Shown in pieces: positions 1-64,000 of a stretch of 64,000 nucleotides of DNA (position 1 is the first letter of the stretch; each line of letters starts with the position of its first letter). Position numbers and translations under genes: made by a program. A model generated the notes under the pieces. The model saw only the letters and a list, made by a program, of their open reading frames with translations. It made no database searches and was not told where the DNA came from. This stretch comes from an uncultured bacterium (GTDB lineage Bacteria > Bacteroidota > Bacteroidia > Sphingobacteriales > Sphingobacteriaceae): assembly GCA_903828245.1 (NCBI GenBank), contig CAIKLP010000081.1, forward strand, positions 1 through 64,000, written 5' to 3'.

Positions 1-2469
1 AGACAAAACATCAAGGCGAGAAAGTTGAGTCGCGAACTTTCAAACAGCTCCTTTTGCTCGGCTGTCCCGGCTGGATTTCCCGCAGCAAGCATAGGCTTTA
101 AAGTCATCAACACCAGGGGTTTCAATAGTACATCGCCTGTAAGATCTTTACAATTAATCGATGGAGTAGATAACCAAGCGCCAGGGCTCAATTTTTCTTT
201 AGGTAATTTTTTAGGTTCATCCGAAATTGATGTACAAAAAGTAGACCTCATTGTAGGAGCAAGTTCGGCCTTTTTTGGTCCAAATGCATTTAATGGAGTG
301 ATTAGCATGCAAACCCGCAACCCCTTTAATTCCGAGGGTTTAATCGTAATGTCTAAAGTGGGCGAACGCGGACTATTCGAATCTGCCATTCGTTATGCAA
401 GGGTATATAAAAACAGAAACGGCATTGATAAGTTCGCCTTTAAAACAAATATTTATTATATGCGCGCCTATGATTGGGAAGCAACTAATATGGCTGCAAC
501 ACCACAATCTACGGTTGGTATAAACAATCCTGGTGGATACGATGCGGTGAATAGATATGGAGATGAAAACTTTGATCCTCGTGGAAATAACGCATCAGAT
601 AAAAACGGAAGACTTAACTACCCTGGCCTAGGCATATGGCACCGTAAGGGTTACGAAGAAAAAGACCTAGTAGATTATAATACAAAAAATTTAAAATTAG
701 CATCTGCATTACATTATAGAATTAATCCTAGCACCGAATTAATTTATGCCTTTAACATGGGCAACGGTACCACCGTTTATCAAGGCGATAATAGATATAG
801 TTTAAAAGACATTATGTTTTTTCAAAACAGATTAGAGTTTAAAGGAGAAAATTGGTTTGTGCGCGCCTATTCTACCCACGAAGACGCGGGTAATTCTTAC
901 GATGCGGTTTTTACTGCACAACTATTACAAGATTTACACAAGCCATCGTCAAGCGGAACTGGCTTGGTGGGCACCACATGGAGTGGCGACTATCGAAATT
1001 ATTGGGCTAATTTTATTTCTAAAAGAGCGCGCAAATTACCCGGTTATCCTGCTGCAACTTTCCCTTTTAATTTTACAGCGGCAGATTCTGTTTTGGGTAT
1101 TTACCAAGATTCCGTAAAAGCTTGGCACGAAGAAGCTTCTTATTATGCAAATTTGGGCACCTCGCCACAAGGCGCAAATCCAACAAGTAATATTTATCAA
1201 AACGCCGGATACCCTTATGTAGATAGGTTTGAGCCGGGTACCGAAAGATTTGATTCTGCCATGAATAGCATCACCTCCAAAACATCTTTTACAGAAGGAG
1301 GCTCCAAATTTTATGATAAATCTGCATTATATCATTTACAAGCCGAACGCAAAGTGGTGTTATCAAATGCCGACGAAGTGTTGTTTGGGGGTAACTTTAG
1401 AAGATATACCCCAAGCTCTAGGGGTACTATATTTAGTGATACAGCGGGCCGCGTGATAACCAATTCTGAGTTTGGTTTTTATGCCGGTTACGAAAAAAGA
1501 TTATTAAACAATCGATTAAAATTAAACGCTACCGGTAGAATAGATAAAAACCAAAACTTTGATTATGTAGTATCGCCAGCCGCTTCGGCCGTTTATACGA
1601 ACGATAAAAAAGATGTGTTTCGTTTTTCATTTTCGTCTGCCATTAGAAATCCCACATTGGCCGATCAATTTTTATATTTTAATGTGGGCCGCGCAAGGTT
1701 AGTGGGTAATATCAATGGTTTTGATTCTCTTATTACCGTGCCCTCTTTGTTTGCTTTCTTTAACTCTCAAAAATTAGATTCGCTACAATATTTCGATGTT
1801 GATCCGGTTAAACCAGAAAAAGTTAAAACAGCCGAAATAGGCTACCGCGCTACCTTAGGAACAGCCTTGTTTTTAGATGCGAGTTATTATTTCAGTATTT
1901 ACACCGACTTTTTAGGTTATAAATTAGGGATGGATACAAAAATCGATACGCTTAATAAAAGGGTAATTACAGCAGATGCATATCGAGTAGCAGCCAATTC
2001 GAAAGAGACTGTTACCACACAAGGTTTTTCGATAGGTTTGTCTTATTTCTTCCACAATTTTTATGCATTAACCGGAAACTATTCTTGGAATGTGTTGAAT
2101 TTGAAAGGCTCTATAGACCCTATTATTCCTGCGTTTAATACACCCGAACACAAATTCAATATAGGTTTAGCGGCAAGAGATTTAGATACTTACATTGGAC
2201 AAATACACTTAATTAATTGGAGTTTTAGTGTAAACTATAAATGGATACAAGGCTTCCAATTTGAAGGCTCTCCACAGTTTACCGGATTTGTGCCAACCTA
2301 CGATTTATTCGATGCCCAAATAAGTAAAACGGTACCCAAACTAAACATGACATTTAAGCTTGGCGCTTCCAATTTATTCGATAAAAAGAGCTATCAGGTA
2401 TACGGTGGGCCATATGTAGGCCGAATGGCATATTTTTCGGCTACCTTTGATTTGGCAAAAAATAATTAG
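1..2469 (+). CDS. TonB-dependent outer-membrane receptor, 5' end missing
   Basis: The reading frame is open to the first base of the window, so the N-terminus (signal peptide, any carboxypeptidase-like domain, TonB box, start of the plug) lies outside. What remains begins in the plug domain: an INTRGFN segment, LQLIDGVDNQAPG and GASSAFFGPNAFNGVISM are typical of Bacteroidota SusC-like/TonB receptors. The remaining ~700 residues are rich in aromatic and alternating residues, as expected for a 22-stranded barrel, and end in an aromatic-containing last strand (YFSATFDLA). Such receptors import bulky substrates with energy from TonB-ExbBD; a tonB operon lies at 37-42 kb. The substrate cannot be inferred. 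The secreted hydrolase that follows 64 bp downstream may act on the same nutrient. The first ~30 residues match the plug family poorly. Confidence 0.9.
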   Translation, partial: RQNIKARKLSRELSNSSFCSAVPAGFPAASIGFKVINTRGFNSTSPVRSLQLIDGVDNQAPGLNFSLGNFLGSSEIDVQKVDLIVGASSAFFGPNAFNGVISMQTRNPFNSEGLIVMSKVGERGLFESAIRYARVYKNRNGIDKFAFKTNIYYMRAYDWEATNMAATPQSTVGINNPGGYDAVNRYGDENFDPRGNNASDKNGRLNYPGLGIWHRKGYEEKDLVDYNTKNLKLASALHYRINPSTELIYAFNMGNGTTVYQGDNRYSLKDIMFFQNRLEFKGENWFVRAYSTHEDAGNSYDAVFTAQLLQDLHKPSSSGTGLVGTTWSGDYRNYWANFISKRARKLPGYPAATFPFNFTAADSVLGIYQDSVKAWHEEASYYANLGTSPQGANPTSNIYQNAGYPYVDRFEPGTERFDSAMNSITSKTSFTEGGSKFYDKSALYHLQAERKVVLSNADEVLFGGNFRRYTPSSRGTIFSDTAGRVITNSEFGFYAGYEKRLLNNRLKLNATGRIDKNQNFDYVVSPAASAVYTNDKKDVFRFSFSSAIRNPTLADQFLYFNVGRARLVGNINGFDSLITVPSLFAFFNSQKLDSLQYFDVDPVKPEKVKTAEIGYRATLGTALFLDASYYFSIYTDFLGYKLGMDTKIDTLNKRVITADAYRVAANSKETVTTQGFSIGLSYFFHNFYALTGNYSWNVLNLKGSIDPIIPAFNTPEHKFNIGLAARDLDTYIGQIHLINWSFSVNYKWIQGFQFEGSPQFTGFVPTYDLFDAQISKTVPKLNMTFKLGASNLFDKKSYQVYGGPYVGRMAYFSATFDLAKNN

Positions 2470-2474
2470 AAAAA

Positions 2475-2505
2475 TTGATGAATTAAGCAGAATAAACTAT
2501 ATTTA
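2475..2505 (+). promoter_or_regulatory. candidate promoter for the T9SS hydrolase gene
   Basis: TTG at 2475-2477 and TATATTTA at 2498-2505 are separated by 20 bp. This fits the Bacteroidota housekeeping promoter (TTG, 17-23 bp, TAnnTTTG) except for the last base. The ATG of the next gene lies 28 bp downstream in an A-rich leader. Confidence 0.4.
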
Positions 2506-2533
2506 AAAAAGGAAACCAAAAAAAAAAATCAAT

Positions 2534-4006
2534 ATGAAGAAAAATTTACAATTCTTATCATTGATCGCAGCGACTTTATTTGCAGGAAATGCAATGGCGC
2601 AGCGATATGTAACGAATACATTTACGGGTGTAAGCGTTACCCCGAATGTTGTTTACGGACAAAATTATTCGGTATTAACAGGAGCACCTGTTATGTCAGA
2701 TTTAAAACTAGATTTCTATGAGCCAACTGGCGACACAGAAACAGCACGCCCCTTAGTAATTGTATTACACACTGGAAGTTTTTTACCTAAAGGTTTAAAT
2801 CAATCTCCAACTGGTGCAAGAACAGACAGTTCAATTGTCGAAATGTGTAAGGAATTTGCTAAAAAAGGATATGTTGCAGCAGCAGTAGGTTACAGAGCAG
2901 GTTGGAATCCACAAGGAGACCAAGATGTTCGTACAGGAACTATCTTAAATGCAGTGTACCGTGGTATGCAAGACACAAAAAATGCGGTTCGTTATTTCCG
3001 TTATATGGGTGCAACTAGTGCAAACACCTATAAAATTGATACTAACAGAATTGTATTATGTGGACAAGGATCTGGAGGTTATATTTCATTAGCTTGTGGA
3101 ACTTTAAACAAACCATCTGAAATTTTATTATTAAAATTCATCAACCAAACTACACAAATGCCCTATGTAATTCAACAAGCAGTTGGAGATTTTGAAGGTT
3201 TTGGCGGTAATGCAGCTTTAAATAACCCAAACAACTACCCAGGTTACTCTTCAAGAGTAAACATGACTACCAATTACGGTGGTGCAATGGGTGATTCTTC
3301 TTGGTTAGAAGCAGGCGAAGTGCCAATTGTAGGTATGCAAGGTAAATTAGATCCATTTGCACCATACAAAACAGGTGGTGTTTATGTACCAGGAACTAAT
3401 CCTCCATTATTGGTTGTAGAAGCAAGTGGTTCTTACGATGTGGCTGATAGAGCAAGTCGTTTAGGAGTAAACAACATTTTCAAAACACCTGCATTTACTG
3501 ATGCTTATTCAACAGCAGCAGCTTCAAATAGCAATGGCTTAACTGCTTTGTTCTCATTCAATGGTGCAGCTAACGGTAGCGCTCCATGGGAATGGTGGGA
3601 TCCAACAGATCCATTCCACAACAATGGCTTGGCTTCAAACCCATTCATGTCTAAAGCAAGAGCTTTATTGTATATCGATACAGTTCAAAACTTCATGGTT
3701 CCTAGAATTGCAAGAGTATTATTCCCATCAAATCCAGCTGGAATCACGAATACATTTGCTACAGAAGGAAACGTAAGTGTTTACCCTAACCCAGCTGCAG
3801 ATATTTTAAATGTTAGAGTAGAAGGCTTAAATGGCGCTGCTTATGCAATTGAAATGTTAGATGCAACAGGAAGAGTAGTAAGAAACGAACAAAACTTAAC
3901 TGCACAATCATACGTTGTAAATCGTAACGAATTGTCAAATGGTGTATACTATGTAAAAGTAACTAGCGGTTTAAATCGCAAAGTTGCTAAAGTGGTATTA
4001 TACTAA
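2534..4006 (+). CDS. secreted alpha/beta-hydrolase (esterase/lipase-like) with T9SS type A sorting domain
   Basis: The 490-residue product starts with a Sec signal peptide (residues 1-22, cut after AMA). Residues ~50-400 look like an alpha/beta hydrolase of the carboxylesterase/lipase type: RPLVIVLHTG (oxyanion-side strand), then LCGQGSGGY with the probable nucleophile Ser180, and GKLDPFAPY as a probable acid-residue loop. The elbow reads Q-G-S-G-G and not the usual G-x-S-x-G, so catalytic activity is not certain. Residues ~416-490 are a type A T9SS C-terminal domain (VYPNPAADIL start, GVYYVKV, ending KVAKVVLY), which would export the protein across the outer membrane and anchor or release it. 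The gene follows a TonB-dependent receptor, which suggests polymer or lipid breakdown coupled to uptake. Substrate unknown. Confidence 0.8.
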   Translation: MKKNLQFLSLIAATLFAGNAMAQRYVTNTFTGVSVTPNVVYGQNYSVLTGAPVMSDLKLDFYEPTGDTETARPLVIVLHTGSFLPKGLNQSPTGARTDSSIVEMCKEFAKKGYVAAAVGYRAGWNPQGDQDVRTGTILNAVYRGMQDTKNAVRYFRYMGATSANTYKIDTNRIVLCGQGSGGYISLACGTLNKPSEILLLKFINQTTQMPYVIQQAVGDFEGFGGNAALNNPNNYPGYSSRVNMTTNYGGAMGDSSWLEAGEVPIVGMQGKLDPFAPYKTGGVYVPGTNPPLLVVEASGSYDVADRASRLGVNNIFKTPAFTDAYSTAAASNSNGLTALFSFNGAANGSAPWEWWDPTDPFHNNGLASNPFMSKARALLYIDTVQNFMVPRIARVLFPSNPAGITNTFATEGNVSVYPNPAADILNVRVEGLNGAAYAIEMLDATGRVVRNEQNLTAQSYVVNRNELSNGVYYVKVTSGLNRKVAKVVLY

Positions 4007-4023
4007 TTAGCTTATTATAATTT

Positions 4024-4055
4024 AAAAAGCCCGAACATTTGTTCGGGCTTTTTTT
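4024..4055. terminator. bidirectional intrinsic terminator
   Basis: GCCCGAAC (4029-4036), loop ATTT, GTTCGGGC (4041-4048), flanked by A5 on the left and T7 on the right. It lies between the convergent hydrolase and acyltransferase genes and can end both transcripts. Confidence 0.85.
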
Positions 4056-5160
4056 ATGCCTTCATTTTTTCTTTTATTTTCAAGAAAGGTTTCTCGAAAT
4101 AATAATGAAATAGACTGGCTAATAGGATGGAAAGTAAAAGGTAGCAAATGAGTAAAACACTAGCATTTAATAGGGTGCTAGCGATAATGAAATTGTTTAA
4201 AATGCGAAACAAAAAGGTATAATGAATTAAATAAAGCGAATAAGAAATCACGCTTAAAAAAGTAATGCCATTGACCAGTTTTATGTTTTTTGGTCCCGAC
4301 CAATTGGCAAAATAAAACAAACTTAAAGCAAAGCCCAAAGAACTAATGCTCGTAAAAAATACGACATTGAAAAAAGGAAAAAATTTTTTATAAAAAATAA
4401 AATAAGCCAGCGGAACCAATAACATTCCAACAATTAACAAAGTGTTTTTGAATGGTAAAACCAATTGGCTTTTTGTTTTAAAAAACCAAGCAGCCAACAC
4501 GCCATACATCAAGGCATCTAATCTAAAAGCCACCACCTTTCGAATATTTTTATCCCAAGCGCTGAGCTCAAAATGCCCTTGGAATTGCGTAAATCTCCAA
4601 TAGGTAAAGAGGCACAAAAGCAGCAAAAAAACCATTAAAAGCCTGTTTTCTTTGTTTTTTGCAGGAATAATAAATGCCAGTAAAACACCCAAAGGCAAGC
4701 TGATATAAAACCACTCTTCGACCGACAAACTCCATGCTTCGGGAAAAAATGCTGGATGAGATTGTATGGTGTTTTGTAAAAAAAACAAATAGCGAAAATC
4801 AAAAGTAGTGGGATAACCTACAATATAATTCAGACTTAAAAAATTAATAATGAAGGCAATTAAATAAATGGGAATGGTTCGAATCCATCTGCGTTTCCAA
4901 AAATCAACAAGCATATGTAAACTAAAAGTTTCGGCTTGTAAAACCTTTGAAATTAAAATACCGCCAATTAAAAAACCACTGAGTACAAAAAATAATTCTA
5001 CTCCCCAATAACCTAAAAAAAACAATAGTCCTGCCTTTGGAAAAAAGCCGGCAACAAAAATCCAAGCATGGTAAAACAGGACCATTAAAATGGCTGTAGC
5101 GCGCAGCAAATCTAAGCCAATGGCTCGTTTGCTTAAATCGGGTAAAAATGGTTTAAACAA
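4054..5160 (-). CDS. acyltransferase family 3 membrane protein
   Basis: This 368-residue polytopic membrane protein of the OafA/YrhL acyltransferase-3 family moves acyl groups (often acetyl) to extracytoplasmic sugars such as O-antigen or other glycans. The N-terminus carries the family signature: Arg20 and His31 in the R-x10-H arrangement (LDLLRATAILMVLFYHAW), followed by GYWGVELFFVLSGFLIG. About ten hydrophobic segments follow. There is no C-terminal SGNH domain. The start is TTG, 7 bp after the rmuC stop; no upstream ATG fits and the conserved His lies close to it. It is probably cotranscribed with rmuC, though the functions are not obviously linked. The actual acceptor is unknown. Confidence 0.85.
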   Translation of the reverse strand: MFKPFLPDLSKRAIGLDLLRATAILMVLFYHAWIFVAGFFPKAGLLFFLGYWGVELFFVLSGFLIGGILISKVLQAETFSLHMLVDFWKRRWIRTIPIYLIAFIINFLSLNYIVGYPTTFDFRYLFFLQNTIQSHPAFFPEAWSLSVEEWFYISLPLGVLLAFIIPAKNKENRLLMVFLLLLCLFTYWRFTQFQGHFELSAWDKNIRKVVAFRLDALMYGVLAAWFFKTKSQLVLPFKNTLLIVGMLLVPLAYFIFYKKFFPFFNVVFFTSISSLGFALSLFYFANWSGPKNIKLVNGITFLSVISYSLYLIHYTFLFRILNNFIIASTLLNASVLLICYLLLSILLASLFHYYFEKPFLKIKEKMKA

Positions 5161-5167
5161 AACAGGT

Positions 5168-6535
5168 TTATTCTAGGGCTGTTAAATTATCTTCTTCGTC
5201 GACTAAATTTTTATCCAGTTGCTTGCTTGCTTTGGCGCCTAATTTTTTTAGGTTTTCTACACTCGAAGTTAAACTTCCGCGTCCGGTATGTAATTTACCA
5301 AATGCCTCTTCGTAGGTTTTTTGTGTATTAGAAATTTGTGAGCCAATTCTTTTCATGTCTTCGGTAAAGCCCACAAACTTATCGTATAAAGCACCCGCTT
5401 TGGTGGCAATTTCGATCGCATTTTTTGATTGTTGTTCTTGTTTCCAAATAGAAGCCACTGTTTTTAAAGTAGCAAAAAGCGTAGAGGGTGTAACCAATAC
5501 TACTCGCTTCGACCAAGCAAAATCAAATAAATCTTGTGCATGTTGAATGGCAATACTAAACGACGATTCAATAGGAACAAACAGGAGCACATAATCTGGC
5601 GAATTAATGCCGTATAAATCGTGGTAGTTTTTATTGCTCAAACCCGTGATGTGTGTTTTAATAGAAAGCAAATGTTCCTTGATAAATTTATCTCTACCCT
5701 CTTCTGTGTTTTCGTTTACTAATTTTTCGTAAGCAACCAAAGAAACTTTTGCGTCGATGACAATGTGTTTGTTATCGGGTAAATTAATAATTACATCGGG
5801 CTGAAACCTATTGCCATCTTCGTCTTTCAGGTTTAAGCCTTTGCCTTGTAGGGTATAATTCTGACCTTCAATTAATCCACTAGATTCTAAAATTCTTTCT
5901 AAAACCAATTCTCCCCAATTCCCTTGTTTTTTACTATCGCCCTTTAAAGCGTTAGTTAAATTGGTTGCTTCGACCGAAATCTTATTCGTAAATTTCATGA
6001 GCTCTTCGATAGAACCCTTCAGTGTGTTGCGTTCTGCGGCTTCGTTTTTATAAGAGCGATCTACTTTCTCTTCAAAATCTTTGATGCGATCTTTCAGCGG
6101 ACTTAAAATAACATCTAAATTATTTTTATTCTGCTCTGTAAATTTATGTGATTTTTCGTCTAAAATTTTATTGGCAATGTTCTCAAACTCTTTGGTTAGT
6201 GTGCTTTGAAGCGCTTCCAATTCGACTTTCTTTTCTTCTAATTTTTCTCTTTGTGTGCGAAATGCTTCTTCCGCTTTTACAATTCTAATATTTACCGCAT
6301 TTAATTCTGCGTCTTTACTATCAACTGTGTTTTTATATTGCTCTTTTTCGTTGGCGAGCAATTCTAATTGCTTGAGTTGTTCTTGTAAAGTAGCAGTTAA
6401 GCCGGCCTTTTCTTTTTCGAGTTGCATTTCTTTTTGAAAATCCAATGGGTTCAGCCCCGATTTATTGCGCATAAACAGCACCCCAAGCAAGGCGCCAAGT
6501 GCTAAGCCGATGATTAAAAATAGCATACTAGTCAT
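5168..6535 (-). CDS. rmuC: DNA recombination protein RmuC
   Basis: RmuC is an inner-membrane-anchored protein with a PD-(D/E)XK-like nuclease fold that limits DNA inversions at short inverted repeats in E. coli. The 455-residue product has a single N-terminal membrane helix (residues ~1-20), a long Glu/Lys-rich coiled coil (~35-130) and the RmuC domain (~150-430), with QGNWGELVLERILESSGL, the Asp/Lys core IVIDAKVSL, and YVLLFVPIESSF all recognisable. Length is normal for the family. It is divergent from ffh. A perfect TAnnTTTG element ends only 4 bp before the ATG, so the transcript may have almost no leader; a second in-frame ATG is at codon 4. Confidence 0.93.
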   Translation of the reverse strand: MTSMLFLIIGLALGALLGVLFMRNKSGLNPLDFQKEMQLEKEKAGLTATLQEQLKQLELLANEKEQYKNTVDSKDAELNAVNIRIVKAEEAFRTQREKLEEKKVELEALQSTLTKEFENIANKILDEKSHKFTEQNKNNLDVILSPLKDRIKDFEEKVDRSYKNEAAERNTLKGSIEELMKFTNKISVEATNLTNALKGDSKKQGNWGELVLERILESSGLIEGQNYTLQGKGLNLKDEDGNRFQPDVIINLPDNKHIVIDAKVSLVAYEKLVNENTEEGRDKFIKEHLLSIKTHITGLSNKNYHDLYGINSPDYVLLFVPIESSFSIAIQHAQDLFDFAWSKRVVLVTPSTLFATLKTVASIWKQEQQSKNAIEIATKAGALYDKFVGFTEDMKRIGSQISNTQKTYEEAFGKLHTGRGSLTSSVENLKKLGAKASKQLDKNLVDEEDNLTALE

Positions 6536-6539
6536 TTAA

Positions 6540-6547
6540 CAAAAATA
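6540..6547 (-). promoter_or_regulatory. candidate -7 element for rmuC
   Basis: On the minus strand this reads TATTTTTG, a perfect TAnnTTTG. No TTG is found at the right distance upstream; only TTC/TTTTT. The ATG at 6535 lies 4 bp past the element, which would give a leaderless or nearly leaderless mRNA. Confidence 0.35.
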
Positions 6548-6599
6548 ACAATTTAGCTTGCTTCCTTTCGAAAAACTTTTCAGTTCTTGTGCTATTTAG

Positions 6600-6607
6600 T
6601 AGCTTTG
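6600..6607 (+). promoter_or_regulatory. candidate -7 element for ffh
   Basis: TAGCTTTG is a perfect TAnnTTTG, 24 bp before the ffh ATG at 6632. A T-rich stretch 20 bp upstream (6577-6579) stands in for the -33 TTG. Confidence 0.35.
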
Positions 6608-6631
6608 CAAGCATTAATAACAAAACAGAAT

Positions 6632-7969
6632 ATGTTTGATAATTTAAGTGATAAGTTAGATAGGGCTTTTAAGATTTTAAAGGGTCAAGGAAAAATTACC
6701 GAAATCAACGTGGCAGAAACGGTTAAAGAGGTGCGTAAAGCCCTTTTAGACGCCGATGTAAATTTTAAGATTGCCAAAGATTTTACCGATCGCGTAAAAG
6801 AAAAAGCATTTGGCCAAAGCGTACTGACATCGGTATCTCCGGGGCAGTTAATGATTAAAATTGTCAACGATGAATTGGTTGCCTTAATGGGTGGCGAAAA
6901 ATCGGAACTGAATTTAAAATCGAATCCAGCTATTATATTAATTGCAGGTTTACAAGGATCTGGTAAAACCACCTTTTCTGGGAAACTAGCTAATTATTTA
7001 AAATCAAAAGGGAAATCTCCATTTTTAGTGGCTGCCGATGTGTATCGTCCGGCAGCAATAGATCAATTAAAAATATTGGGTGCGCAAATAGACGTGCCAG
7101 TATTTACCGATTACGAAAGTAAAAACCCCGTTAAGATTGCACAAGAGGCCATCAAACAAGCAAAGGCAGCAGGACACAATGTGATTATTATTGACACTGC
7201 GGGTCGATTAGCTGTTGATGAGCAAATGATGGACGAAATTGCCAGTGTAAAATCGAGTGTGCAACCACACGAAATTTTATTTGTGGTAGATGCCATGACG
7301 GGACAAGATGCGGTAAATACAGCCAAAGCATTTAACGACCGTTTAGATTTTGACGGAGTGGTGTTAACAAAATTAGATGGCGATACCAGGGGCGGTGCCG
7401 CTTTAACCATTCGAGAAGTGGTTAAAAAGCCCATCAAATTTGTCGGAACGGGCGAAAAACTAGAAGCCATCGATGTGTTTTATCCAGAGCGAATGGCTTC
7501 GAGGATATTGGGCATGGGCGATGTGGTTTCGTTGGTGGAGCGTGCGCAAGAACAATTTGATGCAGAAGAATCTGCTCGTATTCAAAAGAAAATTAGAAAA
7601 AATCAATTTGATTTTGGCGATTTCTTGAATCAGTTACAACAAATCAAAAAAATGGGTAACCTAAAAGATTTGATGGGTATGATTCCGGGAGTTGGCAAAA
7701 TGGTGAAAGACATTGACATTTCGGACGATGCCTTTAAACATATTGAAGCGATCATTCATAGCATGACACCGCTAGAAAGAGAAAGTCCAGAACTAATTAA
7801 TGGCACCCGACGCAAAAGGATTGCGATGGGAAGTGGCAGAAGCATCGAAGAAGTTAATAAGTTGCTCAAGCAATTTGATGACATGAAAAAAATGATGAAA
7901 CAGTTCTCTGGCGGCGGAAATCCCTTAAAAATGTTAAAAAACATGCCACAAGGCGGAATTCCTAGATAA
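6632..7969 (+). CDS. ffh: signal recognition particle GTPase Ffh
   Basis: Ffh binds 4.5S RNA and hydrophobic signal sequences at the ribosome and delivers nascent membrane proteins to FtsY at the inner membrane. The 445-residue product shows the N-domain (1-~90), the G-domain with G1 GLQGSGKTT (106-114), DTAGR (188-192) and TKLDGDTRGG (from 246), and a methionine-rich M-domain (~300-445) ending in MKMMKQF and MLKNMPQGG. The ATG at 6632 gives the usual MFDNLSDKL start; the frame is open further upstream, but that part is not conserved and holds the promoter. It stands upstream of the rpsP cluster, which has its own promoter candidate. Confidence 0.97.
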   Translation: MFDNLSDKLDRAFKILKGQGKITEINVAETVKEVRKALLDADVNFKIAKDFTDRVKEKAFGQSVLTSVSPGQLMIKIVNDELVALMGGEKSELNLKSNPAIILIAGLQGSGKTTFSGKLANYLKSKGKSPFLVAADVYRPAAIDQLKILGAQIDVPVFTDYESKNPVKIAQEAIKQAKAAGHNVIIIDTAGRLAVDEQMMDEIASVKSSVQPHEILFVVDAMTGQDAVNTAKAFNDRLDFDGVVLTKLDGDTRGGAALTIREVVKKPIKFVGTGEKLEAIDVFYPERMASRILGMGDVVSLVERAQEQFDAEESARIQKKIRKNQFDFGDFLNQLQQIKKMGNLKDLMGMIPGVGKMVKDIDISDDAFKHIEAIIHSMTPLERESPELINGTRRKRIAMGSGRSIEEVNKLLKQFDDMKKMMKQFSGGGNPLKMLKNMPQGGIPR

Positions 7970-7973
7970 TATT

Positions 7974-8003
7974 TTGAATTATCCACATTTGTTCGCATCT
8001 TTG
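7974..8003 (+). promoter_or_regulatory. candidate promoter of the rpsP-rimM-trmD operon
   Basis: TTG at 7974-7976 and CATCTTTG at 7996-8003 are 19 bp apart. This is one mismatch from the Bacteroidota TTG-N19-TAnnTTTG pattern. Predicted start is about 40 bp before the rpsP ATG. Confidence 0.45.
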
Positions 8004-8051
8004 CCCTCCCTTTGGATGGATACCATTGGGATTAACTAAAAACAAAAGAAA

Positions 8052-8636
8052 ATGCCAGTAAAAATCAGATTACAAAGACATGGTAAAAAGCAAAGAGCTT
8101 TCTATCATATTGTAGTGGCGGATTCGCGTGCTCCAAGAGATGGTAAATTCATTGAGAAGTTAGGTGTTTATAATCCTAACACAAACCCCGCAACAATCGA
8201 TTTAAACATTGATGCTGCCGTTCAATGGTTACACAATGGTGCACAGCCAACCGACACCACTCGTGCGATCCTTTCATACAAAGGAGTATTGTACAAAAAA
8301 CACCTAGCAGGTGGAGTGAAAAAAGGTGCTTTAACACAAGAACAAGCAGATGTAAAATTTGCAGCTTGGGTAGATGCTAAAACAAGCAAAGTTGATTCTA
8401 AAAAATCATCATTAGTTTCTTCAAAAGAAGCAGCTAATAAAGCGCGTTTAGCTACAGAAGCAAAACAAAAAGAAGAAAAAGCAGCCGCAATTATTGCTAA
8501 AAATACACCAGTTGTAGAAGAAGTAGTAGAAGAGGTTGTAGAAGAAACAGTAGTTGTAGCAGAAGTTGCTACAGAAGAAACTCCTGTTGCTGAAGCACCA
8601 GCTGCCGAAGAAACAGAAGCACCAGCTGCTGAATAA
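8052..8636 (+). CDS. rpsP: 30S ribosomal protein S16 with long acidic C-terminal tail
   Basis: S16 is a primary-binding small-subunit protein needed for 30S assembly. Residues 1-~85 are the conserved S16 fold ([41 protein letters not shown]). The product is 194 residues, about twice the length of E. coli S16. After a Lys/Ala stretch (~110-150), the tail is made almost wholly of Glu, Val, Ala, Pro and Thr. Such extensions are common in Bacteroidota S16. It opens the conserved rpsP-rimM-trmD-rplS cluster; rimM follows after 12 bp. Confidence 0.96.
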
Positions 8637-8648
8637 TTTTTCCTTGAA

Positions 8649-9176
8649 ATGAACGCCATCGAAAGCAAGTATTTTCAAATAGGAACTATCAAAAAAACGA
8701 AAGGCTTAAAGGGAGAGGTTCAACTTTATTTTGAAGTAGCAAACCCAGAAGCTTATGAAAATTTGGAATCGGTATTTATTGAAATCAATAATAAACCGGT
8801 TCCATTTTTTATTACTACCCTTCGCATGCAAGAACCCGTTGCATACCTCTATTTAGAAGGCGTTGAACACATCGATCAAGCCAGCCCATTAGTCAACAAA
8901 AAAGTTTTAATCTATAAAAAAAATAAACCCAAAGAGTCGAAAGCTTTTAAAGTAAAAGATTTAGTAGGTTATTTTGTAGAAGATACGCAATTGGGAGAGC
9001 TAGCCATTATTAACAGCATAGAAGAAATGCCACAACAAACCATGGCTAGTATGGTGTATCAAAACAAAGAAGTATTATTTCCGATCAACGAGCAATTTGT
9101 AAAATCAATTGATCAAGCGGCGAAAAAAATAATGGTCGAATTACCCGATGGTTTATTGGCAATTTATTTAAGTTAG
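8649..9176 (+). CDS. rimM: 16S rRNA processing / 30S maturation factor RimM
   Basis: RimM binds S19 and helps mature the 30S head. The 175-residue protein begins with the RimM N-domain ([17 protein letters not shown]) and continues with a PRC-barrel ([34 protein letters not shown]). Length is typical. It sits between rpsP and trmD, and its stop lies 1 bp before the first possible trmD start, which suggests translational coupling. Confidence 0.94.
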
Positions 9177-9177
9177 C

Positions 9178-9855
9178 ATGATGAACATAGATATCATTAC
9201 CGTACTTCCGGCATTGTTGGAAAGCCCATTTGCGCATTCTATTATGCAACGCGCACAAACAAAGGGTTTGGTGAATATTCGTGTGCACAATTTACGAGAT
9301 TATAGTAAGGATAAACATAAAAATGTAGACGACTACCAATATGGTGGCGGTGCTGGAATGGTAATGTCTATTGAGCCTTTTGCCAATTGCATAGAACATT
9401 TGCAAAAAGAAACGACTTACGACGAAATTATTTATTTAACCCCCGATGGCGAAACACTCAAACAACAAACCGCCAACGAATTATCTTTAAAAGGAAACTT
9501 ATTACTCTTATGTGGCCATTATAAGGGCATCGACCAGCGCATTAGGGAGCTCTATGTGACCAAAGAAATCTCTATAGGAGATTATGTACTCAGTGGTGGA
9601 GAATTAGCAGCAGCGGTGTTGGTAGATAGCATAGTGCGTTTAATACCTGGCGTGTTGAGCGACGAATCTTCTGCGCTTTCTGATTCTTTTCAAGATGATT
9701 TATTAAGTCCGCCGGTATATACCCGACCGGCAGATTTTAGAGGACACAAGGTGCCCGATATTTTATTGAGCGGAAATACGCCAGAAGTAGAAAAATGGCG
9801 ATTTGAGCAAGCTTTGGCTCATACAAAAGCGCGTCGACCCGATTTGCTCTCGTAG
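9178..9855 (+). CDS. trmD: tRNA (guanine-37-N1)-methyltransferase TrmD
   Basis: TrmD methylates G37 of tRNAs reading CNN codons, which prevents frameshifting. The 225-residue protein has the SPOUT-fold marks: IDIITVLP at the start, [24 protein letters not shown] and the SAM-binding knot [12 protein letters not shown], then LSPPVYTRP. Two consecutive ATG codons (9178, 9181) are possible starts; the family usually begins close to the second. It completes a rpsP-rimM-trmD transcription unit; rplS has a 125-bp upstream gap. Confidence 0.96.
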
Positions 9856-9980
9856 TTATTAACAACAAAACTGCCCCTAAAGCCATAAAAGTTTAAATTT
9901 TATTTTTTTGTTGATAAAATTTCCCTATACTTGCAATCCGATTTTTACAGTTAAAAAATCGTTTTTAAAGGCTTTAAACC

Positions 9981-10331
9981 ATGGACTTAGTAAAATTTGT
10001 TAACGAACAAACACCAAAAAATGCATTGCCAACATTCAATCCTGGCGATACGGTAACTGTTCACTATAAAATTAAAGAAGGCGCTAAAGAGCGTATTCAG
10101 CAATACCAAGGCGTTGTTATTCAACGCAATGGAGTAGGTGCTAACGAAACATTCACTGTACGTAAAGTATCAAACTCTATTGGTGTAGAACGTATTTTCC
10201 CAGTAAACTCTCCTAACATCGATAAATTAGAGGTTAATTCTAGAGGTGCCGTTAGAAGAGCTAAATTATACTACTTACGTGGTTTAACTGGTAAAAAAGC
10301 TAGAATCAAAGAAAAAAGAGGAAGTTATTAA
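9981..10331 (+). CDS. rplS: 50S ribosomal protein L19
   Basis: L19 sits at the 30S-50S interface. The 116-residue product shows the family core: [57 protein letters not shown] and a basic C-terminus ([19 protein letters not shown]). Length is normal. It follows trmD by 125 bp; TATACTTG at 9926-9933 resembles a -7 element with a TTG 15 bp upstream, so L19 may have a separate promoter as well as read-through. A strong terminator follows. Confidence 0.97.
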
Positions 10332-10347
10332 TCCTTTACAACATATT

Positions 10348-10377
10348 CAAAAACCTCGCAATAGCGGGGTTTTTTTA
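10348..10377 (+). terminator. intrinsic terminator after rplS
   Basis: ACCTCGC, loop AATA, GCGGGGT (one G-U pair), followed by T7. It closes the ribosomal cluster 20 bp after the rplS stop. Confidence 0.85.
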
Positions 10378-10498
10378 TTTAAGGGAAGTTTTGATAAAGC
10401 TTCGAAAGCAAAATCACCCAATCACGATTATATTTGTTGATGCGCCATTTTTTATCAATTTTTGCGGAAGCAATCGGCAACAATACCAATCTAAAAAC

Positions 10499-11725
10499 AT
10501 GAAAGATTTATTAAAGAAATACGAAGAAAAAAGACCAGAAGTAGTGTTTGAATGGAAAGACACCTTAACCGATGCCGAAGGTTGGGTGGTAATTAATTCT
10601 TTAAGAGGTGGTGCAGCTGGCGGCGGAACACGCATGCGCAAAGGATTAGACAAACGCGAAGTTGAATCTTTAGCCAAAACAATGGAAGTGAAATTTACCG
10701 TTTCTGGTCCAGCCATTGGTGGTGCAAAATCGGGCATTAATTTTGACCCTGCAGATCCACGCAAAAAAGAAGTTTTAGCAAGATGGTATCAAGCAGTCAT
10801 TCCATTATTGAAAAATTATTATGGAACGGGCGGCGACTTAAATGTGGATGAAATACACGAAGTAATTCCGATGACCGAAGCTTGCGGATTATGGCATCCA
10901 CAAGAGGGCGTTATTAACGGACATTTTAAATCCAGAGAAAACGACAAGATTAAACAAATAGGACAATTAAGATATGGCGTGGCTAAGGTAATTGAAGACA
11001 AAAACTTTTCGCCCGACTTAAGCAAAAAATATGTGATTGCCGATATGATTACTGGTTATGGCGTGGCAGTTTCCATTGCACATTATTATAGCATTTACGG
11101 CGGCGATTTAAAGGGCAAGAAAGCCATTGTTCAAGGCTTTGGTAATGTAGGTGCTGCGGCAGCTTATTATTTAACACAGATGGGCGCAAAGGTTGTGGGC
11201 ATTATCGATCGCGTGGGTGGTTTAATTAATGAACAAGGATTTAGCATGGAAGAAATGACTAAATTATTTAACGATCGCGCGCAAAATACTTTAGTAGCCC
11301 AAAAATTAATTCCATTTGCAGAAATTAACGAAAGCATATGGCAAACTTCGGCAGATATTTTTGTTCCGGCAGCAGCCTCTCGATTGGTTACCAAAGATCA
11401 AGTAGAAAAAATGATGGCCAGCGGTTTATCGGTAATTGCTTGTGGTGCGAATGTGCCATTTGCAGATCAAGAAATATTTTTTGGTCCGATTAGCGATTTT
11501 GCAGATGATCATTTAAGCATTATTCCAGATTTTATTGCCAATTGTGGTATGGCAAGAGTCTTCGCATACCTCATGCAGCCGGGCGTTTCGATGACCGACG
11601 AAGCTATTTTTAATGATACTTCTGCGATCATTAAAAAAGCAATCCAAAAAACTTACGATAACAATAATGCCAAAAAAGGCATCGCAAAAACTTCATTTGA
11701 AATTGCATTAAAACAATTAGTATGA
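10499..11725 (+). CDS. Glu/Leu/Phe/Val (amino-acid) dehydrogenase
   Basis: This enzyme family oxidatively deaminates an amino acid with NAD(P)+. The 408-residue product has the dimerisation/substrate domain with GGAAGGGTRMRKGL and the catalytic-lysine motif PAIGGAKSGI (Lys77), YYGTGGDLNVDE, then a Rossmann domain with GFGNVG (213-218). Classical glutamate dehydrogenases read GGAKGGI and are ~450 residues; leucine dehydrogenases are ~360, so the substrate cannot be fixed. I chose the ATG at 10499. The open frame reaches 10391, but that part is not conserved. A perfect TATATTTG (10429-10436) lies in the leader as a possible -7 element. The stop overlaps the next gene's ATG (ATGA). Confidence 0.88.
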   Translation: MKDLLKKYEEKRPEVVFEWKDTLTDAEGWVVINSLRGGAAGGGTRMRKGLDKREVESLAKTMEVKFTVSGPAIGGAKSGINFDPADPRKKEVLARWYQAVIPLLKNYYGTGGDLNVDEIHEVIPMTEACGLWHPQEGVINGHFKSRENDKIKQIGQLRYGVAKVIEDKNFSPDLSKKYVIADMITGYGVAVSIAHYYSIYGGDLKGKKAIVQGFGNVGAAAAYYLTQMGAKVVGIIDRVGGLINEQGFSMEEMTKLFNDRAQNTLVAQKLIPFAEINESIWQTSADIFVPAAASRLVTKDQVEKMMASGLSVIACGANVPFADQEIFFGPISDFADDHLSIIPDFIANCGMARVFAYLMQPGVSMTDEAIFNDTSAIIKKAIQKTYDNNNAKKGIAKTSFEIALKQLV

Positions 11726-12825
11726 TCAACGAATTTTTAAAAATTAGTCATCAACATTATTTTGGAAACACCGCCTTACAATATGCGTGGTTTATTGGAA
11801 TCATTCTTTTAGGGCTTCTTTTTTTAAGATTTTTTTCCAGAACAATAAGTCGTTTTTTATTCAAATTTTTCAAAAAATTTGCAGCCGATGTGAATGGCGA
11901 AAAATTTGTAGAGCTATTGGTGAAACCGCTAGAACTACTCATTTCAGTATCTATTGTGTACTGGGCCGTTAGTCAACTAAGCTATCCTTTCGAGGAAATT
12001 ATATTTAAAAGAAAACAAAGCACGCTTACCTATTTTGATGTCATTGATAAAGTTTATTTGTTTTTATTATTATTATCCATTACTTGGACATTTTTAAGAA
12101 TCATTGATTTTGTAGCATTGGTTTTTTCTTACCGAGCTTCTTTAACCGAATCTAAATCTAACGACCAGCTGGTACCTTTCGTCAAAGAATTGGTAAAAAT
12201 TGTCACGTATATTATTGCGGTTTTTGTAATGTTGGGTTTGGTTTTTAAGATCAATGTACTTACGCTCATTACGGGTTTAGGAATTGGTGGTATTGCGGTG
12301 GCTTTAGCGGCTAAAGATAGCCTCGAAAACCTGTTCGGATCCTTTACCATATTTATCGACAAACCCTTTGTAGTAGGCGATTTGGTAAAGATAGATGGCA
12401 TAGAAGGAAACATCGAAAAAGTAGGATTTAGAAGCACCCAAATCAGAAGCATCAATCAGAGCATTATTACCCTGCCTAACAAAAAAATGATCGATGGTGC
12501 ATTGGAAAATTTAACCCTTAGAAATGCTAGAAGAGTTAAATTCTCTATCGGTTTAAATTATGAAACACCTGCAGCAACTTTAAAAAAGATTGTCGAAGAA
12601 ATAAATATCCTATTAAAAACCAATACCAATAATAACGAAGAAAGCATCGCAATTTTTGAAGAGTTTGGGGAGTTTTCGATGAATATTATGGTGGTTTATT
12701 TTTTGGAGATGATGGAATATAACGATTACTTACAAGTTAAAGAAAAAATAAATTTTGCCATTGCAGAAATTGTATACAAAAATGGTGCAAGCTTTATACA
12801 CCCTGGCCGTGCAGTGATTCATTAA
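11722..12825 (+). CDS. MscS-family mechanosensitive ion channel
   Basis: Small-conductance mechanosensitive channels open under membrane tension to release solutes during osmotic downshock. The 367-residue product has about four hydrophobic segments in residues 1-180. The pore helix is followed by the MscS beta-domain: GIGGIAVALAAKDSLENLFGS, FIDKPFVVGDLVKIDGIEGNIEKVGFRSTQIR and LPNKKMIDGALENL. A cytoplasmic vestibule follows to the C-terminus. Its ATG overlaps the stop of the dehydrogenase gene by 4 bp, so the two are translationally coupled; a functional link is not obvious. Confidence 0.92.
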   Translation: MINEFLKISHQHYFGNTALQYAWFIGIILLGLLFLRFFSRTISRFLFKFFKKFAADVNGEKFVELLVKPLELLISVSIVYWAVSQLSYPFEEIIFKRKQSTLTYFDVIDKVYLFLLLLSITWTFLRIIDFVALVFSYRASLTESKSNDQLVPFVKELVKIVTYIIAVFVMLGLVFKINVLTLITGLGIGGIAVALAAKDSLENLFGSFTIFIDKPFVVGDLVKIDGIEGNIEKVGFRSTQIRSINQSIITLPNKKMIDGALENLTLRNARRVKFSIGLNYETPAATLKKIVEEINILLKTNTNNNEESIAIFEEFGEFSMNIMVVYFLEMMEYNDYLQVKEKINFAIAEIVYKNGASFIHPGRAVIH

Positions 12826-12876
12826 GTCGTAGTTAGAAAATTTATTAGGGTTGAATAATAAAATTTTTACGAAAAC

Positions 12877-12909
12877 AAAAAAGGCGATCAAATTTTGACC
12901 GCCTTTTTT
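12877..12909. terminator. intrinsic terminator, probably bidirectional
   Basis: AAAGGCG-A-TCAAA opposite TTTGA-C-CGCCTTTTTT, with one A/C mismatch and A/T runs on both sides. It lies between the convergent mscS and the 60-residue gene. Confidence 0.75.
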
Positions 12910-12929
12910 ATTGCTTAATAAAAAACAAA

Positions 12930-13112
12930 TTAGTTTTTTGGAGCTGGGCTAGTTGTTTTAGCTTTATCTGTACAAACTTTTTTCATTGCACCTTCTTTTG
13001 AGCAGCAAGATTTTTTTGCTTCATCTTTTGAAACTTTTTTACCATCACCATTTGCTAATGCAACCATTGAAGTTGCTGCCACTAGGGCGAACATTAATGC
13101 TATCTTTTTCAT
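12930..13112 (-). CDS. small secreted Cys/Lys-rich protein, unknown function
   Basis: The 60-residue product has a clear Sec signal peptide (residues 1-20, cut after ALA). The mature part of about 40 residues is Lys-rich with a CC pair (Cys36-Cys37) and a third cysteine (Cys47), and ends in a Thr/Ser/Pro tail. I do not recognise the family. Three cysteines in so short a periplasmic peptide could bind metal or form disulfides; that is inference. It follows psd on the same strand after 68 bp and ends at its own terminator, so it may be transcribed separately. Confidence 0.7.
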   Translation of the reverse strand: MKKIALMFALVAATSMVALANGDGKKVSKDEAKKSCCSKEGAMKKVCTDKAKTTSPAPKN

Positions 13113-13180
13113 AATTAAGGGGTTTAAATTTAAAATTATAATGCTAATATACGGAATTCTATATATTTCGATTGTAACAA

Positions 13181-13840
13181 TTATGCAATTTCGGCAATTT
13201 GTGTAATGCCACCTTTCACCACCTGGTTCAAGGAAACATTGATTTTGGTGCCCAATGGAAAGAATAAATCTACCCTTGAACCAAATTTAATGAAGCCCAT
13301 TTCGCTTCCTTGGCTAACCACATCGTCTGTTTTTACGTAATAACATATTCTTCTAGCTAAAGCTCCAGCAATTTGACGCATCAATATTTGCGTTTTATTG
13401 GCATGTTCGTAAACGATAGTTGTTCTTTCGTTTTCGGTAGAAGATTTGGGGTGCCAGGCTACTAAATATAAGCCAGCATGGTATTTCGCATATTTTACAA
13501 TTCCATTAATAGGATTTCTATTGACATGCACATTAATTGGCGACATAAAAACGGAAACCTGAATTCTTTGGTCTTTAAAGTATTCTGCTTCGTATACCTC
13601 TTCGATTACCACTACTTTTCCATCTGCAGGGCACAATACAATCGCATCGTTTTGTTGAATAGGAAAGATCGGTAAACGAAAAAATTGCAAAATAATGAGC
13701 AATACCAAACCCGACAATACATAGCCTAGTATTTTCACCCATTCGGTATTCGGTGTAAAGTAATAGGTTGCGGCATTCACTATAATGCCAAATACAATTG
13801 CTAAAATAATGGAAGCGATTCCCTCTCTATGAATAGTCAT
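13181..13840 (-). CDS. psd: phosphatidylserine decarboxylase family protein
   Basis: Psd converts phosphatidylserine to phosphatidylethanolamine using a pyruvoyl group made by self-cleavage. The 219-residue product is the short form. Two hydrophobic segments (about 8-25 and 35-55) anchor it in the membrane; then come CPADGKV (70-75), the MSPINVHVNRNP stretch and the cleavage pair Gly187-Ser188 in FIKFGSRVDLFFP, the counterpart of LGST in E. coli Psd. It lies 28 bp downstream of cdsA, so CDP-diacylglycerol synthesis and PE synthesis are in one operon; the phosphatidylserine synthase gene is not in this window. Confidence 0.92.
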   Translation of the reverse strand: MTIHREGIASIILAIVFGIIVNAATYYFTPNTEWVKILGYVLSGLVLLIILQFFRLPIFPIQQNDAIVLCPADGKVVVIEEVYEAEYFKDQRIQVSVFMSPINVHVNRNPINGIVKYAKYHAGLYLVAWHPKSSTENERTTIVYEHANKTQILMRQIAGALARRICYYVKTDDVVSQGSEMGFIKFGSRVDLFFPLGTKINVSLNQVVKGGITQIAEIA

Positions 13841-13868
13841 GTTGTTGATTTAAATAATATGCGCGAAT

Positions 13869-14678
13869 TTATAAAAAAAGCAATAAATAGGTATAAACTA
13901 TTGGCGCTGCCATAAAAAGCCCGTCGAAACGGTCTAAAATGCCTCCGTGGCCAGGCAAAATGCTCCCCGAGTCTTTCATATTGATGCTTCTTTTAAATAA
14001 AGATTCCACTAAATCGCCTAAAGTGCCAAAAATAACGACCAAAACGGCCATCGTGTACCAGACATTAGCAGGTGTTTCTGGAAAAAATCTAGCGAAAAAA
14101 TACGCAGTGATTAAACTAAGTAAAATACTACCCGCTAAGCCTTCCCAAGATTTTTTAGGCGACACCCTTTCAAATAATCGATGTTTACCTATGGTAATTC
14201 CCAATAAATAGCCACCCGAATCGCTTGCCCATAAAAACAAGATAAAACCCAACGGAAATTCGTAATGATAGCCATTGTTAGTTAAATAGCCTAAAGCACA
14301 AAACAAAGAAAAGGGTACAATTACATACACAATGCCGAGTATTTTTTTGGCAAGGGTGCTAAATGGAAATTCTTCTAATTGGTATAGTTCATGTATAAAT
14401 AAAAGTAAGAGCGGAACAATAGCTAATGACAAATATTTGATGGGTAAAGAAGCATACAACACCAAGGCATTTAAAATAAAAAATCCAATACCGGTGAGGT
14501 AAGCCAAAGCAATACCGTTTGGTTTTTTATCGACAAAAATTAATCCGTAGAATTCTCTCAATGCTAAAATACTGAAGATTAAAAACAACAAATGAATGGC
14601 GCCGTTAAAGTAAACGCCAGCAAGGCATAGCGCCCCAAATATTGTTGCAGTAATGACGCGTGTTACAAAGTTATTCAT
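13869..14678 (-). CDS. cdsA: phosphatidate cytidylyltransferase CdsA
   Basis: CdsA makes CDP-diacylglycerol from phosphatidic acid and CTP in the inner membrane, the branch point of phospholipid synthesis. The 269-residue product has about seven or eight hydrophobic helices and the C-terminal signature KDSGSILPGHGGILDRFDG, with the Asp-containing metal-binding region; ASDSGGYLLG and SPKKSWEG are also family motifs. The start overlaps the DUF2007 gene by 4 bp, and psd follows after 28 bp. Confidence 0.95.
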   Translation of the reverse strand: MNNFVTRVITATIFGALCLAGVYFNGAIHLLFLIFSILALREFYGLIFVDKKPNGIALAYLTGIGFFILNALVLYASLPIKYLSLAIVPLLLLFIHELYQLEEFPFSTLAKKILGIVYVIVPFSLFCALGYLTNNGYHYEFPLGFILFLWASDSGGYLLGITIGKHRLFERVSPKKSWEGLAGSILLSLITAYFFARFFPETPANVWYTMAVLVVIFGTLGDLVESLFKRSINMKDSGSILPGHGGILDRFDGLFMAAPIVYTYLLLFL

Positions 14679-14920
14679 AATTGATTTTCATTAATTAGTT
14701 GAATAGATTCGTTATAAAAATCTTGGTGCACAAAAATTTCGTTGCTGCCAAAATTCAAATAAGAAGAATCTTTTTTATTGATTAAAACAGGATTTAAAGC
14801 ATGGTCATTTAAAACCGTGTGCACCAATTCTGCCGCAAAAGAATTGGTCGATTCGTAAACTTTTACCCAATCTTTTTCAATATTATTTTGTTTGTTTTTT
14901 CCAAAAATATACCATTGCAA
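14675..14920 (-). CDS. DUF2007 family small protein
   Basis: This 81-residue (or shorter) soluble protein has the DUF2007 ('putative signal transducing protein') pattern: WVKVYESTNSFAAELVHTVLND, a short bridge and a C-terminal IFVHQDFYNESIQLI. Its function is not known; the fold resembles GlnB-like and ACT-like small domains. The start is uncertain. TTG at 14920 overlaps the upstream CPBP gene by 38 bp, and no ATG or GTG is present before the conserved part; ATT at 14881-14879 would give a product starting just before EKDWVKVYES. It overlaps cdsA by 4 bp, so it is expressed with the phospholipid genes. Confidence 0.75.
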   Translation of the reverse strand: MQWYIFGKNKQNNIEKDWVKVYESTNSFAAELVHTVLNDHALNPVLINKKDSSYLNFGSNEIFVHQDFYNESIQLINENQL

Positions 14921-15782
14921 TGCTACAAATAAATGCTACAAATAAAACCGAATTTGGAAAAAAAGTTATTTCGTTAGGATCGGTCGTAATCATCTTTTGC
15001 TGGTATAAATAAATCGCCAGCACGATGCTGGCATTATTGATAAAATGAAAGAAAATAGGCACCCAAATAGATTTACTCCAATAAAAGGAATAACCTAATG
15101 CAGCACCGAGTACTATTCTGGGAACGATAGCAAAAAATTGCAAATGAAATAGACTAAATACCAAAGCGGTTAACCAAATCGCCAAATGAATATTTTTGCC
15201 TTGTTCGTATAATAGTTTTTGAATAATCCCCCTAAAAATCAATTCTTCGGCTATTGCCGCAACAACGGCAATCACCAATAAATTAACCATTAAGCCCGAA
15301 AGGCTAGTTACATTCAATAAAAACCGAGTGGCATTTTCTGCTCTTGCTTCGGCAAGGCGAAAACTATTTTCTAGACTAGCAAAAGAAGTAGGGAGGGCTA
15401 TTTTATGATTTATATCGGCTAAAAAAGAAATGATGGGTAATGTAGATAGCCATAATAATGCAGCAAAAAGTAAATACACAATACGCGGTTTTTTAAATTC
15501 AAAAAACACCATAGTGTTGTCTGAAAACAAACGAGAATAAGCATTTGCAGGTACAATAAAAACAAAAGTAGCAAGAATTAATTGTACATATTTTAAAACT
15601 GCAGGGGTAATATCGAGCCCACTGTCTATGTTTAACACTTGCATTAATGACGAAAAAGGAATTTGAAATACTAGTGGAATACTCGCAAGCGCAATAATAT
15701 ATCCCAACATTGCGCCAGCAATCATCAAGACTAAGAGCATGGCAAATCGGTAACCAACAGATTTTTCTTGGCGCATTATCAA
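14883..15782 (-). CDS. CPBP-family intramembrane glutamic endopeptidase
   Basis: CPBP (Abi/CAAX-like) proteases cut peptides inside the membrane. The 299-residue product has about eight hydrophobic segments. The conserved motifs are AEELIFRG with Glu179-Glu180 and Arg184, His213 in FSLFHLQF, and His246/Asn250 in FFHFINN, so the active site looks complete. The start may be ATG 15782 or ATG 15776. It is the first gene of a minus-strand run CPBP-DUF2007-cdsA-psd and is divergent from dusB, with only 34 bp between their starts. Its substrate is unknown. Confidence 0.88.
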   Translation of the reverse strand: MIMRQEKSVGYRFAMLLVLMIAGAMLGYIIALASIPLVFQIPFSSLMQVLNIDSGLDITPAVLKYVQLILATFVFIVPANAYSRLFSDNTMVFFEFKKPRIVYLLFAALLWLSTLPIISFLADINHKIALPTSFASLENSFRLAEARAENATRFLLNVTSLSGLMVNLLVIAVVAAIAEELIFRGIIQKLLYEQGKNIHLAIWLTALVFSLFHLQFFAIVPRIVLGAALGYSFYWSKSIWVPIFFHFINNASIVLAIYLYQQKMITTDPNEITFFPNSVLFVAFICSIAMVYFWKKQTK

Positions 15783-15801
15783 ATCGCTTTTGTTTAATTT
15801 G

Positions 15802-15809
15802 TACTTTTG
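15802..15809 (+). promoter_or_regulatory. candidate -7 element for dusB
   Basis: TACTTTTG is a perfect TAnnTTTG whose last base is 7 bp before the dusB ATG (15817). No TTG lies 17-23 bp upstream. If used, the mRNA would be leaderless or nearly so. Confidence 0.35.
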
Positions 15810-15816
15810 TAAACTG

Positions 15817-16806
15817 ATGGTAAAGATAGGAAATATCGAATTGGGCGAATTGCCTTTATTGCTTGCGCCGATGGAAGACGTGAGCGATCCGCCTTTTCGT
15901 TTTGTTTGTAAACAAAACGGAGTGGATTTGATGTATACCGAATTTATTTCGTCGGAAGGCTTAATTAGAGATGCCGCTAAAAGCGTTCAAAAGCTCGATA
16001 TATTTGAATATGAGCGCCCAATTGGCATTCAAATTTTTGGGAGTAATATTGAAAGCATGCGCGAAGCGACCGAAATAGCGACGCAGGCTCATCCCAATTT
16101 AATTGATATTAATTATGGTTGCCCAGTTAAGAATGTAGCTTGTAGAGGCGCAGGCGCAAGCCTATTGCAAGACATCGACAAAATGGTCCGCATGACCGAC
16201 GCGGTTGTGAAAGCCACGCATTTGCCCGTAACGGTGAAAACCAGATTGGGCTGGGACGACGATACAAAAAATGTAGTAGAAGTGGCCGAACGCTTGCAAG
16301 ATGTGGGTATTCAGGCTTTAACCATACATGGTCGAACTCGTTCACAAATGTATAAAGGCCAAGCCGACTGGACACTGATTCGAGAAGTAAAGAAAAATCC
16401 ACGTATGCGGATTCCAATTTTTGGAAACGGAGATATTGATTCGCCCGAAAAAGCAATGCTTTGGATGAAAGAATACGAAGTAGATGGCGTAATGATTGGC
16501 CGTGCAGCCATTGGCAACCCTTGGATATTTAGAGAAATTAAACATTATTATCAGACCGGCGAATTTTTAGCCCCACCAACACTCGCAGAACGCGTGGCCA
16601 CCTGTCGCACGCATTTGCTCAAGTCTATAGAATGGAAGGGAGAGAAAACGGGCATATTCGAAATGCGTAGGCACTATACCAATTATTTTAGAGGCTTAGA
16701 CAATAGCCGCGAGTTTAGAAGCAGACTGGTTAACAGTCCAATGCTGAGCGAACTCGAAGAAATTTTAGAAGAAATTTTAGAGGCTAATTTATTACAAGGC
16801 GCTTAA
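15817..16806 (+). CDS. dusB: tRNA-dihydrouridine synthase, DusB type
   Basis: Dus enzymes reduce uridines in the tRNA D-loop with FMN and NADPH. The 329-residue product shows LLLAPMEDVSDPPFR at the start, MYTEFISSEGLI, the catalytic motif INYGCPVKNVACRGAGASLL with Cys102, VKTRLGWDD, TIHGRTRSQMYKGQADW and the FMN-phosphate loop GNGDI/GVMIGRAAIGNPWIF. I chose the ATG at 15817; the frame is open to a TTG at 15790, but the extension is not conserved. Assignment as DusB rather than DusA/C rests on the Nifr3-like motif pattern. Confidence 0.94.
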   Translation: MVKIGNIELGELPLLLAPMEDVSDPPFRFVCKQNGVDLMYTEFISSEGLIRDAAKSVQKLDIFEYERPIGIQIFGSNIESMREATEIATQAHPNLIDINYGCPVKNVACRGAGASLLQDIDKMVRMTDAVVKATHLPVTVKTRLGWDDDTKNVVEVAERLQDVGIQALTIHGRTRSQMYKGQADWTLIREVKKNPRMRIPIFGNGDIDSPEKAMLWMKEYEVDGVMIGRAAIGNPWIFREIKHYYQTGEFLAPPTLAERVATCRTHLLKSIEWKGEKTGIFEMRRHYTNYFRGLDNSREFRSRLVNSPMLSELEEILEEILEANLLQGA

Positions 16807-16819
16807 CCTAAAATTATTT

Positions 16820-16847
16820 TTGTATACAAAACAAAATTTTATATTTA
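16820..16847 (+). promoter_or_regulatory. candidate promoter for apaG
   Basis: TTG at 16820-16822 within TTTTTG, 17 bp, then TATATTTA at 16840-16847 (one mismatch to TAnnTTTG). The apaG ATG is 21 bp downstream. Confidence 0.45.
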
Positions 16848-16868
16848 CAAAATCAGCAATCAAATTTA

Positions 16869-17255
16869 ATGCAAACAAAAATTACTGAAGGTGTAAAAGT
16901 AAGTGTACAAACGGCCTATCAAGCAGAGCAATCTAATCCAGCAAATGGTATTTTTTTGTTTTCTTATAAAATTACCATCGAAAATTTAACACCTTATACT
17001 GTTCAATTATTGAGTAGACATTGGTACATTTTTGATTCTAATGGTACTCGCCGAGAAGTAGAAGGAGATGGTGTTATAGGGATTCAACCAGTTTTAGAAC
17101 CAGGCCAATCTTATCATTATATTTCGGGCTGTAATTTGAAAACAGAAATAGGAAAAATGTGGGGAACCTATACTTTTTTAAGAATGGTAGACCAAGAACG
17201 ATTTATGGTAACTATTCCGGAATTTGATTTACTCTGTCCATTTAAAATGAATTAA
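16869..17255 (+). CDS. apaG: ApaG domain protein
   Basis: ApaG is a small immunoglobulin-like beta-sandwich protein; in enterobacteria it was linked to Co2+ resistance and Ap4A, but its biochemical role is unsettled. The 128-residue product has the family core: PANGIFLFSYKITIENLTPYTVQLLSRHWYI, the GxGxxGxxP-like loop GDGVIGIQPVLEPGQSYHYISGC and MWGTYTF. Length is normal. It is a single gene between a promoter candidate and a terminator. Confidence 0.93.
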   Translation: MQTKITEGVKVSVQTAYQAEQSNPANGIFLFSYKITIENLTPYTVQLLSRHWYIFDSNGTRREVEGDGVIGIQPVLEPGQSYHYISGCNLKTEIGKMWGTYTFLRMVDQERFMVTIPEFDLLCPFKMN

Positions 17256-17256
17256 A

Positions 17257-17293
17257 TAAAAAAGGAGCTTAATATATTAAGCTCCTTTTTTTG
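17257..17293. terminator. bidirectional intrinsic terminator
   Basis: AAAAGGAGCTTAAT opposite ATTAAGCTCCTTTT, a long near-perfect stem with A and T runs on each side. It lies between convergent apaG and the zinc peptidase gene. Confidence 0.85.
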
Positions 17294-17305
17294 TTTTAAA
17301 TAAAT

Positions 17306-17986
17306 TTAATCGCGTCTGCCAAGCAACATGCTTGCATAATATAATAAAGTAGCTAAAGACGAAAGTGCAGCCACCACATAGGTGCTAGCAGCCCATTTTA
17401 AAGCGCTTTTAGCGGTTTCGGTTTCTTGTGGAATGGTAATCCCTTTATTGGTTAACCAAGCAATTGCTCGATCACTCGCATCAAATTCTACGGGTAGGGT
17501 TACAAAACTAAAAATAGTGGTTAAGGCAAACATCAATACCCCAATACCTAATAATTCCGGATAGGTATTTAACATTAACACGCCTCCAATTAATACCCAA
17601 GTTAAATATTTAGAAGTAACGGTTAATGCTGGCACCATTGCCGAACGAAATTGTAACCAACTATAGGCAGTTGCATGTTGCACCGCATGACCACACTCGT
17701 GAGCAGCCACCGCCGCTGCAGCCACCGAGCGACCATGGTAAACATCGGGGCTCAAATTAACTGTTTTGTCTTGTGGGTTATAGTGATCGGTTAATTGACC
17801 TTCTACCGAAATTACTTTTACATCTGTAATTCCGTGATCGGCCAACATTTTTTCGGCGATTTCTTTTCCTGCTAAACCATTCGAAAGCATTACTTCTGAG
17901 TATTGCTTAAATTTTGATTTAAATCTCCAGCTTACAATTAAGCTCATGATTAATAGTGCAATCATTAAAAAATAAAGTAGTCCCAT
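17306..17986 (-). CDS. neutral zinc metallopeptidase, YugP family
   Basis: The 226-residue membrane protein belongs to the YugP-like (Zn_peptidase_2) family. An N-terminal membrane helix (1-20) is followed by LADHGITDVKV, LTDHYNPQDKTVNLS, the zinc site AAHECGHAVQH (His96, Glu97, His100) and two or three more membrane segments. VEFDASDRAIAWL holds the likely third ligand. The physiological substrate is unknown in this family; a role in membrane protein quality control is a guess. It is a single gene, convergent with apaG. Confidence 0.9.
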   Translation of the reverse strand: MGLLYFLMIALLIMSLIVSWRFKSKFKQYSEVMLSNGLAGKEIAEKMLADHGITDVKVISVEGQLTDHYNPQDKTVNLSPDVYHGRSVAAAAVAAHECGHAVQHATAYSWLQFRSAMVPALTVTSKYLTWVLIGGVLMLNTYPELLGIGVLMFALTTIFSFVTLPVEFDASDRAIAWLTNKGITIPQETETAKSALKWAASTYVVAALSSLATLLYYASMLLGRRD

Positions 17987-18028
17987 TTTGTTTTTTTTTA
18001 ATATTCAATAAACAAACGCAATGCCATT

Positions 18029-18060
18029 TTGATTAGTATGACAAAAGGTTATTAACTTAG
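18029..18060 (+). promoter_or_regulatory. candidate promoter for the FAD oxidoreductase gene
   Basis: TTG at 18029-18031 (in TTTTG), 21 bp, then TAACTTAG at 18053-18060 (one mismatch to TAnnTTTG). The ATG at 18085 is 24 bp downstream. Confidence 0.4.
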
Positions 18061-18084
18061 CACAAATTTAACATTTTAAGTCTT

Positions 18085-19239
18085 ATGAATCTGTCATATT
18101 GGGAAAAATCTAGCTTTTTGGCCGATGCAGACTATGTAATTATAGGCGCCGGAATAGTTGGCTTATTTACTGCTATAACACTTAAAAAAGCGCAACCCTT
18201 AGCCAGAGTCGTCTTATTAGAGCGATCTTTCTTGCCATCGGGCGCCAGCACCAAAAATGCCGGATTTGCTTGTTTTGGCAGTATTTCAGAATTAATAGAA
18301 CAAGAGCAAACCTGCAGCAAGCGCGAATTTTTGTCAGTTATTCAACAAAGATGGCAAGGATTAAATTTATTGATTAGCACATTGGGTGCCGAACAAATTG
18401 CTTTTGAGCCTTGTGGTGGTTATGAACTTTTTACACCTGAAGAATCCGAACTTTACCAAGCGTGTAAGGCTAAAATAAATTATTACAACGACTTATTACA
18501 AGAACACATTGGCGCAAGCACGCCTATTTTCTCGACAGCCGACGAGCGCATCAAAGAGTTTGGATTTAAGGGCATTGAACATTTAATTTTTAATGCCTAC
18601 GAAGGAAAAATAGATGCTGGAAAAATGATGCAAAATTTAATTGCAAAAGCAAGAAGTTTGGGGGTAGAAATATTTTTTGGCGCCGAAGTATTGGCTTATC
18701 AAACGCAAAACAAGCAAGTTAAAATTAGCGGAGAACACTTCGAAATAAATGCGAAAAAAATATTAATTGCAACCAATGCTTTTGCCAAACAGCTCCTCCC
18801 TAACCTAAGCATAGTGCCGGGTAGAGGGCAAGTGCTCATTACCAAACCCATTCAAAATATAAAATTTAATAGTACATTTCATTATCAAAAGGGCTATTTT
18901 TATTTTAGAAATATTGACAATAGAATTTTAATTGGTGGCGGGCGCAATTTATTTTTTGAACAAGAAGAAAGCACCGAAATGCACAACACCGAAAATATTT
19001 TAAGCAGTTTAAAAACTTTATTATCGGATAAAATTTGTCCCGATCAACCTATCGAAATTGATTATGCTTGGTCGGGTATTATGGCATTTGGCGAACAACT
19101 GCAACCCATTATCGAAAAAATTGCCGAAGGTGTATTTGTTGCGGTAAGGTGTAATGGTATGGGTATTGCAATGGGAAGTAAAACCGGCGAAAGCCTTGCC
19201 AAGCTTGCCCTTGCGGCCGATTTAAATGGAATAAATTAA
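18085..19239 (+). CDS. FAD-dependent amine/amino-acid oxidoreductase (DAO family)
   Basis: The 384-residue product has the D-amino-acid-oxidase-type fold: an N-terminal FAD-binding GAGIVG (21-26), LLERSFLPSGASTKNAGFACFG with the second FAD contact, a central substrate domain, and a C-terminal FAD-binding end with RCNGMGIAMGSKTGESLA. The family includes glycine oxidase, D-amino-acid dehydrogenase and glutamylputrescine oxidase. Nothing nearby (no thiamine or polyamine genes) decides the substrate. A lipoprotein gene follows after 27 bp. Confidence 0.85.
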   Translation: MNLSYWEKSSFLADADYVIIGAGIVGLFTAITLKKAQPLARVVLLERSFLPSGASTKNAGFACFGSISELIEQEQTCSKREFLSVIQQRWQGLNLLISTLGAEQIAFEPCGGYELFTPEESELYQACKAKINYYNDLLQEHIGASTPIFSTADERIKEFGFKGIEHLIFNAYEGKIDAGKMMQNLIAKARSLGVEIFFGAEVLAYQTQNKQVKISGEHFEINAKKILIATNAFAKQLLPNLSIVPGRGQVLITKPIQNIKFNSTFHYQKGYFYFRNIDNRILIGGGRNLFFEQEESTEMHNTENILSSLKTLLSDKICPDQPIEIDYAWSGIMAFGEQLQPIIEKIAEGVFVAVRCNGMGIAMGSKTGESLAKLALAADLNGIN

Positions 19240-19266
19240 ATACCAAACAATGTTTATCTTTAAAAA

Positions 19267-19704
19267 ATGAAACAGCTACTTGTTATTTTACTTGTTTTTT
19301 TTAGTGCATGTGCCGTTCAAAAATCACCGGTTAAAAACTATTCTTTTGATGTGCTTAGTGTGTCTAGGGCTGGCGGGTTTACAGGCAATGTAAGCGGCTA
19401 CTCCATAGATAGAAATGGAGAAATTTCTTTGATTTATCAATTCAAAGGCAAGCCTGCACAACAACAATTTTTTAGACAAACCACTTTAGATTCTGTACAA
19501 ATGCTATTCGATAAAGTAGAACAAACTGGCATCAATCAAATGACACATCACGAAAACGGAAACATGACTTTACAAATTGCTTTTCAAAAGGCTGGAGACA
19601 TTCATGCTATTAGCTTTATAGAAGCCAAAGACACCGCAAAAAAATTCAGCCCAATTTATTATGAAATCAGGGATTTTGCCGCTGGCAGAGGCAAAATCAA
19701 ATAA
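19267..19704 (+). CDS. small predicted lipoprotein, unknown function
   Basis: The 145-residue product has a lipoprotein signal peptide with a short hydrophobic core (LLVILLVFF) and lipobox SAC (Cys15). The mature part is predicted beta-rich and contains SRAGGFTGNVSGYSIDRNG and a C-terminal YEIRDFAAG. I do not recognise a named family, though small Bacteroidota lipoproteins of this build are common. It lies 27 bp after the FAD oxidoreductase, so it may share its transcript. Confidence 0.75.
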   Translation: MKQLLVILLVFFSACAVQKSPVKNYSFDVLSVSRAGGFTGNVSGYSIDRNGEISLIYQFKGKPAQQQFFRQTTLDSVQMLFDKVEQTGINQMTHHENGNMTLQIAFQKAGDIHAISFIEAKDTAKKFSPIYYEIRDFAAGRGKIK

Positions 19705-19752
19705 CAAAGCATAGCCAACTGATTAATAGCAATTTAAAACAAAAACACAAGC

Positions 19753-19783
19753 TGGTTGTTAAATTCTTCGTGGGGTTTAACCA
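19753..19783. other. imperfect inverted repeat upstream of sdhC
   Basis: TGGTTGTTAAA and TTTAACCA can pair over 8 bp with a 3-base bulge and a 12-base loop. There is no T-run after it. It lies ~55 bp upstream of the sdhC -7 element and could be a regulator site or a weak transcript end for the lipoprotein gene; chance is also possible. Confidence 0.25.
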
Positions 19784-19838
19784 CTAATTAGAATCAATCT
19801 AAATATTTTTATCATTCAAATGACCCAACCTTATTAAA

Positions 19839-19846
19839 TACATTTG
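19839..19846 (+). promoter_or_regulatory. candidate -7 element for sdhCAB
   Basis: TACATTTG is a perfect TAnnTTTG. TTC at 19815-19817 is 21 bp upstream in place of TTG. The sdhC ATG at 19871 is 24 bp downstream. Confidence 0.4.
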
Positions 19847-19870
19847 CAACACAAAATCACGCATTCGATT

Positions 19871-20542
19871 ATGAGTAATTCTTCATCTATGTTTAAGTCT
19901 TCCCTAGGAAAAAAATTGGTAATGGGAATTACCGGATTATTCCTTATTAGTTTTTTAATGGTTCATTGTTTTTTGAATTCGCTCATCTTTATAAATGATG
20001 GCGGAGAAACCTTTAATCTTGGCGCAGAATTTATGGCCAAGAATTGGTTGATTAGAGCAATGGAAATTGTATTGTTTGGTGGTTTGCTTTGGCACATTAT
20101 TCAAGCAGCCATCTTAACTCGTCAAAATAAAAAAGCAAGACCAGTTGCTTATGCTGCGAGTAATCCATCTGCAAATAGTAAATGGTACAGCCGTTCAATG
20201 GGTTTATTAGGCACCATTTTATTAATCTTTTTGATTATACATTTACGCCATTTTTGGGTAGTAAGTAGATTCACAGACGAAATTACCAGTGGCAGAGAAA
20301 CATTATTTAATGAAATGAAAGAAGTGTTCTCGCAATTGTGGGTGGTTGTCTTGTATTGTTTAGCCATGGTTTCATTAGGTTATCACTTGTTGCATGGATT
20401 TAAATCGGCATTTCAAACATTGGGTTGGAACCATGTTAAATACAATGCAATAATCGAAAAAACAGGCATGATTATTTCTATAGTATTACCTGTTTTGTTT
20501 GCAGCAATGCCTATTGCAATTTACATGGGGTTAATTAAATAA
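19871..20542 (+). CDS. sdhC: succinate dehydrogenase cytochrome b subunit
   Basis: This is the membrane anchor of the succinate:quinone oxidoreductase, of the single-subunit diheme type (SdhC/FrdC of Bacteroidota and epsilon-proteobacteria). The 223-residue product has five hydrophobic helices: GKKLVMGITGLFLISFLMVHCFLN, the helix from IRAMEIVLFGGLLWHIIQAA, LLIFLIIHLRHFW, VVVLYCLAMVSLGYHLLHG and a final helix. Histidines in helices (MVHC, LWHI, IIHLRHF, YHLLHG) are heme ligand candidates. I chose the ATG at 19871; the frame opens at a TTG at 19844 inside the promoter. sdhA follows after 24 bp. Confidence 0.94.
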   Translation: MSNSSSMFKSSLGKKLVMGITGLFLISFLMVHCFLNSLIFINDGGETFNLGAEFMAKNWLIRAMEIVLFGGLLWHIIQAAILTRQNKKARPVAYAASNPSANSKWYSRSMGLLGTILLIFLIIHLRHFWVVSRFTDEITSGRETLFNEMKEVFSQLWVVVLYCLAMVSLGYHLLHGFKSAFQTLGWNHVKYNAIIEKTGMIISIVLPVLFAAMPIAIYMGLIK

Positions 20543-20566
20543 GTTAAAAATTAAGATTGTTTATAT

Positions 20567-22546
20567 ATGTCAATACTTGATGCAAAAATTCCGGAAGGAA
20601 CATTAGAACAAAAATGGACCAAGTTTCGTTCTTCGGTTCCATTAGTGAATCCGGCGAACAAAAGAAATTTAGAAGTGATTGTGGTAGGCTCTGGCTTAGC
20701 AGGTGCTTCGGCTGCAGCTTCGCTGGCAGAATTAGGTTATAAAGTAAAAGTTTTTTGTTTCCAAGATTCTCCTCGTCGTGCACATTCTATTGCCGCACAA
20801 GGTGGAATTAACGCTGCCAAAAATTACCAAAATGATGGCGACTCTGTATACAGATTATTTTACGATACCATTAAAGGAGGAGATTACCGTGCAAGAGAAG
20901 CAAACGTTTATCGTTTAGCAGAAGTAAGTTCGGGCATAATAGACCAATGCGTAGCGCAAGGTGTTCCCTTTGCAAGAGAATACGGTGGAATGCTATCTAA
21001 CAGATCGTTTGGTGGCACGCAAGTACAAAGAACTTTTTATGCAGCAGGTCAAACAGGACAACAATTATTATTGGGTGCCTACTCTGCTTTAGAAAGACAA
21101 ATTGGAATGGGTGCAGTAAAAATGTATTCACGCCACGAAATGTTAGAAACAGTAACCATTGATGGAAAATGTCGCGGTATAATTGCACGCGATTTAACCA
21201 CAGGAAAACTAGAAAGACATTTTGGCCATGCGGTATTATTGTGTACCGGTGGTTATGGAAACGTATTTTATTTATCGACCAATGCCATGGGATCTAACGT
21301 GACTGCGGCTTGGAAGGCACATAAAAAAGGAGCACATTTTGCAAATCCTTGCTTTACGCAAATTCATCCAACTTGTATTCCAGTTTCGGGGGACCATCAA
21401 TCTAAATTAACATTGATGTCGGAATCCTTAAGAAACGATGGTAGAATTTGGGTTCCAAAAAAAGCGAGAGATACTAGAAAACCAATTGATATTCCTGAAG
21501 AAGAAAGAGATTATTATTTAGAAAGAAGATATCCTGCCTTTGGAAATTTAGTGCCCAGAGATGTGGCATCTAGAGCCGCTAAAGAGCGCTGCGATGCAGG
21601 CTTTGGCGTAGGTAATTCAAAAATGGCGGTGTATTTAGATTTTGCTTTTAACATGGATCGTTATGGTCACATTGAAGCTAGCAAAAAAGGTTTAGATAAT
21701 CCAGATGCACATACTATTCGCGAATTAGGTAAAGGCGTAGTGAAAGAAAAATACGGTAATTTGTTTGATATGTATCAACAAATTACGGGCGAAAATCCAT
21801 ACGAAACACCGATGCGTATTTACCCAGCAGTACATTATACGATGGGTGGTTTATGGGTTGATTATAATTTAATGACAACCGTTCCAGGTTTATACGCTTT
21901 AGGAGAAGCAAACTTCTCTGATCATGGCGCTAATCGTTTGGGAGCATCTGCTTTAATGCAAGGTTTAGCCGATGGTTACTTTGTAATACCATATACCATT
22001 GGATCTTATTTGTCGAAAGAAATCAGTACTAAATCTATTGATACCAATCACGAAGCTTTTTCAGAAGCAGAAAAAGCGGTACAAGAAAAATTAAATAAAT
22101 TTTTGGCTATCAAAGGCACCAAATCGGTAGATTATTTCCACAAGAAATTAGGAAAGATTATGTGGGATGAATGTGGAATGGCAAGAACCGAAGCGGGATT
22201 AAAAAAATCAATCGATGATATTCGTGCTTTACAAAAAGAATTTTGGTCGGATGTAATAGTGCCAGGTTCGGCAGATGAATTTAATCCAGAATTAGAAAAG
22301 GCAGGACGCGTAATCGACTTTTTAGAATTAGGCGAGTTGATGTGTATAGATGCTTTAGATAGAAACGAATCTTGCGGAGGGCATTTCCGTGAAGAGTTCC
22401 AAACCGAAGAGGGAGAAGCCTTGAGAGACGACGAAAAGTATGCATATGTTGCTGCTTGGGAATTCAAAGCACAAAATCAATTCGAATTACATAAAGAAGA
22501 GTTGAAATACGAAAACATTAAAATTGCACAGAGAAGTTATAAATAA
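20567..22546 (+). CDS. sdhA: succinate dehydrogenase flavoprotein subunit
   Basis: SdhA oxidises succinate to fumarate with covalently bound FAD in the TCA cycle. The 659-residue product has [12 protein letters not shown] (40-50), [15 protein letters not shown] with the FAD-linking His73, [11 protein letters not shown], the active-site region [55 protein letters not shown] and a long C-terminal helical domain. Length matches the Bacteroidota/diheme type. It is the middle gene of sdhCAB, with gaps of 24 and 12 bp. Confidence 0.97.
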
Positions 22547-22558
22547 GCATAAAAAATT

Positions 22559-23320
22559 ATGAGCGGAAATATGAACCTTACACTGAAAGTGTGGCGTCAA
22601 AAAAATAAAAACGCCGAAGGCAAATTAGTTAACTATCAAGTGAAAGATATTTCACCAGACATGTCTTTTTTAGAAATGATTGATGTTTTAAACGAACAAT
22701 TGATTGTAAAAGGAGATGAGCCAATTGCATTTGACCACGATTGTAGAGAAGGTATTTGTGGCATGTGTAGTTTATATATCAATGGCAGACCACATGGTCC
22801 TAAAGATAGAATTACTACCTGTCAATTACACATGCGCTCTTTCGAAGATGGCCAAACCATTACCATTGAGCCTTGGAGAGCAGCATCGTTCCCTATCGTA
22901 AAAGATTTAGTAGTAGATCGTTCTGCTTTTGATAGAATAATTGCATCGGGCGGTTATGTTTCTGTTAATACAGGAAATGCACAAGATGCCAATTCGCTTC
23001 CCATTGGAAAAGAAGATGCAGATCTTTCTTTTGCAGCAGCAGCTTGTATAGGTTGTGGCGCTTGCGTTGCAGCATGTAAAAATGCTTCGGCCATGTTATT
23101 TGTATCAGCAAAAGTTTCGCAACTGGCATTGTTACCGCAAGGACAGCCGGAGCGTTACCTACGTGTGCACAACATGGTTGCCAAAATGGACGAAGAAGGA
23201 TTTGGAAATTGTACCAATACGGGGGCCTGCGAGGCCGAATGTCCAAAGGGAATATCCCTGAGCAATATAGCCCGAATGAATCGAGATTATTTTGTAGCGG
23301 GAATCGCTTCAGATAATTAA
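22559..23320 (+). CDS. sdhB: succinate dehydrogenase iron-sulfur subunit
   Basis: SdhB carries electrons from FAD to the quinone site through three clusters. The 253-residue product has the 2Fe-2S motif [13 protein letters not shown] with a later TCQL, the 4Fe-4S motif [14 protein letters not shown], and the 3Fe-4S region [15 protein letters not shown]. Either ATG 22559 or ATG 22571 could start it. It is the last gene of the operon, followed at once by a terminator. Confidence 0.97.
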
Positions 23321-23351
23321 AAAAAGGCTCGTTAAACGAGCCTTTTTTTTT
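23321..23351 (+). terminator. intrinsic terminator after sdhB
   Basis: AGGCTCGTT, loop of two A, ACGAGCCT, then T9. It starts directly after the sdhB stop codon. Confidence 0.9.
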
Positions 23352-23394
23352 GCTTATATTTATCGACATGCAATCTTAATTATTTTTTTAAAAA

Positions 23395-25560
23395 TTGGAA
23401 TCTTCTTCAGAAATAGTTTTAGTAGAAAAATTAATTCACCAAACCAGCTTACCTGTTTTTTTAACAGGCAAAGCCGGCACAGGTAAAACTACTTTTTTAA
23501 AAAAATTAATTCGCAGCACTGCTAAAAATACCATTGTTGTTGCACCAACCGGAATTGCCGCATTAAATGTAGGCGGTGTAACCATTCACTCGCAATTTCA
23601 AATACCCATTGGAGCCTATGTGCCAGCAGCAATAGCCTATTCCAAACATCCATTTTTTAGATTCGAATCGGAAAGCACCTTGCTTGGTAATTTTCGAATG
23701 AATGCCATTAAAAGAAAAGCCTTAATAGAAGTGGAGTTATTAATTATAGATGAAGTGAGCATGCTGCGTGCAGATACCTTAGATGCCATGGATTTTATTT
23801 TAAGAAGCGTTAGAAAAAATTCGGCTGCATTTGGTGGCGTACAAGTATTATTTGTGGGCGATTTAATGCAGTTGCCTCCAATTTATCAAGAAAGTGATTG
23901 GCAAATTTTAAAAGACTATTATCCGAGCATGTATTTTTTCGACGCCAAGGCATTAAGAAATAATCCACCAGTTTATGTTGCATTAAAAAAAATACATCGC
24001 CAAAGCGATCCAATTTTTACCGACATATTAGCCAATTTGCGCAGCAATCAATTATCGGCAAATGATGTAGCCATCTTAAATCAACGCGTGATCAAAGATT
24101 TTAATCCGAGTGCAAGCGAAGGTTATATCACCCTGAGCACACACAACAAAACAGTCGAAGAAAAAAATAATAAAGAATTAGCATTAATTAACAGCAAACC
24201 AGTTAGTTATAATGCAAAAATTACGGGTGAATTTCCAGAATCTATTTATCCTTGCGAAGCCAATTTGACTTTAAAAATTGGCGCACAGGTGATGTTTATT
24301 AAAAACGACACGCAAAACAATTTATATTTTAACGGCAAAATTGGCGTGGTAACTGCATTGCATGCCGACGAAGTTTGGATTACTTGCGCTGCGAATGAAA
24401 AAATAAAACTAGCCTTTCAAGAATGGAAAAACATTCGATACAAAGTAGAAGAAAGTACCGGTAAACTAAACGAAGAAGTGATTGGAACGTTTACGCAATT
24501 ACCCTTGCGATTAGCGTATGCCATCACCATTCATAAAAGCCAAGGTTTAACTTTTGAAAAAGCAATCATTGATATTAAAAAAGTTTTTGCATCGGGTCAA
24601 GCCTATGTGGCACTCTCTAGATTAACAAGTTTAAATGGCTTAGTATTGAGTTCAGCAATTTCCACAAACGGCATTGCAAGCGAGCCTGCAGTACTTCAAT
24701 TTGAACAAGAAACTGCAGAAAATGGACCCTCTGAAAGCCAGATAGCACAGGCTTCTTGGGAATATTTAGCACAATTGCTTCGTATTGCATTCGACTTTAA
24801 CAAACACATTGCCAACTGGCGCACTTTAATAGAAAATCATGCAAAAGAGTTTGTTGCTTTAAGTTCAACAGATCAAGAAAACATTACTGAATTTTCTAAT
24901 GCATTAAATGATTTGCAACAAGTGGCAATCAATTTTCAAAAACAAATTTCGCCCTTGTTTATTGCAAAAGAACTCGAAAAAATTGCAAGCAGATTAAACG
25001 ATGCACAAATATATTTCGAAACCCACATTAAAAAAGCGTGCGATTATATACAAGCAATTGCATTTATAAAAGCAAAAAAACAAGTTTCCCTTTCCGAAAC
25101 CTTACTCGATTTATTTCATCAATACCAACATATTAATAAGTTTAGTTTTTTAACCAATAGCCTACTTTCTAATAAACCTTTTGATAGCCAGGCTTGGTCT
25201 GCTCAACAAGCAACGTATTGGTATAGCATAAAAAAACCGGCTAAGAAGCCTAAAAACACAGAGAAAGAGCCAACGCACTTGCATACTTTTCGTTTAATTA
25301 AAGAAGGCAAAAGCCCCGAAGAAGTAGCAGAAATTAGAAATATTACCTTGGGCACCGTAAACACGCATCTTGCCAAATTAATAACCACGAGCGATTTATC
25401 TATTGAGCAAGTTATTTCAAAGCATCGATTAGATTATGTGATGGATGCCATTAAAAATTCCAAAGCCGAAAAATTAAATGACATTAAATCGAAAGTAAAA
25501 GAAGACATTACTTACGATGAAATCAAATTAGTATTAGCGCATTTTAAAAATACGCAATAA
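23395..25560 (+). CDS. PIF1-type DNA helicase with C-terminal helix-turn-helix domain
   Basis: The 721-residue superfamily-1B helicase has Walker A GKAGTGKTT (from residue 25), APTGIAALNVGGVTIHS, Walker B LLIIDEVSML (~115-124), GDLMQLPP, KKIHRQSDPIF and the late motif YAITIHKSQGLTFEKAIID. PIF1 relatives unwind DNA and remove protein or G-quadruplex obstacles at forks. The C-terminal ~90 residues (HTFRLIKEGKSPEEVAEIRNIT, TVNTHLAKLI) look like the HTH_40 domain also found at the C-terminus of RecQ helicases. The start is TTG at 23395: an in-frame ATG at 23368 is followed by a stop, and Walker A begins only 24 residues later. Confidence 0.9.
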   Translation: MESSSEIVLVEKLIHQTSLPVFLTGKAGTGKTTFLKKLIRSTAKNTIVVAPTGIAALNVGGVTIHSQFQIPIGAYVPAAIAYSKHPFFRFESESTLLGNFRMNAIKRKALIEVELLIIDEVSMLRADTLDAMDFILRSVRKNSAAFGGVQVLFVGDLMQLPPIYQESDWQILKDYYPSMYFFDAKALRNNPPVYVALKKIHRQSDPIFTDILANLRSNQLSANDVAILNQRVIKDFNPSASEGYITLSTHNKTVEEKNNKELALINSKPVSYNAKITGEFPESIYPCEANLTLKIGAQVMFIKNDTQNNLYFNGKIGVVTALHADEVWITCAANEKIKLAFQEWKNIRYKVEESTGKLNEEVIGTFTQLPLRLAYAITIHKSQGLTFEKAIIDIKKVFASGQAYVALSRLTSLNGLVLSSAISTNGIASEPAVLQFEQETAENGPSESQIAQASWEYLAQLLRIAFDFNKHIANWRTLIENHAKEFVALSSTDQENITEFSNALNDLQQVAINFQKQISPLFIAKELEKIASRLNDAQIYFETHIKKACDYIQAIAFIKAKKQVSLSETLLDLFHQYQHINKFSFLTNSLLSNKPFDSQAWSAQQATYWYSIKKPAKKPKNTEKEPTHLHTFRLIKEGKSPEEVAEIRNITLGTVNTHLAKLITTSDLSIEQVISKHRLDYVMDAIKNSKAEKLNDIKSKVKEDITYDEIKLVLAHFKNTQ

Positions 25561-25561
25561 T

Positions 25562-27235
25562 TTATTTTAAATTCAATTGATAGTAATAACCTGTTTCGTC
25601 AAAAACTAAATCTTTTATAGCTGTATTTGCGTAAAATAATTTTTGCTCTTTTGCTTTAGGTTGAATAATAACCGCTTCGCCTTTTATAAATATTGTAATG
25701 GGCATGTCAAAATCTTTGGTCTCGCAATCCCAACTATAGCTTATATTTAAGCCACTTTCGCTGGTTTTTAATTCTACATTTAATTTGGCTAAACTAGCCA
25801 CATTTAAGTATTGATGAAAAATAGTAGATAAATCCATTTTTGATTTTTCGTTCATGAGTGCAAGTACATCTTGTGTAGAAATATTTTTACGCGCATATTT
25901 TTCTTGCAAACCTTTTACAATATCCCACCAAATGGTATCGTTGTGAATCACACTTCGAATCGTATTTAAAAACAAAGCGCCTTTCGCATACATATCTCCT
26001 GCGCCTTCTTGGTTCACACCGTAGGGCCCAATAATAGTTTCTTTGTTACCCACTCCTCTTTTTAAACCATTCAAATATTTATCTGCCGATGATTTGCCAA
26101 ACAGATCTTCTAAGTAAACCACTTCTGCATATTGACCAAAGCCCTCGTGAATCCACATGTCGGCAATATCATAAGAGGTTAAAGAGTTACCCCACCATTC
26201 GTGGGCACTCTCGTGTATAATGATATAATCAAATTTTTTGCCTTCGCCCGAACCCGATAAATCAAAGCCCCTGTAACCATTTTTATAGCCATTACCATAA
26301 GCTACGCAGCTTTGGTGTTCCATGCCTAAATAAGGGGACTCTACTAGCTTGTAGCCATCTTCGTAAAATGCATAAGGACCAAATCTATTTTCAAAAATGG
26401 CCATCATTGGTTTAACTTGTTCAAATTGTTTTTTTGCTTTGGCTTCGTTGCTTTTCAACACCCAATAATCTAAAGTCAAATTTTGATCTTTTATTGGACT
26501 AAAATAAGTGTCTGCAAAATGAATATAATTACCAATGTTAAAAGTGACATCGTAATTATTAATGGGGTTAGCAACAAACCAATTGTATTGGCTGTAACCA
26601 TCGTTTTGTTTTATAACAGATCTTAAGCGCCCATTAGATATATTTAGCAATGGATCAGGACAAGTAATACTAATGAGCATGCTGTCTGGTTCATCACTTT
26701 GGTGATCTTTATTTGGCCACCAACAACTGGCACCAAAACCCTGACAGGCAACGGCTACCCATGGTTCCCCATTTTCATCTTTACTAAAAACAAATCCTCC
26801 ATCCCAAGGTGCTTTTTTAGCTATGGTTGGAGCGCCACTATAAAACACCGTTATTTTTTCTTCTTGGCCTTTTAATAAGGTGTTTGGAAATTTAACAAAT
26901 ACGGCATTGTAAACTCTTTTAAAAGTTAATGCTTTACCCTGAAAAAGAATTTGGTCGATGTTTAAGTTTTCAAATAAATCAATTTGCAACTGCTGAAAAT
27001 CGCTTAAGCATTTAAATGAAATGCTATTCGATCCTTGAATTGTTTTAGCCTCGATATTTATTTTTACCGCTAAATGGTAATAAGTTACATCATAACAATT
27101 TCTAAATTGACTGAGCGTGCCGCGCAAACTATCCTTTTGTGTAAATACAGCAGGCTGTCCATCCATCAACTGTGCAAGGCCTTGCAAGCAACTAATGCTC
27201 AATAAAAAAATAAATCCTAGCGCTTTAAATTTCAT
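25562..27235 (-). CDS. M1-family (aminopeptidase N-like) metallopeptidase
   Basis: The 557-residue exported peptidase begins with a signal peptide (~1-21). An N-terminal beta-domain is followed by the catalytic thermolysin-like domain with GMEHQ (304-308, the GAMEN counterpart), the zinc motif HESAHEWWGN (His341, Glu342, His345) and the third ligand Glu364 in WIHEGFGQYAE. The C-terminal helical domain of classical APN (~870 residues) is missing, which is typical of the short M1 group of Bacteroidota. It would release N-terminal amino acids from peptides in the periplasm. Its start overlaps the NUDIX gene by 4 bp; its end lies 1 bp from the end of the convergent helicase gene, with no terminator between. 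Confidence 0.92.
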   Translation of the reverse strand: MKFKALGFIFLLSISCLQGLAQLMDGQPAVFTQKDSLRGTLSQFRNCYDVTYYHLAVKINIEAKTIQGSNSISFKCLSDFQQLQIDLFENLNIDQILFQGKALTFKRVYNAVFVKFPNTLLKGQEEKITVFYSGAPTIAKKAPWDGGFVFSKDENGEPWVAVACQGFGASCWWPNKDHQSDEPDSMLISITCPDPLLNISNGRLRSVIKQNDGYSQYNWFVANPINNYDVTFNIGNYIHFADTYFSPIKDQNLTLDYWVLKSNEAKAKKQFEQVKPMMAIFENRFGPYAFYEDGYKLVESPYLGMEHQSCVAYGNGYKNGYRGFDLSGSGEGKKFDYIIIHESAHEWWGNSLTSYDIADMWIHEGFGQYAEVVYLEDLFGKSSADKYLNGLKRGVGNKETIIGPYGVNQEGAGDMYAKGALFLNTIRSVIHNDTIWWDIVKGLQEKYARKNISTQDVLALMNEKSKMDLSTIFHQYLNVASLAKLNVELKTSESGLNISYSWDCETKDFDMPITIFIKGEAVIIQPKAKEQKLFYANTAIKDLVFDETGYYYQLNLK

Positions 27236-27783
27236 ATGTTAAATTTTAATATTTTTAATTTTAGAATTGCTGCAACACTAATCGAATCGGTAATTTTATT
27301 TTCCATAACCCATTGTAAGGCCTCTTCAAACGCCACCCATTTAAATTCGAGCGATTCGCTTTCTTCGGGTCTGGCTTGTTGTTGTTCCAAGGAGGTGGCT
27401 AAATAGACAATGGCTAATTCGTCGCTAACCGAATTAGATAAATGCATTTCCATTATTTTTTCCCAATGATTTGCGACCAATCCGGTTTCTTCTTGCAGCT
27501 CTCTTTGTGCAGATAGCAAAGGATCTATACCATGTAAGCCGCCACCTTCTGGAATTTCCCAACTATACTGCTCAATGGGGAAGCGATATTGGCCAATTAA
27601 GGCAATTTGATTGTGTTCGTTGAGCGCGATAATACCAATAGCTAAGTTTTTAAAATGCACTTTCCCATAAATACCTTTTCCTCCGCCAGGGTTTATGATA
27701 TCGTATTCTTTTACATGGATCCAAGGGTTATCATAAATTTCTTTTTCGGATAAGATTTGCCAAGGGTTTTTGTTTGTGTCCAT
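27232..27783 (-). CDS. NUDIX hydrolase, ADP-ribose pyrophosphatase-like
   Basis: The 183-residue product has a NUDIX box ending in AQRELQEETGL (the REUxEExGU part), preceded by WEIPEGGG and by IALIGQYRFPIEQYSWEIP, which is typical of the ADP-ribose/nucleoside-diphosphate-sugar subgroup. The usual glutamate seven residues before the Arg is not in its standard place (Ile, with Asp next to it), so the substrate and activity are less sure. It overlaps the M1 peptidase start by 4 bp (coupled translation). Confidence 0.9.
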   Translation of the reverse strand: MDTNKNPWQILSEKEIYDNPWIHVKEYDIINPGGGKGIYGKVHFKNLAIGIIALNEHNQIALIGQYRFPIEQYSWEIPEGGGLHGIDPLLSAQRELQEETGLVANHWEKIMEMHLSNSVSDELAIVYLATSLEQQQARPEESESLEFKWVAFEEALQWVMENKITDSISVAAILKLKILKFNI

Positions 27784-27910
27784 TTGTGAAGATTATCATG
27801 CAAATTACTAAATAGTAGGCAAGTGCAAAACAACTATACCATTTCTTTGTTGAATATTTCGATCGAGATTCTTCGGAGTTAAAATCTATTAATATCTTGC
27901 GCATATTTTT

Positions 27911-28030
27911 ATGAAAACAAAATATTCAAACTGGCTCAAGCGAATTGGAATCGCAGGTTTCCTATTCTTTTTAATAAAAGGAATCGCTTGGTTGGCGGTA
28001 TTTTATTTTGCATCAAAAGGCTGTAACTAA
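27911..28030 (+). CDS. 39-residue predicted membrane microprotein
   Basis: An ATG-to-TAA frame of 39 codons encodes a basic N-terminus (MKTKYSNWLKR), then about 25 hydrophobic residues (IGIAGFLFFLIKGIAWLAVF and on) with a central Lys, and a short tail ending KGCN. This is the build of a single-pass membrane microprotein. It stands alone between the divergent NUDIX gene and the convergent S9 peptidase gene, and a strong hairpin terminator begins at its stop codon, which supports its being a real transcript. I think I have seen similar short ORFs in other Bacteroidota, but cannot name a family. The remaining 127 bp upstream hold no other gene; TAATATCTTG before the ATG is a weak promoter candidate. 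Confidence 0.55.
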   Translation: MKTKYSNWLKRIGIAGFLFFLIKGIAWLAVFYFASKGCN

Positions 28031-28062
28031 AAACAGCCGGCCTTTTGGGCCAGCTGTTTTAA
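28029..28062. terminator. bidirectional intrinsic terminator
   Basis: AAACAGC-C-GGCC, loop TTTT, GGCC-A-GCTGTTT with one mismatch; T-run on both strands. It serves the microprotein gene on + and the S9 peptidase gene on -. Confidence 0.8.
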
Positions 28063-28077
28063 TCTAATTGTAATTTC

Positions 28078-30120
28078 TTATAAAGTTTCTTTTAGCCATC
28101 TAAAAAATTCTCGTTGCCATAAAAGGCTGTTTTGAGGTTTAGTGACCCAATGGCCTTCGTCTGCAAAGTATAAGAATCTACTTTTAATACCTTTTAGTTG
28201 TGCTGCGTTGAATGCTTGTAAACCTTCACCAAGTGGAACTCTAAAATCTTTTTCGTTATGGATTACTAAAATTGGCGTATTCCAGTTTTGTACAAATTTA
28301 TGTGGCGAAAATTGTTCGTATGATTTTGGTTGTGGCGATTTCCAATAAGGACCTTCCATGTCGAAGTTACTGAAGAAAACTTCTTCGGTTGCACCATACA
28401 TGCTTTCTAAATTAAACACCCCACAATGTGCGATAAATGTTTTGAATCTACCGTTATGATGTCCTGCTAAATAGTAAACAGAATATCCGCCATAACTAGC
28501 GCCTACTGCACCTCTGCGGGCGGTGTCTACAAATGGTTCTTTGCTCATTTCGTCTATTGCCGCTAAATAATCTCGCATCGCTTGTCCACCCCAATCACCA
28601 GAAATTTGATCATTCCATTCTTGTCCAAATGAAGGCAATCCTCTGCGGTTTGGTGCTACAATAATATAACCATTAGCAGCCATTAACTGAAAATTCCAAC
28701 GGAAAGAAAAACTTTGACTGATGGTGCTTTGTGGTCCACCTTGACAATATAAAAGCGTAGGATATTTTTTCTTTGGATCGAAATCGGGTGGATAAATTAC
28801 CCAAGTCAACATTTCTTTGTTATCAGAAGTACTGATCATTCTTTTCTCTACTTTACCCAATTTTAATCCGGCATATAATGCATCGTTTGTAGTAGTAAGT
28901 GATTCCATTTTGCCTTTCAATACATCTACTTTCACAATTTCTGCGGGTCTAGATAGGCTGGTTTTAGTAGCAATCAGGTAAGTGCCTTTAGCGTCTGTAG
29001 CAAGGCTGATAGCGCCCATGTCTGTTAAGCCATTGGTAATTTTAACCAAATTAGCTGTTTTAGAATTGATTGCATAAGCATATAATTGATGAACCGCATT
29101 GGTGCAACTGGCAAAATAAATTGTTTTTGAATCTGGCGACCAAATCATTTCGTCGGCACTTTGATCTAAATCTTTGGTGATTTCTTTTAAAGTTTTAGTA
29201 GCAAGGTCGAGTACTACAATTCTATTTTTGTCTGCTTCGAATCCAGCACGCTCCATGCTTAACCAAGCAATTGATTTTCCATCTGGCGAAAACCTAGGTT
29301 GTGTATCATAGCCTTTATTATCTATAGAAATATTATCTGTTTTACCAGTTGCTAAATCAAAAATATAAATATCGGTATTGGTACTTGTGGCGTATGCGGT
29401 GCCTTCTTCTTTTTTACATGAATAAGCAATTAACTTTCCATCTGGGCTCCAATTAATTTCTTCTTCTCCCCCAAAAGGCCCGTTGGGCGCATCATAGGGC
29501 TCGTTAGGCATAATGTCTCTAGCTGGCGCAACTTTACCATCATTGTAAACACTTACCATGATATGAGAGAAATGCTCATCTTCCCATTGATTCCAATGAC
29601 GCATCATTAAGCCATCATATTCCAATGCATTTGCTTTAGGTAAATCGGGATAACGATCTGCTAGCGTTTCGTGAATTTTAATATCTTGCGTAAAATAAAT
29701 CATGTTCCCTTTGGGCGAATAATTAAAATTCGAGACGCCATTTTTGAAACTGGTAACTTGTTTGTTGTCGCTACCATCGGGATTAATTTCCCATAATTGT
29801 GGCGTGCCCGTTTCCATTCCTATGTATCCGATTTTTTTACCATCGGGTCTCCATCTGGCATTACTTTCGGACGAAAAAGAGTTGGTAATTTGTTTTGCTT
29901 CACCACCGGCAATAGGCACCACAAATAAATCTGTATTGCCTTTGTTTGCTTGAATATTAAAGCGGGTTACCGAATACAAGACTACCTTGCCATCTGGCGC
30001 AGTCTGTGGCTCTGAAACTCTTCCCATTTGCCATAATGTTTCTGGTGCCATTTTGTTTTGAGCGGTAGCGCTTAAGCTTCCGAACAAGCAAAATAACATC
30101 ACTACATGTTTCTTTTTCAT
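28078..30120 (-). CDS. S9-family prolyl oligopeptidase-type peptidase, exported
   Basis: The 680-residue product has a signal peptide (~1-20, ATAQ), a beta-propeller made of WD40/TolB-like repeats (SPDGK and RPDGKKIGY blades, residues ~40-390) and a C-terminal alpha/beta hydrolase. The catalytic triad is visible: Ser542 in GAVGASYGGYS, Asp625 in HNEKDFRVP and His657 in ADEGHWV. It belongs to the dipeptidyl-peptidase/acylaminoacyl-peptidase branch and would cleave peptides in the periplasm. With the M1 peptidase upstream it forms a peptide-using neighbourhood. It is preceded by the metK terminator, so it needs its own promoter. Confidence 0.93.
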   Translation of the reverse strand: MKKKHVVMLFCLFGSLSATAQNKMAPETLWQMGRVSEPQTAPDGKVVLYSVTRFNIQANKGNTDLFVVPIAGGEAKQITNSFSSESNARWRPDGKKIGYIGMETGTPQLWEINPDGSDNKQVTSFKNGVSNFNYSPKGNMIYFTQDIKIHETLADRYPDLPKANALEYDGLMMRHWNQWEDEHFSHIMVSVYNDGKVAPARDIMPNEPYDAPNGPFGGEEEINWSPDGKLIAYSCKKEEGTAYATSTNTDIYIFDLATGKTDNISIDNKGYDTQPRFSPDGKSIAWLSMERAGFEADKNRIVVLDLATKTLKEITKDLDQSADEMIWSPDSKTIYFASCTNAVHQLYAYAINSKTANLVKITNGLTDMGAISLATDAKGTYLIATKTSLSRPAEIVKVDVLKGKMESLTTTNDALYAGLKLGKVEKRMISTSDNKEMLTWVIYPPDFDPKKKYPTLLYCQGGPQSTISQSFSFRWNFQLMAANGYIIVAPNRRGLPSFGQEWNDQISGDWGGQAMRDYLAAIDEMSKEPFVDTARRGAVGASYGGYSVYYLAGHHNGRFKTFIAHCGVFNLESMYGATEEVFFSNFDMEGPYWKSPQPKSYEQFSPHKFVQNWNTPILVIHNEKDFRVPLGEGLQAFNAAQLKGIKSRFLYFADEGHWVTKPQNSLLWQREFFRWLKETL

Positions 30121-30150
30121 AATTGTTTTTTAATTAATATTTAAATATAA

Positions 30151-30187
30151 ATAAAAAGCCCCAATATTGATTGGGGCTTTTTTATTT
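30151..30187 (-). terminator. intrinsic terminator of metK
   Basis: AAAGCCCCAAT, loop ATTG, ATTGGGGCTTT, with a T-run on both strands. It lies between the metK stop (30200) and the start of the S9 peptidase gene. Confidence 0.85.
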
Positions 30188-30199
30188 TGTTACTGAAAA

Positions 30200-31453
30200 T
30201 TATTTCAATTTGAATTCTTTTTTCACTTTGTCTACGAAATCTAATTTCTCCCAAGTGAATAATTCTACTTTCATTTTTTTCACTTTGCCATCGGGCGATT
30301 GAAAGGTTTTAGTAACTGTTTCGTTCTTACGACCCATGTGTCCGTAAGCAGCAGTTTCAGAATACATTGGATTACGCAATTTTAAACGTTGTTCAATTGC
30401 ATATGGGCGCATGTCAAAAATCTTTTCGATTTTCTTTGCAATATCGCCATCGGTTAAAGCCACCTTTGCCGTGCCATATGTATTTACATAAATACCCATT
30501 GGTTTAGCCACGCCAATTGCATAAGAAACTTGTACTAAAATTTCGTCGCAAAGACCTGCTGCAACTACATTTTTTGCAATGTGTCTAGTTGCATAAGCTG
30601 CCGATCTATCTACTTTAGAAGGATCTTTACCAGAAAATGCACCACCACCGTGAGCACCTTTACCACCGTAAGTATCTACGATAATTTTTCTTCCAGTTAA
30701 ACCAGTATCACCGTGTGGTCCACCAATAACAAACTTTCCAGTGGGGTTAATGTGGTATTGAATTTTATTGTTGAATAATGCTTTATACTTAGGGTATTTT
30801 TTCATTACACGTGGAATTAATACTTTGATTAAATCCGCTTTGATTTTCGCAAGCATTTTTTGATCTGCATCGAAATCATCGTGTTGTGTTGAAATTACAA
30901 TAGCGTCAATTCTAACAGGCTTATTGTTATCATCATACTCCAATGTAACTTGTGATTTAGCATCTGGTCTTAAATATTTAATCTCTTTGTTTTCTCTGCG
31001 AATGGCAGCCAATTCAATTAATAATTTATGTGCAATATCTAAAGCTAAAGGCATGTAATCATTGGTTTCGTTGGTTGCATAACCAAACATCATTCCTTGA
31101 TCACCAGCGCCTTGATCTTCTTTCTTCTTACGCTCAACTCCTTGGTTAATGTCTTGTGATTGCTCATGAATAGCAGATAAAATACCACAAGAGTTACTTT
31201 CGAACATGTATTCCGATTTTGTGTAACCAATTTTTTTGATTACTTCTCTTGCAATAGATTGCACATCTAAATAGGCTTTAGATTTAACCTCGCCAGCTAA
31301 TACCACTTGACCAGTAGTTACTAAAGTTTCGCATGCTACTTTAGAAGTAGGGTCGAAAGCTAAAAAATTGTCGATGAGTGCATCTGAAATTTGATCTGCA
31401 ACCTTGTCTGGGTGCCCTTCAGAAACCGATTCTGATGTAAATAAATAAGACAT
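30200..31453 (-). CDS. metK: S-adenosylmethionine synthetase
   Basis: MetK makes SAM from methionine and ATP. The 417-residue product has the family marks: [21 protein letters not shown] at the start, [49 protein letters not shown] and [20 protein letters not shown] chose the ATG at 31453. The frame is open for 40 more codons upstream, but those overlap a promoter and a riboswitch and are not MetK-like. Expression is likely controlled by the SAM-II type riboswitch at 31510-31563, i.e. feedback by the product. Confidence 0.97.
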
Positions 31454-31509
31454 AGTTTTATAAATAAGTTTTAAAAAAAATATCGAAAAGATAGAAATGG
31501 GTAAAAGAT

Positions 31510-31563
31510 CTGTTTTTAGCAATTTTTTTACGTGGTTGCAATCAAGGCAAATTTTCCACTTTT
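31510..31563 (-). ncRNA. SAM-II (SAM-alpha) riboswitch in the metK leader
   Basis: On the minus strand the leader reads GTGG, then AAAATTTGCCTTGATTGCAA, then CCAC, then GTAAAAAAATTGCTAAAA. This order matches the SAM-II consensus I know: a short P1 stem around a GATTTG..C..TTGCA loop, then TAAA and GCTAAAA. P1 is GTGG/CCAC. GCAA of the loop can pair with TTGC in the 3' part, giving the H-type pseudoknot. It begins just downstream of a good promoter and 56 bp upstream of the metK ATG. SAM-II is known mainly in alpha-proteobacteria, upstream of met genes. How it acts here is unclear because no Shine-Dalgarno sequence lies in its 3' part. Confidence 0.8.
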
Positions 31564-31570
31564 CGTAGCA

Positions 31571-31602
31571 CAAAAATAGAATAAATTTTAATATTCATTC
31601 AA
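31571..31602 (-). promoter_or_regulatory. metK promoter candidate
   Basis: On the minus strand TTG (31602-31600), 21 bp, TATTTTTG (31578-31571), a perfect -7 element with a good -33. The predicted start falls just before the riboswitch. Confidence 0.6.
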
Positions 31603-31649
31603 TATTCAAGAAAATTCAGATAATATTGTATCCTATTAATAATAGCTCA

Positions 31650-33557
31650 ATGACCTATCGTTTTCATTCCATTCGTCAGATATGTAAACAATTACTATTA
31701 GTTACCATGCTATATAGTGTTTGTAGGCTGTTATTCTTCGTTTTTAATTTTAGCAGCTTTAGTCAAACTGGAACCGAACAAATACTTGTAGCATTTTTGC
31801 ATGGCATTCGATTTGATTTATCTGCCATTCTATACAGCAACATCCCCTTTATGTTGTTTGCTATATATGCCGATTTTAAGCCAGATAGAAGACCATCATT
31901 TTCAGTTGCAAAAATTTTATTTATTGTAATAAATGCGCTGGCTATTTTTAGCAATATAATCGATGTAAAATTTTATGAATTTCAAAAAAAACGAACCACA
32001 TTCGAATTATTCTCTGGCGAAAATAATATTATAAAATTAATACCTTCTTATATCAGTAGTTATTGGTATCTTATTTTAATCGCCGGGGTTTTAATTTATT
32101 TTTTAATAAAAGGATACGATACAATAAATGCAAATGCACAAAACGAAAAAAAGAAATTTTATATTTTAAAAGCAATCGCTTCTTTTATTTTTTTAGGCAT
32201 TGCCATTATTGGTATGCGCGGAGGCCTTCAAACCAAGCCGCTGCAAATGATTGCCGCATCTTACTACGGTAACCCTAACAACGCATCTTTGGTATTAAAC
32301 ACGCCATTTACCATTTTCCAAAGCATCAACAAAAAACCGTTAAATCGAAAAAAATATTTTTCGGAAACACAAGCAAATAAAATTTTTAATACACAAAGAG
32401 ATTATACTAGCAAATTTGTTTTCGATAAAAAAAATGTAGTTGTAATTATATTAGAAAGTTTCTCTAACGAATACATTGGAACAATGAGTCATCAGAAAAC
32501 TTGCGCTCCATTTTTAGACAGTCTAATAACAGAAAGCTATTTATTGGAACATGCTTTTGCGAACGGCAAAAAATCGAACGAAGCCATGCCAAGTATTTTT
32601 GCTTCTTTGCCCTCTTTGTTAAACGAATCGTATATCAATACCGTTTATCAAAACAACGAATTAAGCAGCCTTCCTAATTTATTAAAAGAGAAAGGGTATT
32701 ATACTGCATTTTACCATGGGGGCATTAATGGTTCTATGAATTTTGATGCTTTTGCTAAAAAAGCAGGCTTTGATAATTATTTTGGCATGAACGAATACCC
32801 TACTATAGCCGATTATGATGGACATTGGGGCATTTATGACGAGCCTTATTTTGAATACGTATCGCATGAGCTGGGCTCTTTACCGAAACCATTTATGGCC
32901 GGAATATTTTCTTTGTCCTCTCATCCACCATACGATTTACCAGAAACTCGTAAAAATGATTTTGCAGAGATGGCAACCGCGAAGCAAAAGAGCTTTAGGT
33001 ATACCGATTTGGCTTTGAAGAAATTTTTTGAATATGCAAAAACTAAAAACTGGTATACCAACACTTTATTTGTAATTGTACCCGACCATACACCAGACGC
33101 CGACGCTATTGCTTATGATACTAAGGTTGCCTATTATCAAATCCCTATTATTTTATTCGACCCTTCGAGTAAAAATTTAATTGGCAAATCACCACAAGTT
33201 GCTCAGCAAATAGATATCATGCCGACGGTATTAGATTACCTACATTTCGATCATCCATTTATGGCTTTTGGAGAAAGCGCCTTGCGAAAAAAACAATACC
33301 CATACGCCATAAACTATAGAGATGGAATCTATCAAACCATTGATTCTACTCATGTTATACAGTTTGCCGAAAATCAAACTTTGGCATTTTATAATTATCA
33401 AATAGATCCCTATTTAAAAAATAATTTGCGCAACAACACGGATGCGAAAGAAAATAAAATGAAAGAATTTACAGCGGCATATATACAACAGTTCAATGAC
33501 GCATTAATAGAAAACAAGTACCAAACAATTGAAGATAAAAATAGTATTCATCATTAA
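31650..33557 (+). CDS. LtaS-like sulfatase-fold phosphoglycerol/phosphoethanolamine transferase
   Basis: The 635-residue inner-membrane protein has about five N-terminal helices (residues ~10-190) and an extracytoplasmic sulfatase-like domain (~260-610). The domain has VVVIILESFSNEYIG (metal ligand Glu), KKSNEAMPSIFASLPSL (where the catalytic Thr/Ser sits in LtaS), FYHGGINGSMNFDAFAKKAGF, GIWD-like GHWGIYDEPYF, and VIVPDHTPD with the late Asp/His ligands. In Firmicutes such enzymes build lipoteichoic acid; in diderms they move phosphoglycerol or phosphoethanolamine to periplasmic glycans or lipids. The start is ATG 31650, with a non-conserved extension to 31626 ignored. It overlaps the next gene by 29 bp. 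Confidence 0.85.
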   Translation: MTYRFHSIRQICKQLLLVTMLYSVCRLLFFVFNFSSFSQTGTEQILVAFLHGIRFDLSAILYSNIPFMLFAIYADFKPDRRPSFSVAKILFIVINALAIFSNIIDVKFYEFQKKRTTFELFSGENNIIKLIPSYISSYWYLILIAGVLIYFLIKGYDTINANAQNEKKKFYILKAIASFIFLGIAIIGMRGGLQTKPLQMIAASYYGNPNNASLVLNTPFTIFQSINKKPLNRKKYFSETQANKIFNTQRDYTSKFVFDKKNVVVIILESFSNEYIGTMSHQKTCAPFLDSLITESYLLEHAFANGKKSNEAMPSIFASLPSLLNESYINTVYQNNELSSLPNLLKEKGYYTAFYHGGINGSMNFDAFAKKAGFDNYFGMNEYPTIADYDGHWGIYDEPYFEYVSHELGSLPKPFMAGIFSLSSHPPYDLPETRKNDFAEMATAKQKSFRYTDLALKKFFEYAKTKNWYTNTLFVIVPDHTPDADAIAYDTKVAYYQIPIILFDPSSKNLIGKSPQVAQQIDIMPTVLDYLHFDHPFMAFGESALRKKQYPYAINYRDGIYQTIDSTHVIQFAENQTLAFYNYQIDPYLKNNLRNNTDAKENKMKEFTAAYIQQFNDALIENKYQTIEDKNSIHH

Positions 33558-34401
33558 TCCAATTGCAGGAGGAAAAAACAAAAACCATTTCTCTAAAGTA
33601 ATTGCCAGTCATTTAAACACATCAAAATTTGAATATGAACTTATTCAAACCGAAAGTGAAAAACACGCCTACGAATTAACCAAAGCAGCAATATCAAATG
33701 GCGCTGAGATAGTTGTTGCTGTTGGAGGAGATGGCACCATCAACGAAATTGCATCGGCATTAATAGGTAGTGCATGTACCTTAGCCATTATACCTTATGG
33801 TTCTGGTAATGGTTTGGCAAGGTCTTTAAAAATCCCAATGAACACCATTCAAGCTGTTAAATTAATTAATCAATATAAAACAGCTAAGATTGATGCCGCA
33901 AAATTGAATGAACATTATTTTTTCAATATGTCGGGAATGGGATTTGATGCGCACATTAGTCATATTTTTGCAAAGGATAAAAACAGAGGTTTGCTAGGTT
34001 ACGTTAAAGCTACTTTTAGTGAATTAAAAAATTACCGCAGTAAAAATTACGAAATTATTATTGACGGCAAAACATTAAAAGAAGATGCTTTTATTTTAAG
34101 TGTGGCCAATTCTAGCCAATACGGAAACGAAGCCCACATAGCACCTAGGGCTGAATTACAAGACGGTTTATTAGATTTAGTAATTGTAAAACCATTCCCA
34201 TTATACTTAATGCCAATGTTGGCTTTACGGATGTTTTTAAAGACGGCCGATCAATCAAAATACTTCATTAGTTTACAAGGAAAATCGATATTAATTAATC
34301 GTAACAACAATGTAATTCATTTAGATGGCGAGCCCAAATTGGTAAACGAAAATATTCAAATTCAAATTTTAGCTAATGCTATAAATGTAATTGTTCCATA
34401 A
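33529..34401 (+). CDS. diacylglycerol/lipid kinase, YegS/BmrU family
   Basis: The 290-residue product has the DAGK catalytic domain: FIINPIAGGKNKN at the start, the ATP-binding VAVGGDGTINEIA (GGDGT at 66-70), IIPYGSGNGLARSL, and a C-terminal beta-domain with HLDGEP. It would phosphorylate diacylglycerol or a related lipid. The start is TTG at 33529, inside the end of the LtaS-like gene; it gives the usual KIKIVFIINP beginning. Coupling to an LtaS-like enzyme makes sense, since phosphoglycerol transfer from phosphatidylglycerol releases diacylglycerol that must be recycled. Confidence 0.9.
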   Translation: MKIKIVFIINPIAGGKNKNHFSKVIASHLNTSKFEYELIQTESEKHAYELTKAAISNGAEIVVAVGGDGTINEIASALIGSACTLAIIPYGSGNGLARSLKIPMNTIQAVKLINQYKTAKIDAAKLNEHYFFNMSGMGFDAHISHIFAKDKNRGLLGYVKATFSELKNYRSKNYEIIIDGKTLKEDAFILSVANSSQYGNEAHIAPRAELQDGLLDLVIVKPFPLYLMPMLALRMFLKTADQSKYFISLQGKSILINRNNNVIHLDGEPKLVNENIQIQILANAINVIVP

Positions 34402-34402
34402 C

Positions 34403-34743
34403 ATGTCAAAAAAAATAGTAGTGGCGGCATTATGTATTCTACCAATCCAGATTTCGAATTTCCACCAGCATCGGAAGAAAAAAGTAGTACACCTGCCAAT
34501 AACCAACAAGATTTGCGCGTGCAATTAGATAAAAAGCAAAGAGCGGGTAAGGCTGTTACTTTAATAACAGGTTTTGTTGGCTTAGGCTCCGACCTACTCG
34601 ATTTGGGTAAAAAACTAAAATCGAAATGTGGCGTAGGTGGTACGGTAAAAGATGGCGAAATTATCATACAAGGAGATTTCAGAGAAAAAATCATTCAAAT
34701 ACTGCAAGCAGAAGGCTATAAAGTAAAAAGAATTGGCGGATAA
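34403..34743 (+). CDS. SUI1/eIF1-like translation factor (YciH family), apparent frameshift near start
   Basis: The clear part (from ATG 34432, 103 residues) is a SUI1 domain protein: YSTNPDFEF, LRVQLDKKQRAGKAVTLITGF, then KCGVGGTVKDGEIIIQGDFREKIIQIL, the eIF1-like fold. The likely true start is the ATG at 34403, 1 bp after the lipid-kinase stop. From there the frame is broken: it contains an A8 run (34408-34415), and one additional A would give MSKKNSSGGIMYSTNP, which looks like the N-terminus expected for this family. Either the sequence lacks one base, the polymerase slips on the A-run, or translation starts at 34432. Bacterial SUI1 proteins affect start-codon fidelity, though their role is poorly known. 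Confidence 0.82.
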
Positions 34744-34746
34744 ACA

Positions 34747-34778
34747 TTGTTTTTAGTAATTTGCGCCACCTATTTATG
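34747..34778 (+). promoter_or_regulatory. candidate promoter for pckA
   Basis: TTG at 34747-34749, 21 bp, TATTTATG at 34771-34778 (one mismatch to TAnnTTTG). The pckA ATG is 29 bp downstream. Confidence 0.45.
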
Positions 34779-34807
34779 TATCTATTAACATCGAAAAACA
34801 GCATTAA

Positions 34808-36418
34808 ATGAATAATGAATTTGGATTGAGAGCAAGCAATGCAAGTGTTGCTACTTTAGGGTTAGCAAATGTTGCGGCAGCTTATTGGAATATGACACCC
34901 GCAGAATTAGTGGAAGAAGCAATTGTTAGAGGCGAGGGCAGACTAGTTGATTCTGGCGCATTGGCTGCAGACACTGGCGAGTTCACCGGAAGATCACCTA
35001 AAGATAGATTTATTGTTAAAGACGCCATTACCGAAAATGCAGTTTGGTGGGGAGATGTAAACATTCCATTTGATAGCCAAAAATTTGATTTATTATACCA
35101 TAGAGTTTGCGCCTATTTAGCGGGCAAAGAAATTTTTGTAAGAGATGCTTATGCTTGTGCGGATCCAGAATACCGCACCAATATTCGTGTAGTTACCGAG
35201 CAAGCGTATCATAATATTTTTGCAAACAATTTATTTTTGCGTCCAAGCAAAGAAGAAGTATTAAACTTCTCGCCAGAATGGACCATCGTTAACGCCCCTG
35301 GTTTTAAAGCCGATCCAGCCATTGATGGAACACGCCAACACAATTTCGCTATTTTAAATTTTACCAAAAAAATTATTTTAATTGGCGGAACAGGTTATAC
35401 AGGTGAAATTAAAAAAGGAATTTTCGGTGTATTAAATTTTGTTTTACCACATGATAAAAATGTGTTGTCGATGCATTGTTCGGCAAACATTGGCAAAGAT
35501 GGCGACACAGCTATTTTCTTTGGTTTATCGGGTACAGGTAAAACCACTTTATCTGCCGATCCAAACAGAGGCTTAATTGGTGACGATGAACACGGATGGG
35601 CAACAGATACCGTATTTAATTTAGAAGGCGGTTGTTATGCAAAATGCGTAGACTTAACCAAAGAAAAAGAACCAGAAATTTGGGGGGCTATTAAATTCGG
35701 CGCTTTACTAGAAAATATTGTTTGTTACGAGGAAACCAGCACCGTAGATTTTTCAAATATTGCTAAAACAGAAAACACCCGAGTTGCTTATCCAATCCAT
35801 CACATAGCCAATGCGGTAGAACCTTCTATAGCAAGTAATCCTAAAAATATTTTCTTTTTAACTTGTGATGCATATGGCGTTTTGCCACCCATTTCAAAAT
35901 TAGATGCAGGCCAAGCGATGTATCATTTTATTTCTGGTTATACTGCAAAAGTAGCTGGAACAGAAGCAGGAGTTACCGAACCACAAACTACTTTCTCTGC
36001 TTGTTTTGGAAAAGTATTTTTACCATTACATCCGGCAAAATATGCAGAAATGTTGGGTAAGAAAATGAAAGAACACCAAGTAAATGTTTGGTTAGTGAAT
36101 ACCGGTTGGACCGGAGGTGCTTATGGCACCGGCTCAAGAATGAAATTAAGTTATACGCGCGCCATGATTACTGCAGCATTGAACGGAGCACTTGCTGGTG
36201 TTGAGTTTGAGCAGCATCCAGTTTTTGGATTGCAAATGCCTACTACCTGTCCAAATGTGCCTTCAGAAATTTTAAATCCAAGAAATACTTGGAGCAACGC
36301 AGCAGAGTACGATCAAAAAGCGAATGAATTAGCCCAAAAATTTATCAAGAATTTCGAACAATATGCCGATGGTGTTTCTGCCGAAATAGTAGCAGCAGCA
36401 CCGGTCGCAAAATCATAA
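34808..36418 (+). CDS. pckA: phosphoenolpyruvate carboxykinase (ATP)
   Basis: PckA converts oxaloacetate and ATP to phosphoenolpyruvate, the entry to gluconeogenesis from TCA intermediates. The 536-residue product has TGEFTGRSPKDRFIV (from 56), the substrate region DGTRQHNFAILNF, the kinase P-loop GLSGTGKTTLSADPNR (239-254), GDDEHGWATDTVFNLEGGCYAK and VNTGWTGGAYGTGSRM. Length is typical of the ATP-dependent enzyme. The DUF3127 gene follows after 23 bp. Confidence 0.97.
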   Translation: MNNEFGLRASNASVATLGLANVAAAYWNMTPAELVEEAIVRGEGRLVDSGALAADTGEFTGRSPKDRFIVKDAITENAVWWGDVNIPFDSQKFDLLYHRVCAYLAGKEIFVRDAYACADPEYRTNIRVVTEQAYHNIFANNLFLRPSKEEVLNFSPEWTIVNAPGFKADPAIDGTRQHNFAILNFTKKIILIGGTGYTGEIKKGIFGVLNFVLPHDKNVLSMHCSANIGKDGDTAIFFGLSGTGKTTLSADPNRGLIGDDEHGWATDTVFNLEGGCYAKCVDLTKEKEPEIWGAIKFGALLENIVCYEETSTVDFSNIAKTENTRVAYPIHHIANAVEPSIASNPKNIFFLTCDAYGVLPPISKLDAGQAMYHFISGYTAKVAGTEAGVTEPQTTFSACFGKVFLPLHPAKYAEMLGKKMKEHQVNVWLVNTGWTGGAYGTGSRMKLSYTRAMITAALNGALAGVEFEQHPVFGLQMPTTCPNVPSEILNPRNTWSNAAEYDQKANELAQKFIKNFEQYADGVSAEIVAAAPVAKS

Positions 36419-36441
36419 AAAATAATTAAAAAATAAAAAAG

Positions 36442-36825
36442 ATGGCTTTAGAAACACAAGGAAAATTACATGAGATTTTTGATCCGCAACAAATCACTGA
36501 GCGATTCAAAAAAAGAGAGTTTGTAGTGGAAATAGATGACAATGGATATTTGCAGCATGTAAAATTTCAATTGAATCAAGATAAATGCAGTTTAGTAGAT
36601 GCTTATCAAATTGGAGACCAAATTAAAGTCTCTTTTAATTTAACAGGCCGTCAATTTACCCGCAAAACGGGAGAGTTAGATTATATCACCAATGTGGTGG
36701 CTTGGAGATTAGAGCGCGTAGGTGCAGGAGCTGGATCAAATCAAGCATCGGCTCCAATGCCAACAGAACCACCCGCTTTTAGTATTGGCAGCGCAGAAGG
36801 AGCAGACGATTCGCTTCCTTTTTAA
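36442..36825 (+). CDS. DUF3127 OB-fold-like protein with SSB-type C-terminal tip
   Basis: The 127-residue product has a compact domain (1-~95; REFVVEID, VKFQLNQDKCSLVDAYQIGDQIKVSFNLTGRQFTRKTGELDYITNVVAWRLER) of the DUF3127 family, which looks like a short OB-fold. A Gly/Ala/Pro-rich linker follows, and the last six residues are DDSLPF (122-127), like the DDDIPF tip by which single-stranded DNA-binding protein recruits repair enzymes. A role in DNA metabolism is therefore an inference from architecture. It is probably cotranscribed with pckA (23 bp gap). Confidence 0.82.
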   Translation: MALETQGKLHEIFDPQQITERFKKREFVVEIDDNGYLQHVKFQLNQDKCSLVDAYQIGDQIKVSFNLTGRQFTRKTGELDYITNVVAWRLERVGAGAGSNQASAPMPTEPPAFSIGSAEGADDSLPF

Positions 36826-36940
36826 AAAGGAATTTTAGGCTTAAATTACTGAATATCATTTACTTAACTTTAAACATATAATTTTAAGTTAATTTTACAT
36901 TAATAAATGATTTCAAAATTTTTTTATCCCTAAAATATTC

Positions 36941-36948
36941 TATTTTTG
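36941..36948 (+). promoter_or_regulatory. candidate -7 element of the exbB-tonB operon
   Basis: TATTTTTG is a perfect TAnnTTTG; a T-run (36919-36925) lies at the -33 distance but there is no TTG. It lies in the 203-bp gap before exbB, 80 bp from the ATG. Nothing else is evident in that gap. Confidence 0.4.
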
Positions 36949-37028
36949 TGTGCCTTTAATACGTTTCAGGCAATTTTTATCTAAACAGTATCGTTAAATC
37001 TTAAAAATAAAAACTAATTAATAAAACA

Positions 37029-37871
37029 ATGGCAAACGAAGCAAAAGTAGCTGCTGCTGCAAAAGTTGAAAAAGGGAATGGATTGAGTACTTTTTTCGCA
37101 TCATTTACTATTCCACTATGTTTATTGGTGGGTATCTTAATTTTCACATTTGTGATGGGTGCGCCTTCAAACTTTGAAGGAAATGATCCAGCGAATCACC
37201 CAGTTCAAGAAGGTGCAGGACACGTATTAGGTTTGATCCACAAAGGTGGTTATATCGTACCTATTTTATTGTCATTGGTTTTAATGAACATTACATTTTC
37301 TATTGAGCGTTACTTAACAATTGGTAAAGCACAAGGAAAAGGAAATGCAGAAGCATTTGTTAGAAAAATCAGAGCAAAATTAGATCAAAATGATGTAGAA
37401 GGTGCAATTAAAGAGTGTGATGAACAAAGAGGTTCTGTTGCCAATGTTATGCGTTCTACGCTTTTAAAATACAAAGAAATGCAAGGCTTAACTACTATGC
37501 CTGTAGATCAAAGAATCAATTCTATTCAAAAAGAAATTGAAGAGTCGGTAACTTTAGAATTACCAGGTTTAGAGAAAAACTTAGTGGTAATTGCTACCAT
37601 GGCTTCGGTTTCTACCTTGATCGCGTTATTAGGAACAGTATTGGGTATGATTAAAGCGTTCTCTGCATTAGCAACCGCTGGTTCTCCAGATTCAGTAGCA
37701 TTAGCAACTGGTATTTCTGAGGCCTTAATTAATACAGCTTTAGGTATTGGTAACTCTGCTATTGCAACAATCATGTACAATGTATTTACGAGTAAAATCG
37801 ATGCAATCACTTATGCTATCGACGAAGCGGGTTACAGTATTGTACAAACATTTGCTGCTAAAAACAGATAA
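37029..37871 (+). CDS. exbB: MotA/TolQ/ExbB proton channel family protein
   Basis: ExbB forms the pentameric proton channel that energises TonB. The 280-residue product has a first membrane helix at ~22-44, a second near 75-92, a cytoplasmic helical part (QGKGNAEAFVRKIRAKLDQNDVEGA) and two C-terminal helices in the conserved block LPGLEKNLVVIATMASVSTLIALLGTVLGMIKAFSALA and GISEALINTALGIGNSAIATIMYN. It heads an operon exbB-exbD-exbD-tonB, the usual Bacteroidota form, with an additional N-terminal helix and linker compared with E. coli ExbB. Confidence 0.94.
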   Translation: MANEAKVAAAAKVEKGNGLSTFFASFTIPLCLLVGILIFTFVMGAPSNFEGNDPANHPVQEGAGHVLGLIHKGGYIVPILLSLVLMNITFSIERYLTIGKAQGKGNAEAFVRKIRAKLDQNDVEGAIKECDEQRGSVANVMRSTLLKYKEMQGLTTMPVDQRINSIQKEIEESVTLELPGLEKNLVVIATMASVSTLIALLGTVLGMIKAFSALATAGSPDSVALATGISEALINTALGIGNSAIATIMYNVFTSKIDAITYAIDEAGYSIVQTFAAKNR

Positions 37872-37911
37872 TAATTACCCAGAATAATTTTAACAATAAA
37901 TAAAATATACA

Positions 37912-38511
37912 ATGTCAAAAGTAAAGGTTCCTCGTAAGAGTACAGTAGTAGACATGACGGCAATGACCGACGTGGCATTCTTGCTGCTTACGTTCTTTAT
38001 GTTGGCTACCAAGTTTAAACCTGATGAGCCTGTGACGGTGACCACACCTTCCTCGATCTCAGAAATAAAGTTACCAGAAACAGACATTTTATTATTAACA
38101 ATAGACAAAGATTCGCGTGTGTTTTTTGCAATGGATGGGGAGTCGAACAGGTTATCATTGTTAGATAAAATGGCTGAGAAATATCAACTTACTTTTAACG
38201 ACAAACAGAAAAAAGAATTTTCTTTGTTGAGTTCATTCGGCGTGTCGGTTAAAAATTTAGGACAATATTTAGACCTAGATGCAGAAGGCAGAAAAAAATT
38301 CGCACAAACTGGAATTCCTTCGGATTCTACTAACAACGAATTAGCTGATTGGGTATTGCAAGCACGATTTACAAATAAGGCTTTAAGGGTTGCTGTTAAA
38401 GGTGATCAAAATGCAGGCTTTCCTGTAGTAAAGCAAGTGATCGCAACTTTGCAAGATAAAAAAGTAGACCGTTTCAACTTTATTACAAGCTTGGAAAAAG
38501 CTGAGAATTAA
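37912..38511 (+). CDS. exbD: biopolymer transport protein ExbD (first copy)
   Basis: ExbD works as a dimer inside the ExbB ring. The 199-residue product has a basic N-terminus, one membrane helix with the essential proton-carrying Asp20 (DMTAMTDVAFLLLTFFML) and a periplasmic domain with a ~60-residue insertion compared with E. coli ExbD (141 residues). Two different exbD genes in a row is normal in this phylum. The gap to exbB is 40 bp and to the second exbD 22 bp. Confidence 0.94.
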   Translation: MSKVKVPRKSTVVDMTAMTDVAFLLLTFFMLATKFKPDEPVTVTTPSSISEIKLPETDILLLTIDKDSRVFFAMDGESNRLSLLDKMAEKYQLTFNDKQKKEFSLLSSFGVSVKNLGQYLDLDAEGRKKFAQTGIPSDSTNNELADWVLQARFTNKALRVAVKGDQNAGFPVVKQVIATLQDKKVDRFNFITSLEKAEN

Positions 38512-38533
38512 TAATTCATAAAAAAAATTAGCG

Positions 38534-39169
38534 ATGTCAGAGATAGAAAGTGGCGGTGGCGGTGGAGCCCATAAAGGCAAAAAGAAAGGTAAAAAAATGT
38601 CGACAAGGGTGGATTTTACACCCATGGTTGACTTAGGTTTTTTATTGATCACTTTCTTTATGTTAACCACTTCCATGAATAAGCCGCAAACCATGGAAAT
38701 CAATATGCCAGTTAAGGATAAAAACTTAACCGAAGATCAACAAACTAAAGTAAAAGCATCTCAAACTTTGACGGTGTTGCTTACTAAAGAAAATAAAGTT
38801 GTTTATTATTTTGTTGATGAAAAAACTGGTGAGCCAGGCCCTACAACGGTTACAGACTATGGTAAAGATGGCATCCGTAAAGTTTTATTACAAGAAAACA
38901 AAATTAGAAATGCAAGCGTAGACTCTATTGGAATTTACAAAGGGCAATTACAAACCAATAAAATTACAGAAGAAGATTTCAGAGCAAAAGTATATGCCAT
39001 TAAATCTTTTAAAGATGGTTTAATTGTAATTATTAAGGCAGACGATAATTCGAGATACGGAAATTTAGTTGACATCTTAGATGAAATGAATATCTGTAAT
39101 ATTGGTCGTTATGCAATTGTAGATATTACGCCAATTGATTTAGCGTTATTAACTAAAACCACATTATAA
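38534..39169 (+). CDS. exbD: biopolymer transport protein ExbD (second copy)
   Basis: The 211-residue protein has a Gly-rich and Lys-rich N-terminal tail (SGGGGGAHKGKKKGKK), one membrane helix with the essential Asp33 (DFTPMVDLGFLLITFFML) and a periplasmic domain. It diverges strongly from the first ExbD outside the helix, so the two may form a heterodimer or serve different partners; that is inference. tonB follows after 21 bp. Confidence 0.94.
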   Translation: MSEIESGGGGGAHKGKKKGKKMSTRVDFTPMVDLGFLLITFFMLTTSMNKPQTMEINMPVKDKNLTEDQQTKVKASQTLTVLLTKENKVVYYFVDEKTGEPGPTTVTDYGKDGIRKVLLQENKIRNASVDSIGIYKGQLQTNKITEEDFRAKVYAIKSFKDGLIVIIKADDNSRYGNLVDILDEMNICNIGRYAIVDITPIDLALLTKTTL

Positions 39170-39190
39170 TTCTATAAAAGAAATTAGCAA

Positions 39191-39985
39191 ATGGCAGGTA
39201 AAATAGATTTATATGATGGCAAATGGATAGAGCTCGTATTCCGTGGTAGAAACCAGGAGTATGGTGCTTTTGAAATTCGTAAAAGCTATCCAAAACATGC
39301 ATTTTTAGGCATCGTTTTAGCAATAGTTGCTTTTACTTTGTCGGTAAGTGCACCATTAATTATTCGTTTAATATCGAATGCACTTCCAGACGAGAAAATA
39401 GTAAAGGTAGACCAAACCAATGTTTTAGAGGATGTGCCGCCGGTTGATAAAAACCAACCTACGCCACCACCTCCACCACCTCCACCTTTAAAGTCGACGA
39501 TTAAATTTACCCCTCCGGTAATTAAACCCGATGATCAGGTGCCTGATGAACCACCTCCCATTCAAGAAGAATTAAAAAAGGTAGATGCAGGTTTAACAAC
39601 TGTTCAAGGTGATCCAAACGCAGAAGTAGATTTAAGTGGTTTAGATGGAGATATTACTGGTGAAGAAGCACCATTTATTTCGGTTGAGCAAATGCCAGAA
39701 TTTCCAGGAGGAGGCGAAGGCGCTTTAATCGCTTACATTGCAAAGAATACAAAATACCCAGCTATGGCTAGGGAAAATAATATTGAAGGAACTGTGTTTA
39801 TCTCTTTCGTTGTAGAAAAAGATGGCAGCGTTTCTGATGTAAAAATATTAAGAGGTATTGGCGGAGGATGTGACGAAGAGGCTAAGCGTGTAATTAAAAA
39901 CTTGCCAAACTTTGCACCTGGTAGACAAAACGGAAGACCAGTGCGTGTACAGTTTAACGTACCTGTGAAATTTAAATTGATGTAA
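39191..39985 (+). CDS. tonB: energy transducer TonB
   Basis: TonB passes the proton-gradient energy from ExbBD to outer-membrane receptors such as the one at the start of this window. The 264-residue product has a membrane helix at ~36-60 preceded by a 35-residue cytoplasmic part, a proline-rich periplasmic spacer (eight prolines in a row at 92-99, PPVIKPDDQVPDEPPP) and the C-terminal TonB domain (~185-264) with YPAMARENNIEGTVFISFVVEKDGSV and the end VRVQFNVPVKFKL. Confidence 0.95.
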   Translation: MAGKIDLYDGKWIELVFRGRNQEYGAFEIRKSYPKHAFLGIVLAIVAFTLSVSAPLIIRLISNALPDEKIVKVDQTNVLEDVPPVDKNQPTPPPPPPPPLKSTIKFTPPVIKPDDQVPDEPPPIQEELKKVDAGLTTVQGDPNAEVDLSGLDGDITGEEAPFISVEQMPEFPGGGEGALIAYIAKNTKYPAMARENNIEGTVFISFVVEKDGSVSDVKILRGIGGGCDEEAKRVIKNLPNFAPGRQNGRPVRVQFNVPVKFKLM

Positions 39986-39990
39986 TTAAA

Positions 39991-40230
39991 ATGAATAAAC
40001 CAGCGGATCTATGGTCCATGCGAGATAAAGTGATTTTCGTATTTGGAATAATTATGTCGCTTGTTTATTTAGTAATCGGATTGAGTTTACTCAGCATAGG
40101 AAATTTCTTAGCTGAATATGATAAAATAGTAAAGATTGGAATAGGCTGTATTTTTATAGCCTATTCTTTTTTTAGATTGTGGCGATCTTTAAACAATTGG
40201 AAAAACAGTAACAATGAAGACGAAGCATAA
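39991..40230 (+). CDS. small two-helix membrane protein in the tonB operon
   Basis: The 79-residue product has two hydrophobic stretches (about 13-35, VIFVFGIIMSLVYLVIGLSLLS, and 45-62, VKIGIGCIFIAYSFFRLW) and a short charged C-terminus. I do not recognise a named family. It starts 5 bp after tonB and overlaps the PstS-like gene by 17 bp, so it is surely in the operon. A function in the TonB complex or in assembly is possible but unproven. Confidence 0.75.
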   Translation: MNKPADLWSMRDKVIFVFGIIMSLVYLVIGLSLLSIGNFLAEYDKIVKIGIGCIFIAYSFFRLWRSLNNWKNSNNEDEA

Positions 40231-41149
40231 ATTTTTATTATTTGCCCTAATTGGAATCTGCTTTTCTGCTTGCTCAAATAATAAAGATAAAAACGGAAAA
40301 GAGTTGAGCAGCACTACGAGCGGTGAAGTAAAAATTGCCGCAGACGAAACGCTACTTTCTATCATCGATGCACAAGAACAAGTTTTCGAAACGATTTATC
40401 CTAAAGCAAACGTAAACGCAGTTTATTTGCCAGAGTTAGACATGATGGATTTGTTTATCAAAGACAGCATCTCTTTGGTGATTGCCGCAAGAAGCTTAAA
40501 CCCTTCTGAAATAGCCTATTTTAAAGGGAAACACAGCTATACGCAAAATAAAATAGCTAGCGACGGCATTGCGCTAATCGTAAATAATCAAAACACCGAT
40601 ACTACTTTTACTTTAGCGCAAGTGCGTGAAATTATGCGTGGAAAATTTACAGATTGGAATACACTCGACAAAAAATCTACACTTACAAAAATCAATCTTG
40701 TGTTTGATAATAAGAATAGCGGAACCGTTCGATACATGGCCGAATTAGTGGGTCAAAAATCGATACCGGGTTACGCATTAAAAACAAATGAAGAAGTAAT
40801 TAAATATGTTAGCGAAAATAAAAATGCTTTAGGTATTGTAGGTGTAAATTGGATTAGCGACAAAGACGATCCAAAGGCCATGAAATTTAAAAGCGGTATT
40901 AATGTAGTGGGCATTATGGGCGACCCTGGCGATTTGGGAGATGATTATTATTACCAACCCTACCAAGCTTACTTTGCCACTAAACAATACCCTTTATTAC
41001 GCGAAATATACAGTATTAGCAGAGAGCCTAGAGCAGGCCTTGCCACTGGCTTTGCGTCGTTTATATCAAGCGATAAAGGCCAAAAAATTATTTTAAAATC
41101 TGGCTTATTGCCAGCCAACGCACCTATCAGAATTATACAAACAAATTAA
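40214..41149 (+). CDS. PstS-like phosphate-type substrate-binding lipoprotein
   Basis: The 311-residue protein has a lipoprotein signal (FALIGICFSAC, Cys20) and a type II periplasmic binding domain like PstS: KIAADETLLSIIDAQEQVFETIYPKANV, a region around FTLAQVREIMRGKFTDWN, SGTVRYMAELVG, and TGFASFISSDKGQKIILKSGLLP. No ABC transporter genes are near. It lies instead in the exbBD-tonB operon, overlapping the upstream gene by 17 bp and followed by a TPR gene after 11 bp. So it may sense or bind phosphate, or a similar anion, for TonB-linked uptake rather than for an ABC importer; this is inference from context. Confidence 0.85.
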   Translation: MKTKHKFLLFALIGICFSACSNNKDKNGKELSSTTSGEVKIAADETLLSIIDAQEQVFETIYPKANVNAVYLPELDMMDLFIKDSISLVIAARSLNPSEIAYFKGKHSYTQNKIASDGIALIVNNQNTDTTFTLAQVREIMRGKFTDWNTLDKKSTLTKINLVFDNKNSGTVRYMAELVGQKSIPGYALKTNEEVIKYVSENKNALGIVGVNWISDKDDPKAMKFKSGINVVGIMGDPGDLGDDYYYQPYQAYFATKQYPLLREIYSISREPRAGLATGFASFISSDKGQKIILKSGLLPANAPIRIIQTN

Positions 41150-41160
41150 AAAAAATTAGC

Positions 41161-42774
41161 ATGAATCGAAGTTTAAAAAATGCTTGGCTTGTTGCCATCA
41201 TAGTAGTTTCCACTTTTACCATTGTAAAAGCGCAAGATGCAGTAAAAGGAATTAGGGCTATTGAAGTAGAGCAATTTGAAAAAGCAAAAAGAATTTTCAG
41301 TACTTTAATTCTAGCAAATCCAAGCAATGCCGACAACTATTATTATTTAGGAAAAGCTTATTATAAGCAAGATAAAATTGATTCGGCCAAGTTTTATTTT
41401 CAACAAGGTTTGGCCGCAAACCCTAACTCCACTTTAAACATAGTAGGTTTGGGTTCGGTAGATTACGACTTAGGAAATGTAACAGAAGCTAAAGTAAATT
41501 TCGATAAAGCAATTGCTATTTCTTTAGGCAAAGATTTTCAAACCTTTATTAGTATTGGCGAAGTCTACCGCGAATTAGGCGTTCGTAATTTCGAAGAGGC
41601 ATTAAGTTATTTCTTAAAAGCAAAAGCGATTAACCAAAAGAGCCCCGAATTATTAGTAGCCATTGGTGATGTATATATGGAGCAAGCCAACGGTTCGGAA
41701 GCGGTTAAATATTACACAGAAGCACTTAAGTTAAACCCTAACTACGTGAACGCTTATGTGCGTACAGGAAAGCTTTGGACTAGGTCTTTGAATTACGCGG
41801 AAGCGAAAATTGCTTTCGATAAAGCGATTAAAATAGACTCTACTTTTGCACCAATTTATAGAGAATACGGCGAATTAGAATTAACGGCTAAACATTTTGA
41901 AAGCGCGGTTGAAAATTATAAAAAATATTTATTCCTTACCGATAAATCTTTGAATTCGCAATTGCGTTATGCTAAATTTTTATTTTACGGAAAACAATTT
42001 CAAGAGTCTATCGACATCATTAAACAAATTGTAGCGAAAGATTCTAGCGATTATATCAACTACCGTTTATTAGGTTATTCATCTTACGAAATCAAAGATT
42101 ACAAAGCAGGATTAACTGCTATGAATAAATTTTTCTCGATGAATCCTGCTAAAATTTTACCGCAAGATTACGCTTACTTAGGTAAATTGCAAGTTAAAAA
42201 TAAATTAGACTCATTGGGCGTAAACACCATTACACGCGCCATTGCGCTCGATACCACTAGTAGAGATTTATACGGAGATTTATCCGATGCTTATTTCTCG
42301 ATGAAACAATATAAACTGTCTGCAGAAACCTACGAATTAAAATTATTGAACATTAAACCAACCGCAGTAGATTATTTTAATTTAGGTAGAAAATATTATT
42401 TCGGACTAGCATTTGCAAAATCAGATTCTGCTTTTGCCAAACTGTTGGAATTGAATGCAGAATATAAACCAGCTTATTTATTTCGCGCAAGAAACAATGT
42501 GCAATTAGATAATGTAGATAAAATCAATGATGGTTTAGCTAAACCATTTTACGAAAAGTTTATTGAATTGACCATTGCAGATCCAAAATTAGACCTAAAG
42601 AAATCGGGTAAAGAATTGATTGAGGCTTATAAATATTTGGGCGATTATAATTACACCGTTTTGAAAGACAATGCGGCTGCCATTGGTAATTTCCAAAAAA
42701 TCATCGAAATTGACCCTAACGACAAAGACGCTAAATTGAATTTAGAGGGATTAATCAAAGAGTCAAAGAAATAA
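41161..42774 (+). CDS. tetratricopeptide-repeat protein, exported
   Basis: The 537-residue protein has a signal peptide or N-terminal anchor (~8-24, ending VKAQ) and about ten TPR units along its length (NADNYYYLGKAYYKQDKIDSA, SPELLVAIGDVYMEQANGSEAVKYYTEAL, PNYVNAYVRTGKLW and others), with a last repeat ending IIEIDPNDKDAKLNL. It would be a periplasmic scaffold. It is the last gene of the exbB operon. The nuoA start is only 36 bp downstream with no terminator, so read-through into nuo is possible. Confidence 0.9.
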   Translation: MNRSLKNAWLVAIIVVSTFTIVKAQDAVKGIRAIEVEQFEKAKRIFSTLILANPSNADNYYYLGKAYYKQDKIDSAKFYFQQGLAANPNSTLNIVGLGSVDYDLGNVTEAKVNFDKAIAISLGKDFQTFISIGEVYRELGVRNFEEALSYFLKAKAINQKSPELLVAIGDVYMEQANGSEAVKYYTEALKLNPNYVNAYVRTGKLWTRSLNYAEAKIAFDKAIKIDSTFAPIYREYGELELTAKHFESAVENYKKYLFLTDKSLNSQLRYAKFLFYGKQFQESIDIIKQIVAKDSSDYINYRLLGYSSYEIKDYKAGLTAMNKFFSMNPAKILPQDYAYLGKLQVKNKLDSLGVNTITRAIALDTTSRDLYGDLSDAYFSMKQYKLSAETYELKLLNIKPTAVDYFNLGRKYYFGLAFAKSDSAFAKLLELNAEYKPAYLFRARNNVQLDNVDKINDGLAKPFYEKFIELTIADPKLDLKKSGKELIEAYKYLGDYNYTVLKDNAAAIGNFQKIIEIDPNDKDAKLNLEGLIKESKK

Positions 42775-42810
42775 TCATTAATTTTACCGCATACATTAAT
42801 CATTAAAAAT

Positions 42811-43182
42811 ATGGGAAATTCATTTATACCAACCGATTACTTCCCAATCGTATTGCAATTTATTGCAGCCATTGGCTTTGTTGCAGTTACCATGTTAGCT
42901 ACTCATTACATTGGCCCTAAGCGTAAAACTGCCGATAAATTAGCCAATTTTGAGTGCGGAATTGAGCAACAAGGCGATGCCAGGTCTCCCATTTCTGTGA
43001 AGTATTTTTTGGTTGCCATCTTGTTTGTATTGTTCGATGTAGAGGTCATATTTATGTACCCATGGGCAGTCAATTTTAGAGAGTTTGGAATCACTGGTTT
43101 TTTAGAAATGTTCACCTTTGTGGGCTTCCTTTTAGCCGGCTTCTTTTACCTATTAAAAAAGGGTGCTTTAGACTGGGAATAA
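42811..43182 (+). CDS. nuoA: NADH-quinone oxidoreductase subunit A
   Basis: NuoA is a small three-helix subunit of complex I at the junction of the membrane and peripheral arms. The 123-residue product has three hydrophobic segments, the loop KTADKLANFECGIEQQGDARSPISVKYFLVAILFVLFDVEVIFMYPWAV, and a final helix. It opens a complete nuoA-N operon. The following gap to nuoB (100 bp) is the longest in the operon and has a hairpin. Confidence 0.96.
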   Translation: MGNSFIPTDYFPIVLQFIAAIGFVAVTMLATHYIGPKRKTADKLANFECGIEQQGDARSPISVKYFLVAILFVLFDVEVIFMYPWAVNFREFGITGFLEMFTFVGFLLAGFFYLLKKGALDWE

Positions 43183-43228
43183 TTAAGATTTTTCTTGTCG
43201 CTAAATCCTTAAAAAGTAATATTTATTG

Positions 43229-43236
43229 TACATTTG
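43229..43236 (+). promoter_or_regulatory. candidate -7 element inside the nuoA-nuoB gap
   Basis: TACATTTG is a perfect TAnnTTTG, directly 5' of the hairpin at 43237. No TTG is at the correct -33 distance. It may be an internal promoter for nuoB onward, or chance. Confidence 0.3.
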
Positions 43237-43273
43237 ACGCACATCTTCAGTTAAGATGTGCGTTTTGTTTTTA
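43237..43273 (+). terminator. terminator-like hairpin between nuoA and nuoB
   Basis: ACGCACATCTT (43237-43247), loop CAGTT, AAGATGTGCGT (43253-43263): a perfect 11-bp stem, followed by TTTGTTTTT. It ends 10 bp before the nuoB ATG. It could act as an internal terminator or attenuator, or protect a processed mRNA end. Confidence 0.6.
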
Positions 43274-43282
43274 AGCATTTTT

Positions 43283-43825
43283 ATGAGTGAAATTAAAATT
43301 GTTTCGGCACCAGAAGGAATAGAAGGTGCAGGTTTTTTCGCAACGCGATTAGACAAAGTAGTAGGTCTTGCAAGATCACATTCATTATGGCCTTTACCGT
43401 TTGCAACTTCATGTTGTGGAATTGAGTTTATGGCAACCATGGGATCTCATTACGACTTCGCTAGATTTGGTTCCGAGCGTCCAAGTTTTTCGCCTCGTCA
43501 AGCAGATTTACTCATGGTAATGGGAACCATCGCTAAAAAAATGGGTCCTGTTTTAAAACAAGTTTATTTACAAATGGCCGAACCCCGCTGGGTAATTGCA
43601 GTTGGCGCTTGTGCATCATCAGGTGGCATTTTCGATACTTACAGTGTCATGCAAGGGATCGACGAAATTATTCCAGTAGATGTTTATGTACCTGGTTGTC
43701 CGCCGCGTCCCGAAGCAATCATCGATGGCTTCAATCGTATTCAAGATTTAGTAAAATCTGAATCGAGGCGCAGAAGAAATTCACCAGAGTATCAAGCCCT
43801 CATGACTAATTACGGAATTAAATAA
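43283..43825 (+). CDS. nuoB: NADH-quinone oxidoreductase subunit B
   Basis: NuoB carries the last 4Fe-4S cluster (N2), which reduces the quinone. The 180-residue product has the tandem cysteines Cys44-Cys45 in [21 protein letters not shown] and [12 protein letters not shown], all cluster ligands. I chose the ATG at 43283 ([12 protein letters not shown]). A possible ATG at 43256 lies inside the hairpin arm and would add a non-conserved leader. nuoC starts 1 bp after its stop. Confidence 0.96.
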
Positions 43826-43826
43826 A

Positions 43827-44324
43827 ATGGCAATAGCAACAGAAAATTTGATCGCAGATTTGCAGTCTACTTTTGGAACTGCATTGAGCAATTTTGAACA
43901 ACCTTATGGTTTGTTAACCTTTCAAACAAATAAGGACAGCATCATCCAGGTATTAAAGTATTTAAATGAAAACGAAACCTATCGTTTCCGTTTTTTAACA
44001 GATGTTTGCGCCGTTCATTATCCAACAACAAAAGAGTTAGCCGTTATTTATCATGTACAAAGCATGGAAAATAATTTTCGCTTAAGAATTAAAGTATTTA
44101 TTCCAGAATCAAATCCTAAAATTCCTACTGCAACTGTTTTATATGAATCTGCTAATTGGCAAGAGCGAGAAACCTACGACTTCTTCGGAGTAATTTTTGA
44201 AGGACATCCAAATTTGGTTAGAATTTTAAATGTAGACGACATGGTTGCATTTCCTATGAGAAAAGAACACCCACTAGAAGACCCAAACAGAATTGACAAA
44301 AACGATACTTATTTCGGTAGATAA
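43827..44324 (+). CDS. nuoC: NADH-quinone oxidoreductase subunit C
   Basis: NuoC is a peripheral-arm subunit without cofactors. The 165-residue product has RFRFLTDVCAVHYP, IPTATVLYESANWQERETYDFFGVIFEGHPNLVRIL and PLEDPNR, which are family motifs. It is not fused to NuoD, unlike in E. coli. The gap to nuoD is 17 bp. Confidence 0.95.
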   Translation: MAIATENLIADLQSTFGTALSNFEQPYGLLTFQTNKDSIIQVLKYLNENETYRFRFLTDVCAVHYPTTKELAVIYHVQSMENNFRLRIKVFIPESNPKIPTATVLYESANWQERETYDFFGVIFEGHPNLVRILNVDDMVAFPMRKEHPLEDPNRIDKNDTYFGR

Positions 44325-44341
44325 AAAATTAACATAGCGTT

Positions 44342-45550
44342 ATGGCTCATATTCAACTTGACAGCGATTCATTAGAAAAAGAAACCACGACTTTAAATCT
44401 TGGTCCAACGCATCCTGCAACGCATGGCGTATTCCAAAATGTTTTGGAAATGGACGGCGAAAGAATTGTCAGTGCGGTTTCTACTATTGGCTATATACAC
44501 AGGGCATTTGAGAAGATTGCAGAGCATCGCCCTTATTATCAAATTACCCCTTTAACCGATCGACTTAATTATTGTTCGTCGCCCATTAATAATTTTGGCT
44601 GGCATTTAACAGTCGAGAAACTATTAAATATTGAAACGCCTAAGCGTGTAGATTACATGCGCATCATCATTATGGAATTGGCGAGAATTTCGGATCATTT
44701 AATTTGTAATGGAATTTTAGGAGTAGATACCGGCGCCTTTACTGGCTTCTTGTATTTGATGCAAGAGCGCGAAAATATTTACGAAATTTACGAAGAAATT
44801 TGTGGCGCAAGATTGACTACTAATTTTGGACGCGTGGGAGGTTTTGAAAGAGACTTCAACGACATTGCCATTTTAAAAATTAAAAAGTTTTTAACCACCT
44901 TCCCTAAGGTGATGAAATCTTTCGAAGAGTTATTTAATAGAAACAGAATTTTTATAGATAGAACAGTTGGCGTAGGTGCCATTAGCGCCGAAAAGGCTTT
45001 AAACTATGGCTTTACCGGCCCTTGTTTAAGAGCAACTGGTATAGATTACGATGTGCGTACCGCCAATCCATATTCTTCTTATAACGAATTTGATTTTGAA
45101 ATTCCGGTAGGTACCAACGGCGATACTTACGATAGGTATATGGTAAGGAACGAAGAAATTTGGCAGAGTTTAAGATTAATCGAACAAGCCTTAGCCAAAA
45201 TGGAAAAAGAACCCAAAGGAATTTTCCATGCAGATGTTCCCGCTTATTACTTACCCGAAAAACAAGATGTATATGCCAACATGGAAGCGCTCATTTATCA
45301 TTTTAAAATTGTGATGGGTGAAGTGGATATGCCTAAAGGCGAATTATACCATGCGGTAGAAGGTGGAAATGGAGAACTTGGATTTTATTTAATCTCGGAA
45401 GGTGGCAGATCGCCGTACCGACTACATTTTAGAAGGCCATGTTTTATTATATACCAAGCATTCGCAGAAATTGCGAAAGGTTCTTTGTTATCCGACGCGA
45501 TTGTTACCATGAGTAGTTTGAATGTAATTGCAGGCGAGTTAGACGCTTAA
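44342..45550 (+). CDS. nuoD: NADH-quinone oxidoreductase subunit D
   Basis: NuoD, related to the large subunit of NiFe hydrogenases, forms the quinone pocket with NuoB. The 402-residue product has [43 protein letters not shown], the [10 protein letters not shown] loop and a C-terminal [10 protein letters not shown], close to the usual VMGEVDR end. Length is normal for an unfused NuoD. Confidence 0.96.
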
Positions 45551-45574
45551 AATATTTTTTTAAAACATAAGTAA

Positions 45575-46093
45575 ATGAATTTAGCATTTTCAGAAGAAGC
45601 ATTAACACTATCAAAGGCGTTAATGAAAAGATATCCGGAAGGAAAACATAAATCGGCCTTGATTCCAATTTTGCACATTGCGCAAGCAGAATTCAATGGC
45701 TGGTTAAGTTCGGATGCAATGGATTATGTGGCAAGCATTATTGGCATTAAACCAATTGAAGTTTATGAGGTAGCCTCTTTTTATTCGATGTTTAATATGC
45801 AACCTGTTGGCAAATGTTCTTTAGAGGTTTGTCATACTGGCCCATGTGCCATTAATGGTGCAGAAAGTTTAATCAGCTATTTAGAAAATAAATTGAATAT
45901 TAAACTTGGCCAAACCACCGCAGACGGCATGTTTACGCTAAAGGCAGTAGAATGTTTGGGCTCTTGTGGATCAGCGCCTATGTTACAGTGCGGGGTAAAC
46001 TATTACGAAAACTTAACAAACGAAAAAGCAGACGAATTAATCAATAGGTTAACCGCCGAAAATCGTTTACAATCTTATACAGATATAAAATAA
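45575..46093 (+). CDS. nuoE: NADH-quinone oxidoreductase subunit E
   Basis: NuoE has the N1a 2Fe-2S cluster of the NADH-oxidising module. The 172-residue thioredoxin-like product has VYEVASFYSMFNMQPVGK, then CHTGPCAINGA and VECLGSCGSAPMLQ with the four cysteine ligands. The next gene is not nuoF but a methyltransferase that starts 8 bp downstream. Confidence 0.95.
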   Translation: MNLAFSEEALTLSKALMKRYPEGKHKSALIPILHIAQAEFNGWLSSDAMDYVASIIGIKPIEVYEVASFYSMFNMQPVGKCSLEVCHTGPCAINGAESLISYLENKLNIKLGQTTADGMFTLKAVECLGSCGSAPMLQCGVNYYENLTNEKADELINRLTAENRLQSYTDIK

Positions 46094-46101
46094 AAAATTT
46101 G

Positions 46102-46749
46102 ATGTTAAGCGCCTTAACCCTTCCAGCAAAATATCGTTACTTAAATAAATTATTTAAGCAAGGAGCATTTGTGTTGTTAGATATTGGCGCAGGAAATCAT
46201 TCGGCATCCAAAACAAAAAAATGGTTTCCAAATTGCGAGTATCACGGTTTAGATTTAAATAAAAATTATAATAATGACGAAAACGATTTCAAACTCATGC
46301 AATCGTTTTATGAATTAAACTTAGAAGATTTAAATTTAGATAGCGTACCCAATGCGCACTTCGATTTTATTATGATGGCTCATGTGATTGAGCATTTGAA
46401 AAACGGAGAGGACGTATTGGTAAAATTATTAGCAAAGCTCAAACCCGGAGGCTACTTGTATGTGGAGTACCCTGGCATTCGATCTACTCGACTTCCGCGC
46501 ATGAAAGGAACTTTGAATTTTTTCGACGACGAGACCCATGTTAGGGTATATTCCTTAACAGAGTTGTATAATTTATTTTTAAAAAATAATACAGAAATTA
46601 TTAAAGGTGGCACGCGAAGGTATATGCCAAATATATTAATGATGCCATTGAAGGTAATTCATAATTTAATTAAATACGGAAAAATATTACCGAGTATTTT
46701 TTGGGATTTTTTCGGTTTCGCAGAATTTATATTGATAAAGAAGAAATAA
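46102..46749 (+). CDS. class I SAM-dependent methyltransferase inside the nuo operon
   Basis: The 215-residue protein has SAM motif I VLLDIGAGNHS (~25-34), an acidic motif II (YHGLDLN), AHVIEHLKNGED and LKPGGYLYVEYPG, as in the Methyltransf_11/23-type fold. A C-terminal region (FFDDETHVRVYSLTELYNLF) resembles methyltransferases that act on lipids, glycans or small molecules; the substrate is unknown. It is not a complex I subunit. It lies 8 bp after nuoE and 6 bp before nuoF, so it is cotranscribed with both. TTG 46099 directly precedes the ATG. It could be a chance insertion or could modify a quinone or complex I subunit. Confidence 0.88.
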   Translation: MLSALTLPAKYRYLNKLFKQGAFVLLDIGAGNHSASKTKKWFPNCEYHGLDLNKNYNNDENDFKLMQSFYELNLEDLNLDSVPNAHFDFIMMAHVIEHLKNGEDVLVKLLAKLKPGGYLYVEYPGIRSTRLPRMKGTLNFFDDETHVRVYSLTELYNLFLKNNTEIIKGGTRRYMPNILMMPLKVIHNLIKYGKILPSIFWDFFGFAEFILIKKK

Positions 46750-46755
46750 AATAAT

Positions 46756-48102
46756 ATGTCACGCAAAATATTATTAGAACACATTGATGTTCCAGGAATA
46801 AATACTTTTGATACTTATCGAAAAATGGGCGGCTATCGTTCGGTCGAAAAGGCTTTGAAAACTATGTCGCCAGAAGATGTAGTGGAAGAGGTGAAGAAAT
46901 CTGGTATGCGCGGAAGAGGTGGAGCAGGATTTCCTACGGGAATGAAATGGAGCTTTTTGGCAAAACCAGTTGGCGTGCCACGCTATTTAGTTTGCAATGC
47001 AGACGAATCGGAGCCTGGTACTTTCAAAGACCGTTACCTAATGGAAAAAATTCCACATGGATTGATCGAAGGAATGATTACTTCGAGTTATGCCTTGGGT
47101 GCAAACACTTCTTATATCTATATCAGAGGAGAGTATTTTTATATATTAAGGATTTTAGAAAAAGCAATTGCCGAAGCTTATGCCAATGGCTTTTTAGGAA
47201 AAAATATTTTAGGCTCGGGTTATGATTTAGATTTATATGTTCATCCTGGCGCAGGCGCCTATATTTGTGGCGAAGAAACAGCTTTATTAGAATCTTTAGA
47301 AGGCAAGAGAGGTAACCCAAGAGTGAAACCTCCATTCCCTGCAATAGCTGGTTTATATGCTTGCCCAACGGTAGTAAATAATGTAGAAACCATTGCAGCT
47401 ATTGCACCCATTGTAAATATGGGTGGAGACGAATATGCAAAAATTGGAATTGGTAGAAGTACCGGAACAAAATTAATTTCGGCAAGTGGACACATCAATA
47501 ATCCGGGTATATACGAAATAGAATTAGGCTTACCTGTAGAAGAGTTTATTTACTCGGACAAATATTGTGGCGGCATTAAAAATAATAAAAAATTAAAGGC
47601 AGTTGTTGCAGGTGGATCATCGGTGCCAATTTTGCCAGCCAATTTAATTTTAAAAACCGCAAACAACGAAGAGCGATTAATGAGTTACGAATCACTTTCC
47701 GACGGAGGCTTTGTAAGTGGCACCATGCTTGGATCTGGCGGCTTTGTTGTTTACGATGAAGACAGTTGTATTGTGCGTAATACATGGAATTTTGCTCGTT
47801 TTTATCACCACGAATCATGTGGACAATGTTCTCCATGTAGAGAAGGAACTGGATGGATGGAAAAAGTATTACATCGCATCGAATACGGTCACGGAAAATT
47901 AAGCGACATCGATTTATTAGTAGAAGTTTCTAAAAAAATAGAAGGCAATACGATTTGTCCATTAGGGGATGCAGCTGCATGGCCTGTGGCAAGTGCTATT
48001 CGTCATTTTCGCGAAGAGTTTGAATGGCACATTAAAGAAGCAACATTAAGTCAATCAAGAAATTTTGGATTACTTGCCGCTCACGAAGCGCTAGTAAAAT
48101 AA
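46756..48102 (+). CDS. nuoF: NADH-quinone oxidoreductase subunit F
   Basis: NuoF binds NADH, FMN and the N3 4Fe-4S cluster. The 448-residue product has GRGGAGFPTGMKWSF (NADH), NADESEPGTFKDR (FMN), GAGAYICGEETALLESLEG, VNNVETIA, and the cluster ligands in SCGQCSPCREGTGWM with a later Cys in NTICPLGDAA. Length is normal. Confidence 0.97.
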   Translation: MSRKILLEHIDVPGINTFDTYRKMGGYRSVEKALKTMSPEDVVEEVKKSGMRGRGGAGFPTGMKWSFLAKPVGVPRYLVCNADESEPGTFKDRYLMEKIPHGLIEGMITSSYALGANTSYIYIRGEYFYILRILEKAIAEAYANGFLGKNILGSGYDLDLYVHPGAGAYICGEETALLESLEGKRGNPRVKPPFPAIAGLYACPTVVNNVETIAAIAPIVNMGGDEYAKIGIGRSTGTKLISASGHINNPGIYEIELGLPVEEFIYSDKYCGGIKNNKKLKAVVAGGSSVPILPANLILKTANNEERLMSYESLSDGGFVSGTMLGSGGFVVYDEDSCIVRNTWNFARFYHHESCGQCSPCREGTGWMEKVLHRIEYGHGKLSDIDLLVEVSKKIEGNTICPLGDAAAWPVASAIRHFREEFEWHIKEATLSQSRNFGLLAAHEALVK

Positions 48103-48115
48103 TTATTTTAATAAA

Positions 48116-49123
48116 ATGGCAGATAAAATAAAAGTAACCATCGACGGACAGTCTGTTGAAGTAGAACCGGGAACCACGATATTAAATGCAGCGCGTCAAA
48201 TAGGCGGCGACATTGTGCCTCCGGCTATGTGTTATTATTCAAAGTTAAAAGGTAGTGGTGGTAAATGCCGTACTTGTTTAGTAAAAGTAGCACAAGGTTC
48301 CGAAAAAGATCCTCGACCAATGCCTAAGTTAGTCGCTTCTTGTCAAACGCAAGTAATGGATGGCATGGTGGTAGAAAACACCACTTCGCCAGAAGTTTTA
48401 GAAGCAAGAAAAGGCGTAGTAGAAATGTTATTGATAAACCATCCACTGGATTGCCCAGTTTGCGATCAGGCAGGCGAATGCGATTTGCAAAATTTATCAT
48501 TCGAACACGGCGCTTCCAATTCTAGATACGAATTTGAAAGAAGAACTTTTGATAAAGTAGATATTGGAGATAAAGTTCAATTACACATGAATCGCTGTAT
48601 TCTTTGCTATCGTTGCGTTTACACAGCCGATCAAATCACAGATGGCAGGGTTCACGGTATTTTAAATAGAGGAGATCAATCAGAAATATCTACTTATATC
48701 AGCGCTGCAATAGACAATGATTTTTCTGGAAACGTAATTGATGTTTGTCCAGTAGGCGCATTAACCGATAAAACATTCCGTTTTAAAAATAGGGTTTGGT
48801 TTACCAAACCGGTAGATGCACACAGAGATTGCGAACACGAAAAATGTTCGGGTAAAGTAGTATTGTGGTATAAAGGCGATGATGTATTGCGTGTAACAGC
48901 GCGTAAAGATCAATACGGCGAAGTAGAATCTTTTATTTGTAATACTTGCCGATTCGATAAAAAAGCAACATCAGATTGGACTATAGAAGGACCAAGAAAA
49001 ATCGAAGACACCTCGGTTATTTCTTCAAACCATTATGAAATGGCACATCCGCTTCCTATTATCGAGAAAAACGAAGTTTTAATTGAAGCGAATAAAAAAA
49101 TGTTTCATAAACAAATTAAATAA
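48116..49123 (+). CDS. nuoG: NADH-quinone oxidoreductase subunit G, short form
   Basis: This 335-residue protein is the N-terminal third of a standard NuoG. It has the 2Fe-2S domain (CYYSKLKGSGGKCRTCLVKV), the His/Cys 4Fe-4S motif (NHPLDCPVCDQAGECDLQN), a ferredoxin-like motif (RCILCYRCV with a later DVCPVGAL) and a further cysteine group (CEHEKC, CNTCRF) that may keep another cluster. The molybdopterin-oxidoreductase-like domain (~400-500 residues in E. coli) is absent; the gene ends normally and nuoH starts 2 bp later, so this is not a local deletion with debris. I believe short NuoG forms occur in other Bacteroidota. Confidence 0.93.
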   Translation: MADKIKVTIDGQSVEVEPGTTILNAARQIGGDIVPPAMCYYSKLKGSGGKCRTCLVKVAQGSEKDPRPMPKLVASCQTQVMDGMVVENTTSPEVLEARKGVVEMLLINHPLDCPVCDQAGECDLQNLSFEHGASNSRYEFERRTFDKVDIGDKVQLHMNRCILCYRCVYTADQITDGRVHGILNRGDQSEISTYISAAIDNDFSGNVIDVCPVGALTDKTFRFKNRVWFTKPVDAHRDCEHEKCSGKVVLWYKGDDVLRVTARKDQYGEVESFICNTCRFDKKATSDWTIEGPRKIEDTSVISSNHYEMAHPLPIIEKNEVLIEANKKMFHKQIK

Positions 49124-49125
49124 AA

Positions 49126-50151
49126 ATGGACATCGCATTTATTATTGAAAAATTAATTTTAATCTCTGCCATATTAGGTATTAGTTTGGTTATTGCTATG
49201 TATACTACCCTTGCAGAAAGAAAATTTGCAGGGTTTTTCCAAGACCGTGTAGGCCCTAACAGAGCCGGACCTTGGGGCTTATTGCAACCACTTGCCGATG
49301 GCGTAAAATTATTTACTAAAGAAGAAATTATACCAACGAATGCCAACACCTTTTTATTTGTACTTGGTCCATCACTCAGTATGTTTACTGCTTGTATTAC
49401 CACTGCGGTAATTCCTTGGGGTCAAGATTTATTTTTATTTGGCAGACAAATTTCTTTGCAAGTAGCAGATATTAATGTTGGCGTATTATATGTTTTTGGC
49501 GTTGTTTCATTAGGCGTATATGGCGTAATGATTGGCGGTTGGGCTTCTAACAATAAGTTTTCCTTATTAGCAGCGGTTCGTTCTGCATCTCAAAATATTT
49601 CATACGAAATAGCGATGGGCTTATCTATCATTGCTTTATTAATGATGACAGGCACCTTAAGCTTAAGAGAAATTTCGGAGCAACAATCGGGCATGAACTG
49701 GAATGTTTTTTATCAGCCATTAGGCTTTTTAATATTCATGATTTGTTCTTTTGCCGAAACTAACAGAACTCCTTTTGATTTACCAGAATGTGAAACCGAA
49801 TTAGTAGGCGGACACCATACCGAATACTCTTCGATGAAATTAGGCTTTTATTTATTCGCAGAATACATCAACATGTTTGTGTCCTCTGCAATTATGGCTT
49901 CATTATATTTCGGAGGTTATAATTACCCATTCATGCACCTCATTAGCAATCCAAATATTGCAGCATTATTAGGCGTTGCAGTCTTTTTCACTAAAATATT
50001 ATTATTTATATTTTTCTTTATTTGGGTGAGATGGACGGTGCCCCGTTTCCGTTATGATCAACTCATGAAATTAGGATGGAAAGTGTTAATTCCGTTGGCA
50101 ATTGTAAATATAGCTTTAACAGGAGCAGGCATATTAATTTTTGGAAAATAA
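49126..50151 (+). CDS. nuoH: NADH-quinone oxidoreductase subunit H
   Basis: NuoH is the membrane subunit that holds the quinone tunnel and links redox energy to the pumps. The 341-residue product has about eight helices and the conserved loops ERKFAGFFQDRVGPNRAGPWGLLQPLADGVKLFTKE, RSASQNISYEIAMG, FAETNRTPFDLPECETELVGGHHTEYS and VRWTVPRFRYDQLM. Confidence 0.97.
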   Translation: MDIAFIIEKLILISAILGISLVIAMYTTLAERKFAGFFQDRVGPNRAGPWGLLQPLADGVKLFTKEEIIPTNANTFLFVLGPSLSMFTACITTAVIPWGQDLFLFGRQISLQVADINVGVLYVFGVVSLGVYGVMIGGWASNNKFSLLAAVRSASQNISYEIAMGLSIIALLMMTGTLSLREISEQQSGMNWNVFYQPLGFLIFMICSFAETNRTPFDLPECETELVGGHHTEYSSMKLGFYLFAEYINMFVSSAIMASLYFGGYNYPFMHLISNPNIAALLGVAVFFTKILLFIFFFIWVRWTVPRFRYDQLMKLGWKVLIPLAIVNIALTGAGILIFGK

Positions 50152-50178
50152 TATTTTTAATCAAAAGCATTGACAAAT

Positions 50179-50673
50179 ATGAATTCGTTAACGAATCGAA
50201 AAAAAGTTTTAGAGTCTAAGCAAATGAATTTTTGGGAGCGCATTTACCTTCCAGCAATTATCAATGGCTTAAGTATTACCATGAAACATTTCTTTAAAAA
50301 GAGAACCACCATTTATTATCCGGAAGAAAAAAGAACATTCTCCGAAAATTTTAGGGGCTTACATTCTTTAAAAAGAGATGAAAATGGTGCAGAGCGTTGC
50401 ACCGCATGTGGCCTTTGCGCACTTTCATGCCCAGCAGAAGCCATTACCATGACTGCTGCAGAACGCAAGCCTGGTGAGGAGCATTTATACCGCGAAGAAA
50501 AGTACGCTTCGGTTTACGAAATCAATATGTTGCGTTGTATTTTTTGTGGCTTCTGCGAAGAAGCATGTCCTAAAGCGGCTATTTATTTAGATGGTGATAT
50601 TGCAAAAGCAGGATACATCAGAGACGAGTTTATTTTCGGTAAGGATAAATTAACAGAACCAGTTATTAAATAA
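50179..50673 (+). CDS. nuoI: NADH-quinone oxidoreductase subunit I
   Basis: NuoI carries clusters N6a and N6b. The 164-residue product has two typical ferredoxin motifs, CTACGLCALSCPAEA and CIFCGFCEEACPKAA, and the family lead-in GLHSLKRDENGAERC. I chose ATG 50179 over TTG 50170; the N-terminal extension before FWERIYLPAIINGLSITMKHFF is about 16 residues longer than usual. Confidence 0.96.
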   Translation: MNSLTNRKKVLESKQMNFWERIYLPAIINGLSITMKHFFKKRTTIYYPEEKRTFSENFRGLHSLKRDENGAERCTACGLCALSCPAEAITMTAAERKPGEEHLYREEKYASVYEINMLRCIFCGFCEEACPKAAIYLDGDIAKAGYIRDEFIFGKDKLTEPVIK

Positions 50674-50695
50674 TTATTCAATAAAATAAAATTCA

Positions 50696-51196
50696 ATGAG
50701 TCATTCATTATTTTACTTATTATCGTTCATTACACTATTTTTTGCTTTACTAGTGGTATTCGCAAAAAATCCTATACACAGTGCATTGTATATGGTGATG
50801 ACATTTTTTGCAATCACTTGTCAGTATTTAATTTTAAACGCACAGTTTTTAGCCATCGTAAACTTTATTGTTTACATGGGGGCTATTATGGTATTGATAC
50901 TTTTCTCTATCATGTTTTTAAATTTAAACCAAGCTACCGAGCCACAAAAATCTAGCCTTTTAAAATTTGCAGGGGTAATTTCTGCAGGTTTATTAATGCT
51001 TACATTGGTGGGCGCCATTGTAAAAACAGGCGGTGGCGATGTGCCTTTTGAATTAATCAAACCAGATATTGGATTGGTTAAAAACTTAGGGAAAGTTTTA
51101 TTCAACGAATTTTTATTGCCATTCGAAATAGCATCGGTTTTATTATTGTCTGCTATGGTTGGCGCAGTATTATTAGCTAAAAAAGAAATTAACTAA
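50696..51196 (+). CDS. nuoJ: NADH-quinone oxidoreductase subunit J
   Basis: NuoJ is a five-helix membrane subunit with the conserved pi-bulge helix. The 166-residue product has [54 protein letters not shown]. Its stop TAA overlaps the nuoK ATG by one base (TAATG). Confidence 0.95.
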
Positions 51197-51525
51197 TGGG
51201 AACAGTAACACAAACAATTCAAGCAGTACCAATTAATCATTATATTTTATTAGCCTCTTTGTTATTTACTATTGGCGTAATGGGCGTATTGGTTAGAAGA
51301 AATGCGATTGTCATTTTTATGTCAATCGAATTAATGTTGAATGCAGTAAATATTTTATTGGCTGCTTTTTCTGCATATAGAGGTGATGCAAGCGGTCAGG
51401 TATTTGTATTTTTTATTATGGCAGTAGCTGCCGCAGAAGTGGCGGTAGGATTAGCTATCATCGTTATGATATACAGAAACACTAGATCAATCGACATTAA
51501 TATTTTAAATAAATTAAAAGGATAG
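51196..51525 (+). CDS. nuoK: NADH-quinone oxidoreductase subunit K
   Basis: NuoK is a three-helix Mrp-related subunit with conserved intramembrane glutamates. The 109-residue product has [33 protein letters not shown] and [26 protein letters not shown], both typical. It is translationally coupled to nuoJ. Confidence 0.96.
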
Positions 51526-51546
51526 GTTCATTCAGCAAATCATATT

Positions 51547-53445
51547 ATGTTAAAATTAGTAGGCTTAATTCCATTATTTCCATTGCTAGGGTTTTTAATC
51601 AATGGCATTGCAAATAAGCGTATGCCCAAAGCATGGGTAGGAATAATAGGTAGTGCATCCATTTTCTTTTCGTTCTTGATTAGTTTGGGTATTTTTCTGA
51701 GCACACCCAACGGCGAAGTAAACACCTTTGATTTATTTAGCTGGATAAATGTTGCAGGATTGCAAATCCCATTTTCTTTTTTAATCGATCCATTATCGAT
51801 GATCATGTTGTTGATCATTACTGGCGTTGGATTTTTAATTCATGTATACTCAATTGGCTACATGCACCACGATGAGGGCTTTGCAAGGTATTTTGCATAC
51901 CTCAATTTATTCGTGTTTTTTATGTTGTTATTGGTATTAGGATCTAACTATGCCATTATGTTTATTGGTTGGGAAGGTGTTGGATTGTGTTCTTATTTAT
52001 TGATCGGATTTTGGTTTAAAAATACCGCCTATAATAATGCAGCTAAAAAAGCATTCATCATGAATCGCATTGGCGACTTAGGTTTCTTATTAGGTTTGTT
52101 TTTAATATATACAACATTTGGTACCATTAACTATAAATCGGTGATGGTACAAGCAGCTGGCTTTACCACAGGCGATGTTACCATTACCGCCATTGCTTTA
52201 TTATTATTTATTGGTGCAATGGGTAAAAGTGCGCAACTACCTTTGTATACTTGGTTGCCAGATGCAATGGCCGGTCCAACACCGGTTTCGGCATTGATCC
52301 ATGCAGCAACCATGGTAACTGCAGGTATCTATATGATTGCACGCTCTAGTTTATTATATGTGCTTTCGCCTATTGCTATGCAAACCATCACCATTGTAGG
52401 TATGCTTACCGCAATTATTGCAGCCATTATTGCCTTAACCCAAACAGACATTAAAAAAGTGTTGGCTTATTCAACGGTGAGTCAATTGGGTTATATGTTT
52501 GTGGCTTTAGGGGTGGGCTCTTTTACAGGCGCCGTTTTTCATTTAATGACCCATGCATTTTTTAAAGCATTATTATTCTTAGGCGCTGGAAGTGTTATAC
52601 ACGCTATGTCTGGTGAGCAAGATATGCGTAACATGGGCGGGTTAAAGAAAAAATTACCGATCACATTTTTAACTATTTTAATTGGCACTTTAGCCATTTC
52701 GGGTTTACCTCCATTTGCAGGTTTCTTTTCGAAAGACGAAATATTAGCGGCAACATTTAATTATTCGCCAATGGTATTTTCGGTCATGGCCATTACTTCG
52801 GTATTAACTGCTTTCTATATGTTTAGAATGTTGTTCTTAACTTTTTATAGTTCGTTTAGAGGCAGCAGCGAACAGGCAAAACACTTGCACGAAAGCCCTA
52901 AAAACATGACTATTCCATTAATGATATTGGCTGTATGTGCTACATTTGCTGGCTTTTTAGGCTTACCAGAAGTTTTTTCCGAACATCATTTATTAAAATC
53001 ATTTTTAGCGCCAGTATTTATTTTATCTGATGCAAAAATGTTATTGGTTGCTCCCTCGCATGCAGTTGAATACGGCATCATGATCGGATCTTTAATTGCG
53101 GTATTAGCGGTAGCATATTATGCATTTATTCGTTACAGCAAAAAAGTTTATTTATTGCCATCACAAGAAGAAGCACTTTCGGTTTGGCAAAAAATATCTT
53201 ATAACAAATTTTATTTAGACGAAATTTACTTCGCCATAATTACTAATCCAATTAATAAATTGGCAACTTATTTACACCAAATTGTAGATAGAGCTGGTAT
53301 AGATGGCCTCGTGAATGGCGCAGGCAGATTGGCTTTGGCTGGATCCAAAAGAATTAAAACATTACAAACAGGCTATACCGGATTTTATATTTTTGCCATG
53401 GTCCTTGGTATTTTATTCATCATGTTGTTAAACTTTTTTATTTAA
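51547..53445 (+). CDS. nuoL: NADH-quinone oxidoreductase subunit L
   Basis: NuoL is the distal antiporter-like proton pump with the long lateral helix. The 632-residue product has FLIDPLSMIMLLIITGVGFLIHVYSIGYM, FIGWEGVGLCSYLLIGFW, LPLYTWLPDAMAGPTPVSALIHAATMVTAG and VLAYSTVSQLGYMFVALG. The lysine and histidine residues of the proton path are present in these blocks. Confidence 0.97.
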   Translation: MLKLVGLIPLFPLLGFLINGIANKRMPKAWVGIIGSASIFFSFLISLGIFLSTPNGEVNTFDLFSWINVAGLQIPFSFLIDPLSMIMLLIITGVGFLIHVYSIGYMHHDEGFARYFAYLNLFVFFMLLLVLGSNYAIMFIGWEGVGLCSYLLIGFWFKNTAYNNAAKKAFIMNRIGDLGFLLGLFLIYTTFGTINYKSVMVQAAGFTTGDVTITAIALLLFIGAMGKSAQLPLYTWLPDAMAGPTPVSALIHAATMVTAGIYMIARSSLLYVLSPIAMQTITIVGMLTAIIAAIIALTQTDIKKVLAYSTVSQLGYMFVALGVGSFTGAVFHLMTHAFFKALLFLGAGSVIHAMSGEQDMRNMGGLKKKLPITFLTILIGTLAISGLPPFAGFFSKDEILAATFNYSPMVFSVMAITSVLTAFYMFRMLFLTFYSSFRGSSEQAKHLHESPKNMTIPLMILAVCATFAGFLGLPEVFSEHHLLKSFLAPVFILSDAKMLLVAPSHAVEYGIMIGSLIAVLAVAYYAFIRYSKKVYLLPSQEEALSVWQKISYNKFYLDEIYFAIITNPINKLATYLHQIVDRAGIDGLVNGAGRLALAGSKRIKTLQTGYTGFYIFAMVLGILFIMLLNFFI

Positions 53446-53455
53446 TATTCGATAA

Positions 53456-54913
53456 ATGATTACGCTACTACTTTTATTATTTCCAGCTTTAGCATCATTG
53501 GCTTTGTTAGTATTAAATACTAAAGATGCAAAACGCGCAGCATTACTTTTTTCTATAGTAGAATTGGCGATTGCATTATTTGCATTGCTAAACTTTCAAA
53601 AAGATGCAAGCACCCAATTTTTATTAGATACCCCTTGGGTAAGTTCTTTAGGCATTCATTTTAAAATTGGCATAGACGGCATTAGCATGCTCATGGTTAT
53701 GCTTACCACTGCCTTATTCCCATTGATTATCCTGTCGACCTTTAATAAAACGTACACCGCAGAAAAATCTTTTTATGCATTGATGTTGTTTATGCAAGCG
53801 GGATTAATTGGTGTCTTTGTTTCTCTAGATGCATTTTTGTTTTACACCTGTTGGGAAGCAGCATTAATTCCAGTTTATTTTATTGCAGCAATTTGGGGCG
53901 GTGCAGATAGAATTCAAACTACCTTAAAGTTTTTTGTGTATACTATTTTAGGTAGCTTACTCATGTTAGCTGCTATCATTTATATTTATTTACAAACACC
54001 CGGAACGCATTCTTTCGATATCAATGTGTTCTATCAAACTGTATTAAACAACTCAGCACAAGCTTATTTATTTTGGGCGTTCTTTATAGCATTTGCTATT
54101 AAAATGCCCGTTTTCCCATTCCATACATGGCAACCAGATACCTATACAGAAGCGCCAACGCCAGCAACCATGCTACTTTCGGCTATCATGTTAAAGATGG
54201 GTATTTATGGTGTTATTAGATGGATGATTCCAATTGTTCCGCAAGGATTTCAAGAGTGGTCGTGGTTAGCCATAACTTTATCGGTTATTGGAATTGTATA
54301 TGCATCCATCATTGCATTCAATCAAAAAGATTTAAAAAGATTAATTGCTTACTCATCTATTGCCCACGTTGGTTTAATTGCGGCGGGTGTATTTGTGTTT
54401 AATGCTCAAGCATTACAAGGTGCTATGATTCAAATGTTGAGTCACGGAGTAAATGTTTTTGCTTTATTTTATATTATTTATTTAATCGAATCGCGTACCG
54501 ATACCAGACAAATGAATTTATTAGGAGGTATTGTACATTCGGCGCCTAAGCTAGCTATCACCTTCACTATTATCATGATGGGATCTATTGCATTGCCTTT
54601 AACCAATGGCTTTGTAGGCGAATTCTTATTACTCATGGGCTTGTACCAATACAGCGCCATTGCCACTACATTTGCTGGCTTAACCATTATTTTAGGTGCA
54701 GTGTATATGTTAAGAATGTACCAAAGAGTGATGTTAGGCGAAGCCAACAACTTAACCAATTCTTTTAAAGATATACAAGGAAACGAACAAACTATTTTAT
54801 ATATCGTAGTGCTTTTAGTAGTAGTAATGGGAATTATGCCAAATACTATTTTAAGTATTTCGGATGCAGCCATTCAAAATTTAATCTCGATTGTCAATTC
54901 AAAGTTGGTTTGA
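53456..54913 (+). CDS. nuoM: NADH-quinone oxidoreductase subunit M
   Basis: NuoM is the second antiporter-like pump. The 485-residue product has FKIGIDGISMLMVMLTT, FYTCWEAALIPVYFIAAIWGG, MPVFPFHTWQPDTYTEAPTPATMLLSAIMLKMGIYG and KDLKRLIAYSSIAHVGLIAAG. It follows nuoL after 10 bp. Confidence 0.97.
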   Translation: MITLLLLLFPALASLALLVLNTKDAKRAALLFSIVELAIALFALLNFQKDASTQFLLDTPWVSSLGIHFKIGIDGISMLMVMLTTALFPLIILSTFNKTYTAEKSFYALMLFMQAGLIGVFVSLDAFLFYTCWEAALIPVYFIAAIWGGADRIQTTLKFFVYTILGSLLMLAAIIYIYLQTPGTHSFDINVFYQTVLNNSAQAYLFWAFFIAFAIKMPVFPFHTWQPDTYTEAPTPATMLLSAIMLKMGIYGVIRWMIPIVPQGFQEWSWLAITLSVIGIVYASIIAFNQKDLKRLIAYSSIAHVGLIAAGVFVFNAQALQGAMIQMLSHGVNVFALFYIIYLIESRTDTRQMNLLGGIVHSAPKLAITFTIIMMGSIALPLTNGFVGEFLLLMGLYQYSAIATTFAGLTIILGAVYMLRMYQRVMLGEANNLTNSFKDIQGNEQTILYIVVLLVVVMGIMPNTILSISDAAIQNLISIVNSKLV

Positions 54914-54942
54914 TCAAAAAATTAATTTAAAAATTTTTATAA

Positions 54943-56322
54943 ATGAACAGTATAATTATTATCACCATACTTGCAGTTGTGCTGCTATTTTTGGGTGTTT
55001 ACAAAAAAGCTTCAGCTCTTTTACCTGTAGCAGTAATAGGGCTTTTAGGCGCCTTGGCTTCGCAAATTTCTACTTGGAATACTAATTTGTATTATTTCAA
55101 CCAAATGGTTTTGTTTGATAATTTTTCTATTGTTTTTTCGAGCCTTACTATTATTACGACGATACTCATTATTATTTTATCTAAAGGTTATTTCGAAAAA
55201 ATTAGCAACGATGTTGCAGAGTATTTAGCACTTATTTTATTTGCATTGGTTGGGGTATTGTGCATGGTATCGTTTCAAAATTTAACCATGTTATTTATTG
55301 GCATTGAAATTATGTCCATCAGCATGTATGCTTTAGCGGGCATTCGCAAAAAAGATTTGGCATCGAACGAAGCCGCTTTAAAATATTTTTTAATGGGTTC
55401 GTTTGCTACTGCATTTTTAATGTTTGGCATTGCTTTGATATATGGTTTTACGGGCACGTTTAATTTAGATCAAATTGCTTCCGCTGTTGGCATGAGTAAT
55501 GGTGTAATTGCACCACTATTTTATACAGGCATCTTATTTATTTTAGTCGGCATGTTATTTAAAGTTTCTGCTGCACCATTTCATTTTTGGGCACCAGATG
55601 TTTACGAAGGCGCGCCTTCGTTAATTACTTTGTTTATGTCTACGGTTGTTAAAACCGCAAGCTTTGCAGCATTCATTCGTTTATTTATTACCTGCTTTGC
55701 TTCATTGGCAACTTATTTAACGCCTACTCTTTGGATCATTGCCTTATTAACCATAACCATTGGAAATCTATCAGCGCTTAAACAACATTCGTTCAAGCGT
55801 ATGTTGGCTTATTCTAGTATCTCGCATGCGGGCTATATGTTGTTAGCTATTTTAGCTATTGGTCCAAATTCTAGTAAAGCTATTTTCTTATACGCCAGTG
55901 CTTACTCGATTGCTTCTATTACCGCATTTGCCATTTTTATTAAAGTAAAAGAAATGGTACAGTCTGATAGTTTCGAAGCATTCAACGGTTTAGGTAAAAG
56001 AAACCCAGGCATGGCATTGGCATTAACTATTGCGATGTGTTCATTGGCCGGAATACCTTTAACTGCTGGGTTTTTTGGTAAGTTTTATATCTTCACTAAT
56101 GCCATGGCTCAAAATTATTATGGCTTAGTAATATTGGCAATACTCAATGCGGTTATTGGTGTTTGGTATTATTTTAAAGTAATCATTGCCATGTATATGA
56201 AACAAAGCCTAGACAACAGCCCAATAGATGCTAGAGGAAATATGGCATTGGTGTTATTTGTCACAACTATGGCTACTATTATTCTGGGTATTTTCCCTTC
56301 AATATTATCATCCTTATTTTAA
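54943..56322 (+). CDS. nuoN: NADH-quinone oxidoreductase subunit N
   Basis: NuoN is the third antiporter-like pump and closes the complex I operon. The 459-residue product has LTMLFIGIEIMSISMYALAGIRKKDLASNEAALKYFLMGSFATAFLMFG, VSAAPFHFWAPDVYEGAPSLITLFMSTVVKTASFAAF and KRMLAYSSISHAGYMLLA. No strong terminator follows; a weak ATTCC/GGAAT hairpin (56323-56343) lies before the dedA gene. Confidence 0.96.
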   Translation: MNSIIIITILAVVLLFLGVYKKASALLPVAVIGLLGALASQISTWNTNLYYFNQMVLFDNFSIVFSSLTIITTILIIILSKGYFEKISNDVAEYLALILFALVGVLCMVSFQNLTMLFIGIEIMSISMYALAGIRKKDLASNEAALKYFLMGSFATAFLMFGIALIYGFTGTFNLDQIASAVGMSNGVIAPLFYTGILFILVGMLFKVSAAPFHFWAPDVYEGAPSLITLFMSTVVKTASFAAFIRLFITCFASLATYLTPTLWIIALLTITIGNLSALKQHSFKRMLAYSSISHAGYMLLAILAIGPNSSKAIFLYASAYSIASITAFAIFIKVKEMVQSDSFEAFNGLGKRNPGMALALTIAMCSLAGIPLTAGFFGKFYIFTNAMAQNYYGLVILAILNAVIGVWYYFKVIIAMYMKQSLDNSPIDARGNMALVLFVTTMATIILGIFPSILSSLF

Positions 56323-56351
56323 ATTCCTTATTTTTCGGAATAAATACTACT

Positions 56352-56993
56352 ATGGAAAACGTAATTGAATTTGTCAAGACCCTATTACACCCGCAAAGCA
56401 TCATTCATTACGGGGGCTTGTCACTATTGCTTTTTGTAGTATTTGCAGAAACTGGTTTATTTTTCGGATTCTTTTTACCTGGCGATTCTTTATTATTTGT
56501 TGCGGGCTTATTATGTGGCACACCCATTTTTGATGTACACATTATTACGCTTTTAATGAGTGTATCGATTGCAGGAATACTCGGGAATTTTGTAGGCTAT
56601 TATTTTGGTAAAAAAACAGGGCCAGTTATTTTTAGTAGAGACGATTCTTTTTTCTTTAAGAAAAAGCACGCCATTTATGCTAGGGATTTTTACGAAAAAC
56701 ATGGAGGCTCTGCCATCATCATGGCTAGGTTTATTCCAATTGTAAGAACTTTTGTGCCTATTATGGCAGGGGTAGTTTCTTTAGATTTTAAAAAGTTTGT
56801 TTGGTATAATATTATAGGCTGTATTGCTTGGGTATTTTCAATGGTATTAGCTGGATACTTCTTAGGCAGGGCATTTCCAGACATTCAAAAGAAATTAGAA
56901 TACGTTGTTATCTTGATTATTTTAATCAGCATGATACCTGTTGTTTTAACTTTCCTCAAACAAAAAAGAGCCAACAATCAATCAACTAATTGA
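56352..56993 (+). CDS. DedA/SNARE-associated family membrane protein
   Basis: DedA proteins are polytopic membrane proteins involved in lipid flipping (undecaprenyl phosphate or phospholipid) and membrane homeostasis. The 213-residue product has FFLPGDSLLFVAGLLCG, the re-entrant loop region GNFVGYYFGKKTGP, FYEKHGGSAIIMARFIPIVRTFVPIMAGV with the conserved Arg residues, and WSMVLAGYFLG-like VFSMVLAGYFLG. It follows nuoN by 29 bp and precedes the CNNM gene by 19 bp. Confidence 0.93.
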   Translation: MENVIEFVKTLLHPQSIIHYGGLSLLLFVVFAETGLFFGFFLPGDSLLFVAGLLCGTPIFDVHIITLLMSVSIAGILGNFVGYYFGKKTGPVIFSRDDSFFFKKKHAIYARDFYEKHGGSAIIMARFIPIVRTFVPIMAGVVSLDFKKFVWYNIIGCIAWVFSMVLAGYFLGRAFPDIQKKLEYVVILIILISMIPVVLTFLKQKRANNQSTN

Positions 56994-57012
56994 TTTGATT
57001 TAACTATAACTT

Positions 57013-58326
57013 ATGTTATTCGATATTTTTATTACACTTTTATTAGTAGTGCTCAACGGTTTTTTTGTTGCGGCAGAATTTGCCATTGTAAAAGTGCGAT
57101 ACTCTCAAGTAGAGATCAAAGCTAAAACCGGAAATCAAAGTGCAAAAATTGCCAAGCATATTTTACAGAATTTAGACGGCTATTTATCTGCAACACAATT
57201 GGGTATTACTTTAGCTTCTTTGGGTTTGGGTTGGATTGGAGAATCGGTTGTAACAGAAGTTATATTAGGTGCACTTTCGCTATTTGGCATTGCTATTTCG
57301 CCCGAACTAGCGCATCAAATAGCACTCCCTGTTGCATTTGGAACCATTACCATATTACATATTGTATTTGGAGAACTAGCACCAAAATCAATTGCCATAC
57401 AAAGACCGGTAACCACCACATTTGCATTAGCTATTCCTTTAAATATTTTCTATTATATTTTTAGACCTTTTATTTGGGTGCTCAATGGTTTTGCTAATGT
57501 TATTTTAAAGAAAATTGGTGTCTCTGCAATTCATGGACACGAAGTACATACTTCCGAAGAGTTACAATTATTATTAGATCAAGGGAAAGAAAGTGGTGCA
57601 TTAGATTCGTCGGAACACGAATTGATTAAAAATGTTTTTGATTTCAACGACCGTACTGTTAAAAAAATTATGGTACCCCGTACAGCTATATTAGCTATCA
57701 ACATTGACAGTCCTTATGCGGAATTTGTGAGTGCGGTTATCAACGAAGGCTATACTCGTATGCCAGTGTATAAAGGCAACATAGACGAAATCATTGGATT
57801 TATACACGTTAAAGATTTATTAATGAAAGAACTTAAAGATCAAACCGTTTCTTTAAGCGATATGATCCGTCCGGTTTATTTTATTCCTGAGTCTAAAAAA
57901 ATTGCAGATTTACTTTCGGAAATGCGCAAGAAAAAAAATCCACACATTGCCATTGTATTAGATGAGTTTGGTGGAACAGCGGGCTTAGTAACTATGGAAG
58001 ATATTATCGAAGAATTAGTTGGCGAAATTCAAGACGAGCACGATGAAGAAAAACCAAAAGTAGTTAGCCTAAGCGAAAACGAGTTTATGGTAGACGCACA
58101 TTCTGCAATCAGCGATGTAAATGAGTTTATCCCCATTCCTTTACCCGAACATGACGAGTACGATTCGGTGGCGGGCTTAATGAATGTTATTTTTGATAAA
58201 ATCCCTGAAATAGGCGAAGAGATTGAATTTGAAGGCTATCATTTTAGCATTATTCAAAAAAGAAAAAATAATATTGAATCTGTAAAAATGACCCTATTGC
58301 CTAAAGCAGACCAATCTGAAAATTAA
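57013..58326 (+). CDS. hemolysin-family CNNM/CBS-domain transporter (CorC-like)
   Basis: The 437-residue product has a DUF21/CNNM membrane domain (~1-190; LNGFFVAAEFAIVKVRYSQVE, SLGLGWIGE, ELAPKSIAIQRP), two CBS domains (~205-325; KIMVPRTAILAINID, YTRMPVYKGNIDEIIGFIHVKDLL, KNPHIAIVLDEFGGTAGLVTMEDIIEELVGEI) and a C-terminal CorC_HlyC domain (~345-430; EHDEYDSVAGLMN). Such proteins take part in Mg2+ or Na+/Mg2+ transport; 'hemolysin' is a historical label. It is in a close run with rsmE (8 bp). Confidence 0.92.
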   Translation: MLFDIFITLLLVVLNGFFVAAEFAIVKVRYSQVEIKAKTGNQSAKIAKHILQNLDGYLSATQLGITLASLGLGWIGESVVTEVILGALSLFGIAISPELAHQIALPVAFGTITILHIVFGELAPKSIAIQRPVTTTFALAIPLNIFYYIFRPFIWVLNGFANVILKKIGVSAIHGHEVHTSEELQLLLDQGKESGALDSSEHELIKNVFDFNDRTVKKIMVPRTAILAINIDSPYAEFVSAVINEGYTRMPVYKGNIDEIIGFIHVKDLLMKELKDQTVSLSDMIRPVYFIPESKKIADLLSEMRKKKNPHIAIVLDEFGGTAGLVTMEDIIEELVGEIQDEHDEEKPKVVSLSENEFMVDAHSAISDVNEFIPIPLPEHDEYDSVAGLMNVIFDKIPEIGEEIEFEGYHFSIIQKRKNNIESVKMTLLPKADQSEN

Positions 58327-58334
58327 TATTGCCC

Positions 58335-59039
58335 ATGCATTTATTCTATACACCCACAATTAATGCAGATATTTTTACTTTAAATGAAGAAGAAAGTAAA
58401 CATTGTAATCGTGTATTGCGATTAACAACGGGCGACCTTATTTATTTAGTAGATGGCGTAGGTGGTTTTTTCGAAACTAAAATTATTGATGCACATCCAA
58501 AGCGCTGTACGGTGCAAGTTTTACATGTTACACGCGCATACGAAAGGCGCAGCAATTACTTGCATGTAGCCATTGCTCCAACAAAAAATATAGAAAGATT
58601 AGAATGGTTTTTAGAAAAAGCAACCGAAATTGGCATCGACGAAATCACCCCAATTTTATGCGATCATTCGGAAAGAAAAGATATTAAAGTAGAACGACTC
58701 AATAAAATTATAGAGTCGGCTATGAAGCAAAGCTTAAAAGCGTATCATCCAATATTGCACGAGCTTACGCCCTTCCCGAAATTTATTACACAGCCTTTTG
58801 CAGCTGGCATGCTTAAACACATTGCCTATTGCGGCGAATCAACAAAGCAATCTTTTGCTTTACAAATCAAAGAAAATCCTTTGTCTAATCTAATACTCAT
58901 TGGTCCAGAAGGAGATTTTTCTACTAAAGAAATAATGGCTGCCTCGGCGCAACATTTTCAAATAGTTACTTTAGGAAATGCCAGATTAAGAACAGAAACA
59001 GCTGCCATTGCAGCAACCGTGATCGCAAATAATTATTAA
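58335..59039 (+). CDS. rsmE: 16S rRNA (uracil-1498-N3)-methyltransferase
   Basis: RsmE methylates U1498 of 16S rRNA. The 234-residue SPOUT-fold product has FTLNEEESKHCNRVLRLTTGDLIYLVDG, IAPTKNIERLEWFLEKATEIGIDEI, and the SAM knot motifs LILIGPEGDFSTKE and VTLGNARLRTETAAIAA. I chose ATG 58335; TTG 58329 is two codons upstream. Its TAA is directly followed by the next gene's ATG. Confidence 0.95.
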   Translation: MHLFYTPTINADIFTLNEEESKHCNRVLRLTTGDLIYLVDGVGGFFETKIIDAHPKRCTVQVLHVTRAYERRSNYLHVAIAPTKNIERLEWFLEKATEIGIDEITPILCDHSERKDIKVERLNKIIESAMKQSLKAYHPILHELTPFPKFITQPFAAGMLKHIAYCGESTKQSFALQIKENPLSNLILIGPEGDFSTKEIMAASAQHFQIVTLGNARLRTETAAIAATVIANNY

Positions 59040-59726
59040 ATGAAAAAGCAATTCATCTTTATTTTACTTTTAGCGCTCCTGTTTCTTTTTTTTATAAGCA
59101 GTAGTTTTATTGCAACTAGCACAGGTTCTTCGGCTATAAAAATTGCCAGGTTAAAATACAATGGCGGTGGCGATTGGTATTCGAGCAGAACGGCTTTAAC
59201 TAACCTCATCGAATATTGTAATGAAAACTTAAACACCAATATTGCTAAAGAAGAAAGTATAGTAGAACCGGGCGCTTCCGAACTATTTAATTATCCTTAT
59301 ATTTTTGCAACCGGACATGGTAATATTATTTTTAATAACCAAGAAGCAAGCAACCTGCGCAATTATTTAATGGCGGGTGGTTTTATCCATTTTTGTGATA
59401 ATTACGGCATGGATCCTTTTATTCGCAATGCGATGAAAAAAGTATTTCCAGAGTTAGCATTCGTAGAATTACCATTTAATTATCCAATTTATCATCAAAA
59501 GTTTAACTTTACGAATGGCTTACCTAAAATTCACGAACACGATGGCAAACGTGCACAAGGTTTTGGTTTAATTTATCAGGGCAGGTTGGTTTGTTTTTAC
59601 GATTACGAAAGCGATTTAGGCAACGGCTGGGAAGATTTGGGCACTTACCCTTCGGACACCGAAGAAACGCGCGAGAAGGCATTAAAAATGGGAGCAAATA
59701 TTATACAATACATATTTACTAAATAG
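59040..59726 (+). CDS. DUF4159 domain protein, exported or membrane-anchored
   Basis: The 228-residue product has an N-terminal membrane helix or signal peptide (5-25) and a DUF4159 domain (~35-225): KIARLKYNGGGDWYSSRTAL, YIFATGHGNIIFNNQEASNLRNYLMAGGFIHFCDNYGMDPF and CFYDYESDLGNGWED. The domain resembles glutamine-amidotransferase-like folds. In Bacteroidota it often occurs near MoxR/BatA-type aerotolerance genes, which are not seen here. Function unknown. Its ATG abuts the rsmE stop. Confidence 0.85.
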   Translation: MKKQFIFILLLALLFLFFISSSFIATSTGSSAIKIARLKYNGGGDWYSSRTALTNLIEYCNENLNTNIAKEESIVEPGASELFNYPYIFATGHGNIIFNNQEASNLRNYLMAGGFIHFCDNYGMDPFIRNAMKKVFPELAFVELPFNYPIYHQKFNFTNGLPKIHEHDGKRAQGFGLIYQGRLVCFYDYESDLGNGWEDLGTYPSDTEETREKALKMGANIIQYIFTK

Positions 59727-59735
59727 TTTTTTAAG

Positions 59736-60236
59736 ATGATTCATATAACTGCAAATAAGCAATTTACCTTTGAGTTAAACGGAAGCAAAAACGATTTAAC
59801 CATTACTGGAAACGAATCCAATATTCAATTTGAAAAAATTGCAGACAATCATTTCAGTATATTAATAGGTACAAGTTCTTATAATGCAGAGTTAATTCAT
59901 TTAGACGCTGCAAGTAAAACGGCTTGCATCAAAGTAAATGGCAACAAATACGATTTAGTATTGAAAGACCAATACGATGATTTATTAAAATCATTAGGCA
60001 TAGATGTAGGTGCTGCAAAAAAAATAAACGACATCAAGGCGCCTATGCCTGGCTTAGTATTAAAGGTATTAGTAAAAGATGGCGATGTAATTAAAAAAGG
60101 AGATAATCTTTTGGTATTAGAAGCGATGAAAATGGAAAATAGCATTAAAGCGCCGGCAGACGCTACCATTAAAGCTATCAAAATTACTCCTGGCGATAAA
60201 GTAGAAAAAAATCAGGCAATGATATTATTAGCGTAA
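59736..60236 (+). CDS. biotin/lipoyl carrier protein (acetyl-CoA carboxylase BCCP-like)
   Basis: The 166-residue product has an N-terminal beta-rich part (1-~80) and a C-terminal biotinyl domain (~97-166) with the biotin site EAMKMEN (Lys132), preceded by APMPGLVLKVLVKDGDVIKKGDNLLVLEAM. It may be the carrier subunit of a propionyl-/acetyl-CoA or pyruvate carboxylase. No carboxylase, carboxyltransferase or biotin-ligase gene is near, so its partner must be elsewhere. It lies 9 bp after the DUF4159 gene; its last 9 bp overlap the end of the convergent rhomboid gene. Confidence 0.9.
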   Translation: MIHITANKQFTFELNGSKNDLTITGNESNIQFEKIADNHFSILIGTSSYNAELIHLDAASKTACIKVNGNKYDLVLKDQYDDLLKSLGIDVGAAKKINDIKAPMPGLVLKVLVKDGDVIKKGDNLLVLEAMKMENSIKAPADATIKAIKITPGDKVEKNQAMILLA

Positions 60237-60839
60237 TACTTGTTCCATAAAATGAACAATAACTTTAGGCATCAATAATATAGTTAATACCACCCCGGCC
60301 AAAGCTCCCCCAAAATGCGCATCGTGATTGATGTGATCTGCTGCTTTTTTAGCCGCTACATAACAATAGCTCAAATACAAGCCTGCAAATATATAGGCTG
60401 GAATACCTATGGGTATTATAAAAAGATAAATCTTTGTTAAGGGTAAAAATAAGATATAGCTAAAAAGCACAGCCGATATCGCGCCCGAAGCTCCTAAACT
60501 ATAATAACCCGTATTGTTTTTATATTTTATAATGGTACTGATATCACTTAAAAACAATCCGCCAAAATACACCACTGCAAATTGCCAATGCCCAATTATT
60601 CTTTCTAACTCGAATGCAAAAAAGAAGAAAGTAAAACTGTTAAACAATAAATGATTCCAATCAGCATGTGCAAATCCACTGCTCAGCATGCCAAGTAATT
60701 TTCTGTTGCGGTGAATACTAAATGGATGTAGCATTAATTTACGCAACAACGTAGGGTTAGCGTAAAATGCATAAATGGAAGTAGCCAAAATAAAAAGGAA
60801 AACTACAGTAGCTACTGGGCTTTGCGATATTATTTCCAT
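60228..60839 (-). CDS. rhomboid-family intramembrane serine protease
   Basis: The 203-residue polytopic protein has about six hydrophobic segments, NHLLFN (62-67, the family's His/Asn motif), the catalytic Ser118 in GASGAISA and His175 in HFGGALAG, so the Ser-His dyad is complete. Rhomboids cut substrates in the membrane; the substrate is unknown. Its start overlaps the M14 gene end by 10 bp and its end overlaps the biotinyl gene (opposite strand) by 9 bp. Confidence 0.92.
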   Translation of the reverse strand: MEIISQSPVATVVFLFILATSIYAFYANPTLLRKLMLHPFSIHRNRKLLGMLSSGFAHADWNHLLFNSFTFFFFAFELERIIGHWQFAVVYFGGLFLSDISTIIKYKNNTGYYSLGASGAISAVLFSYILFLPLTKIYLFIIPIGIPAYIFAGLYLSYCYVAAKKAADHINHDAHFGGALAGVVLTILLMPKVIVHFMEQVLR

Positions 60840-62575
60840 GCGCCATCTGATTTATTTTCGATGCGATAAATAGGGTAACGCAAATAACTTTTTTCGAAGT
60901 AGGGAGAATGCTGGTAAACAAAATCTAATTGCGCCGCGCCATTATTGGCAAACTTACTGTCTGATTTTACTTTTGCTTGCAATAAATTATTTAATGCCGT
61001 ATCTGTTTTTAATATTTCGGCAGCTAAATCTTCGAACACATAATCGGAGTATCCTTCTTTTTGTCCTAAACAGGCATCAAAAAAATTCCAATTAAAATAA
61101 GAGTCGATGGCTTGTGGTTCTAAGGTTTCCATTATAAAACGAACACCTACTTGATCGGTATATACTATAAAATCGTTAGCCGAAATATGGAGCATTTGTT
61201 CTTTACTTACAGGCTTGGTATTATAATGCAAATAATGTCCTTCGTATGGCTTATTAAGGGTTTGGTATTGCGATACATAATAACAATTTACCTTCAAATT
61301 GTTTAGCTCCTGCCCAATACTTTCTATTTTAACATGATTAGCGCGCAACCTTTCTATTACTTCTTTCCAAGCAAATGGAATGATATAAGCAAAAGGCTTT
61401 GCCACAGAATCTGTTGGCTGGTAAGTGTCTAAATATTTTACCAGGGTATTTACAGGTTCTTTTCTGTCGTAGTATAAACGATTTTTACTACTTACCACCG
61501 ATGGTTTTTGTTTTGCGCGATATCCTTTAAAATCAATCAAACTATTTTTACTAGAATCTACTTTCCAGTTTAATGGAAAATATTTTTTTTGAGCATCTAA
61601 TGCAATTGCTTTTTCTTTTGCTGCAATTATTTCTGTTTTTAAGCGCGCCGAATTTTCGATGCTTGCTTTTAAAAAATCTGCAGTAGCAGCAGCGCGTTGA
61701 TCAAACGGTTTTAGCATGTGCGTTTCTACTGTAAAGCCAATGCAATTAAATAAGGTGGTATAACCGCTGGCATATCTAGGGCTCTCGTAAAAGCACGACC
61801 AGCCTGCATCTGGGCTATCTGTCCAAGCATTTACATAAGGAATTGGATTCCATTTTTTTTCGTTTAAAGATTTTACCATTGCAGGAAGGAGTTGATCGGT
61901 CATCAGTGCAGACAAAGGCTTACTCAGCTTATCTTTTTGAGTAGCAATATAAGTAAGCACGTGTTGGTAATCTGCGCCATTGCTAGTATGCGTATCGATG
62001 AAAATATGTGGTTGAACTTTTTGAAAAATTTCGACAAATGCAAAAGCATTTCTAGTATCCATTTTAATAAAATCTCTATTTAAATCTAAGTTTCTTGCGT
62101 TAGCTCTAAATCCATAAGCTTCTGGGCCATTTTGATTGGCCCTCGAATTTGAATTTCTATTTAGCGCACCATCAATATTATAAATAGGAATAATATAAAT
62201 TTCACAATCATTTAAGAGCGCTTCATTTAACCCATTTGGAAAAAGTGTATTTTTTTCACCTAATAATGCAGCAGCCAAATAAACGGAAGCGTCAATGCCT
62301 TCCGGCTCTCCAGGATGTATGCCATTATTAATTAAAATTTTAACCTTATTAACCGAAGTGTTATAATTAGTAATTTTTATTAATTGCAAAGGATAGCCTG
62401 CATCTGTTAATCCAATGTTTTCTAAAGTAATATTTGCATATTTTTTAGTCAAACTTTGATAGGCTTCTATACAAGAAAAATAAGTATGGGTTTTGTTTCC
62501 GATGCTATTTTTTTGCGAAAACAAAAAAGTAGAAAACAAAAAGCAGGCAAAAAATAAAAGGAGTTTCTTAGCCAA
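60830..62575 (-). CDS. M14-family zinc carboxypeptidase, exported
   Basis: The 581-residue product has a signal peptide (~1-20) and an M14 peptidase domain (~30-310) with zinc ligands His87 and Glu90 in GIHPGEPEG, His195 in FIDTHTSNGAD and the catalytic Glu283 in TVETHMLKPF. Arg residues in RANARNLDLNRDF correspond to the substrate-binding region. The ~270-residue C-terminal region is not recognised. The start is TTG at 62575; no ATG fits before the signal peptide. It would trim C-terminal residues from peptides or modify cell-wall peptides. It lies 11 bp after motB. Confidence 0.9.
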   Translation of the reverse strand: MAKKLLLFFACFLFSTFLFSQKNSIGNKTHTYFSCIEAYQSLTKKYANITLENIGLTDAGYPLQLIKITNYNTSVNKVKILINNGIHPGEPEGIDASVYLAAALLGEKNTLFPNGLNEALLNDCEIYIIPIYNIDGALNRNSNSRANQNGPEAYGFRANARNLDLNRDFIKMDTRNAFAFVEIFQKVQPHIFIDTHTSNGADYQHVLTYIATQKDKLSKPLSALMTDQLLPAMVKSLNEKKWNPIPYVNAWTDSPDAGWSCFYESPRYASGYTTLFNCIGFTVETHMLKPFDQRAAATADFLKASIENSARLKTEIIAAKEKAIALDAQKKYFPLNWKVDSSKNSLIDFKGYRAKQKPSVVSSKNRLYYDRKEPVNTLVKYLDTYQPTDSVAKPFAYIIPFAWKEVIERLRANHVKIESIGQELNNLKVNCYYVSQYQTLNKPYEGHYLHYNTKPVSKEQMLHISANDFIVYTDQVGVRFIMETLEPQAIDSYFNWNFFDACLGQKEGYSDYVFEDLAAEILKTDTALNNLLQAKVKSDSKFANNGAAQLDFVYQHSPYFEKSYLRYPIYRIENKSDGAWK

Positions 62576-62586
62576 TGAGATAAATT

Positions 62587-63240
62587 TTAATAATAAATTC
62601 GGAGTACCACTCTTCTATTAAAAGCCCTGTTTTTATCTATTGGTTTACCAATAGCATCTTTATTTGGTTTAATAGGTTTGGTGTCGCCATATCCAGAAGC
62701 CTTCAACCTTGCGGGCTCAACGCCTCTATCAATTAAATATTGAATGGTTTGGGAGGCTCTAGAAGTGCTGAGCTCCCAATTGGATTTATAGAAATCGTTT
62801 GAAATAGGTACGTCATCTGTATGACCTTCCACATCTATTTTAAAATTTTTAATATCAGAACTAGTAATGGCACTCACTACTCGGTCAACTACACTTTTCC
62901 CATTGTCTAATAATTCTGCTTCGCCCGAATTAAACATACCCTTGCTCAGTACATTCATTTTAATACCATCGGCATCTAATTTGATATCCACTAAACTATC
63001 CGCTTTTTCTTGCGCCAACACAGAGTCCAGTGTTTCTTTAATTTGCGTTAAACTAGACTTTACTTCTTTTTGATTCAGTTTTTCTTTTACCGAATTATTT
63101 ACTTCAGACCAAGCGGTTTGGTCTATGGTAGATACAGAAACAATCAATACGAAAAAGGCCAATAAATTGGTAATGGTATCGGCATAGGTAATCAGCCAAT
63201 TCTCATTTTCTTCTTCGAAATGAATTTTTTTCCTGGCCAT
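62587..63240 (-). CDS. motB: MotB/OmpA-domain stator-like protein
   Basis: The 217-residue protein has one N-terminal helix with the proton-carrying Asp21 (WLITYADTITNLLAFFVL), a ~70-residue helical linker and a C-terminal OmpA/MotB peptidoglycan-binding domain (KIDVEGHTDDVPISN, NWELSTSRASQTIQYLIDRG, RLKASGYGDTKPI, NRAFNRRVVL). In flagellated cells MotB is the stator anchor; here no flagellar genes are seen. The pair with MotA is a proton channel of unknown mechanical function. It starts 5 bp after motA. Confidence 0.9.
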   Translation of the reverse strand: MARKKIHFEEENENWLITYADTITNLLAFFVLIVSVSTIDQTAWSEVNNSVKEKLNQKEVKSSLTQIKETLDSVLAQEKADSLVDIKLDADGIKMNVLSKGMFNSGEAELLDNGKSVVDRVVSAITSSDIKNFKIDVEGHTDDVPISNDFYKSNWELSTSRASQTIQYLIDRGVEPARLKASGYGDTKPIKPNKDAIGKPIDKNRAFNRRVVLRIYY

Positions 63241-63245
63241 TCCGA

Positions 63246-64000
63246 TTACTTCTTATTCTCCGCTTTTAATTGCTTGATAGTGTACGATCGATCTAAATAG
63301 GTTTGTAATTTATCCTTAATAAATAGCGGTGATTTATTTTCGGCAATCAGTTGCACGCCTTCTAACATTAACTCTTCGCGAATTTTATTATAGTCGGCAC
63401 TTAACATAATTTTTTTAGAAACCGGATAAAAGAATAAATGGGTAAAAGTTACACCGTATAAAGTAACCAATAAACCGGTTGCTAAACCTGGTCCAATTTT
63501 AGAAGGGTCATCTAAGCTCGAAAGCATATAAACCAATCCAAATAAGGTACCAAACATACCAAAAGCCGGACCCGAGTTGCCCATATTTTTTAATACTTCC
63601 GAAACTTTATGGGTGTTCGAATAATTTTCGTCAATACTGGTTTCGCCAATTACCCTTACTTCGTCTATCGAATAATTTGTACTAATCAAAGAAAATAAAT
63701 AGGAAGTAAAATCGTGTTTTTGTTTGTCTTGAATGGTGCGTAAAAATTCTAATCTATTTGTTTTGTATTCGTTACTCCAAGTAACAATAGATTCGATGTC
63801 TTTTTGTAAAACCTTTTGCGTATTAATAGACTGATGAAAAGTTTGTCCCATTTTGGCAAAAGCCGAACGCATCAATTTACTTGGATAAATAATAAAGGCG
63901 TTGGTTAACAAACCTCCCATTACAATTAAAAAACTGGGCAAGTCTAAAAATCGGTTGATAAATAAATATGGAAAATATTCTTTTAATGGAATAATGCCAA
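63246..64000 (-). CDS. motA: MotA/TolQ/ExbB proton-channel protein, 5' end missing
   Basis: The frame has no stop up to the window end; residues just before the first candidate start (TTG 63941) read FINRFLDLPSFLIVMGG, which matches the MotA N-terminal region (DLPS..IV.GG), so the gene continues outside. The visible ~250 residues have a cytoplasmic loop (KDIESIVTWSNEYKTNRLEFL) and the paired last helices, MGNSGPAFGMFGTLFGLVYMLSSLDDPSKIGPGLATGLLVTLYGVTFTHLFFYPVSKKI, as in MotA. It lacks a long cytoplasmic tail. It is paired with motB and is the first visible gene of a four-gene minus-strand run. Confidence 0.9.
   Translation of the reverse strand, partial: GIIPLKEYFPYLFINRFLDLPSFLIVMGGLLTNAFIIYPSKLMRSAFAKMGQTFHQSINTQKVLQKDIESIVTWSNEYKTNRLEFLRTIQDKQKHDFTSYLFSLISTNYSIDEVRVIGETSIDENYSNTHKVSEVLKNMGNSGPAFGMFGTLFGLVYMLSSLDDPSKIGPGLATGLLVTLYGVTFTHLFFYPVSKKIMLSADYNKIREELMLEGVQLIAENKSPLFIKDKLQTYLDRSYTIKQLKAENKK

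Follow-up and report, generated by a model that had tools for sequence, protein, structure and literature searches.

The window, as the whole 64,000-nucleotide stretch of DNA analysed is called here, carries metK on its minus strand, preceded by a Bacteroidota promoter and a short structured leader and followed by a strong intrinsic terminator (Table 1). The protein is 68-86% identical to its MetK relatives in named Bacteroidota genomes. All of the elements from which the original prediction was assembled (TTG, N21, TATTTTTG, GTGG, the loop, CCAC, GTAAA, GCTAAAA, GCAA/TTGC, TATC/GATA, T8 and the ATG) lie on the minus strand where it had placed them, with GTAAA reading from 31531 and GCTAAAA from 31520, and 56 bp separate position 31510 from the metK ATG.

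That metK has its own promoter is borne out by the related leaders, 119 of 136 of which have a -7 box of the form TAnnTT[T/C]G within 35 nt 5' of P1, as against 5 expected from shuffles; transcription is expected to start near 31567. The assignment of metK as the target stands as well: its ORF follows the leader here, and metK is the downstream gene in 119/119 of the related leaders with enough flank. A divergent 643-codon ORF, sulfatase/LTA-synthase-like by appearance, occupies 31626-33557 on the plus strand and begins about 24-50 bp upstream of the metK promoter; a regulatory region common to this ORF and metK is possible.

Table 1. Features at the metK locus, in window coordinates, all on the minus strand.
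Feature	Position	Strand	Basis
Bacteroidota promoter: TTG 31602-31600, N21, TATTTTTG 31578-31571 (TAnnTTTG -7 box)	31571..31602	(-)	sequence
SAM-II aptamer	31506..31565	(-)	RF01726 match, 54.9 bits
P1 5' arm, GTGG	31556..31559	(-)	model alignment; compensatory forms in relatives
Aptamer loop AAAATTTGCCTTGATTGCAA, short, 20 nt	31536..31555	(-)	model alignment; loop-length count
P2 5' strand inside the aptamer loop, TTG and GCAA	31545-31543 and 31539-31536	(-)	P2 outer-pair coupling
P1 3' arm, CCAC	31532..31535	(-)	model alignment; compensatory forms in relatives
A-rich strand, GCTAA (31520-31516) and P2 3' strand	31510..31531	(-)	model alignment; P2 coupling
P2 3' strand pieces, TTGC and CAG	31522-31519 and 31512-31510	(-)	
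TTTTAC, complement of GTAAAA (31531-31526) in the A-rich strand	31501..31506	(-)	sequence; folding
Candidate anti-aptamer element TTTCTA-T-CTTTTCG, predicted to pair with CGAAAAGTGGAAA (31565-31553)	31484..31497	(-)	MFE and ensemble folds
metK, S-adenosylmethionine synthetase, 417 aa, ATG 31453-31451	30200..31453	(-)	ORF; MetK relatives
Strong intrinsic terminator 3' of metK, 13 pairs, -17 kcal/mol	30153..30182	(-)	terminator scan; folding

The SAM-II aptamer and its relatives

A scan of the whole window at the Rfam gathering thresholds gave a single match, to RF01726, SAM-II (long loop), which covers the full model (1-60 of 60) and scores 54.9 bits, over a gathering score of 44, with E-values of 8.7e-8 for the whole window and 6.2e-10 for the genome. 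The 1.95-Mb genome has no second RF01726 match, and this one lies 5' of metK. The original prediction had named a different model, RF00521 (SAM_alpha), which in a permissive scan of 31300-31800 reached 19.2 bits, below its gathering score of 36; RF01726 matches instead. Judged from its sequence, a SAM-II type aptamer of the Bacteroidota form before metK is confirmed as real and is far beyond chance.

The covariation that had been anticipated for the stem and the pseudoknot is seen in the related metK leaders. P1 takes the compensatory forms GTGG/CCAC in 94, GAGG/CCTC in 36 and AGGG/CCCT in 1, in a parse that did not require pairing, and is not paired in register in 4 of 135 rows, apparently through parse slips or one-base shifts. 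The inner part of P2, TTGCAA/TGC, is nearly invariant, and its outer pairs co-vary, with a value of 2.41 for each leader's own partner vs 2.02 for swapped ones (sd 0.07; 0/5000 swaps). The window's P2 has four inner and three outer pairs, one of the outer ones U-G, and its core, ATTTG...TTGCAA...GCTAAA, is intact. Loop length is 19-22 nt in 108 of the 136 leaders and 35-74 nt in 28. The long insert from which RF01726 takes its name, and which the model does not demand, is absent from the 20-nt loop of the window copy, though present in many Pedobacter/Mucilaginibacter-like relatives.

RF01726 is matched in 238 of 251 genomes of the window's family, in 71 of 396 of the class and in 34 of 60 mixed relatives, and every congener that has a match scores 54.9 bits. 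The leaders resemble those of named Pedobacter and Mucilaginibacter records, which points to Sphingobacteriaceae as the probable family. The metK leaders L121, L122, L124-L126, L128-L131 and L133 (Chitinophagaceae-like and others), which belong to close MetK relatives, have no recognisable SAM-II; the switch is therefore absent or lost in neighbouring groups.

The window copy is thus an ordinary member of a known riboswitch class, in a phylum where that class is common. Corbino et al., 2005 had described the metA element, which is SAM-II, from "the Bacteroides group", with Bacteroides thetaiotaomicron listed (PMC1273637), and Weinberg et al., 2010 gave "SAM-II long loops", RF01726, as a riboswitch in "Bacteroidetes, marine" (PMC2864571). 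Because of these two reports, the taxonomic part of the finding was already known, and the surprise originally expressed at a SAM-II outside its main home group does not hold, least of all with 238/251 genomes of the family having a match. Nor is the 56-nt gap before the gene odd, as had been suggested, since the distance from GCTAA to the ATG spans 54-160 nt in 118 leaders. With RF01726 as published the window copy shares a score over the cut-off, the phylum, the order of the P1/P2 pseudoknot and a place upstream of a SAM-cycle gene (PMC2864571). With RF00521 of the alpha-proteobacteria it shares its architecture and conserved core, with a sub-threshold match, but it falls under that model's gathering score, and its target is metK, without a terminator, where the studied targets of RF00521 are metA/metZ (PMC1273637).

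Predicted folding of the downstream segment onto the aptamer

The segment from GCTAA to the ATG contains stretches complementary to the aptamer, and these differ from lineage to lineage: TGCAATC/GATTGCA, CTACTC/GAGTAG and CAGCC/GGCTG are examples, and further downstream complements in relatives are CCCACTCTTGC to GCAAAAGTGG and TCCTCAGAAAAAG to TTTTTTTGAGG. In 93 non-redundant leaders, the ensemble energy of aptamer plus downstream segment, calculated with programs that leave out the pseudoknot, gave a mean folding z of -1.52 (Stouffer -14.6) against dinucleotide-shuffled downstream sequence. Pairing with the downstream segment was above that in the shuffles for the loop (0.45 vs 0.28), the A-rich strand (0.50 vs 0.28, with an excess in 74/93 leaders) and the P1 5' arm (0.64 vs 0.52).

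When each aptamer was folded with its own downstream segment, z was -1.77 +- 0.14, vs -0.53 +- 0.06 with the downstream segment of another lineage (p 3e-15, a nominal value, as are the others here, in that the leaders share ancestry and their independence is overstated). The downstream segment alone gave -0.04, and promoter sequence put in its place gave -0.18. The difference is replicated (own -1.77 vs swapped -0.91, nominal p 2.7e-4) in 30 further, independent leaders, which were drawn from public genome records once the hypothesis was in place. Because of the shared ancestry, it is this swap contrast and its replication that carry the argument. The comparison relies on swaps with composition-corrected folding in preference to two other statistics: swaps of raw energy, in which G+C is a confounder (p was 0.04 for the promoter control as well), and the longest exact match, which differed weakly from swaps (p 0.04) and discriminates weakly because most lineages have the same loop. 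Downstream segment and CDS start, folded alone, are hardly structured (z -0.17 and -0.42). Taken across the class, these comparisons give strong support to an alternative fold that appears to have been selected and that would be mutually exclusive with the SAM-bound pseudoknot. A single universal anti-loop element, TGCAATC, was considered for all leaders and rejected; it is strong in many lineages and absent in the window's genus.

Two groups of leaders have arrangements of their own. In L028, L079 and L067, from the Pedobacter-like genus g13, the downstream sequences TTAGCACTT / TTAGCGCTT / TTGGCAATT match AAGTGCTAA or AATTGCTAA in the P2 3' strand, an alternative pairing that differs from the others and in which the changes are compensating. 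In the Flavobacterium-like leaders L071, L075-L078, L080, L132, L136 and L146, inserted hairpins separate the P1 3' arm from the A-rich strand, and GAGGAAAAATTTG...TGATTGC has a near-perfect complement downstream (GCAATTA, TTTTTCCTC).

The partner of the downstream segment in relatives may also be the loop/P2 strand or the A-rich strand; in the window it is the P1 5' arm. The pairing predicted there between CGAAAAGTGGAAA and the anti-aptamer element has 13 pairs and one bulge and covers that arm with its flanks; its CGAAAAG/CTTTTCG portion has a probability of about 0.99 in an ensemble whose model has no pseudoknots. Such a fold would open P1 and occupy the TATC of the hairpin that the original prediction had drawn. 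The whole leader has a z of -1.58, with 14 of 200 shuffles equally good, and a z of -1.88 against shuffled downstream sequence. The anti-loop element seen most often elsewhere is missing from the window's genus (loop-downstream p about 0.94), and the P1-directed pairing of the window gave a flank p of 0.08. The congener leader L019 has the same fold as the window. CGAAAAG/CTTTTCG is kept in congeners L016, L018 and L020 too, yet there P1 plus a GTAAAAA/TTTTTAC hairpin is preferred; TTTTTAC, with one extra T, replaces the TTTTAC of the window in 3 of the 4 congeners read. The folds are consistent with this genus having a reduced version of the back-fold, directed at P1, for which the window alone gives modest support.

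Proposed control of metK and the output step

The reading that best accounts for the locus, to which we give a probability of about 0.8, is that of a SAM-II riboswitch with its own promoter that controls metK by product feedback, the downstream segment folding back onto the aptamer as the alternative. Transcription from that promoter would yield the SAM-II leader, through which SAM would feed back on metK. Without SAM, the downstream segment would be held in the alternative fold and metK expressed; SAM would lock P1/P2 and set the segment free, as a single strand rich in C/U and poor in G, and metK would be turned down via Rho-dependent termination and/or reduced translation initiation, not by an intrinsic terminator or by masking of a Shine-Dalgarno (SD) sequence. 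Product feedback, as originally proposed, is upheld as the natural interpretation; within it, the OFF direction for metK is likely, the OFF sense having been observed for SAM-II in S. meliloti (PMC9373788).

Rho and translation are choices within this explanation and not its exclusive rivals. Output by Rho, with SAM releasing the segment rich in C/U and poor in G and Rho ending transcription ahead of metK or within its first part, is plausible at somewhat under even odds. It fits the lack of an intrinsic terminator and the behaviour of the segment, of which positions -54 to -31 are freer when the aptamer is locked (unpaired about 0.54 vs 0.37) and in which C exceeds G in 134/136 leaders; riboswitches with Rho-linked output are known in other bacteria, going by works cited in PMC9373788. 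The C-richness is, however, not independent evidence for Rho, because complementarity to the aptamer's G-rich half accounts for part of it, and in the window the segment is rich in U, with C at just 10 of 62 nucleotides.

Output at translation, with the released segment folding over the start region and lowering initiation without SD masking, can be advanced only tentatively: locking the aptamer makes the region from -15 to +8 a little less accessible (0.505 vs 0.542, p 1e-4), but this effect is very small, and downstream segment and CDS alone are hardly more structured than shuffles. SD pairing is hardly used in Bacteroidota, and an SD-like sequence lies within 20 nt of the ATG in just 2 of 136 leaders and is not seen there in the window. 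A platform that masks an SD sequence is rejected on that count, in agreement with the doubt voiced in the original prediction.

That prediction had offered instead a terminator at 31473-31493, made of TATC (31493-31490), GATA (31484-31481) and T8 (31480-31473), and intrinsic termination at this site is improbable. The T8 does come after the hairpin, and likewise after the longer anti-P1 stem in this genus. The hairpin is worth -0.8 kcal/mol, however, and the terminator scan gave nothing there while detecting the -17 kcal/mol terminator after metK; a better partner than GATA for the TATC is the 5' side of the aptamer itself; the hairpin is not conserved across the family, and hairpins of <= -6 kcal/mol before a T-run occur in 3/136 related leaders. 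The longer anti-P1 stem would form without SAM, which is the wrong sense for feedback on metK. The hairpin was accordingly dropped as a terminator.

That the aptamer is degenerate or has changed its ligand and no longer senses SAM is very improbable: the window has the loop GGAAAATTTG where the family's commonest form is GGATCGATTTG, and a U-G among its outer P2 pairs, but the same A is found in many leaders of other families (GGAAAAATTTG), all matching congeners have the same score, the core elements ATTTG, TTGCAA and GCTAAA are intact and metK is still the target.

Beyond the feedback riboswitch proposed for this locus, the SAM-II leaders of Bacteroidota might share a platform of their own, with a lineage-specific, co-evolving back-fold from which SAM would release a strand rich in C and poor in G, making it accessible to Rho (or lowering expression in some other way), without intrinsic terminator or SD sequence; as a statement about the whole phylum this is doubtful.

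Relation to other SAM riboswitches

The output of alpha- and beta-proteobacterial SAM-II is most often a terminator (PMC2258182). The S. meliloti metA and metZ riboswitches, whose predicted outputs are SD masking (metA) and an intrinsic terminator (metZ), have OFF logic and alternative folds in common with the reading given here, but neither of those outputs is seen in the window (PMC9373788). In the literature examined, no description of the expression platform of a Bacteroidota SAM-II was found, nor was any mention of SAM-II in published Bacteroides transcriptome work.

A SAM-I riboswitch (RF00162, 72.7 bits) is present in the same genome, at G000:C82:84705-84803 (+) (leader L201), before an ORF identified by its sequence as a metH-like methionine synthase. 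It shares its ligand with SAM-II, though its fold is unrelated and its target gene different. The two classes thus appear to be divided here, SAM-I serving methionine synthesis (metH) and SAM-II SAM synthesis (metK). Of the 34 relatives that have SAM-II, 31 have a SAM-I match too; when the collected loci were searched for SAM-I core motifs, none was found. Barrick and Breaker, 2007 had not encountered the two classes together in any species (PMC2258182), and no later report of the co-occurrence or of such a split was found in the literature examined; routine co-occurrence in one genome updates the 2007 statement.

The new element is a hint, drawn from comparisons among leaders, that the sequence separating the aptamer from metK evolved so as to pair back onto the aptamer. 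Its potential importance lies in the output, that is, in how riboswitches act where SD sequences are hardly used. The comparative result names specific bases that would be expected to pair without SAM, which makes the question testable on a short leader.

Follow-up and report, generated by a model that had tools for sequence, protein, structure and literature searches.

The window analysed here, a 64,000-nucleotide stretch of DNA from an uncultured member of the Sphingobacteriaceae, carries seven open reading frames within positions 37029-42774, all on the plus strand and spaced by 40, 22, 21, 5, -17 and 11 bp. By coordinates, the initial annotation was exact in describing seven same-strand genes with gaps of at most 40 bp and a 17-bp overlap between the 79-aa gene and the PstS-like gene. 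The first gene, exbB (37029..37871; 280 aa), encodes a MotA/TolQ/ExbB-type proton channel (PF01618 MotA_ExbB, 96 bits in Pfam) and is followed by two exbD genes, exbD1 (37912..38511; 199 aa; PF02472 ExbD, 61.4 bits) and exbD2 (38534..39169; 211 aa; PF02472, 81.2 bits). The transmembrane aspartate, which is the proton residue of ExbD proteins, is present in both, namely as Asp20 in ExbD1 (invariant in an alignment of 17/17 orthologs) and within the sequence PMVDLGF in ExbD2. The product of tonB (39191..39985; 264 aa; PF03544 TonB_C, 77 bits) combines an N-terminal anchor and a proline-rich spacer, both assigned from the sequence, with the TonB_C domain. Hence, ExbB, ExbD, TonB_C, a transmembrane anchor and a proline-rich spacer, the hallmarks of a TonB-ExbB-ExbD system, are found together in this one locus.

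The last three genes are less familiar. A short gene (39991..40230, plus strand) encodes a 79-aa protein with two transmembrane segments and a conserved YGxFRxxR motif, for which Pfam and family profile searches returned no family above cut-off. It overlaps the gene of a PstS-fold lipoprotein (40214..41149, plus strand; 311 aa; PF12849 PBP_like_2, 116.7 bits) with a lipobox-type cysteine at position 20, and the operon closes with a TPR protein (41161..42774, plus strand; 537 aa) that matched many Pfam TPR families and was modelled as an all-helical repeat array behind an apparent signal peptide (AlphaFold2, pLDDT 95). No function assigned to the PstS-like, 79-aa or TPR genes was found in the open-licence literature. 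When compared with a same-genus relative (L038), all seven reading frames gave low dN/dS ratios (0.016-0.155); the 79-aa frame was the weakest constrained, reaching 0.36 against a second relative (L036), a value derived from only about five differences. No Rfam element was detected between positions 36400 and 43400, and sigma-70-type promoters, which are uninformative for Bacteroidota, occurred about as expected (24 found, 24.9 expected). A nuo operon starts 36 bp past the TPR gene, and co-transcription of the two is possible.

The gene block recurs in relatives. Six core genes were found in strict order in 43/46, 67/80 and 24/40 loci of three Bacteroidota samples, with contig ends and true Pst loci counted in, the second being the best 80 of 548 relatives; several sampled regions were picked by match score rather than randomly, and at least four loci are shared by two samples (L044/L123, L042/L100, L046/L156 and L043/L106). 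The order is kept over many families, also outside the class, and since it recurs across the phylum it does not reflect chance; the extra genes are thus conserved with exbBD-tonB. Among evaluable loci, a denominator that omits those with too little flank as well as nine second or weak loci excluded beforehand (L075-L083), the 79-aa gene lies upstream of the PstS-like gene in 44/45, 70/79 and 30/39 loci, while it went undetected in 7 of 80 best-matching named loci that have the other six genes. The TPR gene directly follows the PstS-like gene in 46/46, 77/78 and 31/39 evaluable loci, which makes this pair the tightest unit of the block. Comparison of ORF lengths revealed no clear fusion of either gene.

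Some loci carry the pair, with or without the two-transmembrane gene, apart from exbBDD (e.g. L204, L211, L214, L215, L071 and L104), so that contact with the motor may be indirect. Several of these loci (all but the last), like the tightness of the pair, also speak for a different scenario, in which the PstS-like and TPR proteins jointly serve another periplasmic process and share only their regulation with the motor. We consider this unlikely, as the pair accompanies the motor in most evaluable loci and the ExbD1 of the operon is missing from all 27 genomes tested in which no clear PstS-like ortholog was present, where matches to its profile reached 46.4 bits at most, in a score comparison that draws on two different models. 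These 27 comprised the first 20 no-match genomes listed in a scan of 296 genomes, five misses of another search and two genomes with weak PstS-like matches (G053 and G058); in the scan itself, 131/296 genomes had PstS-like matches, a count that includes true PstS and, with at most seven candidates scored per genome, possibly misses some. Likewise, profiles of the operon TonB and PstS-like protein matched none of 10 ExbB/ExbD loci from ten of the 27 genomes. Judged by gene content, motor and accessory genes are kept together across Bacteroidota and are missing together where tested.

The model of the lipoprotein (AlphaFold2, pLDDT 94) displays the two-lobed PBP fold and matched 4gd5_A in the PDB (Z 28.0, rmsd 2.0, 238 aligned residues), and Cys20 is invariant in 52/52 aligned orthologs, with a simple lipobox pattern being recognised in 123/150. 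Taken together with its membership in PF12849, the fold could indicate a true receptor that captures phosphate or a phospho-compound imported by a TonB-dependent receptor, and Arg93, Asp117 and Ser169 are indeed common to the operon protein and all nine non-operon paralogs compared. However, the cleft positions, assigned via alignment to 4gd5 and the fold matches, are occupied by acids (D44, E45, E74 and D165): position 74, a serine in phosphate-bound 4gd5, is glutamate in 110/129 orthologs, and position 165, an arginine in that structure, is aspartate in 113/129. None of the nine paralogs has an acid at 74 or 165; as Arg165 occurs in only 3/9 of them and Asp45 in 3/9, it is chiefly through the acids at 44, 74 and 165 that the operon protein stands apart from PstS. 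Here, we assume which of the aligned PstS positions are the phosphate-binding ones.

Several further results weigh against a phosphate receptor. The protein scored 92.1 bits with TIGR02136, below the cut-off of 206.6 bits, while two Pst-linked paralogs from relatives reached 294.1 and 271.1 bits. In the host genome (99.45% complete), it is the single PF12849 protein, PstC had no match (the control search was positive in 14/14 genomes, 12 of them above cut-off), and a PiT-type carrier can supply phosphate uptake. A phosphate receptor therefore appears very improbable. The lipoprotein shares fold and Pfam family with the PstS of Pst transporters, yet it differs in its changed ligand-aligned residues, its sub-threshold NCBIfam score, a genome without a PstC match and the presence of TonB in its operon. 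The 'phosphate-type' binding proposed in the initial annotation is accordingly unsupported, and phosphate limitation and phosphate binding are poor first tests; its expectation that the protein does not pair with a distant pst operon held in a search that covered PstC. With a lone PF12849 protein, no PstC match and a PiT-type carrier, a phosphate transport partner for the lipoprotein was discarded. A viral origin was also rejected, there being no relative among 14 pattern matches.

Within the 79-aa gene, a hairpin resembling an intrinsic terminator (40138..40167, plus strand; 13-bp stem, 4-nt loop, z -4.9) is directly followed by six T (40168-40173). Scanning the region for terminators gave 8 such sites, against 4.6 (sd 2.2) expected. 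Across 134 intact operons, 14 sense-strand sites lay past the main tonB and ahead of the PstS-like gene, including three in which the hairpin separates two tandem tonB genes, compared with two between exbB and exbD1 and none elsewhere up to the end of the TPR gene. The covariation signal of the hairpin stems from two distinct sequences and was equalled by 124/500 shuffles. The last genes may be expressed at a lower level because of the hairpin; sites between tonB and the PstS-like gene are also what a separate pathway merely co-transcribed with the motor could display.

In Bacteroidota, the uptake of glycans, haem and B12 depends on TonB. Of two TonB_C matches in the host genome, the operon TonB is the only anchored protein, the other having a signal peptide and, by eye, no motor anchor, and the genome gave 14 Plug-domain matches. 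A Tol-Pal-like envelope machine must be considered nonetheless, in which the main task of the motor would be to pull, at division, on the cell wall or the outer membrane, while the lipoprotein and TPR protein would take the place of Pal/TolB and CpoB. A lipoprotein and a motor-adjacent TPR protein do recall Pal and CpoB, and TolB_N (PF04052) had no match in the host genome; as the control search was positive in one Bacteroides genome, this absence need not mean that the operon replaces TolB. But the operon TonB has a canonical TonB_C domain, Pfam detected no peptidoglycan-binding domain in the lipoprotein, and a separate TolQ-TolR-TolA-like locus (L246, with names assigned partly by eye) is present in the genome. 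In addition, Riemerella TonB2, which precedes the same kind of gene, is needed for good growth on iron and haemin (PMC4446302). We thus give rather little credence to an envelope machine.

As the extra genes stay with exbBD-tonB in relatives and the search for PstC gave no sign of a pst operon elsewhere, the locus is most naturally read as encoding a binding protein, a TPR scaffold and a TonB motor that would form one assembly. The periplasmic assembly suggested initially is partly supported: neither of the two findings named as refuting it was made, whereas a phosphate-type binding protein is unsupported. With confidence somewhat above even, we favour a single TonB motor of elaborate composition, from which the TonB-dependent receptors of the organism would probably draw most of their energy, with the last genes encoding accessory subunits, the lipoprotein being a non-phosphate adaptor and the hairpin a terminator. 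In such a motor, TonB would be driven by ExbB with an ExbD1/ExbD2 pair, and the two-helix protein, lipoprotein and TPR protein would position or gate periplasmic TonB. The cleft of the lipoprotein would no longer bind phosphate, its acidic residues instead holding another ligand or a partner side chain, so that the protein would act as a structural or sensing adaptor rather than a transport receptor; if the accessory subunits prove necessary, this would plainly exemplify a transport receptor turned motor part. Termination within the 79-aa gene would reduce transcription of the last genes and yield fewer accessory than motor subunits. In many Bacteroidota, one gene block appears to combine an outer-membrane uptake motor with extra proteins, including a phosphate-binding-like protein with a rebuilt site. 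A bolder, tentative and rather doubtful extension would posit a motor type found throughout Bacteroidota, with a heterodimeric ExbD, an acidified former phosphate-binding protein that senses and gates or aims TonB via the TPR scaffold, and a terminator (in the 79-aa gene in this lineage, past tonB in others) that sets the motor-to-adaptor ratio.

Work on TonB has mostly been framed by the three-protein complex of E. coli. Among the systems closest to the present operon, BT_2664-2668 of Bacteroides thetaiotaomicron are listed as consecutive genes for a substrate-binding protein, for ExbD proteins and for ExbB; their iron stimulon values lie between -3.1 and -2.7, a sign we take as lower expression in low iron (PMC10434189). 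The passage gives expression data for these genes and assigns them no function, and they are putative orthologs of the operon. The exbB2-exbD21-exbD22-tonB2 genes of Riemerella anatipestifer have as their next neighbour a gene with a phosphate-binding annotation, probably an ortholog of the PstS-like gene (PMC4446302). There, TonB2 is described as a four-gene system serving mainly iron uptake in its own host, and the next gene, by which we compare the two loci, is treated as flank. In E. coli, the receptor OMhemR of Riemerella was energised by the TonB1 set but not by the four-gene TonB2 clone, a result that the authors read as receptor specificity, OMhemR being energised by TonB1 only; Serratia receptors were energised by neither set (PMC4446302). 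If accessory subunits were required, their absence would offer a testable reason for the inactivity of the TonB2 set in E. coli beside that reading; given the specificity reading and the failure of both sets with Serratia receptors, it is only one explanation. The Vibrio TonB2 system (TtpB2, TtpC2, ExbB2, ExbD2, TonB2, TtpD2) provides the functional parallel: in V. vulnificus, the product of the first gene, TtpB2, and that of the last, the TPR protein TtpD2, are each reported as essential for that TonB system (PMC6957404). The present operon differs by its two ExbDs, two-transmembrane protein and PstS-fold lipoprotein, and DUF3450 (PF11932), the TtpB family, had no match in the host genome. 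Yet both are TonB-ExbB-ExbD operons with extra genes, of which a TPR gene comes last. The last three genes of the present operon most likely encode accessory subunits of the TonB motor, as the Ttp proteins are in Vibrio.

The seven genes at 37029-42774 lie on the plus strand with the spacing that the initial annotation had claimed, as confirmed from the window sequence. Pfam places ExbB, two ExbD, TonB_C, PBP_like_2 and TPR repeats among their products. Family profile searches returned no family above the cut-off for the 79-aa protein; it is a separate family with a YGxFRxxR signature in an alignment of 31 sequences, and judged by eye it would form a two-helix hairpin. The AlphaFold2 model of the TPR protein (pLDDT 95) consists of helical repeats throughout, behind an apparent signal peptide. 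About 80 bp 5' of exbB, TATTTTTG (36941-36948) fits the Bacteroidota -7 promoter motif. At the other end, a nuoA gene, named by eye, starts at 42811, 36 bp after the TPR gene, with further Nuo-like genes up to 46093; nuoA also comes next after the TPR gene in numerous relatives from that taxonomic family.

Gene order was counted with profiles of all seven operon proteins. The six core genes (all except the 79-aa gene) occur on one strand and in strict order in 43/46 loci of relatives, 67/80 named loci (the best 80 of 548 relatives) and 24/40 loci of a phylum sample that was chosen across a score range and takes in other classes as well as true Pst loci. Among loci of the three samples with all six on one strand, none had a differing order. 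When only loci with enough flank were considered, the six lay within set distances in 41/42, 59/64 and 23/36, respectively, and the TPR gene directly followed the PstS-like gene in 46/46, 77/78 and 31/39 loci. All seven genes were matched in 61 of these best 80 loci, one of which (L149) carries the motor genes on the opposite strand, and only the 79-aa gene was missing in seven (titles e.g. Bacteroides, Phocaeicola, Paludibacter). Within the genus, dN/dS is low for the operon genes, with constraint weakest on the 79-aa gene. A second tonB follows the first inside the operon in L099, L105, L109, L115 and other Hymenobacter and Pontibacter loci. As a protein query, the PstS-like protein found matches in 54/60 relatives, weak ones counted, and a near-identical contig is known (uncultured bacterium isolate KT6_bin-626, 99% for this protein). 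Phylum-wide, at least 131/296 genomes had a match at E <= 1e-20; this count lumps orthologs together with true PstS proteins, and at most seven candidates were scored per genome. The gene block is conserved across much of the Bacteroidota, and the original observation was thus right, even understated.

The model of the PstS-like lipoprotein is confident (AlphaFold2, pLDDT 94), and its closest solved structure is the phosphate-bound 4gd5_A (Z 28.0, rmsd 2.0, 238 aligned). In the alignment to this structure, however, D44, E45, E74 and D165 stand opposite Ser, Thr, Ser and Arg of 4gd5. Among 129 operon-context orthologs, D44 is conserved in 123, E45 in 114, E74 in 110 and D165 in 113, as are R93 (126) and S169 (125). 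Nine non-operon paralogs carry Ser at position 44 (all nine), Ser (six) or Asp (three) at 45, Thr (seven) or Ser (two) at 74, and Ala (five), Arg (three) or Pro (one) at 165. Since Arg165 is not universal in them, the contrast lies in the acid at 44, 74 and 165. PstC, above the cut-off, was the next gene for 6/6 paralogs tested; of the three others, L083 stops at the contig end, and a gene other than PstC lies downstream in L080 and L081. On this alignment, the cleft-aligned positions are conserved with their chemistry turned acidic, which makes phosphate binding unlikely. As a putative assembly, the initially proposed cooperation of a phosphate-type binding lipoprotein and a TPR scaffold with a TonB motor holds in outline, but not with regard to phosphate. 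The lipoprotein Cys20 is invariant (52/52 aligned orthologs). Acidic residues following the lipobox cysteine are a surface-export signal of lipoproteins. In a simple count over 150 orthologs, at least two such residues came immediately after the cysteine in just 10 of the 123 with a recognised lipobox, so an export signal of this kind is mostly lacking.

Does the operon act as a unit? Of 27 genomes that lack a clear PstS-like ortholog, 25 had an ExbD match of some kind. Their best score against the operon's ExbD1 profile was 46.4 bits, as opposed to 217-297 bits for the best exbD1 match in those named loci (best 80 of 548 relatives) that have one, L154 excepted (158 bits, gene cut by the contig end), yet this contrast rests on two different models and is strongest within the class, because the model used for the named loci gives 80-139 bits for operons from other classes. 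At 10 ExbB/ExbD loci from ten of the 27 genomes, which are other ExbB-ExbD sets, neither the operon TonB nor the PstS-like profile found a match. This joint absence supports the operon as a putative single functional unit. On the other hand, 2TM-PstS-TPR or PstS-TPR genes apart from exbBDD in several loci (e.g. L204, L211, L214, L215, L071, L104) count against a strict unit.

Within the 79-aa coding sequence, we observed a plus-strand terminator-like hairpin at 40138-40167 (13-bp stem, 4-nt loop), followed by six T to 40173. The scanned region holds 8 terminator-like sites versus 4.6 (sd 2.2) expected; the 71 nt around the hairpin have a folding z of -4.9, and 13-bp stems arose in 3/1000 synonymous shuffles. 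All 30 hairpin bases are unchanged in four relatives of this genus, and 29/210 positions differ in the rest of the gene between L038 and the window. In L039, from another genus, two double and two single changes leave the stem intact; with two distinct sequences only, stem covariation was not significant (124/500 shuffles). Under looser criteria, 23/140 79-aa genes contain a terminator-like site versus 8.3 expected, several of them from the window's own genus. Across 134 intact operons, 16 sense-strand sites lie inside the operon, 14 of them between the main tonB and the PstS-like gene; the coding sequences of the six core genes contain none. A further 32 lie past the TPR gene. The reverse strand has 23 sites inside the operon, 2 of which fall in the main tonB-to-PstS-like segment. 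The 14 are not alike: five are inside the 79-aa gene (four of one genus, plus L039), two sit at the start of this gene, three in the post-tonB spacer, three between tandem tonB genes and one after a second tonB. For the operon mechanism we infer that a hairpin after the motor genes might cause partial termination and thereby lower accessory gene expression.

The host genome (1.95 Mb, 99 contigs, estimated 99.45% complete) encodes three ExbD proteins, two of them in the operon, and two TonB_C proteins, the second of which, by eye, carries a signal peptide but lacks a motor anchor. Also present are 14 Plug-domain matches and one phosphate carrier of the PiT type; PstC, TolB_N and DUF3450 had no match in this genome. 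A TolQ-TolR-TolA/TonB-like trio lies apart, before folC, at 5553-7506 of another host locus, L246 (ExbB and ExbD matches, other names by eye). From this content we infer that the operon is the leading candidate for the host's main TonB system. A 910-aa TPR-like protein is encoded upstream of the trio. Near the window end, a MotA-like gene (PF01618) and, by eye, a MotB/OmpA-like gene (62587-63941, minus strand) represent a further ion-driven motor.

Related systems have been described. In Riemerella anatipestifer, a gene annotated as phosphate-binding comes after the TonB2 set, iron uptake relies mainly on TonB2, and TonB2 is more important than TonB1 for haemin (PMC4446302). In E. coli, the Riemerella receptor OMhemR was energised by the TonB1 set but not by the cloned exbB2-exbD21-exbD22-tonB2 genes; Serratia receptors were served by neither set, and E. 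coli iron uptake by TonB1 only (PMC4446302). The authors interpret these results as receptor specificity, and describe as not understood that TonB1 works in E. coli yet is seemingly dispensable for iron at home (PMC4446302). The absent accessory set would be a further explanation for the TonB2 failure. An iron stimulon table (PMC10434189) lists B. thetaiotaomicron BT_2664-2668 (substrate-binding protein, ExbD, ExbB) with values of -3.1 to -2.7. In Flavobacterium psychrophilum, the TonB-ExbBD system belongs to the genes with high expression in every sample (PMC9723704). The Vibrio vulnificus TonB2 system, in which neither TtpB2 nor the TPR protein TtpD2 is dispensable (PMC6957404), is a direct precedent for putative accessory TonB subunits.
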